A stretch of 37,809 nucleotides of DNA from IMG/VR virus record IMGVR_UViG_3300032053_000217, positions 1 to 37,809 of that record; one strand, written 5' to 3'. Below, piece after piece: positions 1 to 37,809 of this stretch. The notes beneath the pieces are model-generated. The model was not told where the DNA came from. It worked only from the letters and a program-made list of their open reading frames with translations, and did no database searches. Each line of letters opens with the position of its first letter. Positions within the stretch are counted from its first letter, which is position 1. This DNA comes from a virus. The position numbers and the translations under genes are program-made.

Positions 1-127
1 CAACTTGATTCGGCGAAAGAAGTATTCACGAATCTTGTTAAAATGTTAGGCTTGGAAATTGAGCAGGTGAAAGCGGAAAATCCCGATGCTGCGGCAAAAG
101 AATCTTTGACTCAAGTTGAGGAGCGGT
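1..127. repeat. Terminal direct overlap, left copy (circular contig)
   Basis: These 127 bases are identical to positions 37683-37809. Both lie inside one reading frame, the portal gene, which continues without a break across the join. An odd-length exact overlap of 127 bases is what a de Bruijn graph assembler leaves when a circular or circularly permuted genome closes, so this is best read as an assembly overlap and not as a biological terminal repeat. Confidence 0.95.
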
Positions 128-174
128 TTGGAAATTTTAAAGGAAAGGTTAAAGGTTTATTCAAACCTAAATGA
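1..174 (+). CDS. Portal protein, 3' part (begins at 36507)
   Basis: These are the last 57 codons of the portal gene that starts at GTG 36507, read in frame 1 to TGA 172-174. The first 42 codons are also present at the right end of the window because of the 127-base overlap. The following head gene starts inside this segment, so the two are translationally coupled. Confidence 0.88.
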   Translation, partial: QLDSAKEVFTNLVKMLGLEIEQVKAENPDAAAKESLTQVEERFGNFKGKVKGLFKPK

Positions 175-979
175 ACAGATAAGCAGGGCGAAAGCTTCCG
201 CAAAAGCGAAAGAATTAATCGCTAAAGCGAAAAGATTTGATGCTTCTTTAGATGCGGAAGTATTGAAGCAGTTGAAAGAACTGCGGAAGAATTTGATCTT
301 TGAAGTGACCACGGCTAAACGTTTTACTCCGGAATATTTAGAGAAATTAAAAAAATCTCTGGAAGAGCAAATTAGGGAATTTGAAACCCGGTTAAAAAGT
401 TACACGGCGGCCAGCCAAAACACTGCTTGGAATAATGGGCAAGAATTAGCCGATGGACCATTGAAAGCGGCCGGATTGGTCTTTGACGTTCCGCGGTTAT
501 CAACAGAACTTTTAATCTTAAACCAAGATTACACTGCGGATTTGATAACCGGGCTCCGGGATGAAACAATTAATCAGATTAACGGCGTTTTAAACCGCGG
601 AATGTTAGCAGGGAAAGACGCTTACACTGTGGGGCGGGAAATTGATTCGGAAGTTTTAGGCGTGAAGGAAGAGCGGGGAATATCCTATAAAGCCGAGAAA
701 ATTGTAAGAACAGAGAATAACCGAGTTTACAATATGTCGGAACAAGGAAGGATTGAACAGATTGCCGGTGTAATTCCGGGACTTAAAAAAGAATGGGCGG
801 CAGTAATTGATAACCGGACCCGCCCGTCGCATTTAGCGGCTCACGGTCAAATTGTTGATTGGGACGCTGATTTTGAGGTAGGCGGGCATAGCTGCAGCTA
901 TCCCAATGATCCATCGCTGCCTCCGGAAGAGGTGGTTAATTGCCGGTGCCGGATGATCCCAATTCCGCCGGAAGAATAA
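128..979 (+). CDS. MuF / SPP1 gp7-like head morphogenesis protein
   Basis: About 283 residues. MuF-family minor head proteins bind the portal and are often ejected with the DNA. The first half is coiled-coil and Lys/Glu-rich. The second half carries the family signature: a helix with VRTENNRVYN, then a W-x4-DNRTRPSHLAAHGQ block near residue 235, and a C-terminal PNDPSLPPEEVVNCRCRM. The frame opens further upstream to TTG 116, but TTG 128 is preferred because GAGGAG lies at 118-123. Either start overlaps the portal gene by about 50 bases. No toxin domain is fused to this MuF protein; the enzymatic cargo lies instead in the giant gene two positions downstream. Confidence 0.85.
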   Translation: MEILKERLKVYSNLNEQISRAKASAKAKELIAKAKRFDASLDAEVLKQLKELRKNLIFEVTTAKRFTPEYLEKLKKSLEEQIREFETRLKSYTAASQNTAWNNGQELADGPLKAAGLVFDVPRLSTELLILNQDYTADLITGLRDETINQINGVLNRGMLAGKDAYTVGREIDSEVLGVKEERGISYKAEKIVRTENNRVYNMSEQGRIEQIAGVIPGLKKEWAAVIDNRTRPSHLAAHGQIVDWDADFEVGGHSCSYPNDPSLPPEEVVNCRCRMIPIPPEE

Positions 980-997
980 AATTTAAAAGGAGGATTT

Positions 998-1411
998 ATG
1001 GGTTTTATGAAAATCGCAGAAATTAAAGATGATCCAAAGAATGAAGTGCAGGTGAAAGAAGCAAAGATTGAAGTGATTTCCGAAATGCCGGAAGTTATCG
1101 AGATTCCGGAAGTTACTAAGGCTTCCGGAGTTCCAGTCCCGCCCGTGCTGCGGGCTGAACCGGAAGAACCATCGATCAGAATAGCTGCGGAAGAAGAACA
1201 TCCATTAACCGGCCGGGCTCAGCCGGTGAAGAATCCCGTTCCTTCCCGAAAGATTGACACTATCGATCCTAAATTAATTTCACCGGAAGGACGGAAAGCA
1301 CTGGCAAAGGCAGGAATTCCTGAAACTGAGATTGTAAATTTCAAAGATTATTCTGATAAAATAGTGGTTATAACCGCCGCATTCAAGAAGGTCTCAATAA
1401 CGAAATTATGA
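998..1411 (+). CDS. Small acidic hypothetical protein between MuF and the polyprotein
   Basis: 137 residues, not recognised. ATG 998 follows AGGAGG with good spacing. The middle is Pro/Glu-rich and probably disordered (residues 25-75). The C-terminal 50 residues look folded, with a segment like DYSDKIVVITAAFKKV. Its stop TGA overlaps the ATG of the giant downstream gene as ATGA, so the two are translated together. It may act as a linker or tether for the polyprotein, but that is guesswork from position. Confidence 0.7.
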   Translation: MGFMKIAEIKDDPKNEVQVKEAKIEVISEMPEVIEIPEVTKASGVPVPPVLRAEPEEPSIRIAAEEEHPLTGRAQPVKNPVPSRKIDTIDPKLISPEGRKALAKAGIPETEIVNFKDYSDKIVVITAAFKKVSITKL

Positions 1412-4400
1412 ATGTTTTAAATATAAAATTTTTAGGCACTAAAGGCGGAATTGAGGAGCAGTCGCCGGATCATAAAAAGATGACTGCCGTCCTTTTGTCT
1501 TACAATGCCAAAAAATTACTGATCGACTTTGGGAAAGGGAATGATCCAAAAACTTTAAACGATATAAAACCGGATTTGATTCTTCTTTCCCACGGACATA
1601 CCGGCCATATCGGAGGCTTAGAAAATGGTGCGATTACATATCCGATTTATGGAATTAAAAATGCACTGGATAATATCGAAGGAGCGGATAAAACTGAGAT
1701 TAAAGCGGGTGAAGCTTTTAATCTGGCTGATTTTAAGATTATTCCGATAGAGGTTTATCATTCCGCTAAATTCCCCGCTTATGGATTTATTATTCAGGCG
1801 GACGGTCAAAAGATAGGAATTTTTACCGATGTTCTTTCCATTCCTAACCGCGCGGAAGTATTGAAAGGTTTGGATTTATACATCGGCGGCGGCTCTTCCC
1901 TTGAAAATAATTTAGTCCGGGTTGACCCGGAAACCAAACAAGCTTACGGCCATTCTTCAATCAAAACTCAAATTGTTTGGCTGAAAGAGGCTGGTATTAC
2001 TTTGGCAGTCTGGACTCATTTCGGGAAAGAAGCGGTAGAATTGGGCGGTGAAAAATTAACTCAAAAGATAAAAGAATTGAGCGGGAGTAATTTACAATCC
2101 GAGACAGCCAAAGACGGGCGGGTTTTTAATTTCCAAATTCAAGAACCCGATCAAGAAGAAGAAATTGAAGAAATTGAAGGTGATGAATTGTTAGAAGTAA
2201 TTCGGCGGCCGTTCGGAAGTCCGGGAGGAAAGAGCAGGGCTGCGGATTTAATTATTAAATATTTTCCTTCCCACGAAACTTACGTCGAATCGTTCATCGG
2301 CGGAGGAGCAATTCTTTTCCATAAGAAGCCGTCAACGGAAGAAATTATTAATGATAAAGATCCGTTAATTTCTAATGCTTATAAAGTTTTGAAAGAGGAA
2401 AATATAAATAAAATAAAAGCCGGTTCGTCGCAGAGAGATTGGAGTTTCAATGAAGAAAGAATTAGAAAATGTTTTGCGAGTAAGGAAAAGGGAATCACGG
2501 GGTATTTAGATTTTATGTATGGATTACGAAATAGTTTTTCTGGGAATAGAAAAAGCATTTCTTATACTTCTGTAAATTATGGGAAGGAACCTAACTTCTC
2601 TAATTTAGAAAAAGTTCAGGAAAGATTAAAAAATGTGAAAATTCTTAATCAGGATTGGATTTATACTTTAAAATATGATTCACCGGGTACTTTCTTTTAT
2701 TTTGATCCTCCTTATCCCGGTGAATGGCCGGGGCCGGATCTTGGTTTTGATTTAGAAAATTTTGTTAAATCCCTTTCAAAAATCAAGGGAAAATTCATTT
2801 GTTCTATAAATAAAGAAAATAAAAAATTCTTTAATGATAATGAATGGTTCTTCAAAAGTTTCAAAATGAAAAGAATATTTAAGAATTCAATGAAAGAAGA
2901 TGTAGAACTTTTAGTTTCTAATTTCCCAATGAAGAAAAATTCAGATTGGTTAGCCGAAGCAGTACTGCCGTATAGACCGGAAGAAATGACCGATGAACAA
3001 TTAGCCGATGACCGGCGAATCACGGGAGGCTGGTATTCAACTCTGAAAGACACGGGAAATTTCAAATATACCAAAGGTGAAATTTTAAATAAATTTTTAA
3101 TTCCTAATCTCACTGAGATTTTAAAACGAGGAAAAATAACTTTTCACCCCGAAGAATGGAAAGCTGCTCCCAAAGAAATTTATCTGGAAGCATTTAAAAA
3201 TATTGTCAAGGATGGTCTGTATTTAGTTCCCCCTCACGGACAGTTAATTTATGAAGGGAAGAAAACCGTCATTGTTAAAGCCCAGAATTTTGATTTAACC
3301 AAACCGAGAATTTTAATCTCCGGCGGTAAGGCGTATGGAATCGTCCGCACCGAAGAATCCCGGGTGATTTCTTTAGATGAATTTGATAAATTAAGAAACG
3401 AACATCAGATTACGAAAGAGGAGCAGACAGAACGGGGAAAGGAAATAAAAGGTTTTGCTGCCGGCCCGGTTTACTGCTTCAAAATCAGGGATTTTATTCC
3501 ATTTTCAAAACCCTTAACCATTGAGAAGCCGGAAATAGGCACTCAAGGTTTTATTAAAAATGTAAAGTTCCTTGAAGAAACCTTTGACCAAAATCTGTTC
3601 GCTCCGCAAGAATTAGAAAAACTTGACGATTTGGATTTACTCAGACGGCATGCTGATATTCATCAAATTTGGATTGAGCGCGGAGCAAGAAGTAATGATG
3701 AAGAAGTAATTAATTCTCATTTGTTCGTAGTTCAGGAATTAAAAAAGAGAGGATTAATTCACCGCCCGAAATCAGTTTTAGATGAAATAACTCTTACTCT
3801 TGGCGGTGACGGGGCTTCATTAAAAGAATTTCTTGATTTGTTTCCCAAAGAAGGTTTCTGTTTGCAAAATCCTTTGGCTTCATTGATTGGCTCAACGGTT
3901 GTTAATGGTTACGGGAATGATTACGATTTCCATATTTATGACGGAGTGCTTTCCCCAAGGGGAATGGAAGTGTTAGATTTTTGTCTGAAAGAAATGTTAC
4001 CGGAAAAAATAAAACTCAAAAGACACCTGGTTCCCTCCGCTTCGCCGTTCACCAATTATTTACCATTTTTAAAATTGAAAGTAGAACCGATTGCTAAAGA
4101 AGATTTGCAATTAATCCGTATGAGCGAAACATTTCAAGATGATGCTGAAAAATCCATTTCCGAAGATAAAATTGAAATATTCCGCTTCTTTAAACCATTG
4201 AAAGCGCAGGCCGGATATCGTGAACGAGAAGTCTATAATATTGAAGGACTGTTAAAAGTTTTACGGAAAGAGGATTATCCCTACATTGTTGACCAGAAAT
4301 TTGACGGCGAAAGAGTGGTGGTACATAAGAAAGGAAAAGAAGTGAGAATGTTTTCGGAAGACGGCGCGGAAATAAATCTAAATCAGATCCCTTCCACAGT

Positions 4401-6834
4401 TAAGGAAATTTCCGAAATCACTAATTCCGATTCTTTTATTCTTGATTGTGAAGGCGAAATCTGGTTAGGGAACAGGCATTTGGGAAGATCAGATACTTCT
4501 GGATACTTAAAATCAGAAGTTTTTAATCCTTTGATGGACAGGGGTTTCCGCCTTAATGCTTTTACGATTCTTTATGAAAATGAAAAAGATTTACATAACG
4601 AAACCGAACTGGCAAGGAAAGAATTACTTGACCAGTTTAAATCCGGGGAGCATTTGAATATTGCTGATTATATTTTAGCAAAAGATGAAAATGATATTAG
4701 AAATGCGGTTAAGGAATTTGCCAAGATAAAATATTCCGAAGGCGGAATGGTTAAAGCCGCTTCCTCCAAATATTTTTTGACCGGACAGGCGGGTTCGTGG
4801 TGGACAAAGTTTAAAAATGAAACTGATATTGATGCCGAAGTAATTGATGTTCACCCGGTCAAAGGAACGGATGCTTATAATTACCTTTGCATAATCAGGG
4901 ATGATCAAGGAAATCCTCTGCCGATTGGGCGGACTTATAATGTAAGATTTGAAGATGCGGACGGTAAACCGTTTGGTTTAAAAGCGGGCGATATCATCAG
5001 GGTTGCTTTTGTAAATCTTAACCGCTATACCGACGAGAAGACCGGAAAGATTTGGTTTAACTGGTGGGCGCCAAGACCGATTGAACCGAGAGAAGATAAA
5101 AAGAAACCAGATACGAAAGATGCCGCTGATCAGTTAGTCATTGCCACTCACGGTGAAATTGGTTTAAAACCGTTTCCCAAAAGATATGAAGAAATATTTA
5201 AGATTTTAAGAGGCGAAGTTAAGAAAGAAGATTTAATTGATTCGTTAAAAGATAATGCTGACTATATTGATTTTATGTTTAATCATTTCGGACTTGAAAA
5301 AGAAGGTATTCAAGATAATTTACTCGATGAAGCAGTCCGGGAAATGCCGGTTACGAATATTCAAATGCCGGAAGAGTTAAAGGAAATATTTAAAACTAAA
5401 AATCCTGCGGATTATCCCCTTAATTTTTCAATTTTAGTCCTTCATTTTCGCGGAAAATCTGTTCATATTGACTTCCGGCGCAAGCAAGATGAGCATTTAG
5501 AAGGTGAAACTATCTTAAATGCTTATCCCGGTCAAGTTACAGAGGCTATCGACACGATCGAAAAAGGTAAGAGATGGGCGGAAATCCTCTTGAAAGAAGG
5601 AAAATTTACCCCGGATATGAATCCAGCGAAGGTTAAAGTAGTAATTATTCCAAAAGCAGCGCAGCCGATTGATTGGTTAAATATCCGGGAAGTGAAGTTT
5701 GAACCCGGCGAAGTAGGCGCGACCCGTTTCGAGCCCGGCGTTTTCATCACTTTGGATGACGGAATTGTTTATCCTGGAGTTCAAAAACCTTATTTCAAAG
5801 AGTTTTTCTTTGCTATGAGCCGCTTTAAAGGGCGGATGGCGGAAAGATTAATTGGAGTGAGCGAAAAGTGGCTGACCCTTCCCAAAGAAGGCGTCCAGTG
5901 GCAAGCGTGGATGACGAAGAAAGACTTCCAGAACCAAGTTCCTTATCTTCTGACCAAAAGAGGACGGGAAAAGGCGGATTACGTTCCGGCTGACGGCGAG
6001 AAAGCCGTACCGCCGGAATGGGAAAAAGAAATCAAGCCTGAATTTCAGTGGTGGCTTCCAAATTTGACTGGGGAAGAGAAATTAAAACGATTAGACGATG
6101 CTTATGAAGATTTGGTAAAAAGAAATCTTTTAAAAGAAAAATCTTTGAAAGCCAATGTCAAAGAAGACATCGGAAAATTTACTTTAAGAAAAGTTTGGTG
6201 GATGGGACAACAGGTTATTCGTTCAATGCCGGTTGAAAAATGGGAAATTCTTATTGACCAAGGAAGAGATTATCTTGATGTTTTTGAATTAGAAGAAAAT
6301 CCGCTGTTCAATGAGAAAGCTCCGGGGCTTAGAAAAACTTTAAAAGAAAAAACGCCTGAGGACAAACCATTCCCTGAATGGATGAATTGGCAAGGGCATA
6401 TAATCGGAATTAATGTTACTCCCGGCAAAGGTATTATCAATAAAAATCTCGGGAATGGAGTTTATGAAGTGCAGTCTAAATCGGGAAAATACGAAACAGA
6501 AAATTTTACCTCCACCGGCACCCCGCAGGAGTTTAATTCCGGTGAAGAAATTTATTATACAGTCTTTGGGGATAAGAATTATATTTATTCTGGTAAAGGA
6601 ACCGATGGTAATCCTAATAAAGAAATTCCCATTACGGTAGAAATTCTTGATCAGGGAAAAGTTAATTGGCTGGAAGATTCCGACCAGTCCGCCTCATTAA
6701 AATTTGAAGGAAAGAATTTGAAAGGATATAGAATTTTTAAACGGACAAGTCCTGATTCATCTATCTGGGTATTTTTATTATCCCGATTACCGGGTCAAAC
6801 TAAAAAGGAGTTAAAACTATGCTTGAAAAATTAA
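1408..6834 (+). CDS. Giant polyvalent protein: MBL fold, Dam methylase, ASCH-like, NTase, DNA ligase, phosphoesterase-like
   Basis: 1,808 residues in one uninterrupted frame. Domains in order: a metallo-beta-lactamase fold (1-245) with HGHTGH at 62-67, later ligands H118, D141, H182 and H204, and Gly in place of the usual motif Asp at 66; a Dam-type N6-adenine methylase (265-507) with SFIGGGAI at 295-302 and DPPY at 433-436; an ASCH/PUA-like segment (about 604-700, EGKKTVIVK); a helical segment (730-795); a nucleotidyltransferase motif with G828-S829 and D838-x-D840; an ATP-dependent DNA ligase (about 925-1225) with KFDGER at 964-969, DCEGE at 1013-1017, EGGMVK at 1111-1116, WWTKFK at 1131-1136 and an OB-like part after that; and a LigD phosphoesterase-like block (HFRGKSVHIDFR at 1346-1357). 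The last 450 residues are unassigned. It sits between MuF and capsid genes, as polyvalent proteins that enter the host with phage DNA often do. The role, protecting or repairing incoming DNA, is inferred. Confidence 0.85.
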   Translation: MNVLNIKFLGTKGGIEEQSPDHKKMTAVLLSYNAKKLLIDFGKGNDPKTLNDIKPDLILLSHGHTGHIGGLENGAITYPIYGIKNALDNIEGADKTEIKAGEAFNLADFKIIPIEVYHSAKFPAYGFIIQADGQKIGIFTDVLSIPNRAEVLKGLDLYIGGGSSLENNLVRVDPETKQAYGHSSIKTQIVWLKEAGITLAVWTHFGKEAVELGGEKLTQKIKELSGSNLQSETAKDGRVFNFQIQEPDQEEEIEEIEGDELLEVIRRPFGSPGGKSRAADLIIKYFPSHETYVESFIGGGAILFHKKPSTEEIINDKDPLISNAYKVLKEENINKIKAGSSQRDWSFNEERIRKCFASKEKGITGYLDFMYGLRNSFSGNRKSISYTSVNYGKEPNFSNLEKVQERLKNVKILNQDWIYTLKYDSPGTFFYFDPPYPGEWPGPDLGFDLENFVKSLSKIKGKFICSINKENKKFFNDNEWFFKSFKMKRIFKNSMKEDVELLVSNFPMKKNSDWLAEAVLPYRPEEMTDEQLADDRRITGGWYSTLKDTGNFKYTKGEILNKFLIPNLTEILKRGKITFHPEEWKAAPKEIYLEAFKNIVKDGLYLVPPHGQLIYEGKKTVIVKAQNFDLTKPRILISGGKAYGIVRTEESRVISLDEFDKLRNEHQITKEEQTERGKEIKGFAAGPVYCFKIRDFIPFSKPLTIEKPEIGTQGFIKNVKFLEETFDQNLFAPQELEKLDDLDLLRRHADIHQIWIERGARSNDEEVINSHLFVVQELKKRGLIHRPKSVLDEITLTLGGDGASLKEFLDLFPKEGFCLQNPLASLIGSTVVNGYGNDYDFHIYDGVLSPRGMEVLDFCLKEMLPEKIKLKRHLVPSASPFTNYLPFLKLKVEPIAKEDLQLIRMSETFQDDAEKSISEDKIEIFRFFKPLKAQAGYREREVYNIEGLLKVLRKEDYPYIVDQKFDGERVVVHKKGKEVRMFSEDGAEINLNQIPSTVKEISEITNSDSFILDCEGEIWLGNRHLGRSDTSGYLKSEVFNPLMDRGFRLNAFTILYENEKDLHNETELARKELLDQFKSGEHLNIADYILAKDENDIRNAVKEFAKIKYSEGGMVKAASSKYFLTGQAGSWWTKFKNETDIDAEVIDVHPVKGTDAYNYLCIIRDDQGNPLPIGRTYNVRFEDADGKPFGLKAGDIIRVAFVNLNRYTDEKTGKIWFNWWAPRPIEPREDKKKPDTKDAADQLVIATHGEIGLKPFPKRYEEIFKILRGEVKKEDLIDSLKDNADYIDFMFNHFGLEKEGIQDNLLDEAVREMPVTNIQMPEELKEIFKTKNPADYPLNFSILVLHFRGKSVHIDFRRKQDEHLEGETILNAYPGQVTEAIDTIEKGKRWAEILLKEGKFTPDMNPAKVKVVIIPKAAQPIDWLNIREVKFEPGEVGATRFEPGVFITLDDGIVYPGVQKPYFKEFFFAMSRFKGRMAERLIGVSEKWLTLPKEGVQWQAWMTKKDFQNQVPYLLTKRGREKADYVPADGEKAVPPEWEKEIKPEFQWWLPNLTGEEKLKRLDDAYEDLVKRNLLKEKSLKANVKEDIGKFTLRKVWWMGQQVIRSMPVEKWEILIDQGRDYLDVFELEENPLFNEKAPGLRKTLKEKTPEDKPFPEWMNWQGHIIGINVTPGKGIINKNLGNGVYEVQSKSGKYETENFTSTGTPQEFNSGEEIYYTVFGDKNYIYSGKGTDGNPNKEIPITVEILDQGKVNWLEDSDQSASLKFEGKNLKGYRIFKRTSPDSSIWVFLLSRLPGQTKKELKLCLKN

Positions 6835-9047
6835 CGTTTGAAAAAGTAAATCTTTTGGAAGGAGCAAAGAAAGAAGGGAAAGATTGGGAAGTTGTTATTA
6901 TTGAATCCGGCCCAAGTAAGAATGGAAAGATATATTCTTCGGAAGTATTAAAAAAGGCAGTCAATCTTTTTGATAATGCCAAATGTTTTGTCTATCAATT
7001 TGCCGATGGATTAAAAAGTCATCTTCCGGAATATGCAAAAAATTTTTCAAAAGGTTTTGTTGAAAATTTAGTGGGATGGTTTGAAAATCCTCGTTTTACT
7101 GCTTATATCAAAGATGGGGTTCGAAAGGAGGGGATTGTCGCTAAATTACATATTGCCGAAGGTGCCGAGAGATTAAAGAAGCTTTTAACCGATGCTTGGG
7201 AAAATGGGAAAAAGAATCTTTTAGGATTATCAATAGATGCCGAAGGATTACTTGCAGGAGATCAAGTTATTTCCATTGACCGGGTAAATTCCGTTGACAT
7301 CGTAACGCATCCAGCCGCTGGCGGAGCATTTCAGCGGCTGTTAGCGGATATAAATCCACAAAAAAAGGAGGTGAAAACAAAAATGAAAAGTTTATTTGAA
7401 TTTGTAGCGGAGATTAATCCCGAACTTGTCGCGGGATTGAAGGAAGATAAACTTACGCCGGAGCATAAATTATCATTCTTGAAAGAGATTGTGAAATTTG
7501 CGAAAGGCGGAAATGAATCCCTGAAACGTTTAAAAGAGGTCAATATTAAAGACTTAATCCAATCAGCTTTGGATGCGGTAAAAAATAAAGATCTCGACGG
7601 AGCGGCTCAGGTTTTAGAAGAAATTCTTGCTATCGCCGAGAAGTATGGGGCATATAGTTATGAATATCCTTCTAAAGAATCTTCAGTTCAAGCAGCAAAA
7701 GAGGGAACGGAAAAAGAGAGTAAGGAAGCGGAAGTTGTCGCAGAAAGAATCCGTAAGGTAGAAGAAAATTTGGCATTAGCTGAATCTCGTTCGATCCTTA
7801 AGGAAAAACTCGAGGCAAGCAGGCTTCCTCAGCCCTTCAAAGAAAAAATCCGTAAGGATTATGAAGGGAAAATTTTCTCTTCCGAAGATTTGGAAAAATC
7901 AATCTCTTCTGAACAAGCGGCTTTTGCGGAATCGGTCAATTCTGGTAACGTCAAAGGTTTGGGCAGTCAAATGTCCGTAACATTGGAAGAATCAGATAAA
8001 CGGCAGGAAGCTCTTGACAAACTATTAGGCGCTGAGATTAAACAGAATCACGGAGTCCCGGCATTTAGAGGTTTGAAAGAGGCTTATCAAACTTGGTATC
8101 CGGAAGATCCAGAAGTAACCGGCCAGGTAAGATCCTCCCGTTTAACCGAAGGAATTAATGTAGCTTCCCCTTTCACATATGCGTTAGGCACTTCTATTAA
8201 CCGCCGTTTGGTTAAAGAATATAACCTGATTAATAAGGAATGGGAAAACATCGTCGAAAAAGTCCCTGTGAAAGATTTTAAATTACAGGAACTCATTCGC
8301 TGGGGCGGATATGCAGACCTTGCCTCCGTGAGTGACGACGCGGAATATCAATATTTCGGATCGGATCCGGTAGATGAAAGGGCAACTTACACAATCGGAA
8401 CGAAAGGGAATTTGGTATACGTCACCCGCAAAGCGATTATCAATGACGATCTGAGAATTTTAACCAGATTGCCGAAGAAAATCGCCCAATCGGCCGCAAG
8501 AACGCTGGCAAAATTCGTATGGAACTTCATTTCGGGAAATGGAGCGATCTATGACTCGAAAGCATTATTCCACACAGACCACGCTAACATAACCACGACT
8601 CTTACCCTGAGTTATGACAACGTAATTACCGGAATGATGGCAATGAAGAACCAAGCAGAAGCCGGCAGTTCAGAGAAGATTGGACTGAAAGCGAATTATT
8701 TGGTTTATCCAACAGCACTTGCCGGAACGGCGAATTCTATTCTGACTTCAACGTATAAACCCGGTGGTCAATATACCGAAGATAACCAAATCAAGCCAGT
8801 TCTCAAAGGTTTGGAAAACAAATTTTTTACCGACGATACTAATTGGTATCTGATAGCAAGTCTATTGGATATTGATTTAATTGAAATCGGTTTCTTATTT
8901 GGTAAGGAAGAACCTGAGATTTTCTTACAAGATCAATCAACGGTTTCTCAAGTATTTACGCATGACAAAATTACTTATAAAGTGCGTCACGAATACGGAG
9001 GAGCGGTTGTTGATTATAGAGGTTTTTATGGTTCATTAAATCCATAA
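6819..9047 (+). CDS. Prohead protease-scaffold-major capsid protein fusion
   Basis: 742 residues. Residues 20-175 look like a phage prohead serine protease: H68 in GLKSHLPEY, S138 in LLGLSIDAEG, and an acidic residue in NSVDIVTHP near 158-160. Residues 190-400 are helical and charged, as in scaffolds. Residues 400-742 resemble Mu gpT-type or HK97-fold capsid proteins, with GAIYDSKALFHTDHAN as a hallmark. The start at ATG 6819 lies 16 bases inside the polyprotein gene and has AGGAG upstream. Protease and capsid are usually separate genes; here they share one frame, with an in-frame internal start at 7383 that could yield the scaffold-capsid part alone. Confidence 0.85.
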   Translation: MLEKLTFEKVNLLEGAKKEGKDWEVVIIESGPSKNGKIYSSEVLKKAVNLFDNAKCFVYQFADGLKSHLPEYAKNFSKGFVENLVGWFENPRFTAYIKDGVRKEGIVAKLHIAEGAERLKKLLTDAWENGKKNLLGLSIDAEGLLAGDQVISIDRVNSVDIVTHPAAGGAFQRLLADINPQKKEVKTKMKSLFEFVAEINPELVAGLKEDKLTPEHKLSFLKEIVKFAKGGNESLKRLKEVNIKDLIQSALDAVKNKDLDGAAQVLEEILAIAEKYGAYSYEYPSKESSVQAAKEGTEKESKEAEVVAERIRKVEENLALAESRSILKEKLEASRLPQPFKEKIRKDYEGKIFSSEDLEKSISSEQAAFAESVNSGNVKGLGSQMSVTLEESDKRQEALDKLLGAEIKQNHGVPAFRGLKEAYQTWYPEDPEVTGQVRSSRLTEGINVASPFTYALGTSINRRLVKEYNLINKEWENIVEKVPVKDFKLQELIRWGGYADLASVSDDAEYQYFGSDPVDERATYTIGTKGNLVYVTRKAIINDDLRILTRLPKKIAQSAARTLAKFVWNFISGNGAIYDSKALFHTDHANITTTLTLSYDNVITGMMAMKNQAEAGSSEKIGLKANYLVYPTALAGTANSILTSTYKPGGQYTEDNQIKPVLKGLENKFFTDDTNWYLIASLLDIDLIEIGFLFGKEEPEIFLQDQSTVSQVFTHDKITYKVRHEYGGAVVDYRGFYGSLNP
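7364..7385 (+). promoter_or_regulatory. Internal ribosome binding site and in-frame start inside the protease-capsid gene
   Basis: AAGGAGGTG at 7364-7372 precedes ATG 7383, which is in frame with the large gene (codon 189). The site lies exactly at the boundary between the protease domain and the scaffold-like region. Initiation here would give a 554-residue scaffold-capsid protein lacking the protease, a nested-gene arrangement like lambda C/Nu3. The spacing is longer than optimal. Confidence 0.6.
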
Positions 9048-9056
9048 AGATTAACC

Positions 9057-9093
9057 GAGGGGAGGGAAGGATGTTTCATCCTTCTCTCCTCTC
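9057..9093 (+). other. Strong hairpin after the capsid gene
   Basis: Arms 9057-9073 and 9077-9093 pair over 17 bp (two G-U pairs in RNA) around a TTT loop. No T-run follows, so a clean rho-independent terminator is unlikely. It could protect the 3' end of the capsid mRNA or partly attenuate transcription into the downstream genes. The downstream gene has its own strong GAGGAGGAAGG site. Confidence 0.6.
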
Positions 9094-9120
9094 AATGCTT
9101 AGCGAAGAGGAGGAAGGAAT

Positions 9121-9456
9121 ATGGGTTTTAGATACGTTTACTATCAACCGATGGTGAGCCTTGCCGCGAGGGCTGCTGCGGGGCAGTCAAATGCTTTTAA
9201 AGTTGTTTCATACAATGAAGGAATTCTTTTTGTCAAGGTGACCGCGAAAGCGGGAACCCTGCCAAATTTAAAAGTTTTGGTGGAGGTATCGCCTAACAAT
9301 TCCGATTGGTATCAGGCGAGCGAATCAAATTTTGATGCCGAAGGTAATTTTTCTTTAGAAGTCGATAATTTCGTGAGTTATATCCGGGCCCGTTGGGAAA
9401 TTAGTGGAACTAATCCTTCTTTTACTTTTAGCATTGACGGCCAATTTAAGTCTTGA
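9121..9456 (+). CDS. Small beta-rich structural protein, possible head decoration
   Basis: 111 residues, not recognised. ATG 9121 follows AGGAGGAAGG. The pattern of alternating hydrophobic residues and segments such as LPNLKVLVEVSPNNSDWYQ suggests a beta-sandwich domain. It is the first gene after the capsid gene, the usual place for a capsid decoration or head-fibre protein, but there is no motif that proves it. Confidence 0.6.
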   Translation: MGFRYVYYQPMVSLAARAAAGQSNAFKVVSYNEGILFVKVTAKAGTLPNLKVLVEVSPNNSDWYQASESNFDAEGNFSLEVDNFVSYIRARWEISGTNPSFTFSIDGQFKS

Positions 9457-9494
9457 AAGAAATAATAATCTAAGAAAAGGAGGATTGAAAACAA

Positions 9495-10076
9495 ATGGTT
9501 AGAGATAATGATTCATTAAGAGAAGTAGAAGTTTTAAATAAAGCTTTTGACGAAGTTTCTAAAACTTTAAGTTGTAGATTAACCGATGCCTTGGGCGTCC
9601 CTCTCGGAGTCGCTACTGAGACTACTTTAGCTCTTATAAAAGCGCAGACGGATAAAATGGCTTTTTCCGCAGCCGGGCTGCAAGTAGATACTGAGATAAC
9701 CGTTTCCGGCGACGTAATCGTCGAAAAGTTAAAAATATCCGATGGTGCGGGAAATCCTTTAACCTCAAAAGATGAGGGAAGCAGCATTCGCTCTTTGGAT
9801 GTTAATATCCGTTCTTCGGTTATTGGAACGCCAAAACATTATAACGGTTTGGCTGATATTGCCCCAGCAGCGATTAATTTTGCGGTAACAACTAAACATT
9901 TCCAGATCGAGAATATGTCTATTGCGGCCAAATGGTTGAAAGTTAGTTTTGATGCAGGAGTAACTTTTAGGACGATGAACCAAGGTGAAGTTTTAGATTT
10001 AGATTGTTCTATCAATTCGGTCATAGTCAAGAGTCAAGTTGATGCTCTTGCTTATGAAATTTTAACAGTCGAATAA
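9495..10076 (+). CDS. Hypothetical virion protein
   Basis: 193 residues, not recognised. An AAGGAGG site lies upstream of ATG 9495. The N-terminal 50 residues look helical; the C-terminal 90 residues look beta-rich (ISAAKWLKVSFDAG-like strands), a pattern common in phage structural proteins. It lies in the same transcript as the capsid gene and the beta-helix protein that follows. Confidence 0.55.
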   Translation: MVRDNDSLREVEVLNKAFDEVSKTLSCRLTDALGVPLGVATETTLALIKAQTDKMAFSAAGLQVDTEITVSGDVIVEKLKISDGAGNPLTSKDEGSSIRSLDVNIRSSVIGTPKHYNGLADIAPAAINFAVTTKHFQIENMSIAAKWLKVSFDAGVTFRTMNQGEVLDLDCSINSVIVKSQVDALAYEILTVE

Positions 10077-10145
10077 TTTCAAACCTTTATTGTGACTGGT
10101 TTTAAACGGTCATCTTATTAGGTGCATAATGAAGGAGGAATTTTA

Positions 10146-12023
10146 ATGGGTGCGCATAAATTTCACGGAAAAAATAGGGATTGGTATTTAGAAACTCCGG
10201 TAACAAACAATCTATATGTTGACAAAAATAGAGCCGATGATTACACCGAGAATGGTTCGGATACAAGACCTTTCAAAACAATTCAGGCGGCTATTGATTC
10301 GATTGCTTCGCCGTCGGCTGCGAATAAATTTGTTATTGATATTGCTCCGGGAGCATACTATTCAGAGGCGGTAGCGATAAATAAAGTTTACACTACTTTT
10401 AGAAGCTGCGGAGTTAATGGGGCGAGAATTTCGGGAAAGATAACAGTTACCAATCCAACGGTAATTGCTTCGCAAATTACTTTTGTTGGATTAAGAATTA
10501 GCGGGGGGTTAGATTGTTTTGCCTCTCATATTTGCATAAACGTTGTGGATTGTAATGTTACAGGAACTGCTTGGAATTTTAATCCTACTATCCCTACCGA
10601 CGATGAATATTTTCAAGTATGGTCTGGGATTTGGTATGCCGATGTTAATTTAACGAATGTTTACTCCTATTTAATGGGCGGAGGTTTCTATTCAACCTTT
10701 GCCGCGGAAAATAAAGAGTTTAATGTTACCGGAGCCGATATTAACCAACCTTTTCAAGTTATCTTGAACGGAACTATTATTGCTTCTGCCTATGGAAATA
10801 AGGCGGGTAATGTTGGCGGAGGAACTCCCACCTCATTTATTATTAATTCCGGCGCTGCTTTAAACATCGGCGCGGATACGGAAGGCGGTTCGGTTGTTAC
10901 TGTTAATTCCGGTGGAATTTTGAACCGGACTACGAAGGGCACGAATGTAGCTAATGCGCCGGCAGGAACTATCATCGCAACCGACGTCCAAGCGGCAATC
11001 AATGAACTTGATACTAAAAAATCCACGAAAGATATTTATTCTAATCAACTTTTTGTTGATATTAATGGCAATGATTCTACTGGGGACGGCTCAATAGAAA
11101 ATCCTTATTTAACCCCGCAGAAAGCCCACGATGCAGCCAGTGCAGAAATGATTATCAATCTTGGCGGGGGATTGTATGAAAATAATCTGACTATAACGAA
11201 AAAGAATCTCACTTTTTATGGCCGAAAACCTTTTACCGTTATCAAAGGATTAATTAGTGTTTCTGGAAGTACTGGCTTTGGGACTTTCTTTATAGATTTG
11301 AATTTGCAAAATGGCGGAGTAACTTCATTAAACACTTTAATGGTTAATACTGGGGCGCACGCCGTATTAATGAATTGCGAGTTAGAAGCGAATGATACTA
11401 TTGGTTCGAGATGTTTGAAAGTTGACGTCGGGCAAGTAGATTTAATGAACTGTCTTGCAGTAGAAAACGCTTCTAATTTAATAACTATTGATGTTGTAAA
11501 TACCGGAATATTGAATTCAATGAACAGTATGCTCAATGCCGGGGTTTCTATTGAAGTTGGTTCAACTTTTAATAATATTAATACCTATTTTGATAGAGTA
11601 AATTCAAGTATCTTGGGTACGGAAAATACTTTTCCTGCGGCAAGTAATGTGCCTAATGATTCGAGTGTGGCGGGGAATTTTGTAAAAGATGCTCTGGAAA
11701 CTTTAAAAAGTTCTGCAGACGCCATTATAACGGTAGAAGTTTCGCCCATTGATATTGGTACTTCCGATGTAGATAGTTTATTATTGGGAGCTGGTGATGG
11801 ATGTATTTGGCACTATGTAATAAAGAAAGGGGATAATAAACGAGCAGGGACAGTTACTGCGGTTTGGACTGCTGCAGATAAGAAATTTAATGTGGTGGGG
11901 ACAGAAGATTTAGGAACCATTGATATTACTTTAGCAGTTATTAATGATTTGACAAATTTAAAGTTACAAGCAACTGCTGCATCGGATGGTTGGTCGGTAA
12001 AAGTTAAACGTATTTTAATATGA
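10146..12023 (+). CDS. Parallel beta-helix (pectate lyase-like fold) virion protein
   Basis: About 625 residues. ATG 10146 is chosen over GTG 10122 because AAGGAGGAA lies just before it. The N-terminal NNLYVDKNRADDYTENGSD and DTRPFKTIQAAIDSIA, and a second copy near residue 310 (LFVDINGNDSTGDGS, then NPYLTPQKAHDAASAEMII), are typical openings of pectate-lyase-like right-handed beta-helices in phage spikes and in DUF1565-type proteins. So the protein carries two tandem beta-helix modules, followed by a short C-terminal beta domain. It is probably a fibre or spike; no catalytic residues can be assigned by eye. Confidence 0.7.
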   Translation: MGAHKFHGKNRDWYLETPVTNNLYVDKNRADDYTENGSDTRPFKTIQAAIDSIASPSAANKFVIDIAPGAYYSEAVAINKVYTTFRSCGVNGARISGKITVTNPTVIASQITFVGLRISGGLDCFASHICINVVDCNVTGTAWNFNPTIPTDDEYFQVWSGIWYADVNLTNVYSYLMGGGFYSTFAAENKEFNVTGADINQPFQVILNGTIIASAYGNKAGNVGGGTPTSFIINSGAALNIGADTEGGSVVTVNSGGILNRTTKGTNVANAPAGTIIATDVQAAINELDTKKSTKDIYSNQLFVDINGNDSTGDGSIENPYLTPQKAHDAASAEMIINLGGGLYENNLTITKKNLTFYGRKPFTVIKGLISVSGSTGFGTFFIDLNLQNGGVTSLNTLMVNTGAHAVLMNCELEANDTIGSRCLKVDVGQVDLMNCLAVENASNLITIDVVNTGILNSMNSMLNAGVSIEVGSTFNNINTYFDRVNSSILGTENTFPAASNVPNDSSVAGNFVKDALETLKSSADAIITVEVSPIDIGTSDVDSLLLGAGDGCIWHYVIKKGDNKRAGTVTAVWTAADKKFNVVGTEDLGTIDITLAVINDLTNLKLQATAASDGWSVKVKRILI

Positions 12024-12064
12024 GGAGAATATTAAATTTTTTAATAAATTTATGGAGGAGAATA

Positions 12065-12532
12065 ATGACTAATAAATTTGTTGTAGAAGGCGATGTAAAA
12101 TTAAGCGGAAAGATTACCGATGGAGTAAATGAATCTACTCCAGCGGCGATTGTAACTAATATTGAAAAAGTAGGAAATCAAACTTCCGGAGATGTGGAAG
12201 CGAGAATTTATTTAGATTCTCGGATTAAAGAAGAACTAATACAAATTCCTTTGGGATATGCAGTTAGAAATGGAATTGCGGGTTGGCAGGAAACTATCAG
12301 GCGTGGAAAAATATTTATTCCCGATGAAATTGACCTCTCTACTTTTAATGATATTCCTATTTTAAAAACTCCGCCGATTCTTAAAGTGGTTATTTCAGGC
12401 GGCAATTTATTTGTTTCCGCGACTATTGAGGTTTCAGAATATTGGTGGGAAAAGATTAAACCCATAATTGGTTATGAGGGCGGGGTTATTTCTTACGTTG
12501 ATTGTCTTATAAATTTTGTTGCGTTATCTTAA
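12065..12532 (+). CDS. Fibre or tail protein, paralogue of the gene at 20213
   Basis: 155 residues from ATG 12065, which has GGAGG upstream; the frame opens earlier at 12020, but that start overlaps the previous gene and lacks such a site. The C-terminal 115 residues align by eye with the product of 20213-20827: both have G-x-V-x-ARIY, NGI-x2-W-x-E-x-I-x-RGK, a strand with GG, YWW-x-K and a final SYVD. This suggests a duplicated receptor-binding or attachment domain used in two virion structures. Confidence 0.6.
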   Translation: MTNKFVVEGDVKLSGKITDGVNESTPAAIVTNIEKVGNQTSGDVEARIYLDSRIKEELIQIPLGYAVRNGIAGWQETIRRGKIFIPDEIDLSTFNDIPILKTPPILKVVISGGNLFVSATIEVSEYWWEKIKPIIGYEGGVISYVDCLINFVALS

Positions 12533-12554
12533 AAAATAACAAGGGGGATTCAAG

Positions 12555-13022
12555 ATGGAAAATTTAAAGGATATGGTGTTCATTTCGGAAACAGAGCCGG
12601 TAATAAAAAGAGCCGGAGCGATTTGGGTTAAGGAAAGTACAGGCGAAATATATGTATCGGATGGTATAAGTTTTGTTAAAATATTGTCTACTATATTGAC
12701 CAATAATTTGACAGTAAAGAAAGGTTTTAGTAATTATATTAAGATTAATGCAGATGAGGACGGAAATTCAAGGGTTGTGTTTTTTAAAGGGGAAGGAAGT
12801 TTTGCGGGAGCAGTGTCCGGAGTAGGAGACGATTTAATAGTAGAAAGCACTCTCAATCTTAAATTATCATCTCGGACGTCATCTTCTGGAGTAGTCATTT
12901 GTCCAACATCATTGTTTCCGAGCCAGCCGCAAGAAGGTATGATCTGTGCAAATAGTTCCGACCATCATCTTTATTATTATAATGGAACTGACTGGAAGCA
13001 ATTAGACAATGAGGCGGTATAA
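12555..13022 (+). CDS. Fibre-like virion protein
   Basis: 155 residues. ATG 12555 follows AAGGGGG. The start VFISETEPVIKRAGAIWVKESTGEIYVSDG is typical of phage fibre subunits, and the C-terminal HHLYYYNGTDWKQL resembles the short tip motif found at the end of many tail fibres. It may bind or trimerise with its neighbours. Function is inferred from these patterns and position only. Confidence 0.6.
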   Translation: MENLKDMVFISETEPVIKRAGAIWVKESTGEIYVSDGISFVKILSTILTNNLTVKKGFSNYIKINADEDGNSRVVFFKGEGSFAGAVSGVGDDLIVESTLNLKLSSRTSSSGVVICPTSLFPSQPQEGMICANSSDHHLYYYNGTDWKQLDNEAV

Positions 13023-13087
13023 AAAGTATGAAAAAGAACGCACCATAGTAACTAATTTTAAGGTGAAAAAGAATAGGATTTAATTCA

Positions 13088-14185
13088 ATGAATTGCTTTG
13101 CAACTTTAGACGAATCGGGAATTGTGAAATCAAAATTTACTTTTAATAGTAAAAACTTGATTGAAAGAGCAGGGCTTATTTCTTGCCCCCAAGAAATCCC
13201 GTTGGGATATGACGCTGTCCCCGATACGAGATTGATTTTTGACCGAAGCAAATATATTTTAAAAAGTTTGAAAAATGTTAAGTTACGAAATAATTTAAGA
13301 ATTTTAATTTTACGAAAAGCGGCTCGCGGCGATTTATTGATTATGCACAGCGCTTTGGAATATTTTTTGGAAGAAAATAAAAGTTTAAACGTCGAAATTG
13401 CTGTAGCGATAGACGAACCGATTTTGGGAACTTTGACTTATTTTGAAAATGTGAAAGAATTAGTTAATCCTATAAAACCTATCGAGTCAGGATTTGATTT
13501 AGTTTTAGATGTAAGAAATTCTTACACTTGGTGGCAGGATGTAGCAGAAACTAAAACCTTATTCGGCGCTTATCTCAAACGGTTAGGATTAGACTGGAAA
13601 GATAAAAGATATAAACAGGATTTGAAAATAATTTATTCGGAAAAGGAAATAGAAAAAGCCAAACAATTACTGAATCAATTAGATTTTAAGAAAGAGGATA
13701 TAGTTATCGGCTTGCAGCCATTTTCCAGACGTTCGGAAAGTCAATGGCATTACTGGAAAGAATTGGTCAATTATTTAAGCCAAAAATATAATACAAAATT
13801 TCTCGTTTTCGGAACTGCGAAGGATAAGTTAAATTTTGAAAATACTAATTTATTTTCTTTGATAGGCAAAACCAGTTTCTTAGAAGCGTCGGCAGTTATA
13901 GGTTCGCGGTGCAATGGCTTTATTTCTATTGATAGTGGTTTGCTTTATTCCGCTTTAGCCCAAAAAATTCCAAGTTTGAATATTTGGTGCCGGTACGATT
14001 GGAAACAACATTTGCCCGATTTAGAATATTCTTTTCCAATTCAATCGCCAGTTGAATGCTCTCCTTGCTGCTGGGTAAAAGCAAAAAGAGAGTGTAAAGG
14101 AAGGGACTATTGCATTGACGGAGTTACCGTTGAATTTTTAGAGCCAAAGATTAAAGAGTTTGTGGAGTTTGTACTTAAAAAATGA
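13088..14185 (+). CDS. Glycosyltransferase family 9-like (heptosyltransferase-type)
   Basis: 365 residues. Residues from about 70 on resemble the GT-B fold of ADP-heptose:LPS heptosyltransferases: RILILRKAARGDLLIMHSALEYF at the start of the first Rossmann domain, then VIGLQPFSRRSESQWHYW, the segment SLIGKTSFLEASAVI, and the SIDSGLLYSALAQKIP block that corresponds to the family's DSG-x2-H-x2-A motif, though the His is replaced by Tyr. The N-terminal 60 residues are extra. It overlaps the next glycosyltransferase as ATGA. Lying among fibre genes, it may glycosylate virion proteins rather than host LPS. Confidence 0.72.
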   Translation: MNCFATLDESGIVKSKFTFNSKNLIERAGLISCPQEIPLGYDAVPDTRLIFDRSKYILKSLKNVKLRNNLRILILRKAARGDLLIMHSALEYFLEENKSLNVEIAVAIDEPILGTLTYFENVKELVNPIKPIESGFDLVLDVRNSYTWWQDVAETKTLFGAYLKRLGLDWKDKRYKQDLKIIYSEKEIEKAKQLLNQLDFKKEDIVIGLQPFSRRSESQWHYWKELVNYLSQKYNTKFLVFGTAKDKLNFENTNLFSLIGKTSFLEASAVIGSRCNGFISIDSGLLYSALAQKIPSLNIWCRYDWKQHLPDLEYSFPIQSPVECSPCCWVKAKRECKGRDYCIDGVTVEFLEPKIKEFVEFVLKK

Positions 14186-15048
14186 GACTGATTGCTTTAT
14201 ATACAATATTTAATGAAGAGGATTATATTGAGGATTCACTTCGTTCAATCATTGATGAAGTGGAAGGTATTGCTATTTTATTGGGTGATAAACCTTTCAG
14301 AAATCTCGAAATTAAACCCGATAGAACGGAAGAAATTATAAATGGTTTAGAAGATATTGATAATAAAATAGTCCTTAATAAATATTCCGTTAATTTTTTA
14401 GATGAAAATGATTCTTTTTATTTACAAGCCGGAAATTTAGGTCTTGATTTTATTAAAACCAATTTTCCTGATGTAACTCACTTATTAAGGGTTGACGGCG
14501 ATGAAGTTTGGAATCAAAAGGATTTAATAAGTTTGAAAGAAATCGTTGAAGAAAATCCTGAATATGGACAGTTTGAAACTTTTTGCTATACTTATTGGAA
14601 AACTCCTGAATTTATCGTCCATCCGATTGAATCCGCCCGGTTTCCGGTTATATCAAGAGTTAATTCGGAAACTAAGTTTGAACTAATCAAAGAAGGATGC
14701 AATCGTTATACTAATGAATTTCCGTCGCTGAATGTGGATAAAAGTATTAAATTTCATCATTTCGGATATGCTAAAGAGGATTCAAAAATTTTACAAAAAA
14801 TACGAATCGGGGATTATCATTCAAAAGTTAATCCTGATTGGTTTGAGAAAGTTTGGCTAAAACAAAATAGCGATCCTTTTATGGAAAATTTACATCCCAT
14901 ATATCCTGAATCTTATAAAAGAATAATTCGGCAGAATTTAAAGGAATTTCCCGAAGTAATGAGAGGCAGGATTAAGGGTAAATTTCGTTTAGAAAGTTAT
15001 AATAAAACCATTGATTTAGGCGATAGAGGTTACATAAGGATTAATTAA
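14182..15048 (+). CDS. Glycosyltransferase family 2-like
   Basis: 288 residues. The N-terminus MRLIALYTIFNEEDYIEDSL is the standard opening of GT-A family 2 enzymes, and RVDGDEVW near residue 103 supplies the metal-binding DxD (D105, D107). The C-terminal half has a conserved-looking HHFGYAKED segment. The ATG lies in the ATGA overlap with the GT9-like gene, so both enzymes are made together. No signal peptide or membrane helix is seen, so it acts in the cytoplasm during virion assembly. Acceptor unknown. Confidence 0.72.
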   Translation: MRLIALYTIFNEEDYIEDSLRSIIDEVEGIAILLGDKPFRNLEIKPDRTEEIINGLEDIDNKIVLNKYSVNFLDENDSFYLQAGNLGLDFIKTNFPDVTHLLRVDGDEVWNQKDLISLKEIVEENPEYGQFETFCYTYWKTPEFIVHPIESARFPVISRVNSETKFELIKEGCNRYTNEFPSLNVDKSIKFHHFGYAKEDSKILQKIRIGDYHSKVNPDWFEKVWLKQNSDPFMENLHPIYPESYKRIIRQNLKEFPEVMRGRIKGKFRLESYNKTIDLGDRGYIRIN

Positions 15049-15061
15049 GAGAGGAAAAATT

Positions 15062-15772
15062 ATGCCAATAGTTTTGAATGATTTCAAAACCAAAATGGAA
15101 GCGATAATTAAAGATGATGGAAATCTTATTGATCATTCTGCCGATATTCCCTTATTTCTCCAAGATGCTTTAAAAAGATACAATCAGGATCACCCTTTAA
15201 TAAAAGTCTACGATGTAACTCCCCCGGCTACTGGTTACGAATTTAATTTACCAAGTGATTGGGCGGACGGATTTTCTAAAATTGATTCAGTGGAATATCC
15301 TCAGGGAACTTTGCCTGGCCCTTCTTATTTATATTGCGAGGATTATATGATTTACCGAAGTCCTGCTGGTTTAAAGTTAAAATTTTTTATCCCAATTATT
15401 TTGGGAAAAACTGCAAGAGTTAATTATATTGCAATGCATACGGTTTCCTCTTCTGCCTCTACGGTTTATCTAAATGATTTTGACGCCTTAAGCAATCTGG
15501 CGGGTTCTATTTGCTTGAGAGCAATGGCGGATAAAACTACTCAATTAACAAATTCTACCATTACCGGGTCCTCTATTGATTACCAAAGAAAGACCAGCGA
15601 TTTTGGCACGAGGGCAGATGAATTAGAAAATCTTTACAATATCCATTTCAATAAAGGAAAGGAAGCTCGTGATTTAACCCAAGCCGCTGAAAGATCTAAA
15701 CAAATGGATTTAAGATTGTCAACAGATGAAACTTACTTAACCCATAATAAACAGTCAGGAGAAGTGCTTTGA
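15062..15772 (+). CDS. Head-tail connector (adaptor)-like protein
   Basis: 236 residues. ATG 15062 follows GAGAGGAAA. The N-terminal helical segment (FLQDALKRYNQDHP), the middle strands (GYEFNLPSDWADGF) and a helical C-terminal half with LAGSICLRAMADK are the layout of phage adaptor proteins that dock under the portal. It heads the run connector-stopper-terminator-tube, which supports the role. No family was confirmed. Confidence 0.6.
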   Translation: MPIVLNDFKTKMEAIIKDDGNLIDHSADIPLFLQDALKRYNQDHPLIKVYDVTPPATGYEFNLPSDWADGFSKIDSVEYPQGTLPGPSYLYCEDYMIYRSPAGLKLKFFIPIILGKTARVNYIAMHTVSSSASTVYLNDFDALSNLAGSICLRAMADKTTQLTNSTITGSSIDYQRKTSDFGTRADELENLYNIHFNKGKEARDLTQAAERSKQMDLRLSTDETYLTHNKQSGEVL

Positions 15773-16260
15773 CAAATTTTGAACCAGAGTTTAAAATAAG
15801 AGGCACGATTTTTAAAGGTACAGAATCAGTCAAAATCTTAGAAGAAGAAGCAAAGAAAGGTCTTTCTCAAAGTATAGTTATTCTCGAAAAATCGGTGGTG
15901 GATAAAACTCCCGTCGGTGTTTCCGAGGGATTAAGAGGATCTATCACTTCGGCTATTCGAGGCACCGGAATTAATATTGATGGAGTAGTTTTTTCCAGCA
16001 AAGATTATGCGCCGCCGGTAGAGCTGGGAATAAGGCCTCTTAGCCCGCCTCCGGGGCCGATTGAATTTTGGGTAACGCGGGTTTTAGGTTTAAGCGGCAA
16101 TGAGATGAAACGAACTGCTTTTTTCATAATTAAAAAGATTTCGGAAAGGGGAATAAAAGCCGTAGGAATGTTTCGTAAATCACTAGCCGAGAACGAAGCA
16201 AAAGTTGCAGGCTTTATGGAAAAGGCAAGGGATAGGATTATCGAGAGGTTAAATAAATAA
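15769..16260 (+). CDS. HK97 gp10-like neck or tail-completion protein
   Basis: 163 residues, starting at TTG 15769, which overlaps the previous stop and has AGGAGAAG upstream. The first half is helical, followed by VVDKTPVGVSEGLRGSI and YAPPVELGI, segments that match the layout of HK97 gp10-type proteins (a strand with TPVDTGxLRxS, then YAxxVExG). These proteins sit at the head-tail interface. The match is by pattern only. Confidence 0.6.
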   Translation: MTNFEPEFKIRGTIFKGTESVKILEEEAKKGLSQSIVILEKSVVDKTPVGVSEGLRGSITSAIRGTGINIDGVVFSSKDYAPPVELGIRPLSPPPGPIEFWVTRVLGLSGNEMKRTAFFIIKKISERGIKAVGMFRKSLAENEAKVAGFMEKARDRIIERLNK

Positions 16261-16709
16261 TGTCATTATCAATAATTAGGACAGAAATAAAAACTATTAT
16301 TCTTGCGGTGACCGGTATCGGAACTAAGGTTTATGATTACGAGGTGGTTTCGGTTAATTGGCAGCAATATCTCGATAAATTCAAGGTAGACGGCAGGATT
16401 AAAGCGTTTACGATTCAAAATCCTACTATCACGCCTGACGAAGTAACCACTTCGGCAGATGAGGATAAATTTCATTTCATTATTAGGTGTTACTATTCGG
16501 TGGACGGATACGGCGAATCGGGAAAAACTTTAACCGATTTAATGGAAGATATTCGCGCCGCATTTAGGATTAAAAGGGATTTAAACGGGAAAGCCGAGCA
16601 TTGTTATTCAATGGGAAAAAATGCCGATGAAATAAGAATGTTTGACCAAGTATTATGCCATTATGGAGAACTCTATTTGGATGTGGTTGAACATATTCAA
16701 TGGAGATAA
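16260..16709 (+). CDS. Tail terminator-like protein
   Basis: 149 residues. TAATG joins it to the previous gene, so translation is coupled. The place directly before the tail tube gene is where siphoviruses encode the tail terminator, and the alternating helix-strand pattern with DKFHFIIRCYYSVDG would suit that fold. There is no diagnostic motif. Confidence 0.5.
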   Translation: MSLSIIRTEIKTIILAVTGIGTKVYDYEVVSVNWQQYLDKFKVDGRIKAFTIQNPTITPDEVTTSADEDKFHFIIRCYYSVDGYGESGKTLTDLMEDIRAAFRIKRDLNGKAEHCYSMGKNADEIRMFDQVLCHYGELYLDVVEHIQWR

Positions 16710-16730
16710 TTTTAAAGGAGGTAACAATTT

Positions 16731-17702
16731 ATGCCTGCACAAGGTACGCGAACGCACATTGGTATCGGAAAAGAAACTGAGTGGGGAACGCCGGTTGCCG
16801 CTACTAATTATTTAAAATTTACTTCGGAAACTCTTAATTTAGCGATTGAAGAGTTAATCAGGTCTTCTATTTCCGGTCGAAGAGATGAACCGCAAAGCAT
16901 TTCCGGTTTAAAATCACTTGCCGGAAATACAGTCCATCAGGTTCATCCGGAGTATTTAGGAATGATTTTAAGAAGTTGGTTTGGTGATCCGGTAACTACC
17001 CATCCGGGAACATTGGCTTATCAACACGTTTTCACGCCTTCCGATACTGATTTCTCCGACGATTGCACCGGAAGACCGTACACGCTGGAAGTTTTTCGCG
17101 ACATCGGAAGCGCTAATGCCTTCCAACTGTCCGGAATGGTAGCGAATACATTGGCTTTTGCTTTTGGGGTAGGGGAAAAAGTTTTGGGTTTGACGACTTC
17201 TTGGTTAGGAAAATCTCTGGCTAAACTAACCAAAACTTCGCCAGTTCTCGAAACGACCGATCCATTCAAATGGAGTCAATCTATAATTAAAATTGCTACC
17301 GTAGCAGAAGGAAATCTGGAAACTTTAGGATTCACTCTTGAATCGGGATTAGCCGCGATTCCTTTGCTGAACAATACTGATGTCGTAGCGAAGATTATCG
17401 GCGATGATTTTCGGACTGGGACGATGGCCGCGAGTTTTCTCGTTCACGATGCCGTGCAATGGGATGACTTTTCTTCTTACACTACAAGAGCTTGGGAGAT
17501 AACTTTTACCGGCCCCGAAATTGAAACTGCCCAGAATTTCAGTTTGAAATTTGAGTTCCCAAAAGTTTTATTCACGGCTTATCCGATCAATGTCGGCGGG
17601 CCGGCAAAAATCGTAGTACCTGGAACAGCGAAGATTAAATATGATTCTTCGGCTGGATTTATGGCAAGAATAACTTTAAAGAATACGACAGTTTCTTATT
17701 AA
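16731..17702 (+). CDS. Major tail tube protein
   Basis: 323 residues. AAGGAGG lies before ATG 16731. The start GIGKETEWGTPVAATNYLKFTSETL is typical of one large family of phage tail tube proteins, and beta-strand-rich sequence follows throughout. The protein stacks as hexamers around the tape measure to form the tail tube. No sheath gene follows, so the tail is non-contractile. Confidence 0.8.
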   Translation: MPAQGTRTHIGIGKETEWGTPVAATNYLKFTSETLNLAIEELIRSSISGRRDEPQSISGLKSLAGNTVHQVHPEYLGMILRSWFGDPVTTHPGTLAYQHVFTPSDTDFSDDCTGRPYTLEVFRDIGSANAFQLSGMVANTLAFAFGVGEKVLGLTTSWLGKSLAKLTKTSPVLETTDPFKWSQSIIKIATVAEGNLETLGFTLESGLAAIPLLNNTDVVAKIIGDDFRTGTMAASFLVHDAVQWDDFSSYTTRAWEITFTGPEIETAQNFSLKFEFPKVLFTAYPINVGGPAKIVVPGTAKIKYDSSAGFMARITLKNTTVSY

Positions 17703-17721
17703 TTTTTTAGAATCAAGATTG

Positions 17722-17771
17722 GAAAGATGGCGATTTAGAAGAAACCTCAATCTTCCTTAGCGTCATCTTTC
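17722..17771 (+). other. Hairpin between tail tube and tape measure genes
   Basis: GAAAGATGGCG at 17722-17732 pairs with 17761-17771 (11 bp, one G-U). A competing pairing exists: AAGATTG 17715-17721 with CAATCTT 17748-17754, which would interlock with the first stem. The 211-base gap 17703-17913 has no gene. The usual tail assembly chaperone pair, with its frameshift, is not found here. The hairpin could attenuate transcription after the highly expressed tube gene. Confidence 0.45.
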
Positions 17772-17913
17772 TGCTTTTAGACAGCTTTAAAATATTTTAA
17801 ATAAAATTAAACGGTTTAAAAGTCTTTTTCCGACGATAGAAACTATATCCAGATAATTTTTAAGGGCTAAAATCAAAAGTACGCAGCGGTTTTTTTTCAA
17901 TATGAAATAAATT

Positions 17914-19848
17914 ATGGCAAATTTAGTAGAAATAATTATCAAAGTAACTGACCAAGCAACCGAGAAAATCAAAGGAATCGGAGGAAAAGTTTCTGATTCC
18001 GTTAATAAACTTTTCAAACTACCTTTCCTTCTCGCCTCTTCCGCTATTGTAGTCGCTCTAAAAAGTACCATAGATGCTTATGGAAAACAAGAAGAGGCAA
18101 TCGCTAAATTAAACGGCGCTTTGAAAGGGTTAAATATTTATTCCGATGCCGTTTCTCAAGCATTCCAAGAACAAGCCAGAGCCTTTCAATCAACCACCAC
18201 TTATTCCAATGATGAAATAATATCAATGCAAGCCCTTCTTTTACAGTTTGGAGTTATGCCGTCATTAATGGAAAAGACCATTAAGTCAACTTTGGATTTT
18301 GCTACCGCTACCGGGAAAGATGTTACATCCGCCGTATTTGCAATGGGAAAGGCTTCCGGAGGAAATTTGGCTCCTCTTCATTTACTCGGAATCGAAATAG
18401 ACAAAACTACTTTTCAGGAAAAAGGTTTTGCCGGCGTTCTTGATGCGGTAGAGAAAAAATTTCCGGGACAGGCAGAGGCAATCAGAAATTCCGGAATTGG
18501 CCCCTTAAAAAGTTTCGGCGTAGAACTTGATAATGAAAAAGAGAGGATTGGTAAATCTCTTATTCCAAGTATTACTTGGCTAATCGGGGTTTTAAGAAGT
18601 TTGGGCGGTTTTTTCGATGAGTCGGTTTTAAGTTTCAAGAACGGTTTTGATCAATTAGAAATCCGGCTTGTCAGAGCGGGTGAAATAGCCAAAGCCGTTT
18701 TTACTTTAAACTTCAAAGAGATTCCAAATATAAATGCCAAAACAAATGAAAAATTATTACAAAATAATAAAAATTATGAAAGCACTTTAGCCGGCGTTAG
18801 AAAAGAAGGAACTGCTTCTTTCTCAGAATCTCAATCGATTCTTGAAAAAATTCATCTTGATGCGGCTAAAAAAAGTATTGAGCAAGAAAAAGAAAGAAAA
18901 GATGCCTATGATAAAATAACCGAAGAGATTAATAAATCTACGATGTCTGAATTTGATTTCAAACGTCAGAAAGTAGAAGAAGAAAAATCCAATTATGATA
19001 CTTTAATAACTGATAAGAATTTATTGAATAAATGGTATGCTTCCCAAATGGAGAGTATTAACAAGGAAGAAACTGAAAAAGAATCCAAAGAAGAAGAAGC
19101 GCGGGTAAAAGACCATTTAGACAGTTTGAACGAGAGATTAGAATCCGATGCTGAATATCAAAGTCTTTCTTTAGATGACCAATCGGCTTATTTAGATGAA
19201 ATGCTTAACAATGAAACTGATAATGCCGACGAGCGGGCCGCGATTGAGCAAGAATTACTGGATAAAAAGAAACAGAAAAATATGGAATGGGTGCAGGATG
19301 TTCTCGGGGCCGAAGAAGCGATGGTAAGCGGGTTAGCGGAAGGATTTAAAGGCATGATTCAAGGCAATAATGATATGATTGCCGCTTTTACTCTTGCTTG
19401 GCAAAAATTTAAAGATTACGTTGTTGATGAAATTATTAATAAAATTGCAGCAAAATTTGTTTCTTCTTGGATTTTTCCCACATTTTTTGCGCCTGTTCTT
19501 GGGGGTCTTTTCTCAGGTCTTTCCAAAGGCGGAATAATTCATCCCGCTCAAAAAGGAGTAGTTGTTCGTAAACCGACGATGCTGCTTGCAGGGGAAGGGA
19601 CGGAACCGGAAGTCATTTCGCCATTATCTAAATTGCCGGAGATTGCAAGAGGATTGCCTTCCGGAGGCAGTGTGGTTTCTAACAATGTTTCAATTGCTAA
19701 AATAGAGATTCTCTTTCCTAATGTAACATCTTTTTCCGACTGGAAAAATGCCGATCCGGAGGAAATAAAAGCGATTGTTGAGAGAAAGATTCTTCCCGCT
19801 TTTAAAGCATTATCGCGGGAAGGAAAGATGTCTGAGGTGGTTAATTAA
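17914..19848 (+). CDS. Tail tape measure protein
   Basis: 644 residues. The N-terminus is helical, with a hydrophobic segment at about residues 35-50; the centre (about 280-440) is a Lys/Glu-rich coiled coil, and residues about 505-560 form a Gly/Ala-rich hydrophobic region, followed by LAGEGTEPEVISPLSKL, a motif seen near the end of many tape measures. By the usual scale of about 0.15 nm per residue, the tail would be near 100 nm. The start ATG 17914 has no clear Shine-Dalgarno sequence, unlike its neighbours. Confidence 0.85.
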   Translation: MANLVEIIIKVTDQATEKIKGIGGKVSDSVNKLFKLPFLLASSAIVVALKSTIDAYGKQEEAIAKLNGALKGLNIYSDAVSQAFQEQARAFQSTTTYSNDEIISMQALLLQFGVMPSLMEKTIKSTLDFATATGKDVTSAVFAMGKASGGNLAPLHLLGIEIDKTTFQEKGFAGVLDAVEKKFPGQAEAIRNSGIGPLKSFGVELDNEKERIGKSLIPSITWLIGVLRSLGGFFDESVLSFKNGFDQLEIRLVRAGEIAKAVFTLNFKEIPNINAKTNEKLLQNNKNYESTLAGVRKEGTASFSESQSILEKIHLDAAKKSIEQEKERKDAYDKITEEINKSTMSEFDFKRQKVEEEKSNYDTLITDKNLLNKWYASQMESINKEETEKESKEEEARVKDHLDSLNERLESDAEYQSLSLDDQSAYLDEMLNNETDNADERAAIEQELLDKKKQKNMEWVQDVLGAEEAMVSGLAEGFKGMIQGNNDMIAAFTLAWQKFKDYVVDEIINKIAAKFVSSWIFPTFFAPVLGGLFSGLSKGGIIHPAQKGVVVRKPTMLLAGEGTEPEVISPLSKLPEIARGLPSGGSVVSNNVSIAKIEILFPNVTSFSDWKNADPEEIKAIVERKILPAFKALSREGKMSEVVN

Positions 19849-20213
19849 TGAGTGTAATGAAATTGACCCAGGGACTTTTAGAGGTAAATTTTGATCCGGC
19901 ATCGGGGTATCGGATGCCTAATTTAGAAAGGAACGTCCGTCACCGGATGGTTAATGGTACGGAAAAGATTCATCAATGGTACGCAAAAGGAAAATGGGAT
20001 ATTCCCATTGTCTTTTTGCCCAGAGTTGATGCCGATGTCATAAATACTTGGGCGGAGAATAAAACTCAATTAACTTTTTATCCTGATTTAATAAATAGCC
20101 CCGGAACTTCTTATATTATTAGATTCAAGAATGATGAAAAGCCGCTGGATGCTCTTTCCGGCCCTTATTGGCATATTTATTATGGCGGAACTTTAACTCT
20201 GGAGGAAATTTAA
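19848..20213 (+). CDS. Small distal tail protein
   Basis: 121 residues. TAATG couples it to the tape measure gene, and GAGGTGG lies upstream. The place is that of a distal tail (Dit-like) or tail-completion protein, though 121 residues is shorter than most Dit proteins. The C-terminus YGGTLTLEEI resembles many small phage tail proteins. It is unlikely to be cytoplasmic. Confidence 0.55.
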   Translation: MSVMKLTQGLLEVNFDPASGYRMPNLERNVRHRMVNGTEKIHQWYAKGKWDIPIVFLPRVDADVINTWAENKTQLTFYPDLINSPGTSYIIRFKNDEKPLDALSGPYWHIYYGGTLTLEEI

Positions 20214-20827
20214 TGTCAAATACTTATACGCCGAATTACAATTTGGCTAAACCGGGTGCTTGGGATTATGATTGGGATGATGATATAAATGGTAATTTTG
20301 ATATCATTGATTCTCATTTAACGAAAGTCAAAATCAGTTATGGCGATGTTTCGAGCGATTATTTAATTAATAAGATTGCAGCCGGAACGGGAATCAATAT
20401 TATTCGTAAACATCCTGGAGCAAATGAAACTTTAGAAATTAATTCCTCTGTTCACGGAATAGACATTCTAAGCGGACGCGTTGACGCCCGGATTTATTTC
20501 CCCATTCAATCAATCGTTGAGTCAATTCCTGTACCTACTTCATTTCTCGCCTCAAATGGGATAATTGCTTGGGCAGAACCGATTCACCGGGGGAAATTAT
20601 ACACTATTGACGGCATTTATGATTTGGAAGATTTTGATGATGCCTTTTATATTCGGGATAAAAAGACCTCAATCTTTCCCGATATTGCAGGCGGAGTATT
20701 CAGCGCGGGAATTTTTTTACAAATAAAAGATTATTGGTGGACAAAAGTTCAGACATATTTGAATGATCATTATGCCGGTTCTATGTTTTCTTACGTCGAC
20801 GTCAAATTCTTATTTTATATTTCATAG
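20213..20827 (+). CDS. Tail fibre protein, paralogue of the gene at 12065
   Basis: 204 residues. The start is ATG 20213, in a TAATG overlap with the previous gene and with GGAGG upstream; an earlier opening at 20168 lies inside that gene. The N-terminus (NYNLAKPGAWDYDWDDDINGNFDIID) is the common phage tail motif NYNL-x-KP...W...N-x-NFD-x-ID, probably an attachment domain. The C-terminal 115 residues match the 12065 product, so the receptor-binding end seems to be shared between two fibres. Confidence 0.65.
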   Translation: MSNTYTPNYNLAKPGAWDYDWDDDINGNFDIIDSHLTKVKISYGDVSSDYLINKIAAGTGINIIRKHPGANETLEINSSVHGIDILSGRVDARIYFPIQSIVESIPVPTSFLASNGIIAWAEPIHRGKLYTIDGIYDLEDFDDAFYIRDKKTSIFPDIAGGVFSAGIFLQIKDYWWTKVQTYLNDHYAGSMFSYVDVKFLFYIS

Positions 20828-20834
20828 AGGAATT

Positions 20835-22799
20835 ATGGCTTACGGATACGGAAAAGAATCTTACGGGAAATCGCCTTACGGCTCGCCTTTAAAAAGCAGG
20901 TTAGAGTTTGCTTTTTCTAAAAGCAGAATTAAACCGAAAATACAATTCATTTTTCAGGGGTCGGATAAAACTTCCTATCTTGAAGATATTACTTCCATTA
21001 CTCGTTCTGGTGATCAGGTAGTTGCCGGAGTGATGACCGCAAGGGTTGACAATACCGATTTATCGTGGAATATCCTTAAAGATAATAAATCGGTTTATCT
21101 AAAACGGGAAACCTCAAAACAGGTGATAGTCCGATTGGGTTATGGATTTACTGAGGGCGTTAGGTTTTTAGGAACTGACGGACAATTAAGAATTCCTTAC
21201 AATTCTGATTATGATACTTTAGATTTTACTTTAGAATTTTTCTTGAAAGTTTCAGTTTGGGATGGAGGAATAATTCGAGGAATTGTCTATCAAGAAGATT
21301 CCGGAGGCGGTTCTCTTTGGAGCCTTGATTATTATTTCGGAGTTTCTCCGCAATTAATTTGGGAAGTTCCTTATTATTACTGGATTGATGGAATTCAATA
21401 TTTCAGTTCTCTTTCTTTATCTTTCGACTGCCCCCCGGCAAATAATTGGCACTTGATTCAATTACAAGTTTACAAGGCCGCGGGAGCGCCGCCGGACGGG
21501 CAAAAGATAGCAGCCGATGCCTACGTTGACGGAGTAAGTCAAGGAAGTGCGGAAGATAATATCGGAACTCATTTAACTAAAACGAGAAAAACTTCTGCTC
21601 TTCCCATTTTCTTTGGCAAAAACACTTTAGGTTTTCATTCCCAGTTTTCTATTGACGGAATAAAAATGTCCTCTGTAAGAAAATTCAGCGGTAAACACGC
21701 CTATGAACTGAAAGAGCCTATTGATGATCTTGACACTATCGGATTATGGAATTTAAATGACAGCGGATTAACTGCGGTTGATGATTCGGCTGCCGCTAAT
21801 GACGGAACTCTATCGGGTAGTTTCTTGAATATCCATAATGATGAACTTGAAGGAAATGAATTGCTTTATCCCATAACTTTGTTTACCGGATTTTTAGAAA
21901 ATGTTCGGTATGACGACAAATTGGTTAGTTTAGGTTTGAGAGACAGGTTATCTTATCCTCTTTTGGAAAAGGCAGGAAGTGATGCCGAGCCAATCGGAAC
22001 GGCAGAGTTATTCTCGCCTCTGCCCATTTCGTATAATCCAGCCGATATTGTTTGGCAGCTGCTTTCTAAATATGGCGCAAGTTCCCTGACCGATTTCTCC
22101 AATCCGGACATTGATTATTCCGCTTGGAAACAATGGCAAACAAATTTAAAATCTTTGGCCTATCAATTAGAGGTTTACTTGAAAGGCGAAACTGTCGGCA
22201 ATGTCTTGCAAAAGATAGCGGAAATGACTCATTCTGCCATTTATGCTGACGGCGAAGGAAAAATAATTTGTAATTTATGGTTAAACGAATCGCAATTTAC
22301 TCCTATCAGAAATTATGATTTATCAAACTTTTTTGATGAGCCGGAATTAGAGTTTTCTAAGGATGACGCTAAAACTAAAATTGTTACCGGTTATGGATAT
22401 AATCCAGCGTTGTCTATCTGGCAAGGTACGGCTTCCCGAGGCGGAATATCCCCAAGTTACGGCGAACAAACGGAATCTTACTTAGATACTTTGGTTTGGC
22501 ATAAAACTTTAGCCTCTGCTGATGGATTTTCTCAGAGAAAATTGGATCAGATTCAGGAGCCGCAGGAAAATATTAAATTGAATTCTGAATTTGCTTTGTA
22601 CTTTTTGAAAATCGGAGATGGTATCCGAGTTTCTGATTCCGGATATAGCTGGGTTAATCAGGGAATGAAAATTGATTCTTTCAATTTTGCACCCGTTCAA
22701 GGAACCGTTGAAATTGATTCTCACTTAGTCAGTTTATTTAATTGGTTTATCTTAGATGATCGAGTTTATGGTATTTTAGACCAAAATTATTTAGCTTGA
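20835..22799 (+). CDS. Tail tip protein with LamG-like (concanavalin-type) domain
   Basis: 654 residues. ATG 20835 follows AGAGGAATT; the frame opens earlier, but the first residues from this start (AYGYGKESYGKSPYGSP) are typical of tail-tip proteins. Residues about 118-320 look like an inserted LamG or concanavalin-like carbohydrate-binding domain (LDFTLEFFLKV, NNWHLIQLQVY, AYVDGVSQGS, LPIFFGKN). The remaining parts resemble baseplate hub-like segments, with DNLSWNILKDNKSVYLKRE-type strands before it and FSQRKLDQIQEP after it. A role in host surface binding is likely. Confidence 0.65.
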   Translation: MAYGYGKESYGKSPYGSPLKSRLEFAFSKSRIKPKIQFIFQGSDKTSYLEDITSITRSGDQVVAGVMTARVDNTDLSWNILKDNKSVYLKRETSKQVIVRLGYGFTEGVRFLGTDGQLRIPYNSDYDTLDFTLEFFLKVSVWDGGIIRGIVYQEDSGGGSLWSLDYYFGVSPQLIWEVPYYYWIDGIQYFSSLSLSFDCPPANNWHLIQLQVYKAAGAPPDGQKIAADAYVDGVSQGSAEDNIGTHLTKTRKTSALPIFFGKNTLGFHSQFSIDGIKMSSVRKFSGKHAYELKEPIDDLDTIGLWNLNDSGLTAVDDSAAANDGTLSGSFLNIHNDELEGNELLYPITLFTGFLENVRYDDKLVSLGLRDRLSYPLLEKAGSDAEPIGTAELFSPLPISYNPADIVWQLLSKYGASSLTDFSNPDIDYSAWKQWQTNLKSLAYQLEVYLKGETVGNVLQKIAEMTHSAIYADGEGKIICNLWLNESQFTPIRNYDLSNFFDEPELEFSKDDAKTKIVTGYGYNPALSIWQGTASRGGISPSYGEQTESYLDTLVWHKTLASADGFSQRKLDQIQEPQENIKLNSEFALYFLKIGDGIRVSDSGYSWVNQGMKIDSFNFAPVQGTVEIDSHLVSLFNWFILDDRVYGILDQNYLA

Positions 22800-22814
22800 A
22801 AAAGGAGTAAGATT

Positions 22815-23045
22815 ATGCCAAGTTTTGAAACTTTTGAACGCAGAAAGATTTTTTGCGCAAAATGCAAGAAAGATCAGATTGAGATTATTTTTGGGAACGG
22901 CTTTCCCGGGTGGTTAAAATTGCACGAGATTTTCAAAACCCAAGGCGATCCTAAAACTCCGGAAAGCCCCTGCCTTTGTCCTGACTGCATTAAACTACTA
23001 ATGGAGTGGTTAGACTCTCAACCGATCAAAAAGGAGGTTAAATAA
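22815..23045 (+). CDS. Zinc-ribbon protein within the tail gene cluster
   Basis: 76 residues. AAAGGAGT lies before ATG 22815. Cysteine pairs C14-x2-C17 and C53-x-C55-x2-C58 should bind zinc. Small zinc proteins are unusual among tail genes and may be structural. The stop overlaps the next ATG as TAATG. Confidence 0.6.
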   Translation: MPSFETFERRKIFCAKCKKDQIEIIFGNGFPGWLKLHEIFKTQGDPKTPESPCLCPDCIKLLMEWLDSQPIKKEVK

Positions 23046-23722
23046 TGTCTTCTTGGACAATTTTTGATAATCCGGAAACCCCGTTTGTTTTGCGGGAATT
23101 ATTACTTTCTTCTAAGTTGAACGCTTTTTATCAAAATGTTCTTTCCATCGCGGAAGGGTCGGACGGGGCTAATAGAGTTCAATTAGCGCCAGTTCCTCCT
23201 CATTCTCTATCTGCGGTAGAAGGAATTCTTCCGATAATTAATGGCGGTACTGGGTTAGCTGCTTCTCGTCCTATTTATTTTTATGAAAATGCTTACCCTT
23301 TTTCCAGCGCTTCCGTTTCGATCTTTAACGAACCTAATTGGGCTGTCATTCCTAACTTTGCTATTCATTCGGATGATTTTTCCGACGATCCTTTATTGAT
23401 AATGTTTGAAGGTTCGGTAGTTTTTGGCTATTCAGGCAACTCTTCCAATATTTTGGGAATAGAATTCGGAATTTCTATTGACGGAAGTTTAGTCCCCCAA
23501 AATGATATTTTAGGTTATGAGGCTACCCGGGAAATAGTGGGATATTTCAACCCTCTCCCGATAGCTTTGAAATTTCCGGTTATTTTTAATTTACAAATAA
23601 ATCCAACTCCAGGCGCTCATACGATTCAGGTTCTTTGGCGATTAACCAATATCGGCGATTCAAACGCTTTTGCGGCATTCAACGATAAACAACGGAGTTT
23701 AACCGCTTTTCAAATAGTTTAG
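23045..23722 (+). CDS. Tail fibre or appendage protein
   Basis: 225 residues. AAAGGAGG precedes ATG 23045. The segment ILPIINGGTGLAA is a motif often seen in phage fibre proteins just before a beta-rich tip. The last 130 residues look like a beta-sandwich, possibly a receptor-binding or trimerising head domain. No catalytic motif. Confidence 0.6.
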   Translation: MSSWTIFDNPETPFVLRELLLSSKLNAFYQNVLSIAEGSDGANRVQLAPVPPHSLSAVEGILPIINGGTGLAASRPIYFYENAYPFSSASVSIFNEPNWAVIPNFAIHSDDFSDDPLLIMFEGSVVFGYSGNSSNILGIEFGISIDGSLVPQNDILGYEATREIVGYFNPLPIALKFPVIFNLQINPTPGAHTIQVLWRLTNIGDSNAFAAFNDKQRSLTAFQIV

Positions 23723-23748
23723 AAATGAAAGGACTTAAAAGGACTCTA

Positions 23749-24048
23749 ATGGAGACAACTACTATTATTTTTGGAATATTTGGACTTTTAGGAGGATTAA
23801 TGGTTAAGATTGTTTATGATTGGCTTAAATCCGGAAAAAATGGTATTCTTTCTAAAAATGTCGAAGAAATAAAACAGACGGTTTCTAATTCTTGGGCTTT
23901 GCAAAATGTTAGAAATGAGGACGGCGTCCCTGTCTGGTATTTACCAAAACAATTGAAAGAAACAATGAAAGAAGTGGTGCATAATACTGAGCGGTCGAAC
24001 AATCTTTTAGAACAAATTCTCATTCAGTTAAAAGGACGAAATGAATAA
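23749..24048 (+). CDS. Single-membrane-segment protein of the lysis cassette
   Basis: About 99 residues from ATG 23749, chosen because AAAGGAC lies just before it; the frame opens at 23725 without such a site. Residues 1-24 form one transmembrane helix (TTIIFGIFGLLGGLMVKIVYDW), and the rest is a soluble, partly coiled-coil domain. It overlaps the amidase gene by eight bases. A holin or spanin-like role is plausible given the place. Confidence 0.55.
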   Translation: METTTIIFGIFGLLGGLMVKIVYDWLKSGKNGILSKNVEEIKQTVSNSWALQNVRNEDGVPVWYLPKQLKETMKEVVHNTERSNNLLEQILIQLKGRNE

Positions 24049-24526
24049 AATTTGGAAACCATCACCGAATCATTCAATCCGGAAACGAAAAATTGACCTA
24101 ATTGTTATTCACTCGACTGCGAGTGATTTTATTTCCGCTTTGTCTTGGCTTACCTCGACGGACTCAAAAGTTTCCGCTCATTATTTAATCGATAAAAACG
24201 GCGATCTTTATTATCTCGTTTTAGACGCCTTTAAAGCTTGGCACGCGGGAAATTCATTTTGGAAGGGATTGCAGGATGTTAATGATAACTCGATCGGAAT
24301 TGAATTAGTTAATTTGAACGATGGAAAAGATGACTATACACTGCATCAATATTCCGTTTGCGCGGAATTAGCAGCAAACCTGATGAAAACTTTCAAAATT
24401 TTAGACATAGCGGGGCATAAAGATATTGCTCCGGGACGCAAAAATGACCCTTTTGGTTTTGATTGGGTCAAATTTAACAGTTTGGTTTGGGATAACCTTG
24501 CCAAACTTGTCCAAAGTACTCATTAG
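24041..24526 (+). CDS. Endolysin: N-acetylmuramoyl-L-alanine amidase (Amidase_2)
   Basis: 161 residues. It cleaves the amide bond between N-acetylmuramic acid and the peptide stem. Zinc ligands are H24 (LIVIHSTAS), H126 (AGHKDIAPGRKNDP) and D136, and the family's other landmarks are present: H68 (AWHAGNS) and E88 (IGIELVN). No signal peptide or cell-wall-binding domain is seen, so export depends on the holin encoded by the next gene. AAGGACG lies upstream of ATG 24041. Confidence 0.9.
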   Translation: MNKIWKPSPNHSIRKRKIDLIVIHSTASDFISALSWLTSTDSKVSAHYLIDKNGDLYYLVLDAFKAWHAGNSFWKGLQDVNDNSIGIELVNLNDGKDDYTLHQYSVCAELAANLMKTFKILDIAGHKDIAPGRKNDPFGFDWVKFNSLVWDNLAKLVQSTH

Positions 24527-24573
24527 CAGGCATGAATCTTTGATCTGGCGTGAGAAAAGGAGGTGAACGGGAA

Positions 24574-24918
24574 ATGTATAGCTTAATAGTTTCAAGCGGT
24601 ATTTTAGGCGGTTTTGTGCATCGTTTGTCGGTTTCAGTTTTAGATTTGGCCCTTCCGGCAATTACCGGCCTAATGATTTGGATTTTGACTTTAAGCGTAG
24701 GATCAATCAAATCTTGGATTATAAGGGCTTTAGCAATTCGTTTGGTTAGATATGCTTTTGAAAAAATACCTTCAAAATCGGAAAGATATGATTTTGTTGC
24801 AAAGAAACTGGCGGAAAAATTCTCATTTTTAGCCGAAGAAGAAATTGAAACGTACATTGAAGAAGCGGTGGTTAATTTGAAAGCCGGATTAGGCGCTGCT
24901 TACGATAAGAAGAAGTGA
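24574..24918 (+). CDS. Holin-like protein (LLH-type layout)
   Basis: About 114 residues from ATG 24574, which has AAAGGAGGTG at good spacing; the frame opens at 24550. One strong hydrophobic segment at about residues 22-42 is followed by an amphipathic helix and a charged C-terminal half, as in phiLL-H-type phage holins. It follows the amidase gene directly. Its stop abuts the stop of the convergent minus-strand gene with no terminator between them. Confidence 0.65.
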   Translation: MYSLIVSSGILGGFVHRLSVSVLDLALPAITGLMIWILTLSVGSIKSWIIRALAIRLVRYAFEKIPSKSERYDFVAKKLAEKFSFLAEEEIETYIEEAVVNLKAGLGAAYDKKK

Positions 24919-25179
24919 TTAGCGGTAATCCTCGCAGTCCAGTTCAGTTTCTTCCCATATTTCCATGATGAATTCAGGGACTTCTCTTTTGGTGGTTTCA
25001 TAACCATTTTTAGTGAAGTTCCTAATTTCTTCTATTTCTTCATTCCATCGTCTTTCCCCCCGATTTCCGTCGGAATCTTCCCCGAACCATTCTCTTTTGA
25101 CAGTAAAAACTATCTCTGCTTCCCAAAGTATCCCAGTCTCTTCGTCTTCATAACTAACGTCTTTTCTAATTTTTCCCAC
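24919..25179 (-). CDS. Small acidic protein, last gene of the leftward operon
   Basis: 86 residues, not recognised. It starts at GTG 25179 with AAGGA upstream. The product is rich in Glu and Asp with several Trp, and has no membrane segment. The stop codon touches that of the holin gene, so rightward and leftward transcripts meet here. Confidence 0.55.
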   Translation of the reverse strand: MGKIRKDVSYEDEETGILWEAEIVFTVKREWFGEDSDGNRGERRWNEEIEEIRNFTKNGYETTKREVPEFIMEIWEETELDCEDYR

Positions 25180-25207
25180 AAGTTTTCCTTCCCCGCGGTT
25201 TCCGGCA

Positions 25208-25229
25208 CCGATACCGTAACCGGTATCGG
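25208..25229. repeat. Perfect 9-bp inverted repeat downstream of repeat gene A
   Basis: CCGATACCG at 25208-25216 and its complement at 25221-25229 surround TAAC. The sequence itself looks like a stray fragment of the hexamer repeat that makes up the neighbouring Gly-rich gene. It can form a hairpin in the leader of the last operon gene. Confidence 0.6.
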
Positions 25230-25577
25230 AACTCCTTAATTAATTTTTATAATTCTCGCCGTTACCATCACCGGTACCGTCACTGTAACCGTAGCCGGTA
25301 CCGTCACCGTAACCGTCACCTTCACCGTCACCATCACCGTCACCATCACCGTAACCTTCGCCGTAACCGGTACCATCACAGTTTCCGGCACCGTCACCGT
25401 AACCGAAGCCGGCACCGGTGCCGTCGTGGAAACCGCCGTCGGAAAGATAAGGGTTACCGTAACTGTAACCGGTACCGTCACCGTAACCGTCACCGGTGCC
25501 GACACCGGCACCGGAATAAACGTAACTTTCGCCGGAACTACTGTTCATTTTTTTTCTATTTCCCATGTCGGAACTCC
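25226..25577. repeat. 10-bp direct repeats flanking Gly-rich repeat gene A
   Basis: TCGGAACTCC occurs at 25226-25235 and at 25568-25577, on either side of the repeat gene. Similar GGAACTCC or GGAAGGCTCC sequences flank copy C (33087-33094 and about 32805-32814). This would fit insertion of the repeat gene as a cassette, though the repeats could also be ancestral 3' end sequence duplicated with it. Confidence 0.5.
25240..25548 (-). CDS. Gly-X low-complexity repeat protein, copy A
   Basis: About 102 residues. The DNA is a hexamer array (consensus plus strand ACCGTM), so the protein is an almost unbroken run of dipeptides: Gly followed by Asp, Tyr, Thr, Ala or Ser. The non-repetitive part is an N-terminal SYVYSGAG and an internal NPYL-x4-FHDGTG, shared with copy C. 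ATG 25548 overlaps the stop of the Mor-like gene as ATGA. That gene ends with A AAA AAA before the TGA, a slippery site that could also yield a -1 frameshift fusion. Other frames are open too, since the hexamer has no stop codons. Function unknown. Confidence 0.65.
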   Translation of the reverse strand: MNSSSGESYVYSGAGVGTGDGYGDGTGYSYGNPYLSDGGFHDGTGAGFGYGDGAGNCDGTGYGEGYGDGDGDGDGEGDGYGDGTGYGYSDGTGDGNGENYKN

Positions 25578-25841
25578 ATTAAATGACCTTTTATATACTA
25601 TTGACCGAATATAACTTTTTGAAAGCTGAAAAAATTCGCTCATTTCTGAAAATATTATTTTTGAATTTTTCCCCTTGCTTTTTTCAATCTCGAAGTGTTT
25701 CTTAATATCAGTTTGGGAATTTTGTTTCCAAGTCCGTTTGGGAATATAAATTCTCTTGCCTCCCAGACCCAAGTCTTGGAGCCGTGAAATTTCAATCCAA
25801 CCAAGCATTTTAATCGATTTAATATCTTCAATTTTTCTCAT
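25545..25841 (-). CDS. Mor-like helix-turn-helix regulator with shared C-terminal tail
   Basis: 98 residues. The segment GLGGKRIYIPK, followed by a helix and by IIFSEMSEFFQLSKSYIRSIV, matches the layout of Mor/C-type transcription activators (YGG-x2-YIPK, then a helix-turn-helix ending in the recognition helix). The last twelve residues, FNGVPTWEIEKK, are nearly the same as the end of the unrelated protein at 33068 (IKGVPLWEIK), and both are followed by a Gly-rich repeat gene. It overlaps the end of the resolvase gene by 14 bases. It could control late genes. Confidence 0.6.
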   Translation of the reverse strand: MRKIEDIKSIKMLGWIEISRLQDLGLGGKRIYIPKRTWKQNSQTDIKKHFEIEKSKGKNSKIIFSEMSEFFQLSKSYIRSIVYKRSFNGVPTWEIEKK

Positions 25842-26214
25842 AAAGTCCGCGAATTGTTATTTCGGTTTTTTCTTCGTCCGAGGGATAAAATATCTCAACT
25901 TCCGTGCGTTTGGTCAATATTTTTGAATTGTCATCCTTAAGAATACCGGAGTCTACGAGTGCGTCAGTTAAAAACTTAGGTTCGTAATTTCCCAAGTCTC
26001 TGCGCGGGTTAGTTTTGAAATATAAATCAACTTTTATTAAGGCGGACGTTAATCTCAAGCGGGGTATTTTCTGAATGTTCAAAAACAATCCCACATCCTG
26101 TTTATATTTCTTAACCCATTTAGCTCTTTCGTGCCAATTCATTGATAAAATCTTATTGATCGAGAGATAAGTGAAAGGCAGTTTAATTTTGAAAATTGTT
26201 TCTTTTCCTTCCAT
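25828..26214 (-). CDS. RusA-type Holliday junction resolvase
   Basis: 128 residues from ATG 26214. RusA enzymes resolve four-way DNA junctions formed in phage recombination. Visible motifs: RRDLGNYEPK with D73 and K80, D84 in FLTDALVDSG, and KDDNSKI at 93-99, the standard acidic set of the family, except that the usual DN after RxD is GN. The frame stays open upstream through the repeat gene B in a Val-Thr-rich reading, but that part is a shadow of the repeat and not protein of this enzyme. Confidence 0.8.
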   Translation of the reverse strand: MEGKETIFKIKLPFTYLSINKILSMNWHERAKWVKKYKQDVGLFLNIQKIPRLRLTSALIKVDLYFKTNPRRDLGNYEPKFLTDALVDSGILKDDNSKILTKRTEVEIFYPSDEEKTEITIRGLYEKN

Positions 26215-26266
26215 TCTATTTATTAACCCCTTCGTAAACTTTCTTTTTTCTACTAATTTATAAACC

Positions 26267-26620
26267 TTATCTTGGTGTTCCACCGTCACCGGTACCGTCA
26301 CCGGAACCCCAGCCGGTACCATCACCGTCATCGTCACCTTCCCCGTTACCGCCGCCGTCACCATAACCGTCACCGTAACCGTAACCGGTACTGTCGCCAT
26401 AACCGTCACCGCAACCGGCACCGTCACCGGAACTGTCACCATAACCGTCACCGTAACCGGCACCGTAGCTGGTACCGTCACTATAACCGTAGCCGGTACC
26501 GTCACCGTAACCGTCACCATCACCATAACCGTCACCTTCGCCGTCACCGTAACCGGCACCGGAATAAATGTAACTTTCACCGGAACTACTGATTTCTTTT
26601 TCTGTTATAATTTTTTCCAT
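26267..26620 (-). CDS. Gly-X low-complexity repeat protein, copy B
   Basis: 117 residues. It shares SSSGESYIYSGAG with copy A (SSSGESYVYSGAG), then runs as Gly-Asp/Gly-Tyr/Gly-Thr dipeptides almost to the end (GDGGTPR). It lacks the NPYL-x4-FHDGTG part of copies A and C. Unlike those, it has its own ribosome binding site: AGGAGGTG inside the last codons of the replication gene. Its end is about 50 bases from the resolvase start. Confidence 0.65.
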   Translation of the reverse strand: MEKIITEKEISSSGESYIYSGAGYGDGEGDGYGDGDGYGDGTGYGYSDGTSYGAGYGDGYGDSSGDGAGCGDGYGDSTGYGYGDGYGDGGGNGEGDDDGDGTGWGSGDGTGDGGTPR

Positions 26621-26625
26621 TTTTT

Positions 26626-27435
26626 TTATTTCACCTCCTTTTTTTTAACTTTCCTTCTCTTATAATACGCCGGAAAATTTTCTTTCATTACTTTATCCCT
26701 TTCCTCGTCGGATATATCCTCGCCTTGAAATTCCGGAAGCGGTTTTGCAGGCAAACTTGGGCGCCTTTCATTAACCGATTTCAAAAAATCTTTCCAGCGT
26801 TCTTTTTTCGGATTCAAGAATTTTTCGGCATACATTACAAATTGAATACCGAATTCATTTTCTAAAACATAATTAGAGTAATTTTTAGCGGCACCAATTA
26901 TATTCATTAAATCTATTTTTTCTTTTTTTAAAATTTCCCATTTAATAAAAGCGGCTTTCTTTCCTAATTTACGAGGATATTCTTTCCAAAATTCCTCGAA
27001 AAGCGGGGTCAAAACGTCCTGATCTTCAATTTCTAAGTCTCCCTGCCTAAAACCCGTTGTCTTGAAGGCTTTCTCAATCTTTGGGATTGATATTTCCTTT
27101 ATTTTATCGGGAGAAGGATATTCATCCCTGCCCTTGTAGGTCAATGTCTGGGTCTTACTCCAATTTGTGATTAGTATGAAATTTTCTTCTTTGCTGATAT
27201 ATTGTTGAATAAATCCTAAATGAGATAGTTTTTCCAGGCCATTTATTATTTCGGAATCCTCTTTCTTTTCGTAAGGAAAAATCTTTGCTTTCAAAATCAT
27301 AATATTTCCCTTCAGTTTTCCGTAATCATTAGCCAAAGTTATCAATCCGATAAATAATAACTTTTCCAGAGGATCTAACTGAGAAAACTTCTCATCTTCC
27401 CAAATTTCACTTGAGATCGTTCGTTTTCTTGAAAT
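26626..27435 (-). CDS. Phage replication initiator / replisome organiser, with AUU start
   Basis: About 269 residues. The C-terminal part has the phage O-type pattern FEEFWKEYPRKLGKKAAFIKWE (residues about 147-168) and later YAEKFLNPKKERWKDFL. The N-terminal part KRTISSEIWEDEKFSQLD, then LEKLLFIGLITLANDYGKLKG, is the winged-helix start of such proteins, but it lies upstream of the first ordinary start (TTG 27345). The frame reaches back to a stop with no ATG, GTG or TTG before the conserved part; ATT at 27435, eight bases after GAGG, fits best. The protein should load the host helicase at the phage origin. Confidence 0.75.
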   Translation of the reverse strand: MSRKRTISSEIWEDEKFSQLDPLEKLLFIGLITLANDYGKLKGNIMILKAKIFPYEKKEDSEIINGLEKLSHLGFIQQYISKEENFILITNWSKTQTLTYKGRDEYPSPDKIKEISIPKIEKAFKTTGFRQGDLEIEDQDVLTPLFEEFWKEYPRKLGKKAAFIKWEILKKEKIDLMNIIGAAKNYSNYVLENEFGIQFVMYAEKFLNPKKERWKDFLKSVNERRPSLPAKPLPEFQGEDISDEERDKVMKENFPAYYKRRKVKKKEVK

Positions 27436-27493
27436 ATTATTATCCTCTTTATTTATAATTTCTTATACCAATGTAAATTTTATTTGATAATTT

Positions 27494-27985
27494 TTAAAAA
27501 CGAATCTTTTCATCCGCCTGTCCTTTTCCAGCCGGGAAGCCAGGAATTGACTCAACGATTGCGGGTTCTTTTTTTCCTTCTATTGGCATTGGCATTACCG
27601 CTTTCACTTCGGACTTGGAAAATTCGACCAATTTTCCGTCCTTGCCGATAAAAGATTCATTTTTGTTTTTAATTCTTATTAGGATCTTTTTATAAAGGAC
27701 ACCTTCCGGGCTGAAAACATATTTTTCATCGGGATCATTTTCATTGGCTTTAATTCCGCAAGCCGATAAAATCTGCTTAAGCAGCCATCTTTTGCCTTTC
27801 AAAAGAGTGGTTACGGTTTCTATATCGCCCTGCTCCATTCTCAATTTCCACAGGAAATAGGGATTTCCACTTTTCGCTTCTTTCTCGTTAATAAAATTTA
27901 CCCCAATAACCTCCGCCTCAAAATCTCCCTCTTGAAACACCTTCTTTCCCCTTCCTTCATCTTTCATCTTTACTTGCCAGACCAT
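27494..27985 (-). CDS. Putative single-stranded DNA-binding protein (DUF669-like)
   Basis: 163 residues. Its place beside exonuclease and annealase genes, the length, the strand pattern (EGDFEAEVIGVNF, NPYFLWKLRM, KYVFSPEGVLYKKILIRIK) and the C-terminus GQADEKIRF, which ends in Phe after acidic residues as SSB tips do, suggest an OB-fold ssDNA-binding protein. It overlaps the exonuclease gene by 16 bases. No definite motif. Confidence 0.55.
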   Translation of the reverse strand: MVWQVKMKDEGRGKKVFQEGDFEAEVIGVNFINEKEAKSGNPYFLWKLRMEQGDIETVTTLLKGKRWLLKQILSACGIKANENDPDEKYVFSPEGVLYKKILIRIKNKNESFIGKDGKLVEFSKSEVKAVMPMPIEGKKEPAIVESIPGFPAGKGQADEKIRF

Positions 27986-28635
27986 AATACCTCCTTTTCC
28001 TTTTTTTGAAAATTATAAATTTTAAGCGCTGGTAAAAATACTTCCTTAAATACTCTATGAATAATTTCCGCATTAAGAGTTAATTTGCCGCCATCATTTA
28101 GATTGTAAGCGATTTTATCTTTAGCTAACACTGCAATATATGCTTTTTCAATGTTGGTTTTAAACATTTCATTGTAGCCCTTCACATAAGCGGCTGCCTG
28201 GTAAATATGCTCTGAATATATCGGCGGATAATCTTTTTCTTTTGCCTCTCCAGTTTTCCAGTCAAGCAATATTAATTCTTTTCCTTGGTCTGCCAAACAG
28301 TCTAAAGTTCCATTATATTTATATTTCCCGCTCGTTATCTGTATTTCTGCTTTTTTCAATTTTATTTCAGGATGCTCTTTTTTGAAAAGAAAAAAACTCT
28401 TTATTGCATTTTTCACTTCCTGAGGATATTCAGTTTCTAATTCAATTTTTTCTTTCTCAATATTTTTTTGAATTGCCTCGTGAATTTGAGTTCCGATTAT
28501 TTTTCCTTTTCCGCTTTTCTCGTTGATATATTGCAAGGTGTTGTATTTAAACCAATTTTCCAGACTAATTTTCCTTAACGCCGTTAAAACTTGAGTAACC
28601 GACGGATAATCTGAATGTAAATATTGTTTCTTCAT
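27970..28635 (-). CDS. PD-(D/E)XK exonuclease, RecB/Cas4-like, partner of RecT
   Basis: 221 residues. Catalytic residues are H52 (IGTQIHEAI), D112 (YNGTLDCLAD), D125 and K127 (LLDWKTGEAK), and Q146 (YQAAAYVKGY): the complete set of RecB-type nucleases. It should resect double-strand ends to single strands that the RecT/Bet protein, encoded by the overlapping upstream gene (ATGA), can anneal. Together they form a two-gene phage recombination system. Confidence 0.85.
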   Translation of the reverse strand: MKKQYLHSDYPSVTQVLTALRKISLENWFKYNTLQYINEKSGKGKIIGTQIHEAIQKNIEKEKIELETEYPQEVKNAIKSFFLFKKEHPEIKLKKAEIQITSGKYKYNGTLDCLADQGKELILLDWKTGEAKEKDYPPIYSEHIYQAAAYVKGYNEMFKTNIEKAYIAVLAKDKIAYNLNDGGKLTLNAEIIHRVFKEVFLPALKIYNFQKKEKEVLWSGK

Positions 28636-29258
28636 AATATTTCTTCTTCTTTTTCTCTTTTGACTTCTTTTTTTATGGCGCCCGAATCAGAAATGGTAAA
28701 CTTTGTTTTAGGCACAACAATATCGGAAATTTGAATCATTCCCCCAATTTTTTCTACCTCAATATCGGAAGTAATTTCAATACCAAAGGCTTCTTTTAAA
28801 ACAAGCACTTTGGCCGCTTTTTGAATCATAGCCCCGGGGAATTTACCCCAGAGGTCATTTTTATCATTGTAATATTCCTTAAAATCTACTTCTGCCTCAA
28901 ACGGGTGCTGCCCGCCTTTCTTCCAACAAACGGCACTCGCCCCAATGATAACGCCTTTCTCGTCCCTGATTAATTTTGAGGTAAGGGAATCAAATTCCTT
29001 GCTTCTGTGCGCAACTTTTAAGCAGAAATTCTTTGTCATTATGAAATTCAATACCCTCCCCTTCCGTGTATTAAAAACTATCGGTACAATTTCTTTCATA
29101 ATCGGATCGGCTTGATATTTACGGCAAACTCCTAAATAGACTTTTAATTCCGCATCAGTCAAATCTGTAAACATTTGACGCACCACTGAAACAACCTCGC
29201 TGTCAAAAGACGCCATTTTTCTTTTCACTGCCTGCATTTTTGCAGTTTTATTTTTCAT
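28632..29258 (-). CDS. RecT/Bet-family single-strand annealing protein
   Basis: 208 residues. The segment LTDAELKVYLGVCRKYQADPIMKEIVPIVF (about 32-61) and the following LNFIMTKNFCLKVAHRS are the recognised core of phage Bet proteins, as is PGAMIQKAAKVLVLKEAFG. The protein anneals complementary strands made by the exonuclease. ATG 29258 follows GGGAGGG and overlaps the preceding gene by 11 bases. The C-terminus is charged and probably disordered. Confidence 0.88.
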   Translation of the reverse strand: MKNKTAKMQAVKRKMASFDSEVVSVVRQMFTDLTDAELKVYLGVCRKYQADPIMKEIVPIVFNTRKGRVLNFIMTKNFCLKVAHRSKEFDSLTSKLIRDEKGVIIGASAVCWKKGGQHPFEAEVDFKEYYNDKNDLWGKFPGAMIQKAAKVLVLKEAFGIEITSDIEVEKIGGMIQISDIVVPKTKFTISDSGAIKKEVKREKEEEIL

Positions 29259-29442
29259 TTTTTCCCTCCCCCTGTCTTATTTTTTCCTCTAGCTGCCCGG
29301 CAAAATGGATCAAACCTACTTCAAAGATTATCTGGAGCAGTTCCTTTTCCGTTTTTTTAATTTTTAAAAGATTAGTCCTCAGATTCCCAAATACTTGTTC
29401 GGAACTGCCTTTAAGAATTATTTCCGCCTGAATTTTTAACAT
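29248..29442 (-). CDS. Small hypothetical protein upstream of recT
   Basis: 64 residues, helical. AGGAGG lies before ATG 29442. The sequence is rich in Lys, Glu and Leu and may form a coiled coil. It overlaps the annealase gene by 11 bases, so coupling is likely. No family recognised. Confidence 0.6.
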   Translation of the reverse strand: MLKIQAEIILKGSSEQVFGNLRTNLLKIKKTEKELLQIIFEVGLIHFAGQLEEKIRQGEGKNEK

Positions 29443-29472
29443 TCTTCCTCCTTAAACCTTATCCAGCTAAAC

Positions 29473-29640
29473 TTAATTTCTTTTCTTCATTTTACCGTCC
29501 CCTGTTTTCCGCAGCAGCCAGTAAATCCATACGATTACCGCTAATTCTCCCAAACAAAATAACCATAAAGAGGGCCCTTGCATTAATACTATTCCTGAAA
29601 GTAAAAGAATTATAAATCCCAAATTTGATAAATCTTTCAT
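29473..29640 (-). CDS. 55-residue two-segment membrane protein
   Basis: Reading from ATG 29640 gives 55 residues, ending KMKKRN. Residues about 7-20 (LGFIILLLSGIVLM) and 24-43 are hydrophobic and form two possible membrane helices with a short turn; a basic tail follows. ATG 29640 overlaps the stop of the preceding gene as TAATG. Possible holin-like or superinfection protein, but unproven. Confidence 0.55.
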   Translation of the reverse strand: MKDLSNLGFIILLLSGIVLMQGPSLWLFCLGELAVIVWIYWLLRKTGDGKMKKRN

Positions 29641-29876
29641 TATTTTAATGTTTCCTTTAATAATTTTTCTTCTTCCTTCAATTCTTTGCTTCGAGTTTTG
29701 CTGTTAAAACTTTCCATAAAATATTTTTTCTGTTTGTAAAGGCAGACCTTAGCGTCAAGATATTCAATTACCGTAGCATTATTTCGATCTAAATAAAATT
29801 CGGTTATCATTCCTGAAATGAAAATTGCAATTACTAACATTCCGATTCCTATGAAAATAAATGTTTTCTTTAGCAT
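29640..29876 (-). CDS. Small single-span membrane protein
   Basis: 78 residues. The N-terminus KKTFIFIGIGMLVIAIFISG (residues 3-22) is a membrane helix, with the charged remainder probably in the periplasm or cytoplasm as a coiled coil. It is translationally coupled by TAATG to the two-span protein downstream. The pair resembles spanin or antireceptor pairs in size, but its place in the early operon argues for a host-takeover role. Confidence 0.55.
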   Translation of the reverse strand: MLKKTFIFIGIGMLVIAIFISGMITEFYLDRNNATVIEYLDAKVCLYKQKKYFMESFNSKTRSKELKEEEKLLKETLK

Positions 29877-29959
29877 TCGGTTTCGTTAATTCGGCTGATT
29901 TATAAATCCTGCCATAAACCTTTTCAAATTCTTCTCTTATCTTGTTTTCGATTTATCCC

Positions 29960-30166
29960 TTAATTTCTTGCTTTTAGTTTATAAATTACTTCTTTAAATC
30001 TTTTTAAGCCTTCCTTTGACTGCAAATATTTAAAAAATTCTTTCATTTCTTCTTTTGTTTCGCAATGACGATCAAGAATTATCTTAACATCCGATTCTCT
30101 GAATTGCTCGTTTTTCAATAAATAACGGGCAAAATCCCTGAGGCAGGTTTCGTTATCGGTTCTCAT
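29960..30166 (-). CDS. Small helical hypothetical protein
   Basis: 68 residues, mostly helical with alternating charges. Its ATG overlaps the end of the preceding gene by 14 bases. Nothing known matches. The 83 bases downstream before the membrane protein gene hold an open frame but no start codon. Confidence 0.5.
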   Translation of the reverse strand: MRTDNETCLRDFARYLLKNEQFRESDVKIILDRHCETKEEMKEFFKYLQSKEGLKRFKEVIYKLKARN

Positions 30167-30437
30167 TGAATAGTTCCTTTTGAATTTCGGTTTGTTTTTC
30201 TAATTTGATTAAACGATATTTCGACTGCCGGTTGAAGTCAATTTCGCTTTGTATGTCAAATCCTAAGGGTTTCAATTTAGGACGGAGTTGAGCGATTCGC
30301 GACCGCACGGCCCAGTTACGGATTGTTTCGCCGCGAGCCAGCATTATATCTATTATGTTGTGGTATAGCCCGTCGGAAAGAAAGTTCAGTATAAAATGAC
30401 AATCGGTTCCTTCGTTAGTTATTTTAGGAATTTCCAT
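30153..30437 (-). CDS. Putative winged-helix DNA-binding protein
   Basis: About 94 residues from ATG 30437, chosen over TTG 30452 because GGAAG lies at good spacing. The first half (FILNFLSDGLYHNIIDIM, then ARGETIRNWAVRSRIAQLRPKL) has the helix-turn-helix rhythm of small phage winged-helix proteins such as those that set which strand or gene is read early. It might be a regulator or an excisionase-like factor. No signature confirms it. Confidence 0.5.
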   Translation of the reverse strand: MEIPKITNEGTDCHFILNFLSDGLYHNIIDIMLARGETIRNWAVRSRIAQLRPKLKPLGFDIQSEIDFNRQSKYRLIKLEKQTEIQKELFNENR

Positions 30438-30457
30438 TATATAATCTTCCAAATCAT

Positions 30458-30661
30458 TTATTCTTTCCCTTGTTTCCTTCTCTTTTTATAATTTTTCAAT
30501 CCTCGAATACGATTTTTTTCTCTCAAACAATCCGGACAAACCTCCTTCTTCTTTAAAAATTCCCACCATTGATATTTTCCCTGCCTTGCTTTTGATAAAT
30601 ACTTAAATATTTTTCCGCAGTCTTTGCAAATCGAAGAAGTTTCAAACATTTTAAATTTCAT
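30458..30661 (-). CDS. Four-cysteine zinc-ribbon protein
   Basis: 67 residues. C12-x2-C15 and C42-x2-C45 form a zinc ribbon, and the C-terminus is strongly basic (YKKRRKQGKE), which suits nucleic acid binding. A second ATG at codon 5 is an equally good start. It belongs to a cluster of four tiny cysteine-rich genes between 30.4 and 31.4 kb. Confidence 0.55.
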   Translation of the reverse strand: MKFKMFETSSICKDCGKIFKYLSKARQGKYQWWEFLKKKEVCPDCLREKNRIRGLKNYKKRRKQGKE

Positions 30662-30662
30662 A

Positions 30663-30788
30663 TTATTTATTCAGAAATATTAATAAATGAATTAGAATAA
30701 AGACTAATAATGATAAACAAATGAATATTCCTAATATGTCCATTGTCCGGTCAATCCATAATTTCCATTGATCAATTTTCAGATACAT
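30663..30788 (-). CDS. 41-residue membrane peptide
   Basis: ATG 30788 lies three bases after the previous stop (TAATAAATG), with AGGAGG just upstream. Residues 1-15 are amphipathic; residues 17-40 (LGIFICLSLLVFILIHLLIF) form one membrane helix. Well positioned and preceded by a strong ribosome binding site, so probably real despite its length. Confidence 0.5.
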   Translation of the reverse strand: MYLKIDQWKLWIDRTMDILGIFICLSLLVFILIHLLIFLNK

Positions 30789-30791
30789 TTA

Positions 30792-31004
30792 TTACCGGCC
30801 TCCTTTTTTGTTTAATTCTTTTAGACGACTAATCTCGTTCTGCGCGTCCTGCAGAGCCAAAGCCAGCGAGCTCTCGTGGTTTTTAGCATTTTCAAGATTT
30901 AAATCTAATTCCGTAAAGCATTCATCACAAATCAAATAGTTATCCTCTTGATTTACTGCTTCTCCGCAAATATGACAAATTATCTTTTCCCATTTTCCGT
31001 CCAT
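30792..31004 (-). CDS. Zinc-ribbon protein with coiled coil
   Basis: 70 residues. Cysteines C10-x2-C13 and C26-x2-C29 form a zinc ribbon, followed by a coiled coil (ALALQDAQNEISRLKELN). AAGGATG lies before ATG 31004. The gene overlaps the preceding frame by 65 bases, more than is usual here, so one of the two frames may be shorter than drawn. Confidence 0.55.
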   Translation of the reverse strand: MDGKWEKIICHICGEAVNQEDNYLICDECFTELDLNLENAKNHESSLALALQDAQNEISRLKELNKKGGR

Positions 31005-31227
31005 CTTTTTTCATCCTTAACCAATCCTTAATGAATCTTTTAAGCCCCTGAATAGCAGTATTGTTTTGTATATCCCCCATTTTTGAATTTTGTTTAGTTC
31101 GCAGTCTGCCGATTTTCCTCTTTTCCTTTTTGAGGCATTTCCGGCAGATTGTTGATGTTATCACCGTATAGGTTTTTGGTTCTTTTTGGCCCAAAGTTTT
31201 ATCACACCAAGAGCATTTGATTATCAT
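30940..31227 (-). CDS. Zinc-ribbon protein, coupled to neighbour
   Basis: 95 residues. C5-x2-C8 and C28-x2-C31 form a zinc ribbon at the N-terminus; the C-terminal 50 residues are basic. The ATG overlaps the previous stop as TAATG. The last 20 codons overlap the start of the next gene. Confidence 0.5.
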   Translation of the reverse strand: MIIKCSWCDKTLGQKEPKTYTVITSTICRKCLKKEKRKIGRLRTKQNSKMGDIQNNTAIQGLKRFIKDWLRMKKDGRKMGKDNLSYLRRSSKSRG

Positions 31228-31382
31228 TATTTATTCCCGATATTATCCGGCGTTTTAAGCCGCTTCCTGTAACTTTTTGTATTTTTCCAAAGGCGTACCC
31301 GTTGGCACTTTTTGGAGTTACAGTACAGACGCCGGGGATGGTTATCGAGTTTTTTCCCGCAATTAATACAGTTTTTTTTCAT
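31227..31382 (-). CDS. Small zinc-ribbon protein next to the insertion sequence
   Basis: 51 residues from ATG 31382, which has AAGGAA seven bases upstream; the longer frame to 31442 is not supported. C5-x2-C8 and C21-x4-C26 could bind zinc; the rest is basic. It is the first phage gene downstream of the IS3-type element on this strand, so its expression may depend on read-through. Confidence 0.55.
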   Translation of the reverse strand: MKKNCINCGKKLDNHPRRLYCNSKKCQRVRLWKNTKSYRKRLKTPDNIGNK

Positions 31383-32019
31383 TTTTTTTCCTTCCGTTTT
31401 TGCGGCCCCCCCCCGGGCAAGCCGGGGAGATCTAAGACGCATTCAACGTTTTATTTTGCACAAAATAAATCTGGGCTTTACCCCGTCGTGTAGACACTCA
31501 GTTAAGCTACTTCCTGTAGCAGCGTTGCCTCAAATGCTGCCGGGTTCAAACCGCCAATTGACGTGTGCCGCCTGATCCGGTTGTAAAACACTTCAATATA
31601 TTCAAATATGCTGCTTGCCGCTTCACTTCTGGTTTCATAATTCATGTCAAATATTAATTCTCTCTTAATCGTGCTGAAAAATGACTCTGCGGCCGCGTTG
31701 TCGTAACAGCTGCCTTTGCCGCTCATGCTGCTGACGCATTTATGTTCTTTCAGAAGGTCCCGAAAATCGTAACTCGCGTACTGACAACCCCTATCCGAAT
31801 GGAATATCAGCCCTCGAGGGAACTCCTGCGGCCTGCCGCCTGATTAAAAGCATCTATCACCAAATGCCGCTTTAATCGATCACTCATTGCCCATCCAACA
31901 ATTTTCCTTGAAAATAGATCCATCACCGCCGCAAGATACAGCCAGCCCTCTTTCGTCCTGACATAAGTAATATCCGATAGCTAGACCATATTCAACCCCT
32001 TCGTCGTAAAGTCCTGGTT

Positions 32020-32053
32020 CAAGAGGTTGGGAGATATCGGGTATTTATGATCG
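32020..32053. repeat. Spacer-like direct repeat, copy 1
   Basis: 34 bases identical to 32087-32120. It is followed by one extra base (C32054), absent from copy 2, then the CRISPR repeat. On the minus strand it sits where a spacer would, directly after GATTGAAAC. Confidence 0.9.
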
Positions 32054-32054
32054 C

Positions 32055-32086
32055 GTTTCAATCCACGCACCCACGCGGGGTGCGAC
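32055..32086 (-). CRISPR. Solitary type I-C-like CRISPR repeat
   Basis: 32 bases; read on the minus strand, it begins GTCGCACC and ends GTGGATTGAAAC, with an internal CCCCGCGTGGG palindrome, matching the well-known type I-C repeat family. There is only one repeat, so this is not an array, and no cas genes are in the window. It lies between two identical 34-bp sequences of the transposase gene. The unit of 35 (spacer) + 32 (repeat) = 67 bp is the length of one array period. Confidence 0.85.
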
Positions 32087-32120
32087 CAAGAGGTTGGGAG
32101 ATATCGGGTATTTATGATCG
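32087..32120. repeat. Spacer-like direct repeat, copy 2 (protospacer context)
   Basis: 34 bases identical to 32020-32053. On the minus strand it is preceded by TTC, the established type I-C protospacer-adjacent motif, so this copy keeps the native transposase context. Confidence 0.85.
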
Positions 32121-32418
32121 GAATGAGTCGTCACTTTGAATTTCCTTTTTGTCTTTGCCCGTATCCCGTTTTCTCTCATTATCCCCGCTGCCCGTTTCTT
32201 GTTGACCTTCCGGCCCTGCTCCTGGAGCTTATCCGTAATACTGCCGCTTCCATATGTATCGCGGCCTTTTTTGAATTCCCGGCGTATTTCAATGAGCAAT
32301 TGTTCGTTCTCTATCTCCCGGCGGCTTTTGAACTTCCCGAGCCGCCGGTAAAACCCGCCCCGCGAAACCTCAAGCGCCCGGCACATCTCCCTTATCCGGA
32401 ATTCGCCGCTGTGTTCGG

Positions 32419-32736
32419 CTATAAATCCGAATATCTCTTGGGGTCTTTTGAGAAAATGCCCACGGCTTTTTTTAAGATGTCCCTCTCTCGCTGGGCGCGC
32501 TCAAGTTCCCGTCTCAGCCGCCGGTTCTCTTCTTCCAGCGGTTTCATATGCCCTTTCCCGGGAAAGGCATTTTCTGGATCCGCTTCGAATTTCCTTTTCC
32601 ACGTGTACAGCTGATTTTCATGAATCCCCAGGTTCCGGGCTGTTTCCGCTGCGCTGCCGTTGTTCTGGGCTTCTTTCACTGCTTCCAGGATGAAACCCCG
32701 GTCATACTTCTTTCTTTTCTGCTTTTCACCTTCCAT
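32419..32736 (-). CDS. IS3-family transposase OrfA
   Basis: About 105 residues from ATG 32736, with AAGGGGG upstream; the frame opens at 32775. It has a helix-turn-helix (EAQNNGSAAETARNLGIHENQLYTWKRKF), the FPGKG motif and a leucine-zipper-like tail (LRRELERAQRERDILKKA), all typical of IS3-group OrfA. This frame is intact. It binds the element's ends and fuses to OrfB through a -1 frameshift. Confidence 0.85.
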   Translation of the reverse strand: MEGEKQKRKKYDRGFILEAVKEAQNNGSAAETARNLGIHENQLYTWKRKFEADPENAFPGKGHMKPLEEENRRLRRELERAQRERDILKKAVGIFSKDPKRYSDL

Positions 32737-32825
32737 ATTTGCAACCCCCTTTTTAGTAGGCGGCTGCTGCATCATATAAACTTAACTACCTGTCTATCAA
32801 ATAGGGAAGGCTCCTTAATTAATTT

Positions 32826-33071
32826 TTATATTCCGCCGTTACCATCACCGGCACCGTCACCGGAACCGCAGCCGGTACCGTCACTGTAACGGTCACCGTA
32901 ACCGGTACCATCACCGGCACCGGCACCGTCACCGTAACCGTAACCGTAACCGGTGCCGTCGTGGAAACCGACGTGGGCAAGATAAGGGTTACTGTAACTG
33001 TAACCGGAACCGTCACCGTAACCGTCACCGGTGCCGTCACCGGCACCGGAATAAACGTAACTTTTCTTCAT
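32826..33071 (-). CDS. Gly-X low-complexity repeat protein, copy C
   Basis: About 81 residues. ATG 33071 overlaps the stop of the DUF6948-like gene as ATGA. It begins KKSYVYSGAGDG and carries NPYL-x4-FHDGTG like copy A, followed by Gly-Asp, Gly-Tyr and Gly-Ala dipeptides. The sequence after the stop (CCTTAATTAATTTTTATA on the plus strand) matches the end of copy A base for base, so A and C arose by duplication of a whole cassette, not only of the coding part. Confidence 0.65.
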   Translation of the reverse strand: MKKSYVYSGAGDGTGDGYGDGSGYSYSNPYLAHVGFHDGTGYGYGYGDGAGAGDGTGYGDRYSDGTGCGSGDGAGDGNGGI

Positions 33072-33436
33072 TTTATTTCCCATAGAGGAACTCCCTTTAT
33101 GGACCTCTCCGCCTCGGCGCTTACGTCCAGAATTTCTATTGCTTGCAGCAATTCTACTATCGCGACCTCACACGGGAATTTGCAGCTTTCCGGTTCTTTT
33201 GTTCCTTCCATCGCGAGCTGACTTAGGCTCGCCGCCCCAAACCATTGCCATAATCTGCGGGCTTTTAACAGCACTACTTCCTGGCCGGTCCTGCTCTTTA
33301 GGTAGCCCGCAAAAACTCCGGCTGAGTACGTACGGACAATGACATACCTCATCCCGTCCCAATTTCCCGCCATTTTAATTTCCGTTCCCGCCTTGGGTAC
33401 GAATTCTACTCCATCAATACTTACTTCTTTCCTCAT
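33068..33436 (-). CDS. DUF6948-like early phage protein
   Basis: 122 residues. The stretch VIVRTYSAGVFAGYLKSR, then VVLLKARRLWQWFGAASL and CKFPCEVAIVELLQAIEI, is a pattern I recall from a phage family known as DUF6948, for which no function is known. It is the first gene after the leftward promoter at 33494-33522, with AGGAGG before ATG 33436. Its GC content is higher than that of the genes further down, which suggests transfer together with the Gly-rich gene C that follows it. Confidence 0.6.
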   Translation of the reverse strand: MRKEVSIDGVEFVPKAGTEIKMAGNWDGMRYVIVRTYSAGVFAGYLKSRTGQEVVLLKARRLWQWFGAASLSQLAMEGTKEPESCKFPCEVAIVELLQAIEILDVSAEAERSIKGVPLWEIK

Positions 33437-33493
33437 CTTCTTCCCTCCTTTTTTTATTTGCCCGCCTCTCGGCCGGGTCTTACCGTCCTCTAT

Positions 33494-33522
33494 AGTATAT
33501 CATACTTTTGATGTCTTGTCAA
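33494..33522 (-). promoter_or_regulatory. Leftward early promoter
   Basis: On the minus strand: TTGACA (33517-33522), 17-base spacer, TATACT (33494-33499). This near-consensus sigma70 promoter would start transcription near 33487, about 50 bases ahead of the DUF6948-like gene, and can drive the whole minus-strand operon to 24919. Confidence 0.85.
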
Positions 33523-33621
33523 GGCGAAAATAAAAATATATTTTTTCGAAAATTACAAGCATTTTTCCCGCGCCGGTCCGGCGGTAAATTGCCGGCCGTA
33601 ATAATTTATTTGCGGCAATCC

Positions 33622-33745
33622 TAAAAAAAGAGGGTTACGGCTGGACACCTTCCCTGCCTCTCGGCAAGGTGACAGTTTTGACCGTAACCCGTTATAAACA
33701 AAAAAACTGTCCTTATTAGTGTCCATTTTTTTTCTCTTATTACTT
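33622..33745 (-). ncRNA. Candidate small structured RNA (promoter-pseudoknot-terminator)
   Basis: Read on the minus strand, a consensus promoter is followed after some 30 bases by GACAGTTTT (33703-33711), GGGTTACGG (33682-33690), AAAACTGTC (33671-33679), a hairpin CACCTT/AAGGTG (33646-33671), CCGTAACCC (33632-33640) and TCTTTTTTT (33623-33631). The two 9-bp stems interlock, forming a pseudoknot, and the last stem with its T-run reads as a terminator. This yields a compact RNA of about 120 bases. A frame of 57 codons starting MDTNKDSF crosses the same region but has only a weak ribosome binding site. Confidence 0.6.
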
Positions 33746-33751
33746 GCCCAA

Positions 33752-33780
33752 ATTATATAAACTAATTTTTTAATTGTCAA
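33752..33780 (-). promoter_or_regulatory. Consensus promoter of the candidate small RNA
   Basis: On the minus strand TTGACA (33775-33780), a 17-base spacer and TATAAT (33752-33757): a perfect sigma70 consensus at both boxes. Transcription would start near 33745 and run into the pseudoknot unit. Confidence 0.85.
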
Positions 33781-33821
33781 GCGTTTTTTTTATTTTATTT
33801 TTGAAAGCCTCCCGCCGAGAC

Positions 33822-33850
33822 TTGAAGATTAAATAATTAGGTCATATTAT
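33822..33850 (+). promoter_or_regulatory. Candidate rightward promoter
   Basis: TTGAAG (33822-33827), 17-base spacer, TATTAT (33845-33850). It faces away from the small-RNA promoter 42 bases to its left and would feed the two small frames and possibly the terminase operon. A second TATAAT at 33894-33899 lacks a good -35 box. Confidence 0.6.
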
Positions 33851-33867
33851 GTGTACAATGTTATGAC
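33841..33867. promoter_or_regulatory. Operator-like inverted repeat over the rightward promoter
   Basis: GTCATA (33841-33846) and TATGAC (33862-33867) form a 6-bp inverted repeat with TGTACA near its middle. The repeat covers the -10 box of the rightward promoter, as a repressor site would. No repressor gene is identified with confidence; the winged-helix (30153) or Mor-like (25545) proteins are candidates. Confidence 0.45.
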
Positions 33868-33903
33868 TCGACATTAATTAACTTATCTGTTATTATAATA
33901 GCG

Positions 33904-34071
33904 ATGAAAGACCAATCGAAAAATTTCAATGCTACTTATTCCTTAAAACAATTAAAAAATTATTTCTCAACCGAATTTATTGTTTCCGGATGGATCAAAA
34001 AAAACCAAAACCGAATAACTAATCAAACTAATTTTATCAAAAAAAATGAAAAACAAAAAAAAGATAATTAA
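33904..34071 (+). CDS. Possible 55-residue Asn/Lys-rich protein
   Basis: ATG 33904 to TAA 34071, starting MKDQSKNFNATYSLKQL. There is no Shine-Dalgarno sequence, but a TATAAT box ends four bases before the ATG, so a leaderless mRNA is conceivable. Base composition is very AT-rich. It may be spurious. Confidence 0.3.
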   Translation: MKDQSKNFNATYSLKQLKNYFSTEFIVSGWIKKNQNRITNQTNFIKKNEKQKKDN

Positions 34072-34276
34072 GCCGGTCCAAGAAAAACAAACTATACATC
34101 TTTTATTAAACTTAAGAAAGTCTTTACTGAGATTTTTATCTCAGTTAGATGAGTTAATTTTTGATTCCGAATCTCATCCTTTTTTATTTGAAACATTTCC
34201 GAAGTCTATCTATCAATATAAATGCCTCTTATTTACAATATCTAAGATAATTAATTCTTTAGATCAGATCACTTAA
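34046..34276 (+). CDS. Possible small helical protein
   Basis: 76 residues, starting MKNKKKIIKPVQ, helical and Leu/Lys-rich. It overlaps the previous frame by 26 bases, and again has no Shine-Dalgarno sequence, unlike nearly all other genes here. Not recognised. Confidence 0.35.
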   Translation: MKNKKKIIKPVQEKQTIHLLLNLRKSLLRFLSQLDELIFDSESHPFLFETFPKSIYQYKCLLFTISKIINSLDQIT

Positions 34277-34317
34277 TAGTTAGTTATTCTTTATTATTTG
34301 TTACATATAATATAAGT

Positions 34318-34366
34318 ATATAAGATATAAGATATAAGATATAAGATATAAGATATAAGAGATAAG
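34318..34366 (+). repeat. Heptamer tandem repeat 1 (ATATAAG)
   Basis: Six perfect copies of ATATAAG (34318-34359) and a seventh variant AGATAAG. It is the first of three successive families of 7-bp repeats in the 504-base gene-free gap 34277-34780. Confidence 0.9.
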
Positions 34367-34384
34367 AGATGAAAAAGATGAACT

Positions 34385-34419
34385 ATGAGATATGAGATAT
34401 GAGATATGAGATATGAGAT
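34385..34419 (+). repeat. Heptamer tandem repeat 2 (ATGAGAT)
   Basis: Five perfect copies of ATGAGAT. In rotated form (AGATATG) it differs from family 1 (AGATATA) by one base. It is followed by purine-rich sequence to 34480. Confidence 0.9.
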
Positions 34420-34453
34420 AAGAGAGGGAGTGTGAGGGAGAGAAAGAGAAAGG

Positions 34454-34474
34454 AGAAAAGAGAAAAGAGAAAAG
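34454..34474 (+). repeat. Heptamer tandem repeat 3 (AGAAAAG)
   Basis: Three perfect copies of AGAAAAG. Together with families 1 and 2, the plus strand from 34318 to 34478 is almost free of C. Such a tract may melt or form a triplex and could be an origin or packaging signal. Confidence 0.85.
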
Positions 34475-34579
34475 AGAATGGTTTTAAAAATGAAAAGTAG
34501 AGAATTTAGTTCCTCAATAAAAAAAAATTCAATTTTTACTAAGGACTAAGTTAGTAGTTTCCCCTGCTATTTACAACTC

Positions 34580-34604
34580 CGTCGGTAAAATAATTTTACC
34601 GACG
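34580..34604. repeat. Perfect 11-bp inverted repeat upstream of the terminase
   Basis: CGTCGGTAAAA (34580-34590), TAA, TTTTACCGACG (34594-34604). In either direction it can form a hairpin followed by no long T-run, so an operator or packaging-protein site is as likely as a terminator. Confidence 0.7.
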
Positions 34605-34733
34605 AGGATAATTAGATTAACTTAACATAATTCTCATTATAGGAACTAATGTTTTTTTTGGCAAAAGTTAGAAATAATTTTTTGGAACATCTTAGGAACT
34701 CAAAACTTCTTAAATGGGCAAATTTAAAAATTG

Positions 34734-34762
34734 GCGGATAGGCAAAATTATGCGGATAGGCA
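34734..34762 (+). repeat. Direct repeats just before the terminase gene
   Basis: GCGGATAGGCA occurs at 34734-34744 and 34752-34762, 18 bases apart, ending 18 bases before the terminase ATG. Such short repeats are typical of terminase-binding (pac or cos) sites, which often lie by the terminase genes. Confidence 0.6.
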
Positions 34763-34780
34763 TTATGAGGTTAGGACTTA

Positions 34781-36544
34781 ATGATTAAACGGGGCACAGC
34801 GTATAAGGCAAATAAAAATGGAGTAGCGCTTAACAAAATTAAGATGGCTCAGGATCTGCGTAAGCGCGGGTACAAAATAGATGAGATAGCGCATAAAATC
34901 AAGGTAAGCACGAGAAGTGTTAGTAATTATTTACAGGTTGACTTACTGGATTTATGGGAGCGGGAAGAAAACCCGTTTCTCAAAGTTGAAGCGGCGGATT
35001 TAAGCATCGGGATACTGGAGTTCGTGGAGAGCGAAAAATATTTAGGTGTAAAACTTTTCCCGATGCAAAGATTGATATTAAAATGTTTTTACGGTTTGGT
35101 TTTAACTGATGAAGAAAAAGCCGTGATGAAACGGCTGAAGAAAGAGGATAAGACCACTTGGCGGGAGGGGGAGCATTACGTTGAATTAGTTTTGAACGTG
35201 GGAATGAAGGGCACAAAAACTACGATTGCAGGAATTATAGCTTTAATTGAGGAATTTGAGTTGTACCGCAAAGGTGATTTTGAAAAGCATTATGGGTTCC
35301 CGCCGGGTAAGGAAGCATATATTATCAATGTGGCCACCAATGCCGATCAGGCTAAATCGACAATATTCGCCCAGATAAAAGGTTTGATCCGAAACTCGCC
35401 GTTTTTCCGGACCCGCAGATATGAAGAGCGGGATGATGAATACGAATTTAGGGATCATAACGTTTTTTTAAAATCACTGCATTCCAATTCGGCTTCCATT
35501 GTGGGATTGGCCTGCAAAGCAGTTTTGCTTGATGAGTTATCCCGGTTCAAGGACAAAGGCGGGAAATATTCCGCCGATGTGGTTTATGATTCGCTCACCC
35601 ACTCAATCCAGCCGTTCGGCGAGGATGGGAAAATAATTGACATTTCCTCGCCTTTATTTGAGGGGGATAAAATCTGCTCGCTTTATGAGCAGTCCAAAGA
35701 AATAAATGGAATGCTCGGCTTTCATTTGCCCACGTGGGAAATTAATTTGAACCTGCCGTTTGAATCCGAAACGATGCAGCGGGAACTGAAAAAAAATCCG
35801 GAATCTTTCTGGCGTGATTTTGGGGCCAGGCCTTCCCGTTCGGTCGAATCCTATTGCCGCCTGCCTAATAAGATTGATGAGCTTTTTTCCCGGGGCCGGC
35901 TGATGAGTATGGAAAACCCGATGAATATAAAAGGGCAGTTAAAAGATTCATTTGCCGGTAAACCGGGGATGGAATATTATTTGCACGGAGATCCAGCCGC
36001 CAGGAACGACGCTTACGGCTTATGTTTAGGCCACATCGAAAAAAACATCAAAATTCTTGATTTAGTTTATGCTTTCGATGCGCCGCAAGGCGGCGAGATA
36101 AATCTTGAAGAAGTAAGTAATTTTATTCTTGAATTATACCGCCGGTTTATAATCAAGAAATTCACTTTTGATACTTGGCAGGCTGCGGAGATAATGCAGA
36201 AACTTGAGAGGCGGGGAGCCTTGGTTGAAGAATTAAAAATATCCAAACAAGTTTATGATGTCGGCAAAGAAGAAATTTATGCCGGGAATGTTGCCAGTTA
36301 CCCTAACTTAAGGGCGGCTAATGAATGGAAAGACTTAGAATTAATCAGCGGGCAGAAAGTTGACCACCGTAAAGGTAAATCAAAGGATATTGCTGATTCA
36401 ATGGCTGGAGTAATTTTTCATTTGGCCGTGAATCCGATTGTCATACCGGTGATGGTTTCTAAAGACCCCGGCGATGATTGGTACCAAGCGAAAATAGGAG
36501 GGATTTGTGGAGAAATCAGAGAGTCGCTCACTGAGAGAAGATAA
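34781..36544 (+). CDS. terL: Large terminase subunit (TerL) with fused N-terminal helix-turn-helix
   Basis: 587 residues. It is the ATPase-nuclease motor that packages DNA. The ATPase has a Walker A-like NVGMKGTKTT (139-148) and Walker B AVLLDE (247-252). The nuclease has D404 (LHGDPAARND), D464 (KFTFDTWQ) and D536 (HRKGKSKDIADS). Residues 18-50 form a helix-turn-helix (KMAQDLRKRGYKIDEIAHKIKVSTRSVSNYL), the DNA-binding part usually found in the small terminase. No separate small terminase gene is visible, so the fusion may do both jobs. ATG 34781 follows AGGTTAGGA. Confidence 0.9.
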   Translation: MIKRGTAYKANKNGVALNKIKMAQDLRKRGYKIDEIAHKIKVSTRSVSNYLQVDLLDLWEREENPFLKVEAADLSIGILEFVESEKYLGVKLFPMQRLILKCFYGLVLTDEEKAVMKRLKKEDKTTWREGEHYVELVLNVGMKGTKTTIAGIIALIEEFELYRKGDFEKHYGFPPGKEAYIINVATNADQAKSTIFAQIKGLIRNSPFFRTRRYEERDDEYEFRDHNVFLKSLHSNSASIVGLACKAVLLDELSRFKDKGGKYSADVVYDSLTHSIQPFGEDGKIIDISSPLFEGDKICSLYEQSKEINGMLGFHLPTWEINLNLPFESETMQRELKKNPESFWRDFGARPSRSVESYCRLPNKIDELFSRGRLMSMENPMNIKGQLKDSFAGKPGMEYYLHGDPAARNDAYGLCLGHIEKNIKILDLVYAFDAPQGGEINLEEVSNFILELYRRFIIKKFTFDTWQAAEIMQKLERRGALVEELKISKQVYDVGKEEIYAGNVASYPNLRAANEWKDLELISGQKVDHRKGKSKDIADSMAGVIFHLAVNPIVIPVMVSKDPGDDWYQAKIGGICGEIRESLTERR

Positions 36545-37809
36545 GCCTAATCAGGATGACGGCTACCGCCGGGTGATTGGCGGCTTAACCCAGGTAACCC
36601 GCGATTTGAACCCGATGACGCAGGAAAATATGCTTAAAATCGTCTATCGGCTTTATATGACCGATCCGCTGGCCCGCAGAATTTTAGAAATTTCCCGGGA
36701 TTTTGCTATTGGCGACGGCTTATCCTTTTCCGCGGTTGATCCAAAAGTTTACGAAATACTTTATGATTTCTGGTATGATCCGGTTAATGATTGGTCGATG
36801 AAGCAATACCGCCGCTGCCTTGAATTAGGTCTTTACGGCGAACAGATTTATCCGGTTTTTGTCAATGAAGTGAACGGCCGGGTGCGGATGGGCTACATTG
36901 ATCCCCTAAACATTTCCAAAATTGAAAATAATCCGGAAAATGCCGAAGAGCCGCGCTGGGTTTTTGTCACGTTCAAAGAAAAACCTTACCGGGTAATTTA
37001 TACCGACTTAGATCCTCAATCTCCGACCTACGACCGCTTAGTGGGTGATGTATTTTTCTTCGCCATTAATAATGTAACCTTGGGAACCCGCGGGATATCG
37101 GATTTACTGCCGTTAGCCGATTTTATTGACGCTTACGGCCAATATTTATTCAATTTGCTCGAACGATCAAGACTTTTGAATGCTTTTATCTGGGACGTGA
37201 CGGTTGAGGGAATGAATCAAGATCAGATTGATGAATATATCGCTAAATTCGGCACGCCGAGGCCGGGTGCGGTCAGGGCGCATAATGAAAAGATTAAATG
37301 GGACGTGGTGTCGCCGAAACTTGAGGCCGCGGATGCTTCCGAAGGGGCAAAACTTTTTCTCACCCATATTTTAGGCGGTGCCGGGCTGCCTTTGCATTAC
37401 TACGCAATGGGCGAGGGAACCACGAGGGCTACCGCGCTTGAAATGGCGGAGCCGGTATTAAAAAGGGCGCAGTCCCGGCGGAAAACATTCGTTTCAATGA
37501 TTGAAAAAATATTTGATTTTGTTATAGACCAAGCCATTATTCACGGAACTCTTCCAGAAAATGTTGATGCCAGATATTCGATCATTATTCCGCCGATTAC
37601 TAAAAGGGATTTGGTTAATCTTTCTTCGGCAATGGCGCAGATTACCACTGCCTTAAGTTTAGCGGAAGATAAAAAATGGATCCAACTTGATTCGGCGAAA
37701 GAAGTATTCACGAATCTTGTTAAAATGTTAGGCTTGGAAATTGAGCAGGTGAAAGCGGAAAATCCCGATGCTGCGGCAAAAGAATCTTTGACTCAAGTTG
37801 AGGAGCGGT
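36507..37809 (+). CDS. Portal protein, 5' part (continues at position 1)
   Basis: The gene starts at GTG 36507 with an AGGAGG ribosome binding site five bases upstream and overlaps the terminase stop at 36544. It runs in frame off the window end and resumes at position 1, ending at TGA 172-174, for about 449 residues. Portal proteins form the dodecameric ring at the capsid vertex through which DNA is packaged and ejected. Visible support: the order terminase-portal-MuF, the early segment with RRILEISRDFAIGDG, the segment IDPLNISKIENNPEN, and a helical region with TRATALEMAEPV near residue 310, typical of portal stem and wing regions. The coiled, charged C-terminus ends VKGLFKPK. The call rests on this pattern and on synteny, not on a database search. 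Confidence 0.88.
   Translation, partial: MEKSESRSLREDKPNQDDGYRRVIGGLTQVTRDLNPMTQENMLKIVYRLYMTDPLARRILEISRDFAIGDGLSFSAVDPKVYEILYDFWYDPVNDWSMKQYRRCLELGLYGEQIYPVFVNEVNGRVRMGYIDPLNISKIENNPENAEEPRWVFVTFKEKPYRVIYTDLDPQSPTYDRLVGDVFFFAINNVTLGTRGISDLLPLADFIDAYGQYLFNLLERSRLLNAFIWDVTVEGMNQDQIDEYIAKFGTPRPGAVRAHNEKIKWDVVSPKLEAADASEGAKLFLTHILGGAGLPLHYYAMGEGTTRATALEMAEPVLKRAQSRRKTFVSMIEKIFDFVIDQAIIHGTLPENVDARYSIIIPPITKRDLVNLSSAMAQITTALSLAEDKKWIQLDSAKEVFTNLVKMLGLEIEQVKAENPDAAAKESLTQVEER
37683..37809. repeat. Terminal direct overlap, right copy (circular contig)
   Basis: Exact copy of positions 1-127. Removing one copy gives a circle of 37,682 bp. The physical ends of the packaged DNA cannot be read from this overlap. 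Confidence 0.95.

Follow-up and report, generated by a model that had tools for sequence, protein, structure and literature searches.

What would a single reading frame of 1,808 residues, here called P0001, be doing among the head genes of a virus? The window, i.e. the whole stretch of DNA analysed, is an entire IMG/VR record of 37,809 nucleotides and represents a 37.8-kb virus genome. Since both ends carry an exact 127-base direct repeat (1–127 and 37683–37809), with the portal gene running across it, the genome is probably complete, and it is probably circular or circularly permuted. The head module runs in the order terminase, portal, MuF, 137-aa ORF, P0001 and protease–capsid fusion (Table 1). 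The start of the P0001 ORF shares 4 bases (ATGA) with the ORF before it, and its end shares 16 bases with the downstream protease–capsid ORF. Given that it contains no stop and that the longest stop-to-stop frame in randomised windows (first-order Markov, n=50) was 234 aa (mean 154), the single frame claimed in the preliminary description stands, and so does its place between the MuF and capsid protease genes (PF04233 and PF25209, respectively), with the 137-aa ORF intervening after MuF. Over ~440 aa, the portal product is 34 % identical to L006:1507-2994 (L numbers denote loci of relatives, see below), and the protease–capsid product matches phrog_4523 (5.2e-58) and phrog_15531 (5e-11) and is 36 % identical to its L003 homologue. 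The best match of the latter product is a Microcystis phage, whereas the ligase of P0001 groups with archaeal-virus homologues in the tree; with the host evidence split in this way, the virus would infect either bacteria or archaea.

Table 1. Features of the head module and of P0001 (residues are those of P0001, positions those of the window)
Feature	Residues	Position	Strand	Basis or remark
Terminase		34781-36544		
Portal protein gene		36507..37809, on over terminal repeat to base 174	+	
MuF head morphogenesis protein		116..979	+	PF04233, 1.1e-14; 29 % identity to L006 MuF
137-aa ORF between MuF and P0001		998..1411	+	No family match
P0001, multi-domain protein		1408..6834	+	ATG to stop, 1,808 aa, no internal stop
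MBL fold, RNase Z/PhnP phosphodiesterase type	4-238	1417..2121	+	PF12706 at 54-205, E 5.9e-9
Dam-type N6-adenine DNA methyltransferase	269-510	2212..2937	+	PF02086 at 272-438, E 1.8e-16
ASCH domain (PPHGQLIYEGKKTVIVK)	601-726	3208..3585	+	AlphaFold2 model
Helical module (LLRRHADIH..SHLFVVQELKKRGLIH)	728-800	3589..3807	+	BLAST to relatives
Minimal Pol-beta-type NTase	797-930	3796..4197	+	Alignments; fold match to 1no5, Z 5.4
ATP-dependent DNA ligase adenylation domain	936-1140	4213..4827	+	PF01068 at 950-1136, E 4e-19
Ligase OB domain	1141-1235 (1137-1248 for the fold match)	4828..5112	+	Predicted model; 3gde, Z 10.5
PE1, divergent LigD 3'-phosphoesterase-like domain	1342-1540	5431..6027	+	Alignment
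PE2, LigD 3'-phosphoesterase fold	~1588-1794	6169..6789	+	Model; 3p43, Z 15.0
Small OB/SH3-like beta insertion inside PE2	1669-1731	6412..6600	+	Model and alignment
Head maturation protease and major capsid fusion, 742 aa		6819..9047	+	PF25209, 2.6e-38

Along its chain, P0001 comprises a metallo-beta-lactamase (MBL) fold, a Dam-type methylase, an ASCH domain, a helical module, a nucleotidyltransferase (NTase), a ligase adenylation domain, an OB domain and two phosphoesterase domains (PE1 and PE2). The MBL, methylase and ligase, all named in the preliminary description, score above the Pfam cut-off. By profile, the MBL matches 1zkp (2.1e-13), RNase Z 1y44 (3.3e-11) and Apyc1 7u2r (2.3e-5), and on these E-values an Apyc1-specific identity is not favoured over the RNase Z/PhnP relatives. 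It shares 29 % identity with the corresponding domain of L010 and 26 % with that of L015. Its metal residues are H62-x-H64-x-G66-H67, H118, D141 and H204; compared with the HxHxDH motif of RNase Z/PhnP-type MBLs, D66 is replaced by G, i.e. one metal ligand is gone. The methylase also matches phrog_56 (6.6e-40) and TIGR00571 (1.6e-20, under the curated cut-off of that model), and its motifs DPPY (433–436) and FIGGG (296–300, F-x-G-x-G) are intact. While Pfam placed an ASCH domain below its cut-off (E 0.0082, on a piece of P0001), the predicted fold confirms the assignment (Z 11.5 to 2dp9 and 10.4 to ZmASCH; Foldseek 3.5e-7), and homologues of this domain are found in L003, L006, L009, L010, L015 and L019. 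The helical module that follows recurs in at least eight relatives and is present twice in L015, where its match to the pyrimidine-dimer glycosylase family is borderline.

In the core of the protein, the NTase keeps the motif G828-S829...D838-x-D840, so that the motif reported earlier is indeed there, but the third Asp of minimal Pol-beta NTases is replaced by K889 and the fold match to minimal NTases is weak. The ligase matches the archaeal ligase 3rr5 (2.9e-32) and the LigD structure 1vs0 (1e-14) by profile. Its motifs are intact, i.e. K964-F-D-G, DCEGE (1013–1017), SEGGMVK (1110–1116) and KFK (1134–1136), and KFDG is present in all relatives with sequence spanning the site. No second ligase-domain match was found elsewhere in the virus genome. 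Profile searches and structure prediction of the C-terminal residues, which the preliminary description had suggested, gave the OB and PE folds. The predicted structures of parts of P0001 have intermediate confidence (mean pLDDT 68.8 and 72.8), and the VIA-align lists, being a re-check of Foldseek's own matches, cannot demonstrate absence.

The C-terminal third had been described as a LigD phosphoesterase-like segment followed by 450 unassigned residues. The former is PE1, the more divergent of the two PE domains and supported by its signature, the L010 matches and hhalign, but most of residues 1342–1800 can now be assigned to two PE-type folds, and a new fold for the last ~450 residues is ruled out by the PE profile match and the superposition on 3P43. 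The family profile, built from 16 sequences, matches this archaeal PE structure at E 3.7e-8, and 3P4H is matched by sequence as well. PE1 keeps H1346.RG.S.H1353.D1355.R1357 (signature HxRGxSxHxDxR); its counterpart in L010 matches TIGR02777 (2.4e-5) and PF13298 (0.0032), the latter giving no match in P0001 itself, and hhalign of PE1 to a third PE copy gave 3e-5. Such third PE-like copies, with an intact His/His/Asp/Arg motif, are located in L010 (12903–13352) and L013 (12134–12619). PE2 has a profile match of 9.7e-7, and its model superposes on 3p43 with 2.2 Å over 120 residues and on 3p4h with Z 14.9. The insertion inside PE2 is unique to P0001 and missing in all relatives in the alignment; in the model (region 535–597) it resembles eIF5A 1eif, albeit weakly (Z 7.8).

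The catalytic set of the LigD PE consists of His42, His48, Asp50, Arg52, His84 and Tyr88, and mutation at the H84 or Y88 position abolishes activity (PMC8656161). PE1 has the first four of these at shifted spacing, with Q1419 and W1423 at the positions of H84 and Y88, and PE2 has lost the His/Asp/Arg set in the alignment. Since the active sites of the MBL, NTase, PE1 and PE2 depart from consensus, ‘end-cleaning’ by P0001 is uncertain. Among relatives, intact PE and MBL motifs are kept.

As a single query against viral contigs, P0001 found no relatives, and a profile from its alignment with ANMV-1 was required to find those in IMG/VR. This search returned 13 loci, and a larger alignment gave the identical 13. 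Five MAG contigs were also matched, archaeal or other (Methanosarcinales, Methanophagales, Euryarchaeota and WOR-3 labels; short contigs, for which misbinning is possible), together with more core matches in further genomes of the same phylum. In one Methanosarcinales MAG (G002, contigs C138, C184 and C107), four members of the family were matched, some of them interrupted by in-frame stops. Altogether, relatives occupy the same head-module place in some twenty further sequences, viral or archaeal. The domain set, which was unfamiliar to the preliminary description, is thus not a one-off, and a unique architecture is ruled out by the recurrence of the core in ANMV-1, the IMG/VR loci and the MAG contigs. 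In ANMV-1, a virus of ANME archaea, the protein AJP62006 (KP703175; ‘ATP-dependent DNA ligase’) shows homology that spans the NTase, the ligase with its OB domain and the two PE domains (29 % identity over 869 columns, 9e-81), but unlike P0001 this 866-aa protein has no MBL, methylase or ASCH domain. The text of the ANMV-1 paper does not mention a ligase, and a literature search on ANME-virus ligases returned nothing specific.

In the ligase tree, P0001 clusters with L003 and L006 (99/97), and their sister is the archaeal-MAG/ANMV-1 group (98/95). Because these two closest relatives begin at the ASCH region, without the first ~510 residues that hold the MBL and methylase, both domains are most simply read as lineage-specific and added to a core that is conserved. 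The fronts of the other relatives vary as well, with a C5 or N6 methylase, NUDIX or MBL domain; L011 additionally carries a uracil-DNA glycosylase, and in L015 the MBL is placed behind the ligase. Front ends are thus swapped around a ligase core that recurs across distant viruses. In L003, the nearest relative, the polyprotein is split (867–3974 and 3784–4659), with a frame change within PE1 that may be due to sequencing error, decay or a programmed shift.

P0001 has the ATP-dependent ligase and the PE fold in common with LigD and the stand-alone archaeal PE (3P43, 3P4H). It differs from LigD in its order NTase-Lig-OB-PE1-PE2, apparently with a minimal NTase where LigD has a primase-type polymerase, for which Pfam and NCBIfam gave no match in P0001. 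Since no match to a Ku partner (PF02735) was found in the virus genome (a host Ku being possible), the likeness to LigD appears to be one of functional analogy, not of membership. It is conceivable, if doubtful, that P0001 is a viral LigD analogue independently assembled from a minimal NTase, a ligase and tandem PE domains, which would be packaged and would repair or circularise the genome at entry, with lineage-specific front domains serving anti-defence; if true, this analogue would be widespread in the head modules of archaeal and bacterial viruses. A virion-borne end-joining machine proper, whose LigD-like NTase-ligase-OB-PE core would circularise or rejoin the genome ends at entry independently of Ku, is unlikely: ligase, NTase and PE folds do share one chain, the ligase does match LigD, and successful infection by the mycobacteriophages Omega and Corndog, which encode Ku, draws on host LigD (PMC7719229), but Ku is missing from the matches, the NTase is apparently of a minimal type instead of the LigD polymerase type and lacks its third Asp, the PE sites are altered, and the uracil glycosylase and NUDIX domains of relatives suit base-damage repair better.

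Where neighbours of the core are identifiable, they encode the portal, MuF, the prohead protease or the capsid. The portal gene lies immediately upstream in ANMV-1, L015, L017 and L019; in L009 it is two genes upstream, the intervening ORF coding for an MBL. MuF is found upstream in the P0001 locus and L006, and the protease–capsid gene downstream in the P0001 locus and L003. In L004, L007, L008 and L012, an S78 prohead protease is fused at the C-terminus, and in L011 it is the second ORF downstream, past a methylase-like ORF. For L010, L013 and L014, no head gene was identified adjoining the core.

This arrangement bears on whether P0001 is an ordinary replication ligase with accessory domains, expressed late or early, its gene simply lying among structural genes, and never packaged. 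ATP-dependent ligases are part of the replication machinery encoded by many phages (PMC7824862), and adenylation plus OB domains make up the usual minimal ligase; still, such a role is distinctly improbable, as the head-module place and the fusion or closeness to a prohead protease recur in distant groups and no replication genes lie beside the P0001 ORF. Least probable is that P0001 serves mainly in capsid assembly or as a kind of scaffold, several of its enzyme folds having decayed to leave DNA binding only, for although consensus residues are lost in PE2 and partly in the MBL, NTase and PE1, the methylase still has its DPPY and the ligase its KFDG and further motifs, and relatives retain intact PE and MBL motifs.

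The recurrent head-module place, the fusion or closeness to the protease, the intact KFDG and DPPY motifs, and the uracil-DNA glycosylase, NUDIX and methyltransferase domains of relatives rather suggest that P0001 is a tailed-virus head-module protein of the polyvalent type, which would be packaged and would repair, seal and mask incoming DNA. We consider this the probable reading, although the substitutions in PE2, PE1, MBL and NTase, and the three relatives without an identified head neighbour, speak against it. The preliminary description had already pointed to a polyvalent protein and to a kit that would seal, repair and mask DNA; the former is partly supported, by domain content, head position and the protease arrangement in relatives, while the latter fits the repair and methylation domains of relatives but is doubtful in its end-cleaning part.

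According to the survey by Iyer et al. (2017; PMC5512222), polyvalent proteins combine disparate enzyme domains in one chain and are thought to enter with the DNA, those of phages are encoded near virion genes, and an assemblin-like protease is always C-terminal. P0001 likewise unites disparate activities in one polypeptide encoded near virion structural genes; the protease is C-terminal in the four relatives with an S78 fusion, and at P0001 it is the neighbouring gene. N6A methylase and Pol-beta NTase domains are common to P0001 and the surveyed proteins, whereas the survey's main text names no DNA ligase, ASCH or beta-lactamase fold, all of which P0001 has. Neither the zincin MPTase nor the ArdC-N domain of polyvalent proteins was found in P0001. 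Moreover, the surveyed proteins of >1,000 aa are almost all bacterial, whereas several P0001 relatives are archaeal. Lactococcus ul36-group phages and Rhizobium phage RHph_Y1_11 also have a methyltransferase and a prohead protease under one match in the head module (annotation as deposited), but no ligase or PE match is reported for these proteins, and at P0001 the protease is a separate neighbour.

As a polyvalent-type protein, P0001 would be produced along with the other head-module proteins (portal, MuF, protease and capsid) and enclosed within the prohead, where the neighbouring prohead protease may cut it; the T4 prohead protease, which processes internal head proteins, is a precedent (PMC5694885). 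It would then enter the cell alongside the viral DNA. Judging from families and motifs, the ligase would seal nicks or join ends, the PE and NTase domains would bind, clean or extend 3' ends as far as they are active, the Dam-type methylase would protect viral DNA from restriction by modifying it, and the targets of the MBL and ASCH domains may be nucleic acid or signalling nucleotides. If packaged, P0001 would represent a virus-borne repair and sealing kit working ahead of viral gene expression, including in viruses of methane-cycling archaea. It would link capsid assembly, with the C-terminal prohead protease as a packaging and release device, to early genome protection, and would bring DNA ligase and LigD-type phosphoesterase domains within the concept of polyvalent proteins.

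Further domains lie near the core in some relatives. Directly upstream of the ligase polyprotein of L007, 5577–8297 shows Hint/intein profile matches, and upstream of the polyproteins of L004 (5426–8623) and L008 (4992–7472) there are 2H phosphoesterase domains, in L004 together with a Dam-type methylase. In the P0001 genome itself, a glycosyltransferase of family 9 (heptosyltransferase-like; PF01075, 4.8e-8) is encoded among the structural genes at 13088–14185.

Follow-up and report, generated by a model that had tools for sequence, protein, structure and literature searches.

The window considered here, i.e., the whole stretch of DNA that was analysed, is a 37,809-base record of an uncultured phage. 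Its two ends (positions 1–127 and 37683–37809) are identical over 127 bases, so that the record probably holds a complete genome of ~37.7 kb, and this genome is probably circularly permuted or circular, although the record is classed as linear. The late genes start at terL (34781) and extend rightward over the join as far as ~24.9 kb, and the early genes run leftward from 33436, starting with DUF6948 (33068–33436, minus strand; Pfam PF22253, 1.4e-30) and continuing with RecT-like, exonuclease, SSB-like, and replication initiation genes. The element discussed below (33622–33780) is located in the divergent hub that separates these two operons, upstream of terL.

Two further features lie between the hub and terL, namely a 7-base tandem array at 34310–34478, made of 15 copies of ATATAAG and six of GAGAAAA, and a perfect 12-bp palindrome at 34580–34604; both are possibly regulatory or replication related. 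Elsewhere in the genome, a frame of 1808 aa (1408–6834, plus strand) apparently fuses several enzyme-like parts, recognised by eye only: a metallo-hydrolase-like start, Dam-like methylase motifs, and a ligase-like KxDGxR motif. At 32020–32120, inside the orfB of an IS3-family element, two copies of a 34-nt piece flank a single type I-C-like CRISPR repeat (GTTTCAATCCACGCACCCACGCGGGGTGCGACC). The arrangement probably arose when the assembly strayed through a host array holding a spacer against this IS, the alternative reading being a real insertion. The host was searched for by means of the transposase, which gave matches of only 47–49%, and a search for tRNA and tmRNA genes found none.

The predicted transcription unit and its helices

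The element opens with a promoter, TTGACA-17-TATAAT, at 33780–33752 on the minus strand, which is A-rich upstream and matches the sigma-70 consensus at 12 of 12 positions. It is the sole perfect one in the window, and dinucleotide-shuffled windows contain 0.023 of them on average. At the other end, a T-run (TCTTTTTTT, 33631–33623, minus strand) directly follows the last helix strand and forms the tail of a putative intrinsic terminator. From the promoter spacing and the terminator, a self-contained RNA of about 123 nt is predicted, reading on the minus strand from about 33745 to 33623. The leftward operon has a separate promoter 100 bp past this terminator, TTGACA-17-TATACT with a TG before the −10 (33522–33494, minus strand; 11 of 12 positions). 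The original prediction of a perfect promoter, a T-run terminator, and parts fitting one RNA of about 120 bases ahead of the operon promoter thus agrees with what the sequence holds at each of these points.

Read from 5′ to 3′, the RNA consists of an A-rich tail, a, UAAUAAG, b, UUUGUUUAUAAC, c, UC, b′, A, d, AAG, a′, G, c′, and TCTTTTTTT, where the letters denote helix strands, all on the minus strand. Helix b is a perfect 9-bp stem between GACAGTTTT (33711–33703) and AAAACTGTC (33679–33671). Helix c, equally perfect over 9 bp, joins GGGTTACGG (33690–33682), which lies within the loop of b, to CCGTAACCC (33640–33632), the 3′ strand of the terminator stem. These are the two interlocking stems that had been proposed, and they do cross. 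The internal hairpin that had also been described corresponds to d (33669–33652), in which CCTTGCC and GGCAGGG form 7 bp with one G-U pair around a GAGA loop of the GNRA type. A third perfect stem, absent from the earlier description, is helix a, in which TGGACAC (33725–33719) pairs with GTGTCCA (33648–33642) over 7 bp; it is nested around b, where it closes a three-way junction, and it also crosses c. A second copy of the stem c motif (TTACGGCCGG, minus strand; 33592–33601 with 33635–33644) lies ~20–30 nt beyond the terminator; in a read-through RNA, it could pair with c′.

As for an H-type pseudoknot, two crossing helices are possible. The 5′ strand of c sits in the 23-nt loop of b, and for this reason c can pair without opening b; in the pseudoknotted form, c as the second helix would abut the U-run. 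Since a single nucleotide separates a′ from c′, all four helices could coexist only with helix a folded back against b. The computed helix energies are −9.7 (a), −9.1 (b), −14.8 (c), and −10.7 (d) kcal/mol, and a nested alternative, in which c is combined with an A/U-rich 5′ hairpin, reaches −39.9 kcal/mol versus −29.4 for a, b, and d without c, so that the pseudoknot is not clearly preferred. When c is added to the latter fold with an ordinary pseudoknot penalty, the total comes near the nested optimum by a rough reckoning. The claim of an interlocked pseudoknot therefore stands as far as the crossing helices go, and falls short in that the nested fold has a similar computed energy and the searched collections contain no homologue in which covariation of the stems would show; on these models, a pseudoknot in the predicted RNA is possible.

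Shuffled sequences were used to judge how unusual these parts are. When the 125-nt segment was shuffled 2000 times with its dinucleotides preserved, no crossing pair this strong appeared; over the whole window, one arises 0.125 times per shuffle, a rate that falls to 0.0067 when at least six T are required to follow. At this window size, the crossing pair alone is only mildly unusual and not decisive; its combination with the T-run and with a perfect promoter alongside would very seldom arise by chance. The folding is also biased toward one strand: the z score of the nested minimum free energy is −3.9 for the minus strand, a value that none of 200 shuffles equalled, and −2.3 for the plus strand. 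The GNRA loop and the G-U pair of d exist on the minus strand only, which is the strand of the promoter and the T-run.

Searches for relatives and comparison with known RNAs

That the element matches no nameable RNA family holds for Rfam 15, where nothing reached the gathering score and a relaxed threshold returned noise only. No homologue was found by blastn among 50,697 isolated phages. Exact patterns for c with b′ and for a′ with c′ found four matches each in IMG/VR, all of them coding-like chance matches that lack the other stems. A covariance model, which recovers itself at 137 bits, found nothing else convincing in the collected loci, in 39 records, in 395 genomes, in 21 records sharing the head protein, or in two genomes with TerL matches; being made from one sequence, it could miss distant homologues. 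A pseudoknot descriptor run over the DUF6948 loci and the relatives gave chance matches only. Peptides of TerL, head protein, and RecT identified no close relative in IMG/VR, and neither did the TerL peptide in the genomes. The closest phages found, L095 and L096 among the head-protein relatives, have TerL proteins 43–44% identical to that of this phage and keep one gene direction up to TerL, with no divergent hub and no such RNA found. Because this phage is without close kin in the searched collections, absence of the element elsewhere is weak evidence.

Among the systems that may be compared with the element, phage-encoded small regulatory RNAs are short, intergenic, and non-coding, with their own promoter and intrinsic terminator (review PMC12197685), and the element shares all of these properties. 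It differs from them in being an orphan with crossing 9-bp stems and in having neither a sequence nor a structure match in Rfam. The antitoxin RNAs of type III toxin-antitoxin systems (ToxI/CptI) consist of pseudoknots built from repeats and have a toxin nuclease as their partner (PMC8860590, PMC4627078). The element resembles them as an RNA with a possible pseudoknot and a terminator ahead of a gene. However, it is one unit rather than a series of short tandem repeats (no repeat array occurs in 33623–33745), and the downstream gene has its own promoter, is DUF6948 by Pfam with no PADLOC match, and is not a recognised member of a toxin family of the ToxN/CptN/TenpN kind.

RNA anti-CRISPRs (Racrs) mimic CRISPR repeats (PMC10651486), and the element, likewise a small phage RNA, could act as a decoy; it showed no similarity to the one repeat with which it was compared, the type I-C-like repeat of this contig. 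Finally, the vrRNAs of VIPR are phage RNAs of about 100 nt with 9–16 YNNGG repeats and, in the tail of one clade, a pseudoknot (preprint PMC13142463). The element is alike in its size and its possible pseudoknot, whereas YNNGG tandem repeats are absent from it. The most fitting label for it is that of an unclassified phage small RNA. Few small RNAs of phages are known, most of them from model phages, and an RNA gene with clear boundaries, in which the second helix of a possible pseudoknot doubles as the terminator stem, would make a clean and cheap object for probing.

Possible roles of the element

The compact small-RNA gene of the original prediction is well supported by the promoter, the terminator, the strand-specific folding, and the non-coding composition. 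We favor, with modest confidence, a stand-alone gene for a small structured RNA that is expressed early, ends at its own terminator, and works in trans, most likely as a protein-binding RNA. In such a scheme, the host sigma-70 polymerase would transcribe leftward from the consensus promoter once the phage DNA enters the cell, the early timing being suggested by that host-type promoter, and the ~123-nt RNA would end short of the operon promoter. During its emergence, a, b, and d would fold first into the three-way junction, as prefix folding suggests; the last stem, c, would then pair with the strand in the loop of b and close the pseudoknot, and, as c lies next to the U-run, its formation would end transcription. 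The compact product would work through a host or phage protein and not through base pairing. We lean to protein binding, itself a guess, because most of the RNA is held in stems and because pairing to the phage gene starts is not clearly above shuffled for three of the four segments considered.

A different reading, which we regard as rather unlikely, is that the element serves the leftward early operon as a leader or attenuator: the strong promoter would feed the operon, and a switch between a, b, and d on one side and the c terminator on the other would respond to a ligand, a protein, or a phage antiterminator. The element does read in the direction of the operon and lies just upstream of it. 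Moreover, prefix folding behaves in an attenuator-like manner, the best nested fold at 104–112 nt, before c′ emerges, being a with b and d, and that at 116 nt, with c′ out, changing to the c stem with d and a weak A/U-rich 5′ hairpin. Nevertheless, the pairing of c does not require b to open, meaning that a and b need not block termination, and known riboswitch and leader families in Rfam are unmatched. The near-consensus promoter that the operon has of its own, 100 bp on, makes a leader role less likely, since the RNA is not needed for it.

The A-rich 5′ tail and the U-tail, which are common among Hfq-type sRNAs, would also suit an antisense-type regulator, whose base pairing with mRNAs of the host or the phage would be made by the single-stranded A-rich tail, the UAAUAAG joint, or the U-rich loop. 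An antisense RNA was among the roles suggested originally, beside a decoy and a regulator of lysis or early genes. One segment, the joint ACUAAUAAGGA, pairs with the gene start at 20168 better than shuffled sequences do (P 0.02 before correction for four segments), but for the remaining segments, pairing with the phage's own gene starts does not exceed that of shuffled sequences at P 0.05, no cis-antisense gene is apparent, and the perfect stems lock most of the sequence; we consider such a role improbable.

The position of the element in the divergent early/late hub upstream of terL, together with the fact that inverted repeats also serve as protein-binding sites, would fit a function at the DNA level (as an operator, an origin, or a packaging site), or else a mere terminator or insulator whose RNA serves no purpose in itself. 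An RNA would better explain a consensus promoter just before the repeats, a T-run just after them, and a G-U pair and GNRA loop that are specific to one strand, and in a mere terminator stems a and b would be superfluous, so that we hold these explanations to be quite improbable. That the element is a short protein gene is scarcely credible, because the open frame that overlaps it (ATG at 33725, MDTNKDSF..., 57 aa) passes through the terminator, has no Shine-Dalgarno sequence ahead of it (the neighbouring DUF6948 gene has AGGAGG), finds no match in Pfam or PADLOC, and scores −0.45 bits per codon with the phage's own codon usage, well under the real genes (0.23 ± 0.16) and close to the wrong frames (−0.42).

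The neighbouring DUF6948 gene

If the favored small RNA does bind a protein, the adjacent DUF6948 product, a common phage protein on which a literature search found no paper, is one candidate. Its structure was modeled from 21 relatives (pLDDT 83, pTM 0.74), and the Foldseek matches listed for this model are Sm/LSm chains, many in spliceosome complexes, with a best E of 0.003 and a TM by target of up to 0.67. VIA-align gave Z values of 6–7 over about 60–78 residues, where Z under 8 is not strong. The protein is thus predicted to have an Sm/LSm-like fold and may be a phage RNA-binding protein; the fold alone shows no function. An RRM/RAMP-like fold, as in VIPR, was considered for DUF6948 and set aside, no such chain being among the matches listed.

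The RNA and DUF6948 could together form a phage ribonucleoprotein, with an LSm ring on the U-rich single-stranded loop between the stems and on the U-tail, as a simple analogue of Hfq-sRNA complexes or of an snRNP. We see this as a long shot, as the link comes only from adjacency in one genome, and relatives of DUF6948 elsewhere occur without the RNA. Such binding, if it took place, would give an initial clue to what the DUF6948 family does.

DUF6948 was seen in the window and at loci L006–L036, and its genes are usually followed, directly and on the same strand, by arrays of hexamers (GGY NNN) of 6–40 units. Such arrays lie at 32832–33047, 26279–26560, and 25285–25512 in the window (minus strand) and at L006, L007, L009, L010, L013, L016, L017, L029, and L033–L036. 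Those of the window are probably coding, as they read as Gly-X proteins with similar N-termini. The arrays also recall the GGY/NN guide RNAs, the fixed GGY being present in both.
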